Shown piece after piece: positions 1 through 41,758 of a stretch of DNA of 41,758 nt. Where the stretch lies: positions 1 to 41,758 of IMG/VR virus record IMGVR_UViG_3300045117_000300; one strand, given 5' to 3'. The translations under genes and the position numbers were made by a program. Each line of letters starts with the position of its first letter. Positions within the stretch are counted from its first letter, which is position 1. The DNA is from a virus. The notes beneath the pieces were generated by a model. That model ran no database searches. It saw nothing but the letters and a program-made list of their open reading frames with translations, and was not told where the DNA came from.

Positions 1-117
1 ACCCTTTTTCATGTAAATACCTGCTAACCTTGTTTTATGCTTTGACTTGTCTTTTTTTGATCTTCTAAAATGATGTACTAATTGATTGTATTCATTGAAG
101 ATGTAAAATCCTATCAT
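1..117 (-). CDS. Hypothetical early protein, N-terminal part (gene crosses the window join)
   Basis: These 39 codons are the start of the same gene that is seen whole at 41539-41742, duplicated here because the window ends overlap. The start codon is the reverse complement of CAT at 115-117. It is the first gene leftward from the early promoter at 255-283. No family recognised; the protein is small, basic and rich in aromatic residues near its N-terminus. The Shine-Dalgarno is weak and a palindrome at 132-146 lies just upstream. Confidence 0.6.
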   Translation of the reverse strand, partial: MIGFYIFNEYNQLVHHFRRSKKDKSKHKTRLAGIYMKKG

Positions 118-133
118 GTTATTTCCCATTTCC
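1..133. repeat. Terminal direct repeat, left copy
   Basis: This stretch recurs at 41626-41758 with one difference (C at 127, T at 41752). Such an exact end overlap is what an assembler leaves on a circular or terminally redundant phage genome. The alternative is a short physical terminal repeat. A gene on the minus strand runs through the join, which supports circularity of the map. Confidence 0.9.
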
Positions 134-146
134 GTAATTTTTACGG
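132..146. promoter_or_regulatory. 15-bp palindrome in the early leader
   Basis: CCGTAA, three T, TTACGG is a perfect inverted repeat with a 3-bp centre. It lies between the leftward early promoter and the first early start codon at 117. It could be an operator for a dimeric repressor or an RNA hairpin close to the translation start. Only the symmetry is seen; the function is inferred. Confidence 0.45.
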
Positions 147-254
147 TTATCATATTATCTTCTCGGGCCTATTACTCTATAGACTGATTTTATTTACTTG
201 TTAAAGTGCGCGTTATGGGTTTTCTTTATTCCTCTTCCTTCATAAGCTAAGACC

Positions 255-283
255 ATAGTATCACACCCTAATTCCCTTGTCAA
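255..283 (-). promoter_or_regulatory. Leftward early promoter, sigma-70 type
   Basis: On the minus strand TTGACA (278-283) is followed by 17 bp and TACTAT (255-260), close to the bacterial housekeeping consensus. Transcription would start near 247 and run into the early gene at 117 and on through the leftward operon. The upstream GGGTA and the bases after the -10 resemble the promoter at 40228-40256, so the two early promoters look related. Confidence 0.75.
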
Positions 284-548
284 TACCCCAAAACGAAGCT
301 AATCTCATATATCCTATATGGTATTAGCTAATTCTCCTATACTTACCTGGAATATATCTTAAAGGGTAAATAAGGGAATAAGAAGGTGGTTATAGTGGAT
401 AGGGGAATAAGAAGGAGGCTATGGGAGATGGGGGAGAAGACTTGTATATTCCCCTATCCCTTACTCCCTATTCCCCGTAAGGGATTAGGGAATAAGGGAA
501 TATTAAATAGGGGAATATTAAATAGGGGAATAAGGGAATATTAATATT

Positions 549-567
549 TAAGTTAATAGTTAACTTA
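549..567. promoter_or_regulatory. 19-bp palindrome, copy 1
   Basis: TAAGTTAA, TAG, TTAACTTA is a perfect inverted repeat with a 3-bp centre. The same 19 bp recur at 618-636. Two identical palindromes 69 bp apart in a non-coding control region suggest paired operators or origin-protein sites. Confidence 0.55.
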
Positions 568-617
568 TTAAGCTAATATAATATTTAGCTAATTACCATA
601 TTAAGATATTACCTTAT

Positions 618-636
618 TAAGTTAATAGTTAACTTA
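618..636. promoter_or_regulatory. 19-bp palindrome, copy 2
   Basis: Identical to the palindrome at 549-567. It lies 15 bp before the tandem repeat at 651-698. See that entry for the interpretation. Confidence 0.55.
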
Positions 637-650
637 TTATATAATCCCCA

Positions 651-698
651 GTTATGAGTAAGGGAATAACTTTAGTTATGAGTAAGGGAATAACTTTA
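651..698 (+). repeat. Two tandem 24-bp repeats
   Basis: Units at 651-674 and 675-698 are identical. Each starts GTTATGAGTAAGGG and goes on AATAACTTTA, with GTTAT and ATAAC forming a short inverted repeat inside the unit. Each unit contains one GGGAATA iteron and the decamer GAGTAAGGGA. Confidence 0.75.
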
Positions 699-940
699 AT
701 CCCCAATTAGGGATAATAGAATATTAATATTAATATATGTAAATATATAATAAGGGAATATTAAATATTAAAATATGGAATTCCAATTTTAAGTAAGGGG
801 GTAGGGATAGTTGCAATATGGTAAAAGTGGAATTATGATTGGAATTAACTCTCTCCCATCCGGAATGAAATATAGCCACCTTAGCTCATTACAGTTAGCT
901 TATTTAGCTTCTTTTGAGTAAGGGAGAAGGTTCTAATTAG

Positions 941-979
941 ATGTCGTATAGACAAATGCAAAATATTTGTTCTATGATA
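941..979 (+). promoter_or_regulatory. Putative late promoter, copy A
   Basis: ATGTCGTATAGAC (941-953), a 13-bp spacer, then TTGTTCTATGATA (967-979). The second half contains a -10-like TATGAT at 973-978. The first half holds an inverted repeat TGTC-GTATA-GACA where a -35 would lie. Three more copies with identical spacing occur at 10443, 20295 and 23313, each ahead of a rightward gene block. Transcription would start around 985, at the start codon of the next gene. Confidence 0.75.
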
Positions 980-985
980 AAAGTT

Positions 986-1396
986 ATGTTAACTCCGATT
1001 ATTACTCCTAAAGTTTCAGAATTTAAGAAACCGGAATCTTCAAAAAAGAGAATTGAGAGAATATTATCCCAGGAAGAAAAGGATTTGCTTGACAGGTTTG
1101 CCAAAGGGGAAATTGGGTTTGAGGAGATGCAGAAGGAAGTTGCTAAAAGGGCGTTTAAGAAGATTCTTTTATACCCTGACGATATTCAGTTAAAAGATTG
1201 GTTGCAGTCCGAATTGGTTAAGATTAAAAAAGAAGAGAGCAGAGTTAAGATGACCTATCTGGAAACATTTGTCAGGAAGATGTTTTCAGGACAGTTGCCG
1301 ACTCATTGTAAGAATTGCGGTCATCCGCTCTTTATGGAAGGGGAGGTTGAAGATGTTAAGTCCGATGAGTCTCAAAACCTATTGTCTGAAGCGTGA
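986..1396 (+). CDS. Candidate small terminase subunit
   Basis: Small, highly charged protein of 136 residues directly upstream of the large terminase and overlapping it by 44 nt. The small terminase subunit normally sits in this position and recognises the packaging site. The sequence shows Lys/Glu-rich helices in the first 100 residues and one CxxC pair (CKNCG) near residue 110, but I cannot match it to a known terminase small-subunit family. I chose the start at 986 rather than the in-frame ATG at 941 because the latter lies inside promoter copy A. No Shine-Dalgarno precedes 986, and the promoter would place the RNA 5' end at or next to this ATG. Confidence 0.6.
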   Translation: MLTPIITPKVSEFKKPESSKKRIERILSQEEKDLLDRFAKGEIGFEEMQKEVAKRAFKKILLYPDDIQLKDWLQSELVKIKKEESRVKMTYLETFVRKMFSGQLPTHCKNCGHPLFMEGEVEDVKSDESQNLLSEA

Positions 1397-2906
1397 TGTC
1401 TTCCATTTCTCAAAAGAGATATTGGGGATTACGCTTCATCCGGGACAGGCTGCCTGGACAAATAACTCCTGGAAGTTAATAAACATCCTCAAACCGGCAA
1501 ACCAGTGGGGGAAGACCCTGGTGGAATCGGTTATCCATATCTTCCATGCCGTTACCAAAGTTATGCTTTTGGGAAGGGTTAGTGATGATACTGTCTGGGA
1601 GAAGATACTTTATGAAACTGCAAATGTGGGTAAGACTTATGAAGTGGCTAAGGGAGTATTTGAAACAGTCCAGGATGTTGTTGAGGGCAGAATACTTCTT
1701 CCCGACGGGCATACTAACGATTCCCTCCTGAAGGGGTGGGCGATTGCGGATTTGGTGGAAGTGGCTAACAGGCCGCCGGAAATACTCTGGTGGAATAATT
1801 CCAAAACCTTAATCCGTTCTTACGATGAGTTCGGAAGTGCCTTTAAGAGAAAAAGGTTAGCCTTTGTTTCAGGCGATGAGTGCGGAGATATTCCGGAACT
1901 TAAACTCTTCTTAAACGGAACTCTTCTTCCCCGTGTGGCTTTCTTCCAGGGCCCCATCCATCTGGTAGGAACTTCTCAACCCGCAGGGGTGGAATACGAA
2001 GAATTGGCGGAGGTGGCGGAAAAAGAACATAAAAAGGATTCCGCTTTATACTATTTCCAGACCGGTTCAATCTATGAAAATCCCAATCTGGATAAGGAGT
2101 TTTTGCAGCAGATGGAGGAGGTGGCTGACCCGGAGTTGAGGAAACAGATCATTTACGGCCAGTATGTAGATTACCGGGATCACTTCTTCAATTACCATGA
2201 AGCCAATCAGATGTTCTCGCATGACTTGGATTACGATGCGGAAACAGGCATCATTGAGGAACCTGACCCAAAGGGTTACTATATCGCCACTCTTGATGTT
2301 TCCGCTTCAAAGGATGATACGGTTTTTGCCGTTTTAAGATACAACCGGAAAGCGACTATCGGGGGGCAGACGGTTGAGTTGCCCTACAAGGTGGTGTTTT
2401 ATAAAGCCTTCAGAGGTGAAACCATGCCTCTTTCCCTGCAATATGAGATGGTAAAGAACTGGTTCGGGATTTATAAATCCGTTTCTCCCAATACCAGGTT
2501 TACTTTTGACGGCCAGTCATTAGGAGGAAAGGGCATTGCCCAGGCACTTTCTTCTCTTCATGGTTATCCGTTTCCCCCTTCCCGTGAATCTTTTATCTCC
2601 GCTAAAGGTGAAGCTCTGGGGATACTTAAAGAAGTTTTAGGCAGGGGCAGAAGGTTTACTACCGATGAAAAAGGGGATAGAATAGATGAAAATAACGATT
2701 GGGGGTTCATCCGCGCAAGCTGGAAGTTATTTGACCTGCGGAAACAGTTTGAAATGTACCGGCTGAAAGATGATAATATTAAGCAGGATGGGGTGATGGC
2801 GATTATGCAGGCGATATATTTCATTGAAAAGCGGAAACCCAGGTTGACAAAACCCAGGGTGATGGACTTTAATATTTATAGAGCGATGATAGGAAGGAGT
2901 CAATAA
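1353..2906 (+). CDS. terL: Terminase large subunit (packaging ATPase and nuclease)
   Basis: 517-residue DNA-packaging motor that drives genome translocation into the prohead and cuts the concatemer. ATPase: a terminase-type deviant Walker A at residues 49-55 (A-N-Q-W-G-K-T) and a Walker B with D175-E176 after a hydrophobic strand. Nuclease: acidic residues D315 (in A-T-L-D-V) and D386 (in F-D-G-Q), as in RNase H-fold terminase nucleases. The start at 1353 has GGGGAGG 7 nt upstream; an upstream in-frame ATG at 1269 would only extend into the preceding gene. The stop overlaps the portal start by one base (TAATG), implying translational coupling. Confidence 0.93.
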   Translation: MLSPMSLKTYCLKRDVFHFSKEILGITLHPGQAAWTNNSWKLINILKPANQWGKTLVESVIHIFHAVTKVMLLGRVSDDTVWEKILYETANVGKTYEVAKGVFETVQDVVEGRILLPDGHTNDSLLKGWAIADLVEVANRPPEILWWNNSKTLIRSYDEFGSAFKRKRLAFVSGDECGDIPELKLFLNGTLLPRVAFFQGPIHLVGTSQPAGVEYEELAEVAEKEHKKDSALYYFQTGSIYENPNLDKEFLQQMEEVADPELRKQIIYGQYVDYRDHFFNYHEANQMFSHDLDYDAETGIIEEPDPKGYYIATLDVSASKDDTVFAVLRYNRKATIGGQTVELPYKVVFYKAFRGETMPLSLQYEMVKNWFGIYKSVSPNTRFTFDGQSLGGKGIAQALSSLHGYPFPPSRESFISAKGEALGILKEVLGRGRRFTTDEKGDRIDENNDWGFIRASWKLFDLRKQFEMYRLKDDNIKQDGVMAIMQAIYFIEKRKPRLTKPRVMDFNIYRAMIGRSQ

Positions 2907-4774
2907 TGGCGAAAGCAGATTTAATTTTAGAAGAAAGTAAAGAGATAAGGGACAAAATCTTAGGTGAAATCCAAAACGAGATAAAGTATGTGGAGCCGGA
3001 AGTAACTGAACGGAAGAAGTCCATGAAGATGAGAAAGGATTTCTGGGAAGGCAACCACCATCTTTACACGAATGTCATCGGACTGCGTGATAAATCCCAG
3101 GAAGGGCATATTCTGGCGGTCTTTAACTATGTCTGGAAAATGGGCAACAAACTTCAGGAATCTTTAACCAATTTTCCTTTCAAGCTGAAACTGAAAAGCG
3201 AGGATGAGGGCGATGAGATTGAGAATATAAGGACGGAGGCGGTAGAGAAATTCATCAACAAAACTCTTTCCGACAATGATTTTCTGGAAGTTATCTTTCC
3301 CAGATGCGGAACCGTGCAGGTCAGGGACGGGGATTTTGCCGTTAAGTGTACTGTTATCGGCGACGAGAATGGCAAAGCCATCAAGATTGATCATGCGGAA
3401 GATATGGTTAAGGTCTATGTCATGTGGGATGACGCGGCTGGAAAATCATTCTCCGCTTTGGCTTTTGTGGATGAGTGGGCTTTAACTAAAGTTGAACAGG
3501 AATTTGACGGCTACCAGGCGGTTCCAATTACCGAGACCACCCAGGAAGGCGATGGTTCCCATCTTAATGACCAGTACGGAGTTTTAACCGCTTCCATCAC
3601 CAAGATAAACCCGACTCCTACCGGAAAAACCAGAATTCCTAAAACCAAAGTCTGTGATTATTGGGGGAAAAAGCAGATAAAAGGGGAATGGAAAGTTGTC
3701 AACGCCATTGTGGTCGGGGCAAAATTAAATGATATGATTCAGTTTATCGTTACCGATTACGATGAGATTCCCTGGTATATCGGTCATTCTTTCCCCAACC
3801 CTCCTTCTCCCTGGTCTATGGCTTTTATAGACCCTCTGATTGACCCGAATGTGGAATTAAACGACAGGCAAAGCGAGGAGGGGGATTTGATAAGAGCCGG
3901 TTCCCATGTCAAATGGCTGGTGGTCAATATGCCTGACTTTGACGAGAAACTGGTTAAGCCGGGAAGCGGGCAGTGTATCTTCATAGAAGGGCCTGACGCG
4001 GATTTTAGACCGCTTCTAAACAATACCAACGCTATTCCTTCGGAGGCATATCTGAACAGAATTATGGAGCATCTTTTCACTATCGGCCTTCCCAAGATTG
4101 CTTTTGCGGCAGGCACAGCGCCTTATACCGGAAGAGTCGGAGCGATACAGTACCAGTCGGTGATTGACCCGGTGAATAAGTTGAGGCTGTCGTGGAATAA
4201 GGTTATCAAAGACCTTTGCTATTCCATCCAAAATTACATGATTAAGTTCTTTCCCGAAACCCATTCCTATATGCGTTCCCATGAAGGCGGAGAGGATGGA
4301 GATTTGATAATCCGTGAAGTTGAACTTGATTGGGAAAATATCATGCCTCTGTCAAAGAGCGACCTGATAGTTGATGCTTCCACTCTTTTTGACAGGGATG
4401 CCATTTCTCACCGTAAATATCTTGAGTTATCAGGAATAAACGATGCTCCAAGGGTAATTAAAGAATTAAAGACAGAAGCTAAAGACGAGGAGCTATTAAC
4501 CGCCAGAGGAAGATTCAAACAGTTATCAAGTGCGGCGGTGAGGGCGCAGCTTAAAGCTATGCAGGCAACCAGGGAACAGGAAGAAGCTAACGCGGAGCTG
4601 ATGGGAATGAATCAGGGCGGAAGTCCCCAAAGGCCAAAGCCGATTATGAATGAAGGGCAAAACCAGGGAGAACGAAGAGGCGTATCGGCAGCAAGAGGAG
4701 TTCCACAGACAGGGGAAGTATCCCAGGCGGGAGCGGCAGCGATGGCTCAACAAAATCTTAACGCTCAAGGATAA
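2906..4774 (+). CDS. Portal protein
   Basis: 622 residues, a usual length for a podovirus-type portal. It sits immediately after the large terminase and before internal virion proteins, as expected for the dodecameric ring through which DNA enters and leaves the head. The N-terminal third is helical and charged, the middle is a mixed alpha/beta body, and the last ~60 residues are Gln/Gly/Ala-rich and probably flexible. I see no catalytic motif. The call rests on length, order and overall composition rather than a diagnostic motif; the exact portal family is not assigned. Confidence 0.78.
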
Positions 4775-4776
4775 GT

Positions 4777-7700
4777 ATGGCTGAAAGAAGAAGTCTGGCA
4801 TCAAAATACGCAACTTTAAGACGGACTGGTGCTTCAAAAACCAGTTCTTCTTCTTATGCTTCCACTCTGGCTAAGAGAGTCCAGGCAGCCGAAGATGATG
4901 TGGTTGACAGTAACTATACCAACGGCGTTATTACTTACGAAACCTATATCAACGAACTCTCCAAAAGATTAACCAGGCCTTTTTTAACACCTCTTCAGCA
5001 GACTAATCTTAAGCAGAAAATAACGGAAGTAACCGAGGCTTATAAGGATTCGGTGATGCAGAATCAGTATAAGGCAGGGCAGGTAACTGACAGACAGATG
5101 TATGAGTATGAGAATAAAAAGCTGGCAGCGATGAATCCGGGCAGCGCAGCTTACCAGAACCAGGCTGCTAAAGTTCAAGGGCTTCTTGATAAAGCGGAAA
5201 GAGGAGAGAGAAAACAGACAAGAATTGATACCAATCTTAAAATCTCCAAAATGCCTGAAGATACTTCTCAAAGATTAGCAGAAAAAGCTAATCTTTATCA
5301 GCAACTTGCCAATCAGGCAAGGTTGGACGGGGATGAGAATGAGGCTAAGATATTTGAGGCATCAGCCAATAACTATAAAATGTCAGCCCAAAAAGCGGTT
5401 ATTTCAGATTATATTACCGAAGGCAATCAGGAGATAGCGTCTTCCAGTGAGAATATTCCCTATAATGAGCCGGTTGCGAGTACGGAAGGAGCGCCGGTTG
5501 AAACGGGTACCGTACAAACCACAACTGAAGGGCAGACAGGGCAGGGGCTCCGCGTGAAAACTCCTGCCGGTGATGGTACGGTATCCGTTCCAGCCGGTAC
5601 GCAAGTTACCGATGAAGACAGCAAGGCTCTTGGAAATGCGATGGAGAGTTATAAACGGCAGGGAATCTATGGACAGAGAATAGACCAGGATATTGCCAAT
5701 ACCGAAAGAAGAATTAAATTTTTAACGCAGGCAAAAAATGAATATAAAAGGATCGGGGCTGTGGATGAAGCCAGGAATGTGGAAATCCAGATTACCAATC
5801 TGCAAAACAGAGTTTCTGATTTGAAAGACGCAAAAGCCGGGAATCAGACCAGCATGAAGGAAACGGAACAAAGAATCGGAGAACTGCAAAAAGGCGTTGC
5901 TTATAAATCAGATTATACTGCTTTAGAGAATACTGAAAGAGAGGTTTTTGATGAAGAAAATAATCTTAAAATTATGCTTCAGAGAGGTATTCTTCCGCTT
6001 GGTGAAGGTAAAACCTTGAAAGAGACTTATTTGGATAAACAAAGAGATATTATCCAAAAGAGAGTTGACCTCTATAAAGCCTATGGCAAGTTTTATGATA
6101 CTTATGATAAAACGAATAAGGCAGCCGGTGAGTTCAGGGATGCAGCAAGAATGGAAACGAATGAATTAAGAAAGGCGGATTTGCGGAAGACTAATAAAGA
6201 ACAATATGAGTTGGTAGAGGATAAGGAGGGGAATATAGAGATTAAGGATGTTTTTAATGATGTAATTGAAGGTACTCTTAATTTGGATTATGTTGAAGAC
6301 AACGGAATTTATAGAAGACTGATTATTCCCCGTAAGTATGAAGAAGAATTGGGAGGAGTAAAGTTTGATACCCTCTCCGGTATGCCGGCAAGTTTAAGGT
6401 CGGAAGTTCTTAAAGCTACTAACCCTGAACTTAGGCCTTTTGTGTTCAAAATAAATTCTGAAGGTAAAAGGCAGAAAATTACTGTCAATTTTGAAAACAA
6501 TAAGCCGGTGATGCCGAAGGAAGTTAAGATGGGAGAAATTCCTAAGCCTTCAGTTGGTCAGCCAGTTGATTACTTAGGTCAGGCAAAATCTATTCTTTCC
6601 CAAGTTCCCGCTTTTGCTAAATCAGCAACAGAGAAGGCTCTTGAGCTTTCTCCTGCCTACCGGCAATCCAAAGGTTTGCCTGCTTATTCTTTTACTCCTC
6701 TTCCGACTATTGATATGGGCAGAATCTTTCAGGGAGCCAAAGATACTTTTTCAAAGTTAATGCAGAATATTGCTAAAACTGAAGTTCCTAAAGGAAAAAC
6801 TGAAGGCGGAGTCTATTTTCCTTTCGGTGGTGAGAAGACAACTGTAGGGAATATCTTACAGGGAGTAGGACAGGGATTTACTGATGTAGTGCAGGGAGCC
6901 AAGAATATCTTAGGCAAAATCTTTGCTCCTAGACAGGTTCAGGCTGCGGAGGGGACAATGACTTCTAAAATTCAGAAACCTCCAATTCAAAGCCAACCTA
7001 CAGTTATGACTTCGGGAGTAGGTAAGATTATTGATAATATTGCTAATAAATATGCTCCCGGGGATGAGGAATTTAGAAAAGTTATGCACGCTATTGCTTT
7101 AGCTGAATCAGGAGGCAATCCTAATGCGCAATTAGTAAATGCTATAGAATCTTCCTATGGTTTATATCAGGCAAATACCAGAGGCGGAAGGGGAACCGGA
7201 TATAAACCGGAAGACTTGCTTAATCCCGAATTTAACGCTAATTTGGCCGCGAAAGAACTTATTTATTATTATAACCAGGGACGAAAACAAGGATTAACCG
7301 GAGCTGATTTGGTTGCTTATGTTTCACGGTATGGTCAAAGACCGGCAGCCGGTAATGAATGGCACGCTGCCAAAAGATATGGACAATATGTTGGCGGAGG
7401 ACAAGTTAAAGGAACTTCAGTTAGAGTAGCTCCTAAGTCAACTAGGATAGTAACTCCGACTCCGACTCCAACTTCTTCACCTAACTTCTTACAGAAATTA
7501 TTAAATATTAAAAAAGTTGAAGCTGCTGCTCCGTCTTATCTTCCAAACGAATTACAGCCTACAGAGGAATATGATATTGAAACAGTGAAACCAGGGGATA
7601 CTTTATCTGCGATAGCTCAAAAATATGGTACGGATTACAACACGCTTGCCGCTCTTTCCGGTATTCGTAATCCTAATTTGATTTATCCCGGTCAGAAGAT

Positions 7701-8109
7701 TTATGTTCCAAAACCGCCTCCCTCACCGGAGTTGGAGTTTAATCAACCCGCTCCTACTCTAAGTGCAGGTGGTTCCGCTAATTTAAGAAGCCAGCTCTCT
7801 GGGAGTAGCGGTGGGGGAGGGCAGGGTAGGGTAGGGCCTACCAGCCCGCAAGTCCAGCAGGCAATTTCTAAAATTCCTGCTTCAACTTTTAAGCAGCCTC
7901 AATATTCATCCCGGCCTCCATCCGGAACTGCTGGTGTCAAATTTGATTTCACACCGCCTAAAACATCGGCTCCTTCTGCTCAAGTTAAACCTACTGCTTC
8001 TTCAAAGCCTAATGTTTTCCAGCAGGCAGTTCAGAAAGCGCAACAAGTTGTTTCAAATGCAGGTAAAGCTATCTCCGGATTCGTAAGCAATATATTTAAG
8101 AGGAAATAA
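4777..8109 (+). CDS. Internal virion protein with lytic transglycosylase-like and LysM domains
   Basis: 1110 residues. Residues ~1-480 are mostly helical with coiled-coil character, followed by a Ser/Pro/Gly-rich linker. Residues ~750-872 look like a lysozyme-fold transglycosylase, with the putative catalytic Glu777 in A-L-A-E-S-G-G and a later S-Y-G-L-Y-Q motif. Residues ~932-976 are a LysM peptidoglycan-binding domain ([11 protein letters not shown] ... Y-P-G-Q-K-I-Y-V-P). Position between portal and scaffold suggests an ejected internal protein that opens the cell wall for DNA entry. The last ~75 residues (from 1031) are homologous to the C-terminus of the protein at 24243-25316. Glycosidase class and virion location are inferred. 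Confidence 0.82.
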
Positions 8110-8112
8110 TCT

Positions 8113-10440
8113 ATGGCTATAGATAGAACTAAAATCAATCAAATTTACCAGTCATCTCAACAATTTAACCAAGAAGCCAAAAAGATATTGGGTATGCCGA
8201 CTCCAGTTCAATCTCAACCGACTTTACCGCCTCCGATTCCACAATTACAGACTCAACCGGTTCAGCCGACAACTTATAAATCTTCTTTCGCAGAGGTTCC
8301 TTCTTTGGGTCAGAGAATAATGGATGTTCTTAATTTCCCTTCCGCTAAAACTGAAGAAATCTTAACCGGCGGAAGAGGATATGAAAAAGTCTTTAACGAA
8401 CAGCCCGGACTTTTGACTAAATCTACGGCAACTAGGATAGTTGCTGACCCGCTTAATCTTTTATCATTCCTTAAACCGGCTCAAATCTTAGGCAAATTGG
8501 GGAAAGTCAGCAAGTTTGCGGGAGTCTCCGAAAGATTAGCTCCGACAGTTCAAAAAATAAAACAGTTCATTTCTCCGGTTGCCGGCAAGTTTATAAGAGG
8601 ATACGGATTGCCGGAAGAATATAATGTTGCCAAAAAGATGATTCCCAGACAATTGGCAGGGAAGATGGAGCAGACGATTTCAGAAATAACTCCGATTGCC
8701 AAGACTCTTCTTCCGAAAGAGAGATCAATAGTAGCCAAGACTCTTGAGGCTATGCCGATGGTAAAAGGACAGGCAGTAAAAGGGGATTTAGCTAAGTTAG
8801 CTGCTGAAGGCGGAGAAAGATTTGAGACAGTCATAAAGCCGGCTGCTCAAAAGTTTCAGGAGATGTTCAAGCGTGAACTTGATGATTTGGTAACCAGAGG
8901 CAGGCTTGATCCTGCTGATGCGACTGCTCTTCTTAACAAAGGCGGTTATTATCCTCACATGGATTTTGCCACTGAAACCGTCAAAAAGTTCCTGACTTCC
9001 GGAGTAAGAGAGAGGAGAACTTATCTTAAAGTCAGAAAAGGAGCGCAAGGTTATTCTCTTGATGCTCCGGTGGTTATTGCTAAAAGAGAAGCCAGACAGC
9101 ATTACGATAATGTTGTCCAGGATTTCCTGAAATTTGCTAAGGAGAAATTCGGACAGCAGATAGGTAAGGGCCAGGGAGTTCCGGAAGGCATGACTCCATT
9201 TTTGGAAAAGACTCCCGGTGCTTTGAGGGAGCTTAAAGGTTGGGCTTTACCTGACAATGTTGCTAAAGACATTATCGGTGAATTCTCTCCTACCGGTAAG
9301 TGGCTTCAAAACTTTGACAAAGTAACTAAAGCCTGGAAATTTACCGCTACTCAAGCTAATCCCGCTTTCCATGTAATGAATATCATGGGTAATCTATGGA
9401 ATTCCTGGCTTGGTGGGATGAAGAATCCGGCCAGGATATTGCAATCCATAAGAGGCGGATTTTCTCCGGAAGAATTAAATATGGTAAAGAAGTCAGGCAT
9501 CTTAAACAGAGGAGCTTTTGCGGAAAAAGCGGCAGAGGAAGCCTTAACTGATGTTTCAGCTTTAGAGAGAAAGGGAGTTTTAAGGAATGTTCTTAATCTT
9601 TTTACCGGTATTGAAAATAACGCCAGAGGAGCTTTCTTCTTAGACCAGAGAGGAAAACTTATCGCTAAAGGGATTGCTCCTGCTGAAGCTGAAAGGAAAG
9701 CGATTGAACTTACCAATAAATACCTTTTTGATTATGTTACAGGTCTTACTCCTTTTGAGGCTAATGTAATGCGCAGGTTATTTCCTTTCTATACTTGGGC
9801 AAGATTCAATATTCCTTTGCAATTTCAGGAGATTCTGAAACAACCTTATAAATTTGCTTTTACCCAGAAAGCATTTACAGCAGCCGGCGGAGGAACCGAT
9901 GAGCAGGGTTTATATTTAAAAACCCCTATAAAGACTTCAGAGGGAAAAGAGGTGGTTTGGAGGCCCAATCTTCCTGTTCAGGACATATTCAATCTTGGCC
10001 CCAAAAGAGCTTTGTCTATGCTTCATCCGGCGAAGAATATTCCGGCAGTGGGTCTTACCGCTTCTAACATTCTTACCGGTTCTGAATTTGAATTTCCGAC
10101 TTTTGGCTTTTCCGGAGTTGAAGCTCCTATTTCTTCTCCGTATCTGCCAAGAAGCGTACAGGCTGAAAAACTTGCAGGTTTCGGAGTAAAGCAATTAAGA
10201 CCTTTAAGAAGCGTTACCAGGCTTCTGGAAACTCCGGAAACGGGAGTTCCCAATATTATAGCTGGCGGATTTACTACTACTCAAACCCCGATTGAAAAAG
10301 CTATGCAAAAAAGCGGAGTTTTAAGAAAAAGGCAGGAAGCGATAAGAAGCGAAGTCAGAAAGATAAACCGCAATCCTAATCTTTCTCCGCAACAAAAACA
10401 GGAAAAGACTAATATTCTACTTAGGTCAATGACGGAATAA
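8113..10440 (+). CDS. Large internal virion protein, function unknown
   Basis: 775 residues. Residues 1-60 are Gln/Pro/Thr-rich and flexible. The rest is largely helical with many charged segments, and a conserved-looking aromatic patch near residue 558 (R-L-F-P-F-Y-T-W-A-R) follows a possible amphipathic or membrane-active stretch. It begins 3 bases after the lytic internal protein and precedes the scaffold gene, so it is probably a structural or injected protein. I recall similar proteins beside N4-gp56-type capsid genes but cannot name a family. No catalytic motif seen. Confidence 0.65.
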   Translation: MAIDRTKINQIYQSSQQFNQEAKKILGMPTPVQSQPTLPPPIPQLQTQPVQPTTYKSSFAEVPSLGQRIMDVLNFPSAKTEEILTGGRGYEKVFNEQPGLLTKSTATRIVADPLNLLSFLKPAQILGKLGKVSKFAGVSERLAPTVQKIKQFISPVAGKFIRGYGLPEEYNVAKKMIPRQLAGKMEQTISEITPIAKTLLPKERSIVAKTLEAMPMVKGQAVKGDLAKLAAEGGERFETVIKPAAQKFQEMFKRELDDLVTRGRLDPADATALLNKGGYYPHMDFATETVKKFLTSGVRERRTYLKVRKGAQGYSLDAPVVIAKREARQHYDNVVQDFLKFAKEKFGQQIGKGQGVPEGMTPFLEKTPGALRELKGWALPDNVAKDIIGEFSPTGKWLQNFDKVTKAWKFTATQANPAFHVMNIMGNLWNSWLGGMKNPARILQSIRGGFSPEELNMVKKSGILNRGAFAEKAAEEALTDVSALERKGVLRNVLNLFTGIENNARGAFFLDQRGKLIAKGIAPAEAERKAIELTNKYLFDYVTGLTPFEANVMRRLFPFYTWARFNIPLQFQEILKQPYKFAFTQKAFTAAGGGTDEQGLYLKTPIKTSEGKEVVWRPNLPVQDIFNLGPKRALSMLHPAKNIPAVGLTASNILTGSEFEFPTFGFSGVEAPISSPYLPRSVQAEKLAGFGVKQLRPLRSVTRLLETPETGVPNIIAGGFTTTQTPIEKAMQKSGVLRKRQEAIRSEVRKINRNPNLSPQQKQEKTNILLRSMTE

Positions 10441-10442
10441 AC

Positions 10443-10481
10443 ATATCGTATAGACAATTATGAAATTTATGTTATATGATA
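10443..10481 (+). promoter_or_regulatory. Putative late promoter, copy B (capsid operon)
   Basis: ATATCGTATAGAC, 13 bp, ATGTTATATGATA: same architecture and spacing as the copies at 941, 20295 and 23313, with small deviations. The -10-like TATGAT is at 10475-10480. It lies right after the 775-residue virion gene and ahead of scaffold and capsid. Start site expected near 10487, giving a leader of about 40 nt that carries a strong Shine-Dalgarno. Confidence 0.72.
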
Positions 10482-10528
10482 TTTCTGGTTCCTTAAAAAC
10501 TTATAACCTGAAAGGAGGTGAATAACCT

Positions 10529-11233
10529 ATGGACACTAACCAACCGGGCAACGCGGGAGAAAACCAGACTGGTATTGATGATACAACCCAGACTGGCGGG
10601 CAAGACCCTAACGCCATTGCCGGCGATACAGGAGGGCAGCCATCATCGCAAGATGACGCTGCAAAGCTGAAAGAAGAAAATGAACGCTTAAAAGGAAATT
10701 TAGCTGCGATACAACGCAGGGAATACCTCAATAGGCGTTCCATAGGGGGGCAAGGTCAGCCACAGCCGGGACAAGGGCAGCCGGGGGGTCAGACTTTTGG
10801 CAATATTGATGATTCAACAGCACAGCAAATTGCTGTTGCTTATGAAGTTGCCGATGGTCAGCTACGGCGGGAACTTGAGCCTATTTTGGCTCTGTATCCT
10901 GAATTGGATGCAAGTGATTTAAGCCGTATCAGGACTAATCCCTGGGCCTTTACCAGCCGCCAGTCATTTATGACCGGTGATGTTGCTTCTGCTTTATATG
11001 AAATTGAACAAATGATTGCAAAGCAAGTGGAGGACAAAGCCAGTACAACTGCATCTCCGGGAGGAGGGAAAGGAAAAGCAATCAACCCGAATCCCGCTCC
11101 AACACCGCAGCCTAAAAAAGCTGCTGTACCGGGTACTACCGAGGATGAAAATCCCTGGACAATGCCAATGGATAAATTGGAGCAAAAAGTTGTTGAAGAA
11201 AAGGAACGATTATTAAGCAGTAAAGGGCAATAA
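10529..11233 (+). CDS. Putative capsid scaffolding protein
   Basis: 234 residues, very polar, rich in Gln, Gly, Asp and Glu. A predicted coiled-coil helix (A-A-K-L-K-E-E-N-E-R-L-K) lies near residues 45-65 and the C-terminus is charged and helical. This composition, plus the position immediately upstream of the major capsid gene, is typical of phage scaffolds, which line the prohead and leave before packaging. A strong ribosome binding site (AAAGGAGGTGA) precedes the start, and promoter copy B lies just upstream, consistent with high expression together with capsid. Confidence 0.72.
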   Translation: MDTNQPGNAGENQTGIDDTTQTGGQDPNAIAGDTGGQPSSQDDAAKLKEENERLKGNLAAIQRREYLNRRSIGGQGQPQPGQGQPGGQTFGNIDDSTAQQIAVAYEVADGQLRRELEPILALYPELDASDLSRIRTNPWAFTSRQSFMTGDVASALYEIEQMIAKQVEDKASTTASPGGGKGKAINPNPAPTPQPKKAAVPGTTEDENPWTMPMDKLEQKVVEEKERLLSSKGQ

Positions 11234-11252
11234 GAAAAGGAGGTGAGACAAG

Positions 11253-12767
11253 ATGGCTACAATGACCCGTAGCTTAGGGGCAAACACAATAGAGGTCTAT
11301 AATGTTCGGAAAACTCTGGAATTCGCCAAGCCTAAGTTGGTATGAATGGATATGCCAACTCTAAATTCTCTCTAAATAACGGGAAATCAAGAACTGATAA
11401 TCCGATGGAAGGTAATAGAACCAAAAGCACTTTAACAAATGAATTAAAAGCATATTTAGCAGGAATATTTGATGGAGAGGGAAGTATTCATATAAATAAA
11501 ACTTCTTCTCCTCATTGTTTGAAATTATGGCAAAGAATAAGTCCTAATTATTCCTTGAATTGTGGAGTTACTAATTCGCATTTTGGAATATTAGAATTAT
11601 TCAAGAATAATTTTGGCGGTGGAATTTATGATAGAAAAGCGCATAGAGTTTATGATTATCGGATAGATAAAATCATAGCTAAAAATATGCTTGAAATATT
11701 ATTGCCTTATTTAATAATTAAAAAGGAACAGGCAAAAATAGCAGTTGAATTTCAAAATTCAATGACTATTACAGGTAAAAAAGTAAATGAAAATCAATTA
11801 CAATTCAGAGAAAAGTGCAGAAATAAGATTAAAAATCTTAATGGTTCTAATTACCACCAGCAGAGACTAAAAGAGAGAACAACTCAAGAAGTTGAAACGA
11901 TAGTCCGACACTCTTAGGAATAAGAGATTACAGAATAGATATCCCCAATTCGGGCAACCGGATTTGATATTGCGTAGAAAAGGTCAGACTGCTTCGTGGT
12001 TAAGATTTACGAAGCTGTCTATTCCTTCTTCTGTATTGGACGATAGCCCAACCTGGTCTCCTGCAACTGTATCTGAATCAACTGTTACCGCAACTCTGCA
12101 ACTTTGGGGAGCCGGAGTTGAATTAACAGAGGCTTTGGAGGAAACATCTTTCCTTGACCTTCCGGCAGAATACAAGAAACTGATAGGGCAAAATGCTGGT
12201 GAAACCATAAACGAAAAAGTAAGAGATGTGATTATAGCGGGAACTTCCGTCAACTATGCAAACGCAAAAGCAAACAGAATGGCTCTTATTTCAACTGACA
12301 CGGCAGATTTGGATGACTTTCTGGATACGGTTGAGAGCTTGGAAGTTCAGGATGCTCAACAGATTGGTGATGACTATGTTAGCATCATTTCTCCGTATGT
12401 AAAAACCAGGTTGATGAAAGATACAGCTTTCAGAGAGGCAGTCCGTTATCTCGGTAAAGAGAATTCTATCTTCACAGGCGAAGTGGCAAATATTGATGGG
12501 GTGAGGTTCGTGAGAACTTCAACCGCACCATCAGTTAGCAACTCCGGTTCAAACAATTCTGTTGCTAACCTGGAACAGTCTTTGGTAATCGGTGAAGGTG
12601 GATACGGAATTGCCAGACTTCTACCGGGTGATTTTGATGTGGTGGTAACTCCACCTGGCGGACATGGGGATGAATACAAGGTGAAAACATCAATCGCTTG
12701 GAAAGCCTACCTAAGAGCAGTTATATTAAATCAGAATTGGATAAGACGTCTTGAGAGTGCTCGTTAA
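11253..12767 (+). CDS. Major capsid protein, N4-gp56 family, interrupted by a group I intron
   Basis: Exon 1 is 11253-11341 and exon 2 is 11939-12767; joined they encode 305 residues in frame. Without splicing, translation would stop at a TGA at 11343. Across the join the protein reads P-K-L-V-Y-P-Q-F-G-Q, matching the pattern before the first strand of N4-gp56-type capsids (L-V-x-D-Q-F-G-Q). The downstream region T-L-Q-L-W-G-A-G-V-E-L-T-E-A also fits. A near-perfect ribosome binding site (AAAAGGAGGTGAG) lies 6 nt before the ATG. It forms the head shell. An intrinsic terminator follows at 12817, so expression can exceed that of genes further down. Confidence 0.88.
11342..11917 (+). CDS. Intron-encoded LAGLIDADG homing endonuclease
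   Basis: 191 residues if started at the ATG that forms the first bases of the intron; an in-frame ATG at 11405 (170 residues) is more plausible because the first 21 codons overlap P1, P3 and P4. One LAGLIDADG motif is visible at residues 39-48 (L-A-G-I-F-D-G-E-G-S), with acidic residues D44 and E46. Single-motif members normally act as homodimers that cut intron-less alleles and spread the intron. Lys/Asn/Ile-rich and AT-rich compared with the flanking capsid exons, fitting lateral acquisition. No clear ribosome binding site for either start. Confidence 0.88.
   Translation: MNGYANSKFSLNNGKSRTDNPMEGNRTKSTLTNELKAYLAGIFDGEGSIHINKTSSPHCLKLWQRISPNYSLNCGVTNSHFGILELFKNNFGGGIYDRKAHRVYDYRIDKIIAKNMLEILLPYLIIKKEQAKIAVEFQNSMTITGKKVNENQLQFREKCRNKIKNLNGSNYHQQRLKERTTQEVETIVRHS
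11342..11938 (+). mobile_element. Self-splicing group I intron with homing endonuclease
   Basis: 597-nt intron in the capsid gene. P1: the exon end AGTTGGT (11335-11341) pairs fully with GCCAACT (11354-11360), with the hallmark U-G wobble at the splice site. P10: GGATAT (11348-11353) pairs fully with the exon-2 start ATATCC (11939-11944). P3: TTCTCTC (11366-11372) with GAGAGAA (11873-11879). P7: GACTA (11865-11869) with TAGTC (11901-11905). P8 hairpin 11880-11894. P9 hairpin 11911-11926 with a GGAA tetraloop. The intron ends in the terminal G at 11938. The endonuclease frame fills the middle, probably the P6 loop. Splicing in vivo is inferred from structure and restored reading frame. Confidence 0.92.
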
Positions 12768-12816
12768 TAGGCTCTAAATCGCTTATTGACTAAGCAGTAA
12801 ATCTGATTTACAATTA

Positions 12817-12843
12817 GGAGGTAGAGAAATCTATCTCCTTTTT
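12817..12843 (+). terminator. Intrinsic terminator after the capsid gene
   Basis: A 9-bp stem (12817-12825 with 12830-12838, one G-U pair) closes a GAAA tetraloop and is followed by five T. It lies 50 bp after the capsid stop. It should limit read-through from the capsid promoter into the glycan cassette. Confidence 0.88.
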
Positions 12844-12845
12844 GT

Positions 12846-13176
12846 ATGGAAAGAATTTGCGCTAAATGCGGGAAAATATTTCATATAAAACCTTCACAGC
12901 TTAAAGTTAAAGGTGGAGGTAAATATTGTTCCAAGAATTGTCTTTATAGCCGAACTAAAATAGCAAAGATATGTTTGAATTGCGGAGTTTCTTTTATTAT
13001 TCCTCCTTCACGAAATAAAAAAGCTAAATATTGCTCAACTATTTGTCAGTATCAGAAACAAAATTAAATCTTTTTCTAAATATCCTAAATTGAGATTTGT
13101 TATGAAGAATGGTAGGACTTTATGTTATAAATGTCATAAAAGAACAAAGAATTATGGTTTCAAAGCGTTCAATTAA
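12846..13176 (+). pseudogene. Decayed HNH homing endonuclease with N-terminal zinc ribbons
   Basis: Bases 12846-13067 give a 73-residue frame with four CxxC-type pairs (C-A-K-C, C-S-K-N-C, C-L-N-C, C-S-T-I-C), like the zinc-binding N-terminus of some phage homing endonucleases. Just after its stop, in the next frame, bases ~13062-13176 encode I-K-S-F-S-K-Y-P-K-L-R-F and then N-G-R-T-L-C-Y-K-C-H-K-R-T. That is the usual C-terminal half of an HNH nuclease. The catalytic His-containing middle is missing, so an internal deletion plus frameshift has inactivated the gene. The N-terminal piece might still be translated as a small zinc protein. Confidence 0.7.
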
Positions 13177-13351
13177 AAGAATAAAAGAATTATCCGAAAT
13201 ACTCCTGCCTTTCAAGATAACTTTTCCTGTTACAATAGAAGGCGGAGTAAACCAGATTCACTTCTTTTTCCCTAAAGGTCAGGAAGTGGAATTGACTTAT
13301 GAGCAATATGAGTGTATCAGAAACAGCAGCTTTTCAGAATATCTCCCTTAG
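13154..13351 (+). CDS. Small hypothetical phage protein
   Basis: 65 residues: a basic N-terminus (K-R-S-I-K-R-I-K), then a beta-rich core (P-V-T-I-E-G-G ... F-F-F-P-K-G-Q-E-V-E-L-T). Small proteins of this kind often follow phage capsid genes; the role is unknown. It overlaps the last bases of the HNH remnant and the first bases of the next glycosyltransferase. No good ribosome binding site is seen before the ATG at 13154, so the original 5' end may have been altered when the HNH gene inserted or decayed. Confidence 0.5.
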   Translation: MVSKRSIKRIKELSEILLPFKITFPVTIEGGVNQIHFFFPKGQEVELTYEQYECIRNSSFSEYLP

Positions 13352-14375
13352 TTATTGGGGATATTTCACACCCTTTGGCGGATACGGAATTGCCAACTTT
13401 AATTGGGTAAAGCATCTTCTTCGTAAAGGAGTTAAAGTTTATCCTCATGCTAAATTTATGCCTGCCAGGGATTCTAAAGAGTGGAATATTCTTAATGAAG
13501 AAGAAAGATATATTGCTTTACTTCCATATCAACGGATGAAGGTCGGAATCATAGAAACAACTCCTTATGATTTCCATCTCATAGATAACGAAATAAAGAT
13601 AGCCAATACCATGATAGAGAATGATATGGTCGGTGAACCCTGGAAGCAGCAATGTAAAAGGATGAATCATATTATCGTTCCGAATAACTTTCAGAAGCGG
13701 TGCTTTGAGGAAGCAGGCTTCCGCAATGTAGTAGTTATCCCTCATGGAACTGAAGTTGAGAAATTCCCCTATTATGACCGGCCTAAAAGAGAGGTCTTTA
13801 CATTTGGTATTGTCGGATGGTTAAATGACAGGAAAGGAGTTTTTGAAGTGGTGAGAGCTTTTGCTTCAGAATTTGATAAAAATGAACCAGTCAGACTTAT
13901 CCTTAAATCTTCTAATCTTGCTTTTGGCTATTTTTCTAACTGGCAAGACAATAGAATTAGAACTATCAATAGACTTGTATCTCCAACCGACCTTAATCGG
14001 CTCTATCAGGAGATGGATTGTTTTGTCTTTCCTTCCAAGGCTGAAGGAGTGGGCCAGCCTCCCCGCGAAGCAATGGCAACCGGACTTCCGGTTATCCTTA
14101 CTAACTGGTCTGGACTTGAGGAGTTATGTAAAGTTGAGATTAGTTTTCCTTTACAAGTTAAAAAACTTGTTAAGGGAGCCAATCCCCAAGTCATTGAGCA
14201 ACCGGGAAATTGGGCAGAAATAGATATTGCCGAGCTTATGTACTGGATGAGATATGTCTATGAACATCAGGATGAAGCGAAAGAAAAGGGGAAAAAGGCT
14301 GCGGATTTCATCAGGCAGGAATTCTCTTGGGAGAAATGCGCCTGCCGATTAGCCACTTTTGTTTCTTTATTATGA
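13299..14375 (+). CDS. Glycosyltransferase, GT4 type (GT-B fold)
   Basis: 358 residues. The C-terminal half shows the GT4 pattern: a glycine-rich strand F-G-I-V-G-W-L-N-D-R-K-G-V, and an E-x7-E motif in A-E-G-V-G-Q-P-P-R-E-A that binds the nucleotide-sugar donor. The N-terminal half is the acceptor domain. It probably moves a sugar from a nucleotide-activated donor in the cytoplasm. First gene of a seven-gene run in which most neighbours overlap by 4 nt (ATGA). The start at 13299 overlaps the previous small gene; an in-frame ATG at 13308 is possible. Donor and acceptor cannot be deduced. Confidence 0.87.
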   Translation: MSNMSVSETAAFQNISLSYWGYFTPFGGYGIANFNWVKHLLRKGVKVYPHAKFMPARDSKEWNILNEEERYIALLPYQRMKVGIIETTPYDFHLIDNEIKIANTMIENDMVGEPWKQQCKRMNHIIVPNNFQKRCFEEAGFRNVVVIPHGTEVEKFPYYDRPKREVFTFGIVGWLNDRKGVFEVVRAFASEFDKNEPVRLILKSSNLAFGYFSNWQDNRIRTINRLVSPTDLNRLYQEMDCFVFPSKAEGVGQPPREAMATGLPVILTNWSGLEELCKVEISFPLQVKKLVKGANPQVIEQPGNWAEIDIAELMYWMRYVYEHQDEAKEKGKKAADFIRQEFSWEKCACRLATFVSLL

Positions 14376-15094
14376 AACTTTTAGTTACCGGCGGAAATGG
14401 ACTTTTGGGAACTGAACTTAAAAAGATTCTTTCTCCTGCTGTTATCTTTACCGATAGGGATGATGCCGATATAACCGATTTTCACCAGGTTGACAGAATG
14501 ATGAAGTTTTATCAGCCTGATGCGGTTTTGCACTTGGCAGCTTATACTTCTGTTAATTCTGCCCAGAATAATAAAAATCTCTGTTATGAAGTGAATGTTA
14601 TCGGTACCAGGAATGTGGCTATCCTTTCAAAACACTTAATCTATATGTCCACCGAATATATCTTTGACGGGGAAAAAGGGAATTATACGGAAGATGACTA
14701 TCCCAATCCTCTTAACTTTTATTCTCTGACAAAACTTCTCGGTGAATATGAAGCAGTTCAGGCAGAAAAATGCACCATTATCCGGACTCTTTTTAAGCCC
14801 AGGCCATATAAACATCCGCAATGTCCTGTGGATATGTGGACATCCGGAGGATATGTGGATGAGATAGCCGGAGAAATTAAAGAAGCGTTATTGCGTATTG
14901 ACAAACTGCCTGGGATTTTACATATTGGAATAGAGAGGATAAATCTTTTTGAATTGGCAAAGCAGACAAGACCGGATGTTTTGCCGATTGAGAGAAAAGA
15001 TTTATCAGTCAGGCTTCCAAAAGATACCAGTCTTAACACTAAAATTTGGGAATCTATAAAACATGATACCAGTCCTGTGTCCAACTATATCTGA
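14372..15094 (+). CDS. NAD(P)-dependent sugar reductase/epimerase, RmlD-like
   Basis: 240 residues of a short-chain dehydrogenase/reductase of the extended type. A Rossmann motif T-G-G-N-G-L-L-G lies at residues 6-13, followed by H-L-A-A-Y-T and the catalytic Y117-x3-K121 (Y-S-L-T-K). The closest remembered relatives are dTDP-4-dehydrorhamnose reductases, which reduce a 4-keto nucleotide sugar. The substrate here is not proven. The ATG at 14372 overlaps the preceding stop; a longer in-frame start at 14327 would lie inside the upstream gene. Works with the aminotransferase next to it to tailor a nucleotide sugar. Confidence 0.82.
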   Translation: MKLLVTGGNGLLGTELKKILSPAVIFTDRDDADITDFHQVDRMMKFYQPDAVLHLAAYTSVNSAQNNKNLCYEVNVIGTRNVAILSKHLIYMSTEYIFDGEKGNYTEDDYPNPLNFYSLTKLLGEYEAVQAEKCTIIRTLFKPRPYKHPQCPVDMWTSGGYVDEIAGEIKEALLRIDKLPGILHIGIERINLFELAKQTRPDVLPIERKDLSVRLPKDTSLNTKIWESIKHDTSPVSNYI

Positions 15095-16148
15095 AAAAAC
15101 AAAGCAGGAAATGATGAAAGTCCTAGATTCCGGTTGGTGGGGATACGGCCTGAAAACCATAGAATTTGAGAAAAGATTTGCCGATTATGTCGGAGCTAAA
15201 TTTGCTATAGGCGCAAACTCCGGGACTGCTGCTTTAGACCTTTGCCTCAAAGCCTACAATATCAAAGGCGGTGAACTTATAACTACCCCCATGACTTTTG
15301 TTTCCGATGCGATTGTCGGTGAATTTAACGGCATGGATGTAACTTTTGCCGATATAGATGAAGATACTCTTTGCATTGACCCGCAGGCAGTTGAGGTTAG
15401 TGAAAATACTAAAGCGATAATCGCGGTTGATTCGCATGGTAGGATTGCTGATATAGACAGCTTGCGGGCGAAATTCAAAGGATTGATTATTGAAGACGCT
15501 GCCCATGCGATGCTGACTCCCGGTGCCGGTAAAAAAGGAGATATAACTATCTGGTCATTTCAGGCAGTTAAAACCTTGCCAACTGGTGATGGCGGAATGG
15601 TAACAACCAATGACGAGAAAGTTTATAAACGCCTCCGGACTCTTACCTGGCTCGGAGTAGAAAAGCATACTTATGAAAGAGCGGAAGGCAAAAGATATAC
15701 CTGGGATTATGACATTACCCAGGCAGACGGTATAAAGGCTTACATGAATGATTTAACGGCTGTTATCGGTTTAGGACAACTTGATAGGCTTGAGGAGATG
15801 ACAGCCAAAAGAAGGGCAATACAGTGCGTCTATAACGATAATTTTAAGGATATTGATTTAATCAAAATTCCTCTTTTCTCCCACACAGTTCAGTATTACA
15901 CCATGAAGTGTGAAAAGAGAGATGAACTCTCTGATTTCCTTGCCTCAAAAGAGATTGCCACTTCAGTCCATTTTAAGCCTCTATCGGAGATGACTTACTG
16001 GAAAAAGGCGGTAAAAAGACCATTGCCTGTAACTGATAGAGTCTGGAAAGAACTTCTTACCCTTCCCTGCCATGATGCTCTGACCTGGACTCAAGTGGAA
16101 TATATCATTTCTATGGTCAGGGAATTTTATCTTTCCTACAATAAATGA
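15063..16148 (+). CDS. PLP-dependent sugar aminotransferase, DegT/DnrJ/EryC1 family
   Basis: 361 residues, a normal length for the family. These enzymes transfer an amino group to a keto group of a nucleotide-activated sugar. Visible features: G-A-N-S-G-T-A-A-L-D-L near residues 45-55, D-A-A-H-A in the cofactor region, and S-F-Q-A-V-K-T-L with the probable PLP-binding Lys170 followed by G-D-G-G-M. It overlaps the reductase gene by 32 nt. An amino-sugar branch implies that the phage makes or modifies an amino-deoxy sugar rather than only moving host sugars. Confidence 0.9.
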   Translation: MIPVLCPTISEKTKQEMMKVLDSGWWGYGLKTIEFEKRFADYVGAKFAIGANSGTAALDLCLKAYNIKGGELITTPMTFVSDAIVGEFNGMDVTFADIDEDTLCIDPQAVEVSENTKAIIAVDSHGRIADIDSLRAKFKGLIIEDAAHAMLTPGAGKKGDITIWSFQAVKTLPTGDGGMVTTNDEKVYKRLRTLTWLGVEKHTYERAEGKRYTWDYDITQADGIKAYMNDLTAVIGLGQLDRLEEMTAKRRAIQCVYNDNFKDIDLIKIPLFSHTVQYYTMKCEKRDELSDFLASKEIATSVHFKPLSEMTYWKKAVKRPLPVTDRVWKELLTLPCHDALTWTQVEYIISMVREFYLSYNK

Positions 16149-17014
16149 AAATACTCATCTACTACCGGCATTTCCCTGTAGCAATGGGAAAATTCTTCCA
16201 TTGGGCTTTGCTGGATTTAGGCCACGAAGTTTTTTCAGTCGGTTGCTATTCCGGCCCGACAATTCCCTGGGGAGATTTCAAGTATCCGGCTTATGATTTT
16301 CCGCCTGATTATGTTACTCCTGATATAGATTTTTCTCTGAAAGCTGTTTTGAGAAATATAGATTTCAAGCCTGATTTAATTATTCAGGCTTCTGATAATA
16401 CTTTCCTTTACGGAGAAGCTCCCTGCCGGAATATCGTTATCGGTACAGACCCTCATGTTGTGGATTACAAGCGGTTCCTGCAATACGCGGATGATTATTA
16501 TTCCATGCAAAAGTTCTATCTGGAAGGTTATCCTTTTGGCAGATGGCTTCCTTACGGTTATTATCCGCCTATCCATAATTTCCAGGAGAGGGAAATAATC
16601 TATGATGTGGTTTTTTCCGGACTTCAATATGAGCATCGGAAAGAAGTTTTGGAAGAAGTTAAAAAAAGAGGTTTCAGAGTTCTGAATGTCCTTGGGTTAA
16701 TTTATGAGGAATATAATAAGGCGTATAATCAGGGACTTATCGCTTTTAACTACTCTTCCAGGAGTGATTTACCGGCAAGATTTTGGGAAGGATTGGCAAT
16801 GAAAAGATGTGTCGTTACTAACAGGGTTCCTGATTTGAAGGAATTTGATATAAAAGAAGGCGAACATTATGTGGGTTTTGAAGGTAAAGATGAAGCTGTA
16901 GAAAAGTTGGTTTATTATTCCACTCATCCGGAAGAAGCCAAAAAGATAGCGGAAAAAGGGTATAATTGGGTTAAACCGCATACTTATCACAAGCGATGTA
17001 AAATATTCTTATGA
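16145..17014 (+). CDS. Glycosyltransferase, CgeB-like GT-B type
   Basis: 289 residues. The C-terminal part resembles the CgeB-type glycosyltransferase domain: V-V-F-S-G-L-Q-Y-E-H-R-K, then N-Y-S-S-R-S-D-L-P-A-R-F-W-E-G-L-A-M-K-R-C-V and a later H-Y-V-G-F-E. It overlaps the aminotransferase and the methyltransferase by 4 nt each. Proteins of this family sit in glycan clusters that decorate surface proteins or spores; the acceptor here is unknown. Confidence 0.78.
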   Translation: MKILIYYRHFPVAMGKFFHWALLDLGHEVFSVGCYSGPTIPWGDFKYPAYDFPPDYVTPDIDFSLKAVLRNIDFKPDLIIQASDNTFLYGEAPCRNIVIGTDPHVVDYKRFLQYADDYYSMQKFYLEGYPFGRWLPYGYYPPIHNFQEREIIYDVVFSGLQYEHRKEVLEEVKKRGFRVLNVLGLIYEEYNKAYNQGLIAFNYSSRSDLPARFWEGLAMKRCVVTNRVPDLKEFDIKEGEHYVGFEGKDEAVEKLVYYSTHPEEAKKIAEKGYNWVKPHTYHKRCKIFL

Positions 17015-17589
17015 GAGATTATAGATATATTGATGCTTATTTGGATGAGCTGCAAAACGATATTTATGCTCAACCTGTTGACCAACAACATAAAAACCAG
17101 ACGAAGGAGATATTCTATAAATGGATTGCTCACTATGCACAGATCAGACATATCAAAAATGCTTTAGATGTAGGTTGCGGACAGGGTACAGCTTTTGAAT
17201 TCTTCAAAGAATTTAACATTGAATATACCGGGATTACTCTGGGGGAAGATTATATTTACTGTAAAAACACTCTTCAGGAGAATGTAAAAGATTGGGATAT
17301 GCACATTCTCAATTTTCCGGATGCTTCTTTTGACCTTATCTTCGCCCGTCATGTTCTGGAACATTCACCAATGCCTCTTTTAGCTTTAATGGAATGGTAT
17401 AGAGTAAGTAGACAATATCTGATAGTGGTAACTCCTCATTGCGACAATGTAATACAAGGTGGTAAAAATCATTATTATATGCTTAATCCTATTCAATGGA
17501 AAGTTCTTTTTGAGCGTTCCAAGTGGCAGGTTATCAAAGAAGATTATACCGACCCGTCAGAATTCAGGTTTATGCTGACTAAACTATGA
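17011..17589 (+). CDS. SAM-dependent class I methyltransferase
   Basis: 192 residues. Motif I A-L-D-V-G-C-G-Q-G-T lies near residues 50-59, and a post-motif segment F-D-L-I-F-A-R-H-V-L-E-H precedes the active-site region. These are hallmarks of small-molecule methyltransferases of the UbiE/sugar type. In this cassette the likely target is a sugar hydroxyl, carboxyl or amino group. It overlaps both neighbours by 4 nt, so it belongs to the same translationally coupled run. I see no DNA-methyltransferase motif such as DPPY. Confidence 0.85.
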   Translation: MRDYRYIDAYLDELQNDIYAQPVDQQHKNQTKEIFYKWIAHYAQIRHIKNALDVGCGQGTAFEFFKEFNIEYTGITLGEDYIYCKNTLQENVKDWDMHILNFPDASFDLIFARHVLEHSPMPLLALMEWYRVSRQYLIVVTPHCDNVIQGGKNHYYMLNPIQWKVLFERSKWQVIKEDYTDPSEFRFMLTKL

Positions 17590-18269
17590 AAATTATAGTC
17601 GGAGTCATTACTTTGAATGAGGAAAAGAATATCGGTCTGTTCTGTGAACGGCATGATTTTGCCGACAGGATAATTGTTTCAGACGGCGGTTCTACGGATA
17701 ATACTCTTGAGATAGTCAAAAAGTATCCTCATACTGAATCTTACTTTTTTCCGGAACAAAGAATAATTCCCCATGACCCTGTGGGATTTATCAATCCGGA
17801 AGGAGGACATCTGAATTCTCTCCTGGAAATTATCTATCAACAAAAGCCTGACTGGATAATACTTTCCGATGCAGACCAATTTCCCAATAAGCCTCTTCAA
17901 AGAGATATTCGCACCATTATGGAGAATACCGGCGCACCAGCCATTTTCACTTACCGGCTGAATCTTTGGGGAAAAGATATGTATTTTCCTAAAATGATGC
18001 CTCTTGACTGGACAGTAATGTGGGCTTTCAAGGGTACGGAAAAGATTTGGTTTGAGGATAAAGAGATTCATCCTAAGATTTTCGGTATTCCCCAGGCAAA
18101 CATGACTCTTGGTTTACCTTATAGTTTAGTTCATAATATGTTTTCGGATGAGGAAACAGTTGAGCGTAAGTTAAAACATTATGAGGCATGGGGTTATCCG
18201 CAGGTGCATCCTCTTCATTGGGAATATGCACCTCCGGAGAAACTTCCTGAATGGGCGCAAGTATGGTAA
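17586..18269 (+). CDS. Glycosyltransferase family 2 (GT-A fold)
   Basis: 227 residues. The N-terminal strand I-V-G-V-I-T-L-N-E-E is followed by R-I-I-V-S-D-G-G-S-T-D-N-T and a metal-binding D-A-D (in I-L-S-D-A-D-Q-F-P), the standard GT2 donor-site motifs. Length fits a single catalytic domain without membrane segments. It overlaps the next gene by 19 nt. Donor unknown. Confidence 0.87.
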   Translation: MKIIVGVITLNEEKNIGLFCERHDFADRIIVSDGGSTDNTLEIVKKYPHTESYFFPEQRIIPHDPVGFINPEGGHLNSLLEIIYQQKPDWIILSDADQFPNKPLQRDIRTIMENTGAPAIFTYRLNLWGKDMYFPKMMPLDWTVMWAFKGTEKIWFEDKEIHPKIFGIPQANMTLGLPYSLVHNMFSDEETVERKLKHYEAWGYPQVHPLHWEYAPPEKLPEWAQVW

Positions 18270-20305
18270 GCATCATTCTGCCTGTCTGGAATCATTACAG
18301 TGATTTGACAGAATCTTTCATCAATAATCTCTTTGCTAATACGGAAGAAGAGTTTGAGCTTATTGTGGTTGATAACGGCTCAACTGATGAAACACGCCTT
18401 AAATTAAGAAACTTTAAGGGTATTAAATATATCCGGTCAGAGAAGAATCTTGGTTTTAGCGGAGGCAACAATCTGGGATATAAGCACGCTAAGGGAGAAT
18501 ATATCTGTTTTATCTCAAATGATGTGATTATCAGCAGTAAAGATTGGCTGAAAAGACTGGTGGAAGAATCTGACAGTTGTTTGACCGGCCCGATGCTGGT
18601 TGATTTTAACGAATACACTTCTTTCCGTTACCGGACTACTCCCTATATCACCGGCTTTTGTGTTTTTGGTTCCCGTATTCTGTTTGAGAAAGTTAAACAG
18701 AACGATATGATTTGGGATGAGAATTTCGGCAAGGCATATTTTGAGGATGTGGATTTATCAGTAAAAGCAGTTAAAGCTGGTTTCAAGATTAAAGAGATAA
18801 AAGGATTAGGTTTAACCCATCTTATTTCCAAAAGCAGCGACCAGATAAACATCCAGGAGCAATTTCAATATACGAGGAAAGTTTGGTGGAATAAAATGTA
18901 TCAGTTTGAGAGAGGAGACAAACTGCGGATTGTCTTTTACTGTCCAGGTAATTATCAATTCAGTGATGGGGACTTTGAAGGTAAAGGAGTTGGCGGAGCA
19001 GAGGCTTCTCTCATTCTTCTTTGCCGGGAATTAGTTAAATTGGGATATATAGTTGATATTTATAATAACAATAATATACAAGGTAATTATCATGGGGTGA
19101 ATTATAATCATATATCTAATTATCATCCTGATGAATATGCAGATATATTTATTTTATTCCGTTCTTCTTATGAGTATCTCCAATTTGTTAATAGCCCATT
19201 GAAGATATTTTGGTCATGCGACCAATATACCAGTAATGATTGGGGAATTGCTATTATCCCATATATCCATAAGGTAATTGCTATTTCTGATTATCATAAA
19301 GATTATTTATTAAAGCATTATTCATTCAGAAAGGAAGATATTTATGTATTGGATTTGGGAGTTAATAAAGAGGATTACTTAAATTCGTTGCCTAAACAGA
19401 AAGGTAAATTGATATATTGCTCTGTGCCAAGAAGAGGTTTAGTTTATCTTAAAGATATATTTCCGAAGATAAGAGAACAAGTACCCTATGCGGAATTGTA
19501 TATTACTTCAGATTATCGGCTTTGGGGAGCAGAGGCTTTATCTGAAGAATTTACTGCTGTTTTCGGCACTATGGAAGAGGTACACTATTTAGGGAAGATT
19601 CCGCGAAGTGAGTTGATTTATCACCAGCTTACTTCCGAACTTATGATTTATCCCTGCGATTACGATGAGAATTTTTGTATTTCCGCGATGGAATGTATTT
19701 CAGCCGGTACTCCCCCGATTACCACGCTAATCGGAGCTTTGGAAACAACTGTTAGTAATACCGGAGTATTGATAAAAGGTCTGCCGAAGGAACTTAGGTA
19801 TCAGGAACAGTTTATCAGTGAAACGGTAAGACTGCTAAAGGATGATAATGCCCGAAATATATTGTCAGGACAGTGTAAAAAGAGAGGGATTACCTATTAT
19901 TGGGAAAATTTAACCAAAGAGAAATGGTTGCCGTTATTTGATATACTTTTTAAGGAGGCTAAACTTATGTATAAATCTAATTATTGTACTGTCTGTAAAG
20001 AGAAATTCCCCAATGCTTTTGAGTTTTTTAAGCATAGAAACCAACAACACTTTGAGAAAGAGAAATATAAGGATGCGATTCCTGCGCCAAAAGGTGTAGT
20101 TACCGGTGGAGTACCGCAATTATTTACCCTGATTAAGACTAGAATGGATGTGGATGTTTCAATCGGTAGTAAATTCTGGAAGGGAAAAGAGCTCCTGGTA
20201 CCGCAGGAATACGCATCAGAAGTGGTAAGATTGATAAATGAATTTGCTAAACAAGCAGGTCTTGAATCAATAATTGAAAGTGCACAGCTTCGCCATGTCG
20301 TATAG
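18251..20305 (+). CDS. Two-domain glycosyltransferase (GT2 plus GT4) fused to a C2H2-like zinc-finger tail
   Basis: 684 residues. Residues ~1-215: GT2 domain (I-I-L-P-V-W-N, V-V-D-N-G-S-T-D-E, Y-F-E-D-V-D). Residues ~225-560: GT4 domain with G-V-G-G-A-E and an E-x7-E motif (D-E-N-F-C-I-S-A-M-E). Residues ~573-684: an unrelated tail starting with C-x2-C-x12-H-x4-H. Inside the gene, AAGGAGG stands 8 nt before an in-frame ATG at 19967, so a separate 112-residue protein may also be made. A start at 18263 (M-V-S-I-I) is also possible. Late promoter copy C overlaps the last codons. It could add two sugars in sequence. Confidence 0.85.
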   Translation: MGASMVSIILPVWNHYSDLTESFINNLFANTEEEFELIVVDNGSTDETRLKLRNFKGIKYIRSEKNLGFSGGNNLGYKHAKGEYICFISNDVIISSKDWLKRLVEESDSCLTGPMLVDFNEYTSFRYRTTPYITGFCVFGSRILFEKVKQNDMIWDENFGKAYFEDVDLSVKAVKAGFKIKEIKGLGLTHLISKSSDQINIQEQFQYTRKVWWNKMYQFERGDKLRIVFYCPGNYQFSDGDFEGKGVGGAEASLILLCRELVKLGYIVDIYNNNNIQGNYHGVNYNHISNYHPDEYADIFILFRSSYEYLQFVNSPLKIFWSCDQYTSNDWGIAIIPYIHKVIAISDYHKDYLLKHYSFRKEDIYVLDLGVNKEDYLNSLPKQKGKLIYCSVPRRGLVYLKDIFPKIREQVPYAELYITSDYRLWGAEALSEEFTAVFGTMEEVHYLGKIPRSELIYHQLTSELMIYPCDYDENFCISAMECISAGTPPITTLIGALETTVSNTGVLIKGLPKELRYQEQFISETVRLLKDDNARNILSGQCKKRGITYYWENLTKEKWLPLFDILFKEAKLMYKSNYCTVCKEKFPNAFEFFKHRNQQHFEKEKYKDAIPAPKGVVTGGVPQLFTLIKTRMDVDVSIGSKFWKGKELLVPQEYASEVVRLINEFAKQAGLESIIESAQLRHVV
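19967..20305 (+). CDS. Possible separate zinc-finger protein from an internal start
   Basis: In frame with the upstream glycosyltransferase, the ATG at 19967 has AAGGAGG at an ideal distance, and the sequence after it no longer resembles a glycosyltransferase. The product would be 112 residues. It has a C2H2-like finger (Y-C-T-V-C near residue 7, H-R-N-Q-Q-H near residue 25), a flexible stretch, and an alpha/beta C-terminus. Either the stop between two genes was lost, or both a fusion and a short protein are produced. Function unknown; RNA or DNA binding is a guess from the finger. Confidence 0.45.
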   Translation: MYKSNYCTVCKEKFPNAFEFFKHRNQQHFEKEKYKDAIPAPKGVVTGGVPQLFTLIKTRMDVDVSIGSKFWKGKELLVPQEYASEVVRLINEFAKQAGLESIIESAQLRHVV

Positions 20306-20333
20306 ACAAAATTAAATTAGTTGTTCTATTATA
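20295..20333 (+). promoter_or_regulatory. Putative late promoter, copy C (tail block)
   Basis: ATGTCGTATAGAC, 13 bp, TTGTTCTATTATA, the same layout as the other three copies. The -10-like TATTAT is at 20327-20332. It overlaps the end of the glycosyltransferase gene (stop at 20303-20305). The start site is expected near 20340, directly at the ribosome binding site of the next gene (leader about 14 nt). Confidence 0.75.
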
Positions 20334-20353
20334 GAGGAAAGGAGGTGAAAAAG

Positions 20354-20821
20354 ATGAATAAAATCTTATCCCAATTCTTCAAAGAATTTCCCTTTAAGGA
20401 TAGAATGGTAATTGATGCAAATTGCCATATCGTTTTAAGAGGCTCTGATGGAAGGATTAAAGAGGAAAGAACAATTCATAATACTGTAACTACAGCAGGA
20501 AAGAACGGAGCAGCAGACCAGGCTCTTGCTTCTCCAACATTAAATAAACCTACACACATGGCTGTTGGTACCGGTTCACCTTCAGCAACTGCACTTGGAA
20601 CTGAACTTGATAGAAATGCTTTAACTTCAAAAACCAGGTCTAACGCAATCATCACAATGGTAGGTGATTGGGCAGCCGGGGATGGAACGGGAGCCTTGAC
20701 GGAAGCCGGTATTTTTGATGCGGCGACAGCCGGCAATATGTGGACTTCTGCTTCTTTCTCTGTAATTAACAAAGGTGCTAACGATACATTGCAGATAACT
20801 TGGACATTAACTTACGCATAA
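20354..20821 (+). CDS. Phage tail or neck structural protein
   Basis: 155 residues. The stretch L-N-K-P-T-H-M-A-V-G-T-G, then T-A-L-G-T-E-L-D-R, L-T-E-A-G-I-F-D-A and T-L-Q-I-T-W-T-L-T is a pattern seen in a widespread small phage structural protein found beside tail-fibre genes. The family's exact place in the virion is not settled to my knowledge. The start at 20354 follows GGAGGTGA; an upstream in-frame TTG at 20321 lies inside the promoter and is rejected. First gene after late promoter C, so made late. Confidence 0.72.
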   Translation: MNKILSQFFKEFPFKDRMVIDANCHIVLRGSDGRIKEERTIHNTVTTAGKNGAADQALASPTLNKPTHMAVGTGSPSATALGTELDRNALTSKTRSNAIITMVGDWAAGDGTGALTEAGIFDAATAGNMWTSASFSVINKGANDTLQITWTLTYA

Positions 20822-20831
20822 AAGATAGACT

Positions 20832-22397
20832 ATGGCTTTTGATATTCATAAGAATTTTGCATATTCTTTGGTGGCAACGGCTCCTTCGCCTGCGGATACC
20901 GGATTATCCTTAATCGTAACTGCAGGAGACGGGAGCAAGTTTCCTACTCCTCCGTTTAACGCCGTAGTTTGTCCAGGCACACAGCAACCTTCAACCGCTA
21001 ATGCGGAGATAGTAAGAGTAACCAATATCTCTACCGATACTTTCACTATTACCAGAAATCAGGAGTCCTCAAACAATAGAAGTATCCAGGTAGGAGACCA
21101 GATCGTTGCCGCAATTACTAATAAATTCTTTACCGATATTGAGCAATATCTTGACCAGGGAGTAAAGACGACAAGCGAACCCATTTTTGTCAGCGTTACT
21201 GCCCCGACTCTATATGGCGGTACTGCTTCAGGCGGAAATTTAACTATTCATTCCACCTCCCACGCCACCAAAGGCAATATTCTTCTTAACTCATCAGGCG
21301 GGAATGTGGGAATAGGAATAGCAACTCCAGTTTCAAAATTGGAAGTATTAGGAGATGGAGCATGGCCTTTAATAGTTTCAAGAATTTCTACTGATACTCT
21401 AAAGACAAACACAGCCGCAGGAAATCTTTTGTTCTTAGGATCAAATGAAGTTCAAGCGAGCAACCCCTTTGGTTTGGCAATACGACTATACGGAGGAGCG
21501 GCGATAGGAAACAGAAGAATTGATATACAAACAATGGATTTAGCTCTTGCGGTTGGAGGAAACCTAGTCTTTCAAATTGACGCTGGTAATCTTGGAATTA
21601 GGACGATTTCATTTGGCACTAACGCTGATGGTGTATTGGGAATAGGTAATGGTACGGCTCCTACAACCTCTCCGGCAGATACAGTTCAACTATGGAGTGC
21701 TGATTTATTAGGCACGGCTGGAAAAGCGGGATTGCATTTGAGAACGGAAGATGAAGTAATACATTCTTTAGGATCAGACATAGTTGTCGGGGCGACAAGT
21801 CTAACTGGTTACAATCCTACTGCCGCAGGAGTCAGATTTTTGTCAATAGTTAGACCAACCGCTACTTCTGGAGACAGGGCAACTTTGACAATGGTCGGTC
21901 ACAGCGCTGGAGATGTAATGATAAGCAATATAGTAGTTTATAACTCCGCTAATACTGATAGTGATAAAAGAATGTTTCAGATAGAGGCTTATCGGGATGG
22001 GGTAAATAATACTTCTAAAATATGGATCGCTTCAAAAAGTGCAGGAACTCTCTATAGCAGTATCCAATTATCAGGTGCCGGTGATGTTAGTTTAGGTGGC
22101 GATGCTTATACTGGTACTCAGAAAGTTTTTATCCGTTCGGGAGGATTGGGAATTGGAACAGCTACTTTTGGCACTAGCGCTACAAACACTTTAGCCCTTC
22201 TAAATGGAACTGCGCCTTCTACTTCGCCAGCAGATACAGTTCAACTGTATTCAAGCGATAATAGTGCGGGTAATACAATCCCCTCTTTTTTTTGCGAAGG
22301 AACAGGAGTTCTTGCGACAGGACAAGCTGATAGCGCTTCTTCAGTAAGAGTTAAAATGCGGATAAATGGTACTGAAGTTACTTTATTGGCAATTTAG
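20832..22397 (+). CDS. Tail fibre-like protein with internal duplications
   Basis: 521 residues, Gly/Thr/Ser/Ala-rich, with short beta-strand repeats and no long helices, as in trimeric fibre shafts. Residues ~1-110 form an N-terminal attachment domain (G-L-S-L-I-V-T-A-G-D-G, then I-V-R-V-T-N-I-S-T-D-T-F-T-I-T-R). A segment reading G-T-A-P-T-T-S-P-A-D-T-V-Q-L-W-S recurs as G-T-A-P-S-T-S-P-A-D-T-V-Q-L-Y-S (near residues 275 and 460), a tandem module common in phage fibres. Also S-G-G-N-V-G-I-G-x-A-T-P, a fibre signature. Probably binds the host surface; the receptor is unknown. Confidence 0.78.
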   Translation: MAFDIHKNFAYSLVATAPSPADTGLSLIVTAGDGSKFPTPPFNAVVCPGTQQPSTANAEIVRVTNISTDTFTITRNQESSNNRSIQVGDQIVAAITNKFFTDIEQYLDQGVKTTSEPIFVSVTAPTLYGGTASGGNLTIHSTSHATKGNILLNSSGGNVGIGIATPVSKLEVLGDGAWPLIVSRISTDTLKTNTAAGNLLFLGSNEVQASNPFGLAIRLYGGAAIGNRRIDIQTMDLALAVGGNLVFQIDAGNLGIRTISFGTNADGVLGIGNGTAPTTSPADTVQLWSADLLGTAGKAGLHLRTEDEVIHSLGSDIVVGATSLTGYNPTAAGVRFLSIVRPTATSGDRATLTMVGHSAGDVMISNIVVYNSANTDSDKRMFQIEAYRDGVNNTSKIWIASKSAGTLYSSIQLSGAGDVSLGGDAYTGTQKVFIRSGGLGIGTATFGTSATNTLALLNGTAPSTSPADTVQLYSSDNSAGNTIPSFFCEGTGVLATGQADSASSVRVKMRINGTEVTLLAI

Positions 22398-22446
22398 AAG
22401 AGACAGTCGCTATTTATGAATTTTAACAGAATGGGGGTGATAATTA

Positions 22447-22809
22447 GTGAAAGTAAAAGAAATTGTACTTAAAAAAGTCAAAAGAATTAACCCTTTAACC
22501 CATGAGGTTATAAAGAATCCAGACGGTACAGAAGCCTATTTAAGCTATCGGGAGCAACTTTGGTCTATTCTTCATGGAGTAGGTAGACAAGAAGGGATTA
22601 CAACGGCTGAACTTATGCAGAGAGCGCAAATCCAATTCTTACTTCAAGATGCTAAAGATGAAGAAACTCTATATTTTACTCCTGAACAATTTGCTACTCT
22701 GGATAGAGTGTTAGATGAAACAAGATGGGTAATTGTTGATTCTTTGACCGCTAATTTCATCAAAGATATAAAAGAAGCAAAAGAGGTAGAAGTTGAGCCG
22801 AAAAAGTAA
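22447..22809 (+). CDS. Hypothetical protein in the tail block
   Basis: 120 residues, starting with GTG 6 nt after GGGGGTGA. Charged and helical, with P-L-T-H-E-V-I-K-N-P-D-G and an acidic/basic C-terminus. Lies between two fibre-like genes, so a tail-assembly or neck role is possible. No family recognised. Confidence 0.6.
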   Translation: MKVKEIVLKKVKRINPLTHEVIKNPDGTEAYLSYREQLWSILHGVGRQEGITTAELMQRAQIQFLLQDAKDEETLYFTPEQFATLDRVLDETRWVIVDSLTANFIKDIKEAKEVEVEPKK

Positions 22810-22815
22810 AGTTCT

Positions 22816-23310
22816 ATGTTGGGAGCAAATTATTTAGGCAAGCCCTATCTTGGACAGATATATGGGATGGTATTTACAAAACTTGCAAGTGATACTATAA
22901 CCCTATCTGATTCTACTGCAAAAAGCGTAACACATCCTTTATCCGATACTATCACCCTTTCTGATTCCCCTTCAAAAGCAGTTACTAAGCCATTTGCAGA
23001 CACTATTACTCTTTCCGATTCTTTTTCCAGGGTGATGACTTGGTTAAGAAGTTTTGCCGATACTATTACTTTATCTGACTCTCCTATAAAGGGAATTGGG
23101 AAAGTATTATCTGATACTATTACTCTTTCTGACAGTATAATCGGTAAAGCAATCGGTAAAGTTTTAAGCGATATTATTACTTTAAGCGATACTATTACAA
23201 ACATCTGGTTTCAGATAGGCAAAAGGATTCCTAAGATTATTTCCGCTTTATCAGTTAAAGCTCCGCAAGGAGGATATAGCCAGGATAGTGCAAAACCAAC
23301 TATTCGGTAA
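22816..23310 (+). CDS. Repeat protein with six D-T-I-T-L-S-D-S units
   Basis: 164 residues. From residue 26 the octapeptide D-T-I-T-L-S-D-S returns at residues 44, 62, 82, 100 and 119 (last copy D-I-I-T-L-S-D-T). Steps are 18, 18, 20, 18 and 19 residues, with Lys/Val/Ile-rich linkers. A regular beta-strand repeat of this length suggests a stacked beta structure such as a fibre or adhesin segment. The N-terminus (M-L-G-A-N-Y-L-G-K-P-Y-L-G-Q) is a short anchor-like stretch. It sits between the fibre gene and the neck gene and ends just before late promoter D. Function inferred from context. Confidence 0.68.
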   Translation: MLGANYLGKPYLGQIYGMVFTKLASDTITLSDSTAKSVTHPLSDTITLSDSPSKAVTKPFADTITLSDSFSRVMTWLRSFADTITLSDSPIKGIGKVLSDTITLSDSIIGKAIGKVLSDIITLSDTITNIWFQIGKRIPKIISALSVKAPQGGYSQDSAKPTIR

Positions 23311-23312
23311 TA

Positions 23313-23351
23313 ATGTCGTATAGACTTTTTTGTAAAAGTTGTTCTATGATA
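23313..23351 (+). promoter_or_regulatory. Putative late promoter, copy D
   Basis: ATGTCGTATAGAC, 13 bp, TTGTTCTATGATA, identical in both halves to copy A. -10-like TATGAT at 23345-23350. The next start codon is at 23359, only 8 bp beyond the -10, so the message would begin at or beside the ATG. It starts 3 bp after the stop of the repeat protein. Confidence 0.75.
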
Positions 23352-23358
23352 TTAAAGT

Positions 23359-24210
23359 ATGGCTCTAATTGTAGAAGGCAGAAATCCTGATGATGGTGTA
23401 TCAACCTATGACCAGATGGAGTTTCATCGCGCAACTTCAGAAGGCGGTACTTATACTCTTCAAACCACCGCCAGTATAGATACTGCTTCCAGAACTGATC
23501 TTTCTCCCGGTTATACTTCCTGGACAGATAATAATGGTGATTCTACTTACTGGTACAAAATCCGGTGGAAGAATTCTTCGTCCGGTGCTGTTTCATCTTT
23601 CTCTGATGTTTTCCAGGGTACCACTTCCATTCTTGATTCCAGATTTAGGAGAATGATGCGTGATACCAATTCCGCTAATTACTTTTTTACTGTTGCCGAT
23701 GTGGAGAATTTCCGTAAAGATGCCATTTTTTCTCTATGGCCTCATACTTGGCAGGAAGCGATTGATGAATCTTTATCAACTAATGGTTCTACCAGAAAGT
23801 TTAATTTTCCCACAGGCGTAAACAGAATAAATAAAATGCAATTCTTAGATAGTAATGGGAATGTTTCCGCTACAGTTACCGATTATGAAGTTGCCTCACG
23901 ACAATTCATCTTTCCTTTTGCTCCGGCATCTGGATACACGATAAGATTATTCTGCGATAAGATGTTCCTTAAAGCTGCTGAAGTTCCAGAGATTTTTGAT
24001 TCTTATTTACTTGAATACATGATGTGGCAGGCATGGAAGGTTTTGGAAGCGGACAGAAGTAAATATTACCGTTATACTTCCGTTGCTAAACCGGAGGGAG
24101 GAAATCTTCCCTCTATTCGCGCCACTATTGAAAGACTGGAATTATCATTAGCAAGAAGATTAAATGCCCTAAGAAGAGTCAGGAAGCCATCTTTTATAGG
24201 GTTGCAGTAA
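23359..24210 (+). CDS. Putative neck or head-tail connector protein with N-terminal beta domain
   Basis: 283 residues. Residues 1-95 look like a fibronectin-III-type beta sandwich (E-F-H-R-A-T-S-E-G-G-T-Y, then Y-T-S-W-T-D-N-N-G-D-S-T-Y-W-Y-K-I-R-W). Residues 96-283 are helical and include R-M-M-R-D-T-N-S-A-N-Y-F-F-T-V-A-D-V and an Arg-rich C-terminus. The second half resembles phage connector or adaptor proteins in layout, not in a motif I can name. There is no ribosome binding site; the upstream promoter would give a leaderless message. Confidence 0.58.
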   Translation: MALIVEGRNPDDGVSTYDQMEFHRATSEGGTYTLQTTASIDTASRTDLSPGYTSWTDNNGDSTYWYKIRWKNSSSGAVSSFSDVFQGTTSILDSRFRRMMRDTNSANYFFTVADVENFRKDAIFSLWPHTWQEAIDESLSTNGSTRKFNFPTGVNRINKMQFLDSNGNVSATVTDYEVASRQFIFPFAPASGYTIRLFCDKMFLKAAEVPEIFDSYLLEYMMWQAWKVLEADRSKYYRYTSVAKPEGGNLPSIRATIERLELSLARRLNALRRVRKPSFIGLQ

Positions 24211-24242
24211 CATTATTAAGTTTCAAAAAGTGAGGTGATAAT

Positions 24243-25316
24243 ATGGCTATCAGAAATATAGCTTCCAGCTTAATTGCTAAAGCACAACCGGAAGCATTAC
24301 AAAGAAAAACAACTCAAGCAAGAATAGAGAAACCGGAGATTCCCCAAAAGGCAAAGGTTGGTAACATTACCAGAAGTCTTCTTGAAGAACCTCTTGAAAG
24401 AAGAGTTCCTGTTGGCAGTGAGAAGGTAGTCTCCGCAACTCCTATTCCTGAAACAGCTTCACAACTTGGCGGAGCAGCAACTCCGGCAATGGGAGCGCAA
24501 ATAGCTCAACCAAGCATGATAGCTGGTGGAGAACATCCTAGACCGGCAATGGGAGTAGCAGGTGGAGCAGCACCAGGAGCGGGAATCGCCACAGGTGAAC
24601 AACCTATCGTGGGATTGCCTGAAGGGATGGAGTTTAGAGGAGCAGGCGGACAAAGAATCAGTAAAGTAGGTCAACTTGCCAACGCTTCTGAAGTTGGTTT
24701 ATTCGGGCCTGAAGGCAGAGTAGAAGCTCCGGAAGTTGGGGAAGCCCAAAGATATGCCCAGCAAGTAATTAGAGGAACACCAGGTGAACAGGTGGCAGCT
24801 CCAACCCCTACTCCTACACCAAGAGCAATGAATGTTAATCCTATTGCTATGAGCGCAGGAAGTCGGGTAATCGCAGCACCACCCGGAACTGGTGGTTTTA
24901 GAATTCCTAGTTTCACCTATGACCCTGGTTTTTTAAGAACACTTTTAGGAGGTTTAGGAAGTAGAGTTGATGCTTTTTTACGCTCAATGGGTTCTCCAAC
25001 TCCTGAATTAGGATTAACAGAAAGAGCAGAAAGAGCAGGAGGCCCTACTCAAACAGAAAGGATAGCAGGTATGATGTCAGCACAACCAGCAACTATTCCT
25101 AATATTCCCAGGTCAACTTTCCAGCAGCCGCAGTATTCGGCAAGACCTCCTGTTTCACCAGGAAGTCCTGTAAGGTTTGACTTTACACCAGCTAGGTCTG
25201 TTGCGCCTTCGGCACAATTGCGGAGTCAGCCGGCAAGACAGGCAGCACCGGCACCAAGACAGAATGCTGTACAACAAGCTGTAAACTTTCTAAAAGGAAT
25301 ATTCGGAAGAAGATGA
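24243..25316 (+). CDS. Low-complexity putative virion protein sharing the C-terminal module of the lytic internal protein
   Basis: 357 residues, mostly Ala/Gly/Pro/Gln, with little predicted fold over residues 1-280. Residues ~283-357 read I-P-N-I-P-R-S-T-F-Q-Q-P-Q-Y-S-A-R-P-P, then V-R-F-D-F-T-P, A-P-S-A-Q and an end in I-F-G-R-R. This matches residues ~1031-1110 of the protein at 4777-8109 ([30 protein letters not shown]). A shared tail suggests that both proteins go to the same place in the virion. Good ribosome binding site (GAGGTGA). No enzyme domain seen. Confidence 0.62.
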   Translation: MAIRNIASSLIAKAQPEALQRKTTQARIEKPEIPQKAKVGNITRSLLEEPLERRVPVGSEKVVSATPIPETASQLGGAATPAMGAQIAQPSMIAGGEHPRPAMGVAGGAAPGAGIATGEQPIVGLPEGMEFRGAGGQRISKVGQLANASEVGLFGPEGRVEAPEVGEAQRYAQQVIRGTPGEQVAAPTPTPTPRAMNVNPIAMSAGSRVIAAPPGTGGFRIPSFTYDPGFLRTLLGGLGSRVDAFLRSMGSPTPELGLTERAERAGGPTQTERIAGMMSAQPATIPNIPRSTFQQPQYSARPPVSPGSPVRFDFTPARSVAPSAQLRSQPARQAAPAPRQNAVQQAVNFLKGIFGRR

Positions 25317-25320
25317 TTAC

Positions 25321-25770
25321 ATGGGTGAAATATATAACAGCTTTGATAATAAACCGCTTACTAAAGAAGGAGATATAGGGAAGGGACAGATTTCCATTCC
25401 CCATGTAGCTCCTCCCTTCTTTTTGGAGATGCAGCTTATAAAACTGCATAACCATGAAGGAGCAAACAGCGTACAGTTAAAAAGTAAAGCTACGCCGGAA
25501 GTTATCAAAGGCTATCGGCCAAGCCAAAGAGAAGAACATGGTACGGCAACTTGGACAGGGGGAGCAGCTTCAAGCGGTTCAGTAGTCATAACCTTTGGAA
25601 CCGCCTTTGCTTCGGCTCCGACAGTCTTGACGATTCCGGCGGATGGAGATGTTAATATACAAACGGCAGTAGGAAGTATTACGGCAACCGGTTTTACTCT
25701 ATACTGGAAAGATGATACTGGAGCCACCCATACTTCCGAAACCCTTAATTGGTTAGCGTTAGGAGTATGA
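25321..25770 (+). CDS. Putative receptor-binding protein with H-type lectin-like domain
   Basis: 149 residues. The N-terminal ~65 residues are an attachment or collar segment. The C-terminal ~75 residues read H-G-T-A-T-W, then V-V-I-T-F-G-T-A-F-A-S-A-P-T-V and F-T-L-Y-W-K-D-D-T-G and end in L-N-W-L-A-L-G-V. This matches the shape of H-type lectin-like C-terminal domains in phage fibres, which bind sugars. It stands between two presumed virion genes. Sugar binding is a family property, not shown here. Confidence 0.62.
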   Translation: MGEIYNSFDNKPLTKEGDIGKGQISIPHVAPPFFLEMQLIKLHNHEGANSVQLKSKATPEVIKGYRPSQREEHGTATWTGGAASSGSVVITFGTAFASAPTVLTIPADGDVNIQTAVGSITATGFTLYWKDDTGATHTSETLNWLALGV

Positions 25771-25774
25771 TAAG

Positions 25775-28700
25775 ATGGCAGCACTTGATTCAAAATATCA
25801 TATCAAGATAGGTAATTATGGTTTTCTTCTTGCCCGTGATGCAAGGATTGAACGGCATATCTACGGCAGGGAAGAGGCTCCCCATTTTGTCAATAAGTTT
25901 TCTTCCGGGAACCCCAATTATAGAGACTCTACCTTTTTCCCTCATTTTGTCCAGAATAACTTTCTTAACGGATTTAACCAGGAAATCTTTGATGATGGCG
26001 CAAAATTCTATCGTTCTTCCGGAATTGATACTACGGAACAACAGAAACTTACTTTGCAGAAGAGATTTTTCTCTGCCGGTCAGACAGCAGCAAGTGTCAA
26101 TGTTTTATGCCAAGAGGCATGGCGAGCTTCCGCCGCCGCAGCTTTTGGTGATGGTTCAGATGGAGCATTGACTATTTCCGCCGATACTACCGATGCTCCG
26201 ATTGATGCTTCTTGTTCGGGGACTGCTGGTTCAACCACACTTTCTGCAACAAACGCTTCTTTTGCTGCCGGCCAGCATATCCTTATTATCCAGATGAGAG
26301 GAACCAGCGCCGGTACCTGGCAAAAGACTAAAATAGCTGCCTATACTGCTGGTACGATTACTACAGAAGATGCTCTTAGTATCTCATATAACTCCACCGG
26401 AGCTAATAAAGCGCAAGTAATTGTAATGAAAAGATATACCAATGTAACGGTGGACGCTACAAAAACATGGACAGCAAAGGCTTGGGATGGGAGCGTCGGA
26501 GGAGTTTTGACTTTCCTTGCCAATGGAACTGTAGCTGTAAACGGTACGATAACTGCATCAGGAAAAGGTTTCTTAGGTTCAACCCAATCAGCAGGAGATT
26601 TTTCTACAGCCGGACAGGGAGAAGGAACAGGCGGAGATAGAAACACCCAATCTACGGCAGCTAATGGCAATGGTGGAGGTGGAGCGCAGGGAAATTCAGG
26701 TAGTGCTAAACCAGGAGGGGGAGGAGGAGGAAATGGGGTTGCCGGTTCTAATGGAGGTTCAGGTGATTCTACGCCCGGTACAGGAGGTTCTACTGCCGGT
26801 AACGCAGCCTTAACCCAGATGTGTATGGGGGGAGGAGGAGGAGGAGGATATAATGACGGTTCAGGCGGAACAAGAGCTTTAGGTAATCCAGGTGGAGGAA
26901 TTATCTTCTTCTATGGAAAAACAGTAACAATGGGCGGTTCAGCGTCAATCCAGGCAAACGGAGATTCTACCGCGGGTTCAGGAGGAGTAAATGTTTCAGG
27001 CGGTGGAGGCGGAGCAGGTGGTTCAGTTTTAATCAAATGTCAGACAGCTACTCTTGGTACCACTTTAGTTACAGCCACAGCCGGAACAGCAAGAGTCGGA
27101 GTAGGAAGCGGAGCAAGTGGAGGTAATGGTGGAGCGGGAAGAATCCATACCGACTATTATACTTCCGTATCCGGTACCACTAATCCCACTTTAGATTCTA
27201 CCCAAGATGGTACCTTAGCCGATACGCCAGCCGGTTCTTCTTTCACTCATTTAGTCGGCACATCAGGCGGCAAGATATATTCCTGGGATGGAGCTTCAAC
27301 CTATACTGAACTTTTTGACGCAAGAAGAATGACTTGGTATGACAGTGGGGATGACGCGGATAGCGCGGTAGGAAATGTAGCGGCAACTGAAGAGAAGAGA
27401 GCGCAATCATTTCAAATAGGCACCACAGTCAAGATAAAAAGTATCCAGGTGTATATGCGAAGGGGAACGGCTGTAGGGAATATTACGGCCAGAATTGAAA
27501 CTAACTCCGGTTCTCTTCCTACTGGTACTTTAGTTGATACCAATGCCACAGCCACAGTTACCAATGCTAATGTGGGAACCTCAAATGGCTGGATTGAATT
27601 TACTTTCTCTACCGCCTTTAACCTTACTGCTTCAACTACTTATTGGTTAGTGTTACAAAGCGCAGCTTTTGGCAGTGAAACAGGCGCATTTCAGGTAAGG
27701 GTAGATGGTTCTTCTCCAACCTATACTAATGGCAATCTTGCTACTAAATCAGGAGCGGGAGCATGGAGCGCAGATGCCACAAAGGATATGTTGTTTAGGG
27801 TAAACGGCAATGCGACTGCGGTTAATTGCGCCATTATCTCTTCCCTTTCTGGCTCTAACAAAGCCTATTTTGGCATCGGGGATTTCACTTCAACCGATAA
27901 TGGTGATGGAAGAATTATCAGTTATGACGGAACTACCTTTGCCATTAACAAAGTCTTCACTTCTGAAACCTGCGTGCTTTGCCTGTATGAATTCGGTACT
28001 ACTCCAAAAATGTATGTTGGCACCGGCGCATCAGCAAAAATCTATGTTTCTACTGACATGACGACTTATACTGTTTCAAAGGATATAAATGTTCCGCGCA
28101 ATCCCGGTTTCGTCTTTGCGATGGTGGAATATAATAATAAGCTATTTGCCGGTGGAGGTTATCCGGAATCTATCACTAATAATAACTCTCAATTCTACGG
28201 CTTCCTCTATTCCTATGACGAATATTCCTGGCTCAATGTCTTTCCTTTTGAGCATACGGTCATTAAATCTTTGGAAGTTTATGATACTTTGCTTTTTATC
28301 GGGACTATCAAAAAACGGTTATATGTCTATAACACAGCCACTATAGATAAACTCTTTGAATTCCCCTGGGATGTACAGATTATAGATATGATTAAGTGGG
28401 ATGATAAACTGGCATTGGCTATTGTGCCTACCCCCGGAAGCGCATCAACCGGCAATGAAGGAATTTATCTCTTTGACAGAAATGGACTCCATAATGCTTT
28501 TGCCGCCACCTCAAGAGTCTGGTATTCGGTCTTTGTCTTTAATAATAATTTGATGGGTGGCAACGATAATGGTGAGGTTTATCAGACTAATGCTTCAACC
28601 TATCAGGCTTCGGCAACTTTACAGACTTCCTATGATGAAGCTAATCTTCCTTCTATTGATAAAGTCAGACGTGCGCTAACTCTCATTTATGAAGCTCTGC

Positions 28701-29368
28701 CCGCCGGGTGTTCCATACAGGTGGAATATAAGACGGATGAGTCTGACTCTTCATGGACTAATCTTGGTACGGCTTCAACTCTTAATTCAACTTCAGCAAC
28801 CTTTAACTTTGGTGATGGAATTTACACCAAGAAAGTTAGTTTTCGCGTAACATTGGCTACATCTAATAATGCCAATACTCCTACCTTGAAGAAGATAATC
28901 CATAAGTATGTACTCTTCCCGGACTTCAAATATCTCTGGAAGATGAAGTTGGTCTGTGCGGATAATATCATGTGGCTGGATGATACAGAACCAATTACTA
29001 CCACTACCGCCCAGATAGTATCGGGAGCAACTACCATTCCGGTTGTTTCAACTGCCGGATTTCCCACAGCCGGTAAAGCCCGGGCCGGAACGGATGTCTT
29101 TGATTATACCGGTAAAACCGCCACTACTTTTACCGGAGTTACTAATATCACCACCACTGTTGCCAGTGGCTCTACAGTTAAGATAACCGGAGCAGACCTG
29201 CATGCTCTTCTTCTTTCTCTTAAACAAGCAAAGCAATTCTATACTTTTACGGATATTGACGGACTTACCTATACTGTGTTATTCCATAATTACCAAGCAG
29301 ATAATTGGAGCGTTAATATGGATGATGGACTTGAAAATGAGGTACCAATTACACTTCTTGAAGCATGA
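25775..29368 (+). CDS. Large tail or receptor-binding protein with glycine-rich and propeller-like regions
   Basis: 1197 residues, the longest gene. Residues ~1-105 form an N-terminal attachment domain. Residues ~105-270 are beta-rich. Residues ~280-458 are extremely Gly-rich (runs of five to seven Gly), as in glycine-rich recognition loops of some phage adhesins. Residues ~535-680 resemble a jelly-roll or carbohydrate-binding module (A-Q-S-F-Q-I-G, then I-K-S-I-Q-V-Y-M-R-R-G). Residues ~680-960 contain repeated Y-D/G-x-G strands suggestive of a beta-propeller. The C-terminus (~1040-1197) is another beta domain. Probable host-recognition or tail-hub protein; domain limits are approximate. Confidence 0.72.
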   Translation: MAALDSKYHIKIGNYGFLLARDARIERHIYGREEAPHFVNKFSSGNPNYRDSTFFPHFVQNNFLNGFNQEIFDDGAKFYRSSGIDTTEQQKLTLQKRFFSAGQTAASVNVLCQEAWRASAAAAFGDGSDGALTISADTTDAPIDASCSGTAGSTTLSATNASFAAGQHILIIQMRGTSAGTWQKTKIAAYTAGTITTEDALSISYNSTGANKAQVIVMKRYTNVTVDATKTWTAKAWDGSVGGVLTFLANGTVAVNGTITASGKGFLGSTQSAGDFSTAGQGEGTGGDRNTQSTAANGNGGGGAQGNSGSAKPGGGGGGNGVAGSNGGSGDSTPGTGGSTAGNAALTQMCMGGGGGGGYNDGSGGTRALGNPGGGIIFFYGKTVTMGGSASIQANGDSTAGSGGVNVSGGGGGAGGSVLIKCQTATLGTTLVTATAGTARVGVGSGASGGNGGAGRIHTDYYTSVSGTTNPTLDSTQDGTLADTPAGSSFTHLVGTSGGKIYSWDGASTYTELFDARRMTWYDSGDDADSAVGNVAATEEKRAQSFQIGTTVKIKSIQVYMRRGTAVGNITARIETNSGSLPTGTLVDTNATATVTNANVGTSNGWIEFTFSTAFNLTASTTYWLVLQSAAFGSETGAFQVRVDGSSPTYTNGNLATKSGAGAWSADATKDMLFRVNGNATAVNCAIISSLSGSNKAYFGIGDFTSTDNGDGRIISYDGTTFAINKVFTSETCVLCLYEFGTTPKMYVGTGASAKIYVSTDMTTYTVSKDINVPRNPGFVFAMVEYNNKLFAGGGYPESITNNNSQFYGFLYSYDEYSWLNVFPFEHTVIKSLEVYDTLLFIGTIKKRLYVYNTATIDKLFEFPWDVQIIDMIKWDDKLALAIVPTPGSASTGNEGIYLFDRNGLHNAFAATSRVWYSVFVFNNNLMGGNDNGEVYQTNASTYQASATLQTSYDEANLPSIDKVRRALTLIYEALPAGCSIQVEYKTDESDSSWTNLGTASTLNSTSATFNFGDGIYTKKVSFRVTLATSNNANTPTLKKIIHKYVLFPDFKYLWKMKLVCADNIMWLDDTEPITTTTAQIVSGATTIPVVSTAGFPTAGKARAGTDVFDYTGKTATTFTGVTNITTTVASGSTVKITGADLHALLLSLKQAKQFYTFTDIDGLTYTVLFHNYQADNWSVNMDDGLENEVPITLLEA

Positions 29369-29380
29369 CCTATAGTTATT

Positions 29381-29818
29381 ATGTTTATTAAAGGTATACC
29401 TAAAACTGAAGAATGGAAAAAGAAAGTTTTTACTCCCGAATATGCTGTAAAAATGAGTTTAATAATGAAAGGCAAACAAAATTCTTTAGGGTATAAACAA
29501 CCTTTAGAAGTTATTGAAAAAAGAGTTAGTCAATTTCGTGGGGAAAATCATTGGGGATTTAATGGACAAGATTGGCGTTATTGGAAAAAACAAGCTCTAT
29601 TAAGAGATAATTATACTTGTCAATCTTGTGGATTAAAGGAGTCTGAAATAATGGAAGTAGATCATATCCTTTCTAAAAGTTTATATCCTGGTCTTAAATT
29701 TGCATTAGAAAATCTAATTACTTTATGTCCTAATTGTCATAGAAGAAAAACAATTCGGGATATTAAAAATAGGGTTATTAAATTCAAACCTAAAAAGATA
29801 ACTTTATTGGAGGCATAA
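29381..29818 (+). CDS. Free-standing HNH homing endonuclease (NUMOD3-like N-terminus)
   Basis: 145 residues. The N-terminal half has K-G-I-P-K-T-E-E-W-K and a second K-G-K-Q-N-S-L-G-Y, resembling NUMOD3 DNA-binding repeats. The C-terminal half carries the HNH core: C-Q-S-C-G near residue 83, V-D-H near residue 95, L-E-N-L-I-T-L-C-P-N-C-H near residues 108-119. Such enzymes nick or cut DNA to spread themselves between related phages. It lies between the large tail protein and the lysis genes with no host gene split. It is Lys/Asn-rich and AT-rich relative to neighbours, fitting recent entry. No ribosome binding site seen. Confidence 0.87.
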   Translation: MFIKGIPKTEEWKKKVFTPEYAVKMSLIMKGKQNSLGYKQPLEVIEKRVSQFRGENHWGFNGQDWRYWKKQALLRDNYTCQSCGLKESEIMEVDHILSKSLYPGLKFALENLITLCPNCHRRKTIRDIKNRVIKFKPKKITLLEA

Positions 29819-30036
29819 TGAGAGAAAATAATTGGTGGACAAACAATATCATTCCAATAACTCTTACCCTTATCACGTGGGCTGTTTCTTTTGGTATTCT
29901 TTCCACTAAAGTAGATTTAATGATTAAGAACCAAGATGAATTAAGAGTTGAATTCAAAGAGTGGAGAAGACAGTACGAGGAAAGATTGGGTAAAGCTGAA
30001 ATCAGTGTTGCGGTTTTGCAGAATAAAATAAAATGA
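29818..30036 (+). CDS. Small membrane protein with coiled coil, holin-associated candidate
   Basis: 72 residues: a short polar start, one transmembrane helix near residues 11-30 (I-I-P-I-T-L-T-L-I-T-W-A-V-S-F), then a charged coiled-coil helix to the end. This layout resembles XhlA-like lysis accessory proteins, though there the membrane helix lies at the other end. The start overlaps the HNH stop by one base and is preceded by GGAGG. It sits directly before the amidase. Confidence 0.6.
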   Translation: MRENNWWTNNIIPITLTLITWAVSFGILSTKVDLMIKNQDELRVEFKEWRRQYEERLGKAEISVAVLQNKIK

Positions 30037-30061
30037 TAAACATTTTTTCCCTTACTCAAAA

Positions 30062-30718
30062 ATGAAAGTTTGTTTACAGTCAGGCCATGAGAATATTCAA
30101 AGTAATTGTTGGCCCCAATTAAGGGGTTCAACCGGTGCGCCTGGGGAAAAAGATTTCAATGTCAGAACAAGGAACCGCTTATCCGAAATCCTCATTTCCA
30201 AAGGCATACAGGTTCAATTAGTTGATGCCAACTTTAATTGCCAATCTCCCTGGCAACAGGACTATAGTCTGTATCTTGCTATCCATGCCGATGCTAATGT
30301 TTATGGAAAAGGCGGAGGGTTTGTGGATTATCCCGCACCCGATTTAGATGCGGTCAATGAAGAATCAAAAAGAATAAAAGAAGCGATTGAGAGTGTATAT
30401 TTTGCAGAAACGGGAATTGAGAATCATCCGGAAAGAAGCAACGCCAATACTAAAAGATATTATATGTGGCAGGTTCTTTCCCCCAAAACTCCCTGTGTGA
30501 TTATAGAATGTGGAGTTATCCAGGATGCCCATGATTCAGTTATCCTTAATGACCCCAATATTGTAGCTATTGCCATAGCCAGAGGAATTTGTAAAGCATT
30601 AAATGTTCCTTACGATTCACTTACCTGTGAACAAAAACTGCAGAAAATCAGGGAAATTATAAAAGGCAAGGGATGGAGTTGGCAGAAGATAAGGAATATA
30701 TCGTCTTTAATAAATTGA
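30062..30718 (+). CDS. N-acetylmuramoyl-L-alanine amidase (endolysin)
   Basis: 218 residues, Amidase_3-type zinc amidase that cuts the bond between MurNAc and L-Ala in peptidoglycan and frees progeny phage. The four expected residues are present: H9 (S-G-H), E29 (P-G-E-K-D-F-N), H75 (A-I-H-A-D) and E149 (I-I-E-C-G). The C-terminal ~35 residues are basic and helical, perhaps a wall-binding tail. No signal peptide, so export would need a holin. The start lacks a ribosome binding site; the decamer GAGTAAGGGA (minus strand, 30048-30057) lies just upstream. Confidence 0.9.
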   Translation: MKVCLQSGHENIQSNCWPQLRGSTGAPGEKDFNVRTRNRLSEILISKGIQVQLVDANFNCQSPWQQDYSLYLAIHADANVYGKGGGFVDYPAPDLDAVNEESKRIKEAIESVYFAETGIENHPERSNANTKRYYMWQVLSPKTPCVIIECGVIQDAHDSVILNDPNIVAIAIARGICKALNVPYDSLTCEQKLQKIREIIKGKGWSWQKIRNISSLIN

Positions 30719-30769
30719 TGCCATTGTAGGGCATTATAGTGAGTCAGAGAGGCTGATTGGGGGTGATAA

Positions 30770-31009
30770 ATGAGTATGCAATTAACTGAAGTAACCGCCG
30801 TACCGGTCATTATCGGACTAGTACAGTTGGCTAAGGAAGCCGGATTTCCCAATAGATTCCTTCCGCTCCTTGATTTAGTCTTAGGAATACTTGCGGGAGT
30901 AGTTATCTATGGAACTAATTGGCAAGTGTCCATTGCTAACGGAGTCATCCTTGGATTGGCAGCAGCCGGATTGTACCGGTCAGGCAAAGTTGTTGTCAGA
31001 GGAGAGTAA
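30770..31009 (+). CDS. Holin candidate
   Basis: 79 residues with two hydrophobic segments: L-L-D-L-V-L-G-I-L-A-G-V-V-I-Y near residues 33-47 and G-V-I-L-G-L-A-A-A-G-L-Y near residues 58-69. An amphipathic N-terminal helix precedes them and the C-terminal tail is charged. Size, topology and place after the amidase fit a class II-type holin that opens the membrane for the endolysin. Preceded by a strong GGGGGTGA. No sequence family assigned. Confidence 0.72.
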   Translation: MSMQLTEVTAVPVIIGLVQLAKEAGFPNRFLPLLDLVLGILAGVVIYGTNWQVSIANGVILGLAAAGLYRSGKVVVRGE

Positions 31010-31052
31010 TTGCCTAAACTGTATAGTATTTGAATATAGAGTTTCAGTACAA

Positions 31053-31151
31053 ATGGTGAAAGCATTTCCAAAAAGTGAGATTAGACAATGGCATGAGAAA
31101 CGGATAGAATATTTGAAAGGAGTGATTTATGGATATTCCAAAAACGGATAG
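31053..31151 (+). CDS. Possible tiny protein
   Basis: 32 codons, basic and aromatic. No ribosome binding site before the ATG, and it overlaps the next small gene by 23 nt. It fills the otherwise empty 120 bases after the holin candidate, but could equally be untranslated leader. Confidence 0.28.
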   Translation: MVKAFPKSEIRQWHEKRIEYLKGVIYGYSKNG

Positions 31152-31293
31152 TTATATGCCGGACATGAGGCAGCAGACTTTGAAAGCGATGGAGAAACAA
31201 CACAAGGTAACTCATAAAACGATGAAGACGATACCTCAACCAATGGGTATGGGGACAAAAGGCAGAACTATTATTCATAAAGAGGGGAGGTGA
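31129..31293 (+). CDS. Small Met/Lys/His-containing protein
   Basis: 54 residues, polar, nine Met, several His and Lys, with a helical middle (M-R-Q-Q-T-L-K-A-M-E-K-Q-H-K). AAAGGAG stands 7 nt before the ATG. The stop overlaps the ribosome binding site of the next gene. Unknown function; the first clearly supported member of a series of tiny genes with good ribosome binding sites after the holin. Confidence 0.62.
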   Translation: MDIPKTDSYMPDMRQQTLKAMEKQHKVTHKTMKTIPQPMGMGTKGRTIIHKEGR

Positions 31294-31297
31294 TATT

Positions 31298-31498
31298 ATG
31301 GCACGCTCAACTGGTGATGCGATGGGAACGGTTGGAGAAGTAGGTCAAGCTCCCACTGGTTCTCAAGCAAGAAGTGAAACTCATCACATTCATGGTGGCG
31401 GAAATACAACTATGCCGGGTGATAGACATGACGGCGGACAAATGATGAGAGATAACGCGTTATCAAAAGAATTAGAAAAGAAAGGTGGTGAATCTTAA
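31298..31498 (+). CDS. Small Gly/His/Met-rich protein
   Basis: 66 residues, probably disordered: Gly, Thr, His and Met dominate (S-E-T-H-H-I-H-G-G-G-N). Excellent ribosome binding site (GGGGAGGTGAT). The stop overlaps the next ATG. No family recognised; could be a small virion decoration or cement protein, but that is only a guess. Confidence 0.65.
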   Translation: MARSTGDAMGTVGEVGQAPTGSQARSETHHIHGGGNTTMPGDRHDGGQMMRDNALSKELEKKGGES

Positions 31499-31656
31499 TG
31501 AATACAGCAGAAGATATGGGGCCAGTGATGCCCGAACCAAAATCAAATCCTACGGGAGACATGATGTCTAAAATGGACGACATGATGGCGATGATGCAAC
31601 AGATGATGCAGATGATACAAAGCATGATGGGAGGTGGTCAAAGTGCCGGTGCTTAG
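31498..31656 (+). CDS. Extremely methionine-rich small protein
   Basis: 52 residues, 15 of them Met (29%). From residue 22 the Met residues fall in M-M-x2-M-x2-M-M-x-M-M spacing along a probable helix, making one face almost all Met, followed by a Gly-rich end. The start overlaps the preceding stop; GGTGG lies 6 nt upstream. A hydrophobic flexible Met face may serve in membrane contact or self-assembly, or bind soft metals. None of this is shown. Confidence 0.65.
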   Translation: MNTAEDMGPVMPEPKSNPTGDMMSKMDDMMAMMQQMMQMIQSMMGGGQSAGA

Positions 31657-31792
31657 AAGTCTGATAACCAATCTTAAAAAGCAATACGGAGAAGCTAAAG
31701 GGAAACAAGTTTATTACGCTATGGAAAATAAGGCAGGAGGCAATCAAAAAGGATTGCGTTCCGGGTTACGGCGTGGTATCTTTAGAAGATAA
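31643..31792 (+). CDS. Small basic phage protein
   Basis: 49 residues, GTG start 4 nt after GGGAGGTGG and overlapping the Met-rich gene by 14 nt. The core L-K-K-Q-Y-G-E-A-K-G-K-Q-V-Y-Y-A-M-E-N-K-A-G-G is a pattern I have seen in small phage proteins near structural genes. Basic C-terminus (R-R-G-I-F-R-R). Function unknown. Confidence 0.62.
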   Translation: MPVLRSLITNLKKQYGEAKGKQVYYAMENKAGGNQKGLRSGLRRGIFRR

Positions 31793-31795
31793 ACT

Positions 31796-32158
31796 ATGCC
31801 TTTCTTAAAAGAAGAAATTGAAAAAGTAATGCAAGAAGCGGAGGCAAAAGGACGAAGTTCTAAGTCCCCTTCAAACATCAATTCTACGGAAATATCTGTG
31901 CCTTTCTCACCACAAAAAAGCTATTCTTTTTTTGATAAGCTCCTTTGCCTTATAGGGACATGGAATTACTTTTTCTGGACAGGAATTGCGGTAGCCAGAG
32001 GCAAATGCAAGCCAAAAGATTATTGGCAGTTTAGTGAAAATATAGACAGGGGGAAAGTTAAGGCTAAAATAAAAGAGGTTTACAAACCTCCTTCAAAGAA
32101 TACATTTAAGGTGAAAGATTTAGCACCGGCTCCTCAAATTGACCTTCTTAAACATTAA
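31796..32158 (+). CDS. Hypothetical protein with one hydrophobic segment, last rightward gene
   Basis: 120 residues. Polar, Ser/Lys/Glu-rich first 45 residues, then a hydrophobic aromatic stretch (L-L-C-L-I-G-T-W-N-Y-F-F-W-T-G-I-A-V) near residues 49-66, then a basic tail. Possibly membrane-associated. Its 3' end meets the leftward operon (stops overlap by 11 nt) and contains the leftward terminator at 32062-32090. Confidence 0.6.
   Translation: MPFLKEEIEKVMQEAEAKGRSSKSPSNINSTEISVPFSPQKSYSFFDKLLCLIGTWNYFFWTGIAVARGKCKPKDYWQFSENIDRGKVKAKIKEVYKPPSKNTFKVKDLAPAPQIDLLKH
32062..32090 (-). terminator. Intrinsic terminator for leftward transcription, inside a rightward gene
   Basis: On the minus strand GAGGTTT-GT-AAACCTC (32090 to 32075) is a perfect inverted repeat followed by TTTTATTTTA. 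It lies about 60 bp past the last leftward gene (stop at 32148), in the coding 3' end of the convergent gene. The real loop is probably 4-6 nt. Confidence 0.65.
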
Positions 32159-32336
32159 GTCTGAATATATCCCTGTATCCCGGTCTTGAAGTTCTATATG
32201 CCTTTAAGATTTTATCGCGGTGCCGATAGTAATATCTCATTTTGGATTTATATTGTGCGCTCCTTCCTTCCTTAATCCATCTCTCTTCCAATTCGGCAAG
32301 GTTTATCGGGCCGGTAATCGGCTTGCCGTAAGTCAT
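32148..32336 (-). CDS. Small basic hypothetical protein
   Basis: 62 residues, strongly basic, with many Arg and Tyr in the second half (S-K-M-R-Y-Y-Y-R-H-R-D-K). Last gene of the leftward operon, just after the methyltransferase-like gene. A nucleic-acid binding role would fit the charge, but no family is recognised. Confidence 0.55.
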   Translation of the reverse strand: MTYGKPITGPINLAELEERWIKEGRSAQYKSKMRYYYRHRDKILKAYRTSRPGYRDIFRLNV

Positions 32337-32338
32337 AT

Positions 32339-32944
32339 TTACCTCCTTTCTATAGTCAGTAAGAGATACCTGCCATAGTTATACCATAATCCATTAACCT
32401 TATATTTCTCCCCAAGCTCCCTTCTCCAATCCCTGTCCCTTTTAACCGCACAGACAATTTCTCTGCATCTTTTAAGAGCCATATCAAGCCACCGGTATAA
32501 GTCCTTCTGCTTTTTGAATTTATTAAGAAGGCCGGTAAAAGCGGTTACACGGGCAGGAGGAATGTAAGAGTAATAATCAGTTCTTTTGAGGCTATAGAAT
32601 CCTGCCTGAACAAAAGCATCTCTTTTAGCCTGTCTAAGTTCAGCGTCATTGTCTGCAATAAAGGTAATCGGATATGTCCATTGCGATAACTCAATTGCCA
32701 TCGGTACACTTCCATATCCAATAATGTTAATAGGGCAGTCAGACTCTTCGCTGTAGCGGTCAATAATATACCGCCATAGTGGGTTGTGAGTTGACAACGT
32801 GTCATGGTAAATCTCATCGGAAATCCATCTATCCTCTCTTTTTGTTCTTGAGAGATAAGGACTTGAGTTTCGCCATCCCCAATTTGGATTTCGCCTTAGC
32901 ATTTCTCTTTGATAATCTTTCCATCTTGTGCTTACGATGTGCAT
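32339..32944 (-). CDS. Putative Rossmann-fold protein, degenerate methyltransferase-like
   Basis: 201 residues. The middle reads I-N-I-I-G-Y-G-S-V-P-M-A-I-E-L, then T-F-I-A-D-N-D-A-E, then C-R-E-I-V-C-A-V. These look like motifs I, II and IV of a class I methyltransferase, with an unusual nucleotide loop. A catalytic motif is not evident, so it may be inactive or bind a different nucleotide. The start is uncertain. The ATG at 32944 overlaps the upstream nuclease by 116 nt without a ribosome binding site. A second ATG at 32902 has a weak one. Confidence 0.55.
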   Translation of the reverse strand: MHIVSTRWKDYQREMLRRNPNWGWRNSSPYLSRTKREDRWISDEIYHDTLSTHNPLWRYIIDRYSEESDCPINIIGYGSVPMAIELSQWTYPITFIADNDAELRQAKRDAFVQAGFYSLKRTDYYSYIPPARVTAFTGLLNKFKKQKDLYRWLDMALKRCREIVCAVKRDRDWRRELGEKYKVNGLWYNYGRYLLLTIERR

Positions 32945-33224
32945 AGAATTTATCGGTCTTAACCGGAAGATAATAGGTTTCTATTTGGAGATGGTTTTGC
33001 TGTTTCAGTTGCATTTTCTCCTCCAAGAACTTCTCACTTGATTTTACCTGGATAAAATGAATCTCCGGATAGAGATCTGCCATTCCAACTTTGCGGGGTT
33101 TAACCGCGATTAAATCAATATCAGAATGAGAACCGGCTGTCCGGAAGACAATGTACCCTTCTTTCTCAAACCTATCTTTAAGCAGGTATTCCTTTTTCCT
33201 GCCCCTGTTGTAGTTTCTGTTCAT
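32829..33224 (-). CDS. Holliday junction resolvase-like nuclease (PD-(D/E)XK fold)
   Basis: 131 residues. The N-terminal 65 residues match the archaeal Hjc-like layout: R-G-R-K-K-E-Y with E12, G-Y-I-V-F-R-T-A-G-S-H-S-D-I-D-L-I with D37, and F-I-Q-V-K-S-S with Q59 and K61 (Gln replacing the usual Glu). Such enzymes resolve branched DNA during recombination or before packaging. The C-terminal 40 residues are a very basic tail. It overlaps the genes on both sides (47 and 116 nt). The absence of a DNA polymerase makes branch resolution before packaging a sensible role. Confidence 0.74.
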   Translation of the reverse strand: MNRNYNRGRKKEYLLKDRFEKEGYIVFRTAGSHSDIDLIAVKPRKVGMADLYPEIHFIQVKSSEKFLEEKMQLKQQNHLQIETYYLPVKTDKFYAHRKHKMERLSKRNAKAKSKLGMAKLKSLSLKNKKRG

Positions 33225-33390
33225 GTGCTTTAGCTACCCTCCTTATATGTCGGCAAGGTAAACAGCGTTTAGGCAAAGAGAATTTCATCTTTGCCATAAA
33301 CTGCTGGTCTTTGACAGAAATAACAAATGATTTACCGCAATCTACGCAATTAGCTTGGATTGGCTGGTATTGGTTGTTGGGCTGGTTCAC
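33178..33390 (-). CDS. Zinc-ribbon protein
   Basis: 70 residues: a disordered Asn/Gln start, then C-V-D-C-G-K-S-F and C-L-P-C-R about 27 residues apart, forming one zinc ribbon, and a basic helical tail. Overlaps its neighbours by 41 and 47 nt. Probably binds nucleic acid or a partner protein; unknown role. Confidence 0.6.
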   Translation of the reverse strand: MNQPNNQYQPIQANCVDCGKSFVISVKDQQFMAKMKFSLPKRCLPCRHIRRVAKAHEQKLQQGQEKGIPA

Positions 33391-33664
33391 TTGCAGTTTC
33401 TCCTTTCTGTTCTGCTTGAGGTGGTTTTAGAATCGCCACAATCTTCCCTTCGGTAAAAACCTGACCCCAATTAACAAAATATTTATCCTTATCAATAGCT
33501 TTACTTGCCTCTACTCTTGCCTGGAATTTGGCTATCTTATCCGCATACATCTGCATTATTTCAGAATATTCAGATTGCTTTTGGGCTAAATAGCCAAGTT
33601 CAGCAAGCTCTTCTCTTGATAAGTTATATGTTTTAGTATCATCCTTTTTCAAAGGATTTTTCAT
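33350..33664 (-). CDS. Hypothetical early protein
   Basis: 104 residues, helical and charged through residue 75, with a flexible Pro/Ala/Gln-rich end. The start overlaps the previous stop by 4 nt (ATGA), with AAAGGATG upstream. No family recognised. Confidence 0.6.
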   Translation of the reverse strand: MKNPLKKDDTKTYNLSREELAELGYLAQKQSEYSEIMQMYADKIAKFQARVEASKAIDKDKYFVNWGQVFTEGKIVAILKPPQAEQKGETASEPAQQPIPANPS

Positions 33665-34032
33665 AACATCGCATCCTTTCGCGTAAATTTATAACCTCCA
33701 TCTTTAAGAAGCCTGACCACTTCAGCAAACATGGAGTCAAAATCCAGTTCATGTGCCTCTCTGGTTATTTCCGGAATGTCAGATTCAGAGATGGTTATTT
33801 CCTTGCCTGCCCATCTTTTACCGGCAACGGAAACTTCAAGAGTCCGGCCATCGGCTGTTATTAAAACTTCCTCTCTTGGTTTCTTCACTGTAGGTACGCT
33901 TGCTACAGGAGTACCTTCAGCAGCTTCCGCAGCAGCTTTTTGGCTTCTAAGTTCTGCCAACCTGGCTCTGCCTGCTGCCATCGCAGCTTTCTGGGATTCG
34001 CTTAATGTCCTTTTTGGTTTTTGAGTATCCAT
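33661..34032 (-). CDS. Hypothetical early protein
   Basis: 123 residues. Basic, Ala-rich helical N-terminus (R-T-L-S-E-S-Q-K-A-A-M-A-A-G-R-A-R-L), a short Pro/Val linker and a folded-looking C-terminal half (V-L-I-T-A-D-G-R-T-L-E-V). Strong ribosome binding site (GGGAGGTGA). Unknown function. Confidence 0.6.
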   Translation of the reverse strand: MDTQKPKRTLSESQKAAMAAGRARLAELRSQKAAAEAAEGTPVASVPTVKKPREEVLITADGRTLEVSVAGKRWAGKEITISESDIPEITREAHELDFDSMFAEVVRLLKDGGYKFTRKDAML

Positions 34033-34048
34033 AATTATTCACCTCCCT

Positions 34049-34255
34049 TCAACCTATAAACTCATCCGGAGTTCCCGCTTTAGGAACCCTTGTATCCGGA
34101 CTGTCAAACTTATCAATCTGGAAATGGTCAGCTTTAATCTGCTTTCTTTGAGCATCCACATTCGGGTTATTAGATGGCTGGTCAATAGGAACCTTCTCTG
34201 CCTGCCCTATCCTGTTGAAATCATCCTCAATATCCTGAATAGTTTTATTAGCCAT
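34049..34255 (-). CDS. Hypothetical early protein
   Basis: 68 residues, polar and probably disordered (Asp, Gln, Lys, Pro). Ribosome binding site AGGAGGTG, which overlaps the end of the upstream membrane-protein gene. No family recognised. Confidence 0.55.
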   Translation of the reverse strand: MANKTIQDIEDDFNRIGQAEKVPIDQPSNNPNVDAQRKQIKADHFQIDKFDSPDTRVPKAGTPDEFIG

Positions 34256-34256
34256 A

Positions 34257-34400
34257 TTATCGCACCTCCTTTATTATCTTCTTTTTGATAACATATTCAA
34301 AGAAGTGAATTACCAATAAGAATATACCAATAAGTATTATAGCGCCAATCAATAAGATTAAACCAACCGCATAACCTAAATAAGTGAATATCTCTTTCAT
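34257..34400 (-). CDS. Small single-pass membrane protein
   Basis: 47 residues. Residues ~8-34 are almost entirely hydrophobic (L-G-Y-A-V-G-L-I-L-L-I-G-A-I-I-L-I-G), followed by a Lys-rich cytoplasm-type tail. The start overlaps the previous stop (ATGA). One of four small membrane proteins in the early operon; unknown role. Confidence 0.65.
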   Translation of the reverse strand: MKEIFTYLGYAVGLILLIGAIILIGIFLLVIHFFEYVIKKKIIKEVR

Positions 34401-34606
34401 TCTACCTCCAATACTTTAATCTGATTTAATGTTTCAGGCTTGCCGGCAATTATAAATAAGGGACAATCTTCTCCAAAGAAGTTCTTTAATGCGTTTGAGA
34501 TGGCGGAAATATCATAATTATCCGGGAATAAGAGGATATATTTATGCCCTTTTTTCAGTTGGAAGACAGGGAATGGGACAATTTCTATTTGCAGTTTCTT
34601 TTTCAT
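34397..34606 (-). CDS. Hypothetical early protein
   Basis: 69 residues with a beta-alpha pattern (K-K-L-Q-I-E-I-V-P-F-P-V-F, then Y-I-L-L-F-P-D-N, ending I-K-V-L-E-V-E). Compact and probably folded. A possible promoter (TTGACA at 34642-34647 on the minus strand) lies just upstream, but its spacing to TAATAT is only 15 bp. Function unknown. Confidence 0.55.
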   Translation of the reverse strand: MKKKLQIEIVPFPVFQLKKGHKYILLFPDNYDISAISNALKNFFGEDCPLFIIAGKPETLNQIKVLEVE

Positions 34607-34643
34607 GCTCTTTAAGTAGCATATTACCTGATTAGTATGTTTG

Positions 34644-35186
34644 TCAATAGCTTATTTGAATTCCACTAAATTTAGCCCATTGAGCAATGGCTGTGTCATT
34701 TCTGCCGATAGCTTCATAGAATCTAGCCATATAAATACAATCCCCTAAATACTTTTTTATATCTTCAATCCAAATAGTTGCTGGACAGCGTGGCATCTTT
34801 GGATTCCTCTCAAAAAACATCTGGATTTTGATTTTGATTTTCTCAAGAACTTCCTGTGGTATTGATACTTGTCCACACGCAGTAACTCTGATATTTAATT
34901 CTTTATTTACTTTTTCCTCAATAGGTAATTGAGACATTTTCAAACAGGAAATATTCCATTCCTGATTCTCAAGCAACCATTTCTTTTTATTCAATTCTTC
35001 AGCAACGTTATCTTTGATTTCAACGATTGTACGAATAGAGGATAACCGAATTTTATTATTCTTAACTGTGATAAATTCTTCCCGTTTTTCTTTTGGCAAG
35101 GCAATGAAATTATCTATTGCCTGCTTTTGAACCTCATCAATCTCAATAAATTCATCCCCGATTAAAGATACACGAAACTTTTTCAT
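34644..35186 (-). CDS. Hypothetical early protein next to the replication gene
   Basis: 180 residues, Lys/Glu/Ile-rich. Residues ~1-65 form a beta-alpha unit including S-L-I-G-D-E-F-I-E-I-D; the rest is helical and includes R-C-P-A-T-I-W-I-E-D-I-K-K-Y. The start overlaps the replication-protein stop by 4 nt (ATGA), so the two are likely co-translated and could act together. No motif recognised. Confidence 0.58.
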   Translation of the reverse strand: MKKFRVSLIGDEFIEIDEVQKQAIDNFIALPKEKREEFITVKNNKIRLSSIRTIVEIKDNVAEELNKKKWLLENQEWNISCLKMSQLPIEEKVNKELNIRVTACGQVSIPQEVLEKIKIKIQMFFERNPKMPRCPATIWIEDIKKYLGDCIYMARFYEAIGRNDTAIAQWAKFSGIQISY

Positions 35187-35821
35187 ATTGATAATGAAAC
35201 CTTTCTTGCAGGATCGGCGCGTCTAAGCCAATTCCTGAAAAATGCTTTATAATCATGTTTTGTTTCTCCTGTAGAAGAAAGCCAGTCTTTTGCCTTTTCC
35301 CATTCTTCGGCAATATTATGATTGGGAAACTTACTTTTTAATTCCTCTAAGAATTCTAGGGTGATATCTGTTGGTGATGGTTTCCCCTTAACAACCCCTT
35401 CTATAATATTTATATTACCCTTAATATTATGATTTATAGGGGTATCTGAAGTGTCAGATACCCTATCTATACTGTATCGGTACTGTATCACTTCAGAAGG
35501 TACTAGAGCCAACTCTCGTTGGTAGGCTATCTGATTCTTCTCTCCCTTATAAGAGTTGTATTTTTCATAGTTTAGTACCTTTACCCAGTCTTTCCAGAAG
35601 TAAAATTTACCATCTTTAGCAAGTCTGGACTTGATATTTACCACTTCGGTGGAGGTAAGCCCGCAACAGAGGGCTAAGACCTTGTCAGACAGTTTATACA
35701 TCCCGGAGAGGCCGATACCAGGGTTCCATAGGAGGAAGGCAAAGACATACCGTTCTTTTACAGTCAAAGAAAGAATGTAATCATCCTCAAAGAATTCAGT
35801 ATAGATTATTCTTGTCCGCAT
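35183..35821 (-). CDS. Putative replication initiation protein, DnaD/O-like
   Basis: 212 residues. The N-terminal ~110 residues look like a winged-helix domain (F-F-E-D-D-Y-I-L-S-L-T-V-K-E-R-Y-V-F, L-C-C-G-L-T-S-T-E-V). A polar linker follows, and the C-terminus has D-Y-K-A-F-F-R-N-W-L-R-R, the kind of end seen in DnaD-like phage replication proteins that recruit host helicase loaders. The start at 35821 follows AAGGAGA; a longer in-frame start (35860) would invade the upstream zinc protein. In this polymerase-free genome it is the best candidate for an origin-binding protein. Confidence 0.65.
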   Translation of the reverse strand: MRTRIIYTEFFEDDYILSLTVKERYVFAFLLWNPGIGLSGMYKLSDKVLALCCGLTSTEVVNIKSRLAKDGKFYFWKDWVKVLNYEKYNSYKGEKNQIAYQRELALVPSEVIQYRYSIDRVSDTSDTPINHNIKGNINIIEGVVKGKPSPTDITLEFLEELKSKFPNHNIAEEWEKAKDWLSSTGETKHDYKAFFRNWLRRADPARKVSLSI

Positions 35822-35978
35822 TATTTTCTCCTTCTTCTGGTGGGACTTTGATGTAACCAAGACCTTTACAAGCTTTGCAGATTTCTTTTCCCCAATTAAC
35901 AGTGGTATGTCCTTTACAAACAGGACAAATTAAGGGAATGAATTTGGGTTTAACTTTTTGTGGTTCTACTATTACCAT
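35796..35978 (-). CDS. Small zinc-finger protein (DnaJ-type CxxC pairs)
   Basis: 60 residues with C-P-V-C-K-G-H and C-K-A-C-K-G-L-G-Y-I about 15 residues apart, i.e. two CxxC-x-G pairs as in DnaJ-like zinc ribbons. First gene after the leftward promoter at 36010-36038, start at 35978 after AAGGAGAAG. It overlaps the replication gene by 26 nt. Likely a protein- or DNA-binding helper. Confidence 0.65.
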   Translation of the reverse strand: MVIVEPQKVKPKFIPLICPVCKGHTTVNWGKEICKACKGLGYIKVPPEEGENNADKNNLY

Positions 35979-36009
35979 CTTCTTCTCCTTGCTTCTGAAT
36001 TGCAATCTT

Positions 36010-36038
36010 ATTAAACTCTTATTCCTTATTATTGTCAA
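36010..36038 (-). promoter_or_regulatory. Leftward sigma-70 promoter before the replication genes
   Basis: Minus strand TTGACA (36033-36038), 17 bp, TTTAAT (36010-36015). The start site near 36003 is followed by a ribosome binding site and the zinc-finger gene. It lies just downstream of the terminator at 36177-36202, so it would restart leftward transcription for the replication half of the operon. Confidence 0.7.
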
Positions 36039-36068
36039 CTATATCTTTTTATTACACTATGGGAAGTG

Positions 36069-36077
36069 TGGTATAAT
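36069..36077 (+). promoter_or_regulatory. Extended -10 promoter for the candidate small RNA
   Basis: TGGTATAAT is a perfect extended -10 element on the plus strand. No good -35 is seen 17 bp upstream, which extended -10 promoters can tolerate. The start site would be at about 36084, immediately before a hairpin. Confidence 0.6.
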
Positions 36078-36083
36078 ATTCTA

Positions 36084-36202
36084 AACACTACGCCTATTCT
36101 GCGAAGTGTGTGAAAGAAGACCGCAAGCCCTATCCCTCAAGATAGGCTTCATCTTCCTTTCATAAGCCAAAGAAGAGGCTCCTGTAAAAAGGAGCCTTTT
36201 CT
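36084..36202 (+). ncRNA. Candidate structured small RNA, about 120 nt
   Basis: Three hairpins follow an extended -10 promoter, with no start codon of note. H1 (36085-36109): 5-bp and 3-bp stems around an A-A mismatch with a 7-nt loop. H2 (about 36109-36164): outer stem of 12-13 pairs with one bulged C, a small internal loop, and an inner 9-bp stem with one bulged C closing CCTCAA. H3 (36177-36202): GGCTCC stem followed by TTTTCT, an intrinsic terminator. All neighbouring genes run on the other strand. On the minus strand the same DNA could be an untranslated leader, but the promoter and T-tract favour plus. Function unknown. Confidence 0.6.
36177..36202 (+). terminator. Intrinsic terminator, possibly bidirectional
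   Basis: GGCTCC, an 8-nt loop, GGAGCC and TTTTCT on the plus strand. On the minus strand the same stem is followed by TCTTCTTT, so it may also stop leftward transcription after the gene at 36218. It ends the candidate small RNA. Confidence 0.75.
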
Positions 36203-36217
36203 GATTCTATGGATTAT

Positions 36218-36472
36218 TTAGAATAAAGTAGTCTGTTGGGTAGGTTCCCAAATATAGTAGTAAAGAGTGTATTGTCCTCTGCCATACCGGTCATTGAAAG
36301 TATTGACACATAATGATTGGTCTTTCCAGACTTTCATAAATCCGTTCTTATGCTCAATATAGATTTTCCCATTGGTGAACTTCTGTCCCGGTACAGCTAC
36401 CATTTGCTTGCCGGCAAATTCAATTTTAACTTTATATCCCTCAATCAGCTTTTTGATTCTGTAAGTTCCCAT
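36218..36472 (-). CDS. Hypothetical early protein
   Basis: 84 residues, beta-rich and aromatic (Y-T-L-Y-Y-Y-I-W-E near the end), basic overall. Its start overlaps the end of the upstream membrane-protein gene by 28 nt. Last gene before the terminator region at 36177. No family recognised. Confidence 0.58.
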   Translation of the reverse strand: MGTYRIKKLIEGYKVKIEFAGKQMVAVPGQKFTNGKIYIEHKNGFMKVWKDQSLCVNTFNDRYGRGQYTLYYYIWEPTQQTTLF

Positions 36473-36624
36473 AAAAGATAAAGTAAAACAGGAATAAATA
36501 AGACAGTATCAAGCCAAAGGATATTGGTGGCTATAATTGGGCCTAAGGTAATGTGGTTATACAGCCAATAGCCTACATAAATAGCCATGAAGATTAGGCT
36601 ATAGAAATAAAATATTCTTTTCAT
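36445..36624 (-). CDS. Small two-helix membrane protein
   Basis: 59 residues with hydrophobic segments near residues 4-22 (I-F-Y-F-Y-S-L-I-F-M-A-I-Y-V-G-Y) and 30-52 (I-I-A-T-N-I-L-W-L ... F-I-P-V-L-L-Y-L-L). Short polar ends. Overlaps the next gene. A membrane role early in infection, for example modifying the host envelope, is possible but unproven. Confidence 0.6.
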   Translation of the reverse strand: MKRIFYFYSLIFMAIYVGYWLYNHITLGPIIATNILWLDTVLFIPVLLYLLWELTESKS

Positions 36625-36634
36625 ACTTATAAAT

Positions 36635-37096
36635 TTAATAATTATTTTTCAAACTAACATTAAGCAACTTATTCGGTTTATTAATTCCTGAATAAAAGAA
36701 GTTAATAATCGCTCCGAGTTTAGCTCTATCTGTCATTTCAAATCTTATAGGTTTTCGCATAAGTTTTAATCTGTCTGTTTTTTCTGAATACCAAAGGACA
36801 CCCCAATTTGGACTTTCATGTTCTAAACCCATAAGATATTCTGGACAAAGGATATAACAATAATTAGCAATATATTCTGCACTATGCTCTTTATATTTTT
36901 GACTCCTGCTTCGGTAATCATTTCTTGAAACCTTTACTTCAATAGCGGCTGTTTCGTAATCACGGATATTACTTATACCCCATACATCAATAATCCCTCC
37001 ATTTGTCGGCATCTCTCTTGCTCTTACCCAATACCCCTTATGGAGAAGGTAGTTCTCACCTTTTACTTGTAATTGTTTATGCAGATCGCTTTTCAT
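36635..37096 (-). CDS. PD-(D/E)XK endonuclease-like protein
   Basis: 153 residues. E14 in an N-terminal helix, then G-G-I-I-D-V-W-G with D37 and A-A-I-E-V-K-V-S with E53 and K55, the classic D-xn-ExK core of restriction-like nucleases. The C-terminal half (Y-C-Y-I-L-C-P-E-Y-L, W-G-V-L-W-Y) finishes an alpha/beta fold. It could process phage DNA or degrade host DNA. Substrate unknown. No clear ribosome binding site. Confidence 0.72.
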   Translation of the reverse strand: MKSDLHKQLQVKGENYLLHKGYWVRAREMPTNGGIIDVWGISNIRDYETAAIEVKVSRNDYRSRSQKYKEHSAEYIANYCYILCPEYLMGLEHESPNWGVLWYSEKTDRLKLMRKPIRFEMTDRAKLGAIINFFYSGINKPNKLLNVSLKNNY

Positions 37097-37097
37097 A

Positions 37098-37481
37098 TTA
37101 TTTTGTGTTCTTTGATTGAGATAAGGTATCTAATTCCATAACTTTTTTAATTCTTGCAATATCTTTTTGGACTTCCTCATTCCAATTTCCACCTTGAGGA
37201 GAATAACAAGCTGACAAAATTTCTAAGGCGTTCCATGCACCTTTTTTATAACTCTTTCTCTCCATTTCTTTTAGCTCACCTTCAAATCTTGTAATATCAT
37301 AATTACAAGCACAACAATAGCCATCTCTAGTATCATGCGGTATTTTCTTTCTGCCTTTTTTAGCATCAATATAGCCATTATTATATCCTCTCTTAAAAGC
37401 TTGAGATTTTGTTTCAATATCTTTTTCTTTTTTGTTAAAAGAATCCTCTAGTAATGGGTTAGATTTTATTGACATGTTCAT
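37098..37481 (-). CDS. Hypothetical early protein with Cys pairs
   Basis: 127 residues, very basic and Asn/Lys-rich. C-C-A-C lies near residues 56-59, and a region G-Y-N-N-G-Y-I-D-A-K-K-G near residues 32-43 resembles loops in small phage zinc proteins. It overlaps the upstream gene by 23 nt; an alternative start is at 37475. Function unknown. Confidence 0.55.
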   Translation of the reverse strand: MNMSIKSNPLLEDSFNKKEKDIETKSQAFKRGYNNGYIDAKKGRKKIPHDTRDGYCCACNYDITRFEGELKEMERKSYKKGAWNALEILSACYSPQGGNWNEEVQKDIARIKKVMELDTLSQSKNTK

Positions 37482-37629
37482 ATTTATCTAATTGGTTGCT
37501 TGGAATCCATTCGTAGCAATCTATACATTTGCCATAATCTCCCTTATCATAATGATAGATTGCACAACTTTTTAATCCTATTCTATGTTTATGTTCTTTT
37601 ACTTTCAATGGGTTAGTTTGTGGTTTCAT
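37459..37629 (-). CDS. Small Cys-containing protein
   Basis: 56 residues with S-C-A-I-Y-H-Y, then C-I-D-C-Y-E-W-I, a possible zinc site using Cys and His. The start overlaps the WYL gene stop (ATGA). Part of the co-translated early series. No family recognised. Confidence 0.55.
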   Translation of the reverse strand: MKPQTNPLKVKEHKHRIGLKSCAIYHYDKGDYGKCIDCYEWIPSNQLDKYEHVNKI

Positions 37630-37889
37630 AATAAATTCTTCGTGAATTCTTTTTTTAACTTTTCCGGTTCTATTATTTTCGCTTCCATTATCCCTTCCAG
37701 TTGAAATGAACGCATCAATCCCTTTTTCAAATCCTGTCCGTATAAAGTTAAGATTTTATCCTTTCCCACTTCTTTGATTTCAACCGGCTGTACCAATCTG
37801 TCATAGCTTATTTCCTTATCGCGGGAAACATAATCAAAGTGTAGAATCCACCCATTTTGTATTGCTTTATTGATTATATCTGTTTTCAT
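37626..37889 (-). CDS. Stand-alone WYL-domain protein
   Basis: 87 residues that match the WYL core: I-N-K-A-I, H-F-D-Y-V-S, R-L-V-Q-P-V-E-I, I-L-T-L-Y-G-Q-D, R-S-F-Q-L-E-G-I. WYL domains usually sit behind an HTH in regulators and bind ligands or nucleic acid; here no HTH is fused. The start at 37889 is chosen over an in-frame TTG at 37922, which lies in a 13-bp hairpin. That hairpin (37898-37931) directly precedes the start and may control it. Possibly a regulator acting with a separate HTH protein or with host RNA polymerase. Confidence 0.66.
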   Translation of the reverse strand: MKTDIINKAIQNGWILHFDYVSRDKEISYDRLVQPVEIKEVGKDKILTLYGQDLKKGLMRSFQLEGIMEAKIIEPEKLKKEFTKNLL

Positions 37890-37897
37890 ATTCTTGC

Positions 37898-37931
37898 GGG
37901 GCTGGCTTGATGGCTTTTTCAAACCAGCCCC
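37898..37931 (-). promoter_or_regulatory. 13-bp hairpin before the WYL gene
   Basis: On the minus strand GGGGCTGGTTTGA pairs with TCAAGCCAGCCCC (one G-U) around an 8-nt loop. It sits between the stop of the upstream gene and the WYL start codon, with no U-tract after it on this strand. It may block or expose the ribosome site, or be an RNA-processing site. Confidence 0.55.
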
Positions 37932-37943
37932 AAGTTAATTTTA

Positions 37944-38423
37944 CTATTCTGCCGGTTTTAATTCGGCATCTGCTAATCCTTTTAGCTCCTTTTTGATAGG
38001 CATATAGCCTATGATTTTATTTCTCATTATTCCGTTCTTCTCCGCGTTTTGAATGGTTATTCTTACCTGTTTGCCGATAAAATCATTAAGTTTGAAATTG
38101 GTTCCGTCTTCATTGCTTAATTGTTTACCGGTAAAAGCGCAGGCAAGAGAAAATAGGTTGCTCATCCTGCCGGTTTTAGGATTGTGAAACCAGGTTAGAG
38201 AAGTCCATCCTCTTAACCTGTGATTTCTAAAAGGCAGCTGCCTTCCTTTGGCATCTTTGAAACTTCCTTCATCCAGGATTGCCCAATCCCATTCCAGCTG
38301 CGGTTCGCCGGAAAAAGTATTCTTTCCTTCGTTAATATCAACTAACTGTACCTGGTAAATATCCGGCGGTATAGCAACAGGTGGCGGAGGAGCAACCGGT
38401 TTAGTAGTATCTTGCAATGGCAT
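37944..38423 (-). CDS. Putative ssDNA-binding-like phage protein
   Basis: 159 residues. Flexible Pro-rich start (A-P-P-P-P-V-A-I-P-P), then a beta-rich core beginning D-I-Y-Q-V-Q-L-V-D-I-N-E-G and including F-I-G-K-Q-V-R-I-T-I-Q-N, consistent with an OB-type fold seen in a common phage early protein. The start at 38423 follows GGGGGGTGA; a longer frame from 38450 has no reason to be preferred. Single-strand DNA binding is an inference from layout and context with nucleases. Confidence 0.52.
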   Translation of the reverse strand: MPLQDTTKPVAPPPPVAIPPDIYQVQLVDINEGKNTFSGEPQLEWDWAILDEGSFKDAKGRQLPFRNHRLRGWTSLTWFHNPKTGRMSNLFSLACAFTGKQLSNEDGTNFKLNDFIGKQVRITIQNAEKNGIMRNKIIGYMPIKKELKGLADAELKPAE

Positions 38424-38425
38424 GA

Positions 38426-38596
38426 TTACTTCACCCCCCTTCCAAGACAATTTTTCAAAAGATATTGATTCATGGTAGCTGAATTTATTAAGCCTTTATA
38501 AGCATTAAATTCATACCATCTGCCTAAATGCCATACCATGTAAAAGGCGGCAAAAGCTAAAACTCCAATCATAAGTTTATTGATTAAATTTTCCAT
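38426..38596 (-). CDS. Small single-pass membrane protein
   Basis: 56 residues with one hydrophobic helix near residues 8-25 (L-M-I-G-V-L-A-F-A-A-F-Y-M-V-W) and a polar C-terminal domain. It starts inside the last codons of the upstream gene and ends 2 bp before the next ATG, where GGGGGGTGA serves as the next ribosome binding site. Unknown function. Confidence 0.6.
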   Translation of the reverse strand: MENLINKLMIGVLAFAAFYMVWHLGRWYEFNAYKGLINSATMNQYLLKNCLGRGVK

Positions 38597-38777
38597 GAAC
38601 GTCCTCCTTCAATTCATTTACCAATTTTTTTAACTGTAATGCGAATTCCCTTTGGAATCCGGTAATAAAAGCGTGTCTTAATCTGCCTTTAGTGTCTTCC
38701 TCCGTTATATTAAGCGCGTAGAACAATTCATTCAATCCTGCATCTACCGCAAGGGTCATCATTTGAGCTTCAGTCAT
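38577..38777 (-). CDS. Hypothetical early protein
   Basis: 66 residues, helical throughout (T-E-A-Q-M-M-T-L-A-V-D-A-G-L-N-E-L, F-A-L-Q-L-K-K-L-V-N-E-L). The start overlaps the HTH gene stop by 4 nt. Co-translated with it, so a partner of the HTH protein is conceivable. No family recognised. Confidence 0.57.
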   Translation of the reverse strand: MTEAQMMTLAVDAGLNELFYALNITEEDTKGRLRHAFITGFQREFALQLKKLVNELKEDVHGKFNQ

Positions 38778-38977
38778 TTTGTCTCCTTTCTGTTTTTGAG
38801 ATGCTCTATTTTGTCATCTACTGTTAATCCGTTAATTGATTTCAGCCATCTGAAGATGGTGGGTTTGGATACGCCTAAGTCTTTCTGAATCTCCGCGAGG
38901 TTTCTCCCGTTTCTGTATCTTTGTAAAACCCCTTCCGCCTTAATAACGATATAGGGTTTTGGGGTAAATAAACTCAT
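38774..38977 (-). CDS. Small helix-turn-helix DNA-binding protein
   Basis: 67 residues, most of them a single HTH: residues ~28-47 read R-N-L-A-E-I-Q-K-D-L-G-V-S-K-P-T-I-F-R-W, the pattern of resolvase/transposase-type HTH domains. N- and C-terminal ends are basic. It could bind the palindromes in the control region or the inverted repeat of the late promoters, which would make it a candidate late activator. That link is pure inference. Strong ribosome binding site (AAGGAGGTG) and 4-nt overlap with neighbours. Confidence 0.72.
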   Translation of the reverse strand: MSLFTPKPYIVIKAEGVLQRYRNGRNLAEIQKDLGVSKPTIFRWLKSINGLTVDDKIEHLKNRKETK

Positions 38978-39279
38978 GCGTATGCACCTCCTTTTCCTTC
39001 TTCAATTATCCAATCACAATTCTCGCAGACGTAGCCGTAGATAGGATAACCAGTCGGGCCGTCCTGGTCATAATCAACCTCCCAGTCAATTACCTGTTTC
39101 CGGTTTCCGAAATTAAACTTTCCGCACTCCGCGCAAAAACCAATCCCTAAATGCTTTTTAATGGGGTATAACAGCTTTTTAAGCATCCGGTCAAAGGTAG
39201 TATTCCAATTCTCCTTATCCGAATAGACTGTGTAGCCTAAAAGTTTCATTTCAACCTTGTTTCTAAATGTGTTTGCCAT
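38974..39279 (-). CDS. Zinc-binding hypothetical protein
   Basis: 101 residues. C-A-E-C-G-K-F near residues 48-54 and C-E-N-C-D-W near residues 85-90 form one zinc site framing a loop with Asp and Pro/Gly. The basic N-terminal half includes L-L-Y-P-I-K-K-H-L-G-I. Overlaps the HTH gene by 4 nt. Role unknown. Confidence 0.6.
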   Translation of the reverse strand: MANTFRNKVEMKLLGYTVYSDKENWNTTFDRMLKKLLYPIKKHLGIGFCAECGKFNFGNRKQVIDWEVDYDQDGPTGYPIYGYVCENCDWIIEEGKGGAYA

Positions 39280-39297
39280 ATTGTCTCCTTTCTATAA

Positions 39298-39801
39298 TTA
39301 TTCGTTATATTCTAAATCGGGATTTACTTCATGTCTTAATTTCCAAGTCAAGTCTTTAATATTTTGCCAAAGTTTCAAAGCCGCTTTATCAAATCCCTCT
39401 CTAAATCCTTTACCGTAAATATCTTGAGGATTATGTTCACATTTATATAAATTCTTATAATATGTTTCACACCACTCTGTAGCAATCCAATACATCATAA
39501 ATAGTTTTTCTAAAGGAGTTACTTCTAAAAGAGTTACTTCTTTATTTGCGATTCTTTTTATATTTTGTAAATGAATTATAAGGTTAGCTTTGTGCTCCTT
39601 ATGTAGTTCTATTAAATAATTTATTTCATTTAATAAGTCATTTTCTCTTTGGCTTGAAATACCTAATGCTTCAGTAAGAGTCTGATTTTCTGATCCTTTT
39701 TTAATTAAGAATCTTTCCCATGCAGACTCTATATCTTTTTCAGTTAAATGAGGAAAATTCTTTTTTATATACGCTTTGAAATCTTTTTTATTTGTTTTCA
39801 T
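39298..39801 (-). CDS. Hypothetical early protein, helical
   Basis: 167 residues, almost all helix-forming, Lys/Glu/Leu-rich, with a coiled-coil-like stretch (E-N-D-L-L-N-E-I-N-Y-L-I-E-L-H-K-E) and a Trp/Tyr-rich C-terminal half. No motif recognised. One of the larger unknowns of the early operon. Confidence 0.58.
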   Translation of the reverse strand: MKTNKKDFKAYIKKNFPHLTEKDIESAWERFLIKKGSENQTLTEALGISSQRENDLLNEINYLIELHKEHKANLIIHLQNIKRIANKEVTLLEVTPLEKLFMMYWIATEWCETYYKNLYKCEHNPQDIYGKGFREGFDKAALKLWQNIKDLTWKLRHEVNPDLEYNE

Positions 39802-39803
39802 AT

Positions 39804-40013
39804 TTAATCCTGGAAGTTAATTTGTACTCCGAATTCCCTTCCCAACTTTTTAATAGCTTCATTCCTGAATGTTTGAAGCAAAGAGTCAAATGCTTCATGG
39901 GTTTTTTGCATTGAATTCTCCTGACCCTTAAACATAAAGTGAAATGAGAATTCTCCTGTTAATAACCGGCAATCCGGTAAGTCTATAACATTGATTTTAT
40001 AATTGTCTTTCAT
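39804..40013 (-). CDS. Hypothetical early protein
   Basis: 69 residues with alternating beta and alpha character (I-N-V-I-D-L-P-D-C-R-L-L, then F-D-S-L-L-Q-T-F-R-N-E-A). Tight spacing to neighbours on both sides. No family recognised. Confidence 0.55.
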   Translation of the reverse strand: MKDNYKINVIDLPDCRLLTGEFSFHFMFKGQENSMQKTHEAFDSLLQTFRNEAIKKLGREFGVQINFQD

Positions 40014-40016
40014 AAT

Positions 40017-40193
40017 TTAGAATAATAGCTTTTTAACTTTTCCCTCTTCTACTTTTATATTCACTTCCGGGAAATGTCTTTCTAAAGCATCAGTAATAGT
40101 TTTAACTGAATTACCGAATTCTTTTTGATTTTTCGCGGTTAAAGTTAAAACAACCTGATATGAAATTTCGTACCTTTTATTTTTGGATTTCAT
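40017..40193 (-). CDS. Small hypothetical protein behind an early promoter
   Basis: 58 residues (R-Y-E-I-S-Y-Q-V-V-L-T-L-T-A ... V-N-I-K-V-E-E-G), a small beta-alpha-beta fold. The ATG at 40193 follows AGGAGGTGAG; a longer frame from 40331 would overlap the nuclease and the promoter and is rejected. First gene after the promoter at 40228-40256. Confidence 0.6.
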   Translation of the reverse strand: MKSKNKRYEISYQVVLTLTAKNQKEFGNSVKTITDALERHFPEVNIKVEEGKVKKLLF

Positions 40194-40227
40194 TTTCTTC
40201 TCACCTCCTGTCATAAGCCTTGTAACC

Positions 40228-40256
40228 ACAATACCATAGTCTTTATTCTTTGTCAA
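40228..40256 (-). promoter_or_regulatory. Leftward early promoter, sigma-70 type
   Basis: Minus strand TTGACA (40251-40256), 17 bp, TATTGT (40228-40233), preceded by GGGTA as at the promoter 255-283. About 14-17 bp after the -10 both carry GCTTATGA. The spacing and shared flanks suggest duplication or a common activator site. Confidence 0.72.
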
Positions 40257-40266
40257 TACCCAAGTT

Positions 40267-40911
40267 TCATCCGCCTTTGTTAAACCACTTCCAAAGCTCC
40301 AAAGCGTGAAGGAAAACCTTAAAGTCATCATTGAATTCCAGAAAAGAAAACTTCCCGGTATTCTTCAGATGAACAATCGCCATGCTGTCAATTTTCTTTC
40401 CTTGCTCTTCCACTGCTTGCTTATACGCGCAAAGCTGCAATCCGTATTCGTTATAGACATTCTTGCTGGTCTTAAAATCCAATATCCAAATCTTATTTCC
40501 TATCCTGGCAATCGCGTCAAGCGTCCCGGCGTATTTATATTTCCCGGAATAAACCATTTGTTCTGAAGAAATGATAGAAGCATTGGTAGTTTTCATAAAA
40601 TTCTCATACGCATTGGCGTAACCTTGTATATTCGCCGGCAGACTTTTCCCTGTTTCCATAGAGGAGATAAAAGAGTGTACCAGACTTCCCCTGTTGGCTG
40701 CTGTATCCTTTATCGCCCAAACTTTAGCCAATACCCCGTCTTCGGACAATGAGGGGTCTTCCAGGGCAATACACGCGGCCTGCTTAGCACTCCACCTGAT
40801 GAGCGCAGGCTTTGCCAATACCTGCAAGACCGTTGTTACAGATATGTATTTATGGCCGTCAATATAGTAGTAGCCGTTCCGTCTTAACGGATAATTATTT
40901 TTTACTGGCAT
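40267..40911 (-). CDS. PD-(D/E)XK nuclease, RecB/Cas4-like
   Basis: 214 residues. Motifs in order: G-S-L-V-H with H79, E117, G-T-L-D with D132, I-L-D-F-K-T-S-K with D145 and K147, and Q-L-C-A-Y-K with Q159 and Y163. This is the full H-D-(D/E)xK-QxxxY series of RecB-type exonucleases. No Cys cluster, so not an iron-sulfur Cas4. Such phage nucleases act in recombination or in degrading host DNA. An extended -10 (TGGTATAAT, minus strand, 40927-40935) lies just upstream; the leader would be only about 8 nt and lacks a Shine-Dalgarno. Confidence 0.82.
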   Translation of the reverse strand: MPVKNNYPLRRNGYYYIDGHKYISVTTVLQVLAKPALIRWSAKQAACIALEDPSLSEDGVLAKVWAIKDTAANRGSLVHSFISSMETGKSLPANIQGYANAYENFMKTTNASIISSEQMVYSGKYKYAGTLDAIARIGNKIWILDFKTSKNVYNEYGLQLCAYKQAVEEQGKKIDSMAIVHLKNTGKFSFLEFNDDFKVFLHALELWKWFNKGG

Positions 40912-40926
40912 AATTCAAGCCAGGAT

Positions 40927-40935
40927 ATTATACCA
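40927..40935 (-). promoter_or_regulatory. Leftward extended -10 promoter
   Basis: TGGTATAAT on the minus strand, the same extended -10 as at 36069. It lies 15 bp before the start codon of the RecB-like nuclease, giving a leader of about 8 nt. No convincing -35. Confidence 0.5.
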
Positions 40936-40950
40936 ATAAAAAAACTGACT

Positions 40951-41073
40951 TTATTCTCCAAGTCGGTTGTTTATGTATTCTAAAATGTGAACGATAACCT
41001 TACCGATTATATACCACACCAATAAAACCGATACAATCGGCCAAAGTAGATAATCAAGTTCAAGTTTCCGCAT
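40951..41073 (-). CDS. Small single-pass membrane protein
   Basis: 40 residues: a short charged start, a hydrophobic helix near residues 9-30 (L-L-W-P-I-V-S-V-L-L-V-W-Y-I-I), and a polar tail. Clear ribosome binding site (GGGGAGGTGA) 6 nt upstream. Fourth small membrane protein of the early operon. Confidence 0.65.
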   Translation of the reverse strand: MRKLELDYLLWPIVSVLLVWYIIGKVIVHILEYINNRLGE

Positions 41074-41136
41074 AAAATATCACCTCCCCTCATTCAAATC
41101 TTATATCCTTACACCTAGCAAGCTGATTAAATATTA

Positions 41137-41454
41137 TTAATTAAGATCAACGAGCTTATATTCTCCGCTTTTGATCTTTGCTTCTGTTTCCTTCCTGGTT
41201 TCCTCTAAAAACTGGTTTCTGTATCTTCCAGTAGTTACGCTATAATCCCAATAATTCTTATCTAACTCTGTTATTGTTTCATCTGGCCATACTGTTATTA
41301 CAACAATAATACTTTTGTAACTCTGGAATATTTCACGCTTGATGAAGTTTCCCATTATTCCTCCTTTTTGCGTGATTATAAACTGATTGGCAACTGGATT
41401 GCCCGTTCTTGGGCTTTTCATATTTGCGACTGTTGCTAGTGTTGGATTATTCAT
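41137..41454 (-). CDS. Early protein resembling DUF8033-type phage proteins
   Basis: 105 residues. G-N-P-V-A-N-Q-F-I-I-T, F-Q-S-Y-K-S-I-I, N-Y-W-D-Y-S-V-T-T-G-R-Y-R-N-Q-F-L and I-K-S-G-E-Y-K-L match a small family I recall from phages and mobile elements, of unknown function. An internal in-frame ATG at 41355 has AAAGGAGG 5 nt upstream, better than anything at the first start. The family-like N-terminal motif lies before it, so both starts may be used. DUF number quoted from memory. Confidence 0.62.
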   Translation of the reverse strand: MNNPTLATVANMKSPRTGNPVANQFIITQKGGIMGNFIKREIFQSYKSIIVVITVWPDETITELDKNYWDYSVTTGRYRNQFLEETRKETEAKIKSGEYKLVDLN

Positions 41455-41538
41455 ATTGATAACCGCCTTTCCAGCTTGCCATGTATAAAGATATAATCCT
41501 ATCAGTCTACAGAATGTTAGGCCCGAATGAGTAAATGG

Positions 41539-41742
41539 TTAATAAGCTGGTAATGTTCCTCCAATTTTACAATAGTCATACATGGATAATTCCGGAACAG
41601 TTTGGTCGTCAAAACTGATTGACTGACCCTTTTTCATGTAAATACCTGCTAACCTTGTTTTATGCTTTGACTTGTCTTTTTTTGATCTTCTAAAATGATG
41701 TACTAATTGATTGTATTCATTGAAGATGTAAAATCCTATCAT
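41539..41742 (-). CDS. Hypothetical early protein at the window join
   Basis: 67 residues, first gene of the leftward operon (N-terminal part repeated at 1-117). Starts G-F-Y-I-F-N-E-Y-N-Q-L-V-H-H-F, then a basic Lys-rich middle. No family recognised. Being promoter-proximal after 255-283, it is probably one of the first proteins made, a usual place for host-takeover proteins. The function itself is unknown. Confidence 0.62.
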   Translation of the reverse strand: MIGFYIFNEYNQLVHHFRRSKKDKSKHKTRLAGIYMKKGQSISFDDQTVPELSMYDYCKIGGTLPAY

Positions 41743-41758
41743 GTTATTTCCTATTTCC
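41626..41758. repeat. Terminal direct repeat, right copy
   Basis: Matches 1-133 at 132 of 133 positions. See the left copy for interpretation. The single mismatch could be a population variant or a sequencing error. Confidence 0.9.

Follow-up and report, generated by a model that had tools for sequence, protein, structure and literature searches.

Sugar coating of the virion has so far been shown in few cultured phages. According to PMC11600133 and PMC11256854, which cite Freeman 2023, cultured mycobacteriophages (Che8, Rita, cluster O) encoding glycosyltransferases (GTs) and O-methyltransferases carry glycans on capsid and tail proteins. In the chlorovirus PBCV-1, viral GTs (A064R and others, with a multi-domain GT that includes a sugar methyltransferase domain) build the virion glycan (PMC7019647); this is a eukaryotic virus whose capsid and genes are unrelated to those described here, and the likeness is one of mechanism only. 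Phages linked to Patescibacteria carry rmlD-like and related O-antigen nucleotide-sugar genes (PMC12911398).

The window analysed here is the whole of IMG/VR record IMGVR_UViG_3300045117_000300 (41,758 nt), which derives from an uncultivated phage. A cassette at 13299-20305 (7007 bp, 16.8% of the record) encodes, in this order, a GT4, an RmlD-like reductase, a DegT aminotransferase, a second GT, a methyltransferase, a GT2 and a GT2-GT4 fusion (Table 1). The first-pass annotation had described seven genes on about 17% of the genome, and Pfam matches and a motif check bear this out: all are present in the order claimed, with 7/7 ORFs intact, and the four GT genes carry five transferase domains as it had stated. 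Its remark that most genes are joined by 4-nt overlaps holds for 4/6 junctions, the remaining two being of 32 nt and 19 (or 7) nt. The reductase is taken to start at ATG 14372, not at TTG 14327, which yields an ATGA overlap with the preceding gene. As in mycobacteriophage-type virion-glycosylation cassettes, phage-encoded GT genes and a methyltransferase are located in the structural region; the present cassette differs in adding a reductase and an aminotransferase, and in having its first GT directly behind the capsid gene. No Mycobacterium phage was found among the 139 phage records matched by the first GT at E<=1e-5, and the likeness is one of function only.

Table 1. Features of the cassette and its flanks (positions in the window).
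Feature	Position	Strand	Supporting matches
Major capsid protein (MCP), second exon (ORF listed from TTG 11964)	11940..12767	+	phrog_1357 major head protein E 3e-33
Terminator-like hairpin behind capsid gene, 10 bp stem, TTTTGT tail	12816..12839	+	
Small 65-aa protein gene between capsid gene and first GT (ORF listed from 13109)	13154..13351	+	
First GT: capsid-linked GT-B, GT4-type, phrog_2170	13299..14375	+	PF13692 4e-13; EX7E residues 249-257
RmlD-like short-chain reductase, 240 aa	14372..15094	+	PF04321 RmlD_sub_bind E 1e-36; PDB 2ggs E 3e-30
DegT/DnrJ/EryC1/StrS PLP-dependent sugar aminotransferase	15063..16148	+	PF01041 E 2e-81; PDB sugar aminotransferases
Second GT-B glycosyltransferase	16145..17014	+	Glyco_trans_1_2 9e-17; 46% in G005, 55% in L056
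SAM methyltransferase, probable sugar O- or N-methyltransferase	17011..17589	+	Methyltransf_11 4e-14
GT2 glycosyltransferase with DxD	17586..18269	+	Glycos_transf_2 8.5e-7
GT2-GT4 two-domain glycosyltransferase	18251..20305	+	Glycos_transf_2 1e-23 + Glycos_transf_1 3e-9
Promoter-like site TAGACA-18-TATTAT, upstream of next structural gene	20303..20332	+	
Next structural gene (distal border)	20321..20821	+	phrog_5417; weak phrog_240 head protein; weak PF23140 Gp80 fibre

Catalytic motifs are retained in two GT-B domains (both with EX7E), the reductase, DegT, the methyltransferase and the GT2. The reductase carries the Rossmann GxxGxxG, ST[DE]Y and YxxxK motifs expected of an RmlD dTDP-4-dehydrorhamnose reductase; as to the canonical C-terminal substrate-binding region, the Pfam match spans model positions 1-148 of 287 and the alignment to PDB 2ggs runs to residue 212 of 241. 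The DegT fold is full-length (PF01041 positions 2-359 of 360, PLP-lysine context WSFQAVK), and its PDB relatives are a mix of 3-aminotransferases, 4-aminotransferases and inosose aminotransferases. The methyltransferase has a DxGCGxG motif and a 64% homologue in the same position in relative L056. Genes for NDP-sugar activation and a 4,6-dehydratase are absent from the cassette, which must therefore use a 4-keto-6-deoxy nucleotide sugar from the host. Since the reductase and the aminotransferase would both consume the keto sugar, one or two sugar products are possible. A methylated amino sugar is a plausible product; the first-pass annotation had proposed precisely this sugar, and such a specific choice is unsupported given that the keto sugar is common to both enzymes and the pathway is host-dependent. 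Its statement that so complete a cassette is unusual in a 41-kb genome is not borne out either: the activation and dehydratase genes are missing, and islands of similar or larger size are present in most close relatives and in numerous further contigs of roughly 40 kb.

Evidence on function comes from the position of the first GT. Among its 80 best IMG/VR relatives, an MCP was recognised through PHROGs in 62, and in 62/62 the GT starts 57-1322 nt downstream of the MCP on the same strand (the first-GT family alone was scanned). These MCPs fall in four PHROG groups (1357, 283/267, 138 and 3990), so the GT-MCP linkage outlasts changes of capsid type. In a further seven of the best 80, a phrog_3116 protein takes the MCP place, and the two are adjacent in 6/7. 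In most lineages the first GT is the gene nearest to the capsid gene. DegT lies farther off, 2.5-6.1 kb downstream of the MCP and on the same strand in 10/10 viral loci where DegT occurs together with a recognisable MCP, groups phrog_1328 and 267 being among these MCPs. Capsid adjacency could instead mark a place where accessory genes are often inserted. No paper on GT-capsid linkage was found in the literature covered, most subscription journals being outside the search.

Cultured phages offer few parallels. Their GTs nearest to the first GT reach at most ~31% identity, and no isolated cultured phage was found with an MCP-GT arrangement like that of the present genome. The relative in Streptomyces phage Karimac lies away from capsid and head genes. 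Bacillus phage Page (Pagevirus) has the same head-gene order, a distant MCP (27%) and a terminator after it, but lacks a GT behind the MCP. A DNA-level search of the cassette against phage records gave zero matches, and single-sequence scans of IMG/VR with the portal protein and with the reductase gave zero relatives.

Nearly all relatives, over several lineages, retain the first GT (42-54% in the close ones). The distal genes, by contrast, are swapped for others, among them additional methyltransferases, GT2s, a weakly matching FdtA-like cupin, an epimerase and a different DegT (29%); one relative's methyltransferase matches PF04989 rhamnosyl O-methyltransferase. The fusion architecture is identical in G005 and L056. 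Taken together, these results suggest that the region is probably an island for virion glycosylation, coupled to the capsid gene. Self-decoration, as proposed by the first-pass annotation, thus has the best support, given that the link between first GT and capsid gene holds across unrelated families of capsid and that none of the cassette proteins has a predicted membrane segment (maximum 19-residue hydropathy 1.44); the methylated amino sugar and the unusual completeness are unsupported.

Remodelling of the host surface, in which host polysaccharide or S-layer glycans would be altered to block superinfection or to change host adhesion in a lysogen, is unlikely. The nucleotide-sugar genes of Patescibacteria phages are read as surface-modifying AMGs in PMC12911398, whereas those of the present phage lie in a capsid-linked GT island. 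The adjacent DegT-reductase pair does occur in bacterial surface-sugar clusters; in Nomurabacteria, rmlA-rmlC-rmlB-GT2-DegT-reductase clusters contain a DegT 71-74% identical to ours, but these are chromosomal and, unlike the phage cassette, have their own rmlA/B/C. The presence of a sister phage in a bacterial chromosome would also fit this reading. Against this, the cassette has no flippase, polymerase or membrane-anchored GT, and its first GT stands behind the capsid gene, not behind an integrase. It likewise differs from gtrABC O-antigen (serotype) conversion, with its membrane flippase GtrA, membrane-anchored GtrB and location beside integrase/attP: the cassette proteins have no strongly hydrophobic segment, the one GtrB-like match, to the catalytic GT2 domain in the fusion, is weak (phrog_841, E 3e-7), and the cassette is flanked by capsid and fibre genes, with no integrase recognised among the scanned genes. 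A late gene position would moreover be too late for a superinfection block. GT-capsid linkage and distal gene exchange favour glycosylation of the virion head over host-surface remodelling.

The late timing itself had been deduced earlier from a capsid terminator and a tail promoter enclosing the cassette. Both signal-like sites exist, but neither is commoner than in shuffled sequence, and we infer late expression from gene position instead. Upstream, the capsid gene is split by about 600 nt holding a LAGLIDADG ORF, with its first exon at 11253-11342 (exon boundaries were set by reading frames and seven uninterrupted relatives). The distal-border gene has homologues in three relatives (G002, G003 and G009) and is followed by a tail-fibre-like gene. 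Its weak head and fibre matches, together with the distant GT relative adjoining the major tail protein gene in Microbacterium phage Magritte, would fit glycosylation of a tail fibre or receptor-binding protein for adsorption tuning; this is quite improbable, since the linkage is on the capsid side. Passive cargo, that is, host-derived sugar genes at a tolerated insertion site without a selected phage function, would account for the highly variable distal content and for relative G009, which has no cassette. It is very unlikely given the intact ORFs and catalytic motifs, the first GT conserved in several lineages, the 17% of a compact genome involved and the same gene order recurring in L026 and L056. 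GTs of phage T4 glycosylate DNA bases, but comparable protection of DNA against restriction is extremely improbable here, as no gene for a hydroxymethylase, a thymidylate-synthase-like enzyme or a kinase was recognised in the scan (some small ORFs lay outside it) and a set of several GTs with a methyltransferase and an aminotransferase would be needless.

The host probably belongs to Patescibacteria, as every one of the closest homologues of DegT in cellular genomes comes from this group (71-78%; 63-80% in 17 viral contigs), with rmlA/C/B beside them in the three loci checked. On a Candidatus Collierbacteria (Patescibacteria) chromosome, phage sequence continuous with rpoB/rpoC holds a near gene-for-gene cassette; rmlB scores above the cut-off in that genome, which speaks for the glycosylation reading. 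MCP-related genes are rare in Patescibacteria genomes (3/380, 1/374, 2/384 and 1/380 with different queries), so the assignment leans mainly on this one contig and on DegT kinship.

For head glycosylation, we infer acceptor protein, sugar identity and step order as follows. The soluble enzymes would act in the host cytosol during late expression, the reductase and DegT converting a host-made 4-keto-6-deoxy nucleotide sugar into donors of 6-deoxy and/or amino-deoxy sugars. A head protein, either the capsid protein or the small protein encoded between the capsid gene and the first GT, would receive its first sugar from this GT; the other four GT domains would lengthen the glycan, and the methyltransferase would cap it. 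The small gene had been omitted from the cassette in the earlier description. It is syntenic with the first GT, has a homologue or a gene in the equivalent position in G001-G008, G010, L026, L056 and L072, and is absent from the GT-less G009. Its product has zero Pfam or PHROG matches and a low-confidence predicted beta-beta-beta-alpha structure. The GT2-GT4 fusion in turn carries a small domain at its C-terminus and, at residues 579-600, a C2H2-like zinc finger; the small domain also ends the fusion in L026 and is a separate ORF in L072. PDB profile searches with the small protein and with this domain gave no convincing match. Homology between the two was considered but gained no support (profile comparison probability 4.5%; some common low-significance Foldseek hits of the models, none at E<0.001). 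The idea that the NPxGRIV domains at the N-termini of further capsid-linked GTs are the same domain was rejected on present data (hhalign probability <2%).

A bolder and rather doubtful extension would be a dedicated, widespread capsid-glycosylation system of uncultivated tailed phages, in which unrelated capsid genes are inherited together with a GT4-type enzyme, small phage-type domains (adjacent or GT-fused) target it to the assembling head, and an exchangeable module builds the glycan. Because the DegT-reductase pair is common to phage and host surface clusters, the sugars added by Patescibacteria phages may copy the host's own surface sugars.

That a GT keeps its place beside the capsid gene across several capsid families points to head glycosylation as a common and modular trait among uncultivated phages, those of Patescibacteria probably included, and GT-capsid adjacency would be a simple genomic marker for predicting it. 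The first GT and the capsid protein form a concrete candidate enzyme-acceptor pair, and the trait would be relevant to evasion of recognition, adhesion to surfaces or mimicry of hosts by phages.

All seven genes that the first-pass annotation had placed in the sugar cassette were found intact and in the order given, and Pfam and PHROGs agree with that annotation, assigning five transferase domains to four glycosyltransferase (GT) genes and identifying the other three products as an RmlD-like reductase, a DegT aminotransferase and a methyltransferase. The proteins carry catalytic motifs. The description of most junctions as 4-nt overlaps holds for four of six; the reductase start was corrected to ATG 14372, which gives a 4-nt overlap with the preceding gene. 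A terminator behind the capsid gene and a promoter before the tail genes had also been proposed; both patterns are present, but at a frequency not above that in shuffled sequence. A conserved small gene had been omitted. Since 133 bp are common to both ends of this 41,758-bp IMG/VR virus record, with one mismatch, the genome is probably near complete.

Features of the capsid-cassette region and of inserted ORFs
Feature	Coordinates	Remark
Major capsid gene, first part	11253-11342	phrog_1357
LAGLIDADG ORF	11342-11917	inside the interruption; PF00961, E 4e-8
Major capsid gene, second part	11940-12767	phrog_1357
Terminator-like hairpin	12816-12839	behind capsid gene
HNH/zinc-type ORF	12846-13067	between hairpin and cassette
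Conserved small gene	13154-13351	after capsid gene, before first GT
Cassette	13299-20305	seven genes, + strand
Promoter-like site	20303-20332	before next structural gene
HNH/zinc-type ORF	29381-29818	between late genes

The two parts of the capsid gene are separated by about 600 nt; the gene is uninterrupted in seven relatives, and Rfam detected neither a group I nor a group II intron at E≤1, so that the interruption, if it splices, would be an intron of an unrecognised type. Two more small ORFs, of HNH/zinc type, lie between late genes.

A profile of the first GT was run against IMG/VR, and the best 80 loci were taken. Upstream proteins were recognised with a capsid HMM and through their similarity to ten representatives. 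PHROGs classes nine of these as major head proteins (phrog_283/267, 138, 3990) and places the tenth in phrog_3116, of unknown function. With the phrog_3116 group left out, the GT starts 57-1322 nt downstream of the capsid gene, on the same strand, in 62/62 of these best loci with a recognised capsid gene; with that group counted, it adjoins in 68/69. Among ORFs of at least 100 aa past the capsid gene, the GT comes first in 56 of the 69 and second in 10, first or second place being expected for about 30% of random ORFs of the same loci. As the loci are not independent, the number that counts is the four or more major capsid protein PHROG groups, not a P-value. At least one further GT, methyltransferase or sugar gene like those here follows in 39 of 69 loci that have enough downstream sequence. 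A partly independent second line comes from the viral DegT loci, where DegT lies 2.5-6.1 kb downstream of the capsid gene on the same strand (10/10 with a recognisable capsid gene). In two Patescibacteria genomes (G262, G145; loci L070, L071) a GT2 gene lies about 0.6-1.3 kb downstream of distant capsid genes. The capsid protein of another DegT-carrying lineage (L017 3606-4718) has an apparent inserted domain, residues ~138-218, matching tail-fibre-type PHROGs.

Ten relatives were found by capsid protein (identity 64-82%). The first GT is at the same place in 8/10 (42-54% identity), the contig of G004 terminating within it, and the remaining content varies: G002 combines several GTs and two methyltransferases with a cupin, an epimerase and a different DegT; G003 has GT2 enzymes, and its methyltransferase matches the rhamnosyl O-methyltransferase family; G005 and G006 have the window's second GT and GT2-GT4 fusion plus extra methyltransferases. 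In G009 only about 600 bp, without a GT, separate the capsid gene from the next structural gene. The gene order of the window also occurs in cultured Pagevirus, there without a GT.

In relatives that carry a cassette, the first GT is found together with the small gene or with another gene in its position; G009, the sole close relative without GTs, lacks it. In L118, L104, L099 and other loci, unrelated small domains are fused at the N-terminus of first-GT relatives: an NPxGRIV motif domain in the phrog_283 capsid lineage (L118 5710-6000, L102, L096, L132 and others) and a different one in the phrog_138 lineage (L099, L140). The fusion GT of the window and several relatives carries a C-terminal small domain, preceded in most cases by a zinc finger; in L072 it is a separate ORF. 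Comparison detected no kinship among the small protein and the C-terminal and N-terminal domains. They could direct the GTs to the head.

DegT and an RmlD-like reductase are no more than about 1.3 kb apart in 12/17 viral and 9/9 bacterial-genome loci, and this proximity in either order argues that they are functionally paired. Neither a sugar nucleotidyltransferase nor a 4,6-dehydratase is among the window's recognised genes, and in Nomurabacteria the pair stands beside rmlA, rmlC and rmlB at three loci, which makes a host-made 4-keto-6-deoxy nucleotide sugar the likely input. Both predicted enzymes would act on a keto group, so that either one precursor yields two sugars or two keto positions are used one after the other. 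A methylated amino sugar is one possible product.

Gene for gene, the nearest match (capsid, small protein, GT4, reductase, DegT, GT, methyltransferase, fusion GT) lies on JACRNH010000024.1, a contig from a Candidatus Collierbacteria MAG in which rmlB scores above the curated cut-off. The first part of the contig encodes rpoB, rpoC, metG and argS, identified from translations; GC rises from ~0.40 to ~0.50 at ~92 kb, and phage genes run from there to the contig end (~92-124.7 kb), with no tRNA at the junction. This segment is probably a chromosomal prophage with one end missing; an assembly chimera is possible. All nine DegT relatives in bacterial genomes, one being this prophage, are from Patescibacteria, which together with the Collierbacteria match tips the balance slightly towards a Patescibacteria host. 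Related capsid genes are rare in the sampled Patescibacteria genomes.

Judged from these gene arrangements, the cassette rather probably glycosylates the virion, a reading that would explain why the cassette is linked to the capsid gene and lies among structural genes, why its enzymes are soluble and why distal genes are exchanged; a constant acceptor with a changing glycan would fit such swaps. Mycobacteriophage GTs glycosylate virions, as cited in PMC11600133 and PMC11256854, and chloroviruses do so using multi-domain GTs and a methyltransferase (PMC7019647). Remodelling of the host surface, the published reading of surface modification for Patescibacteria phages (PMC12911398), accounts for part of the data: it explains why phage and bacterial clusters have the DegT-reductase pair in common, but leaves the capsid linkage unexplained, and the cassette has no membrane component. 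DNA modification and passive cargo both fit poorly. Within the incomplete literature covered, no published account of a GT-capsid linkage independent of capsid type was found. What appears new is that, in uncultivated phages, one GT family is tightly linked to the capsid gene whatever the capsid type, with a probable Patescibacteria case among them.
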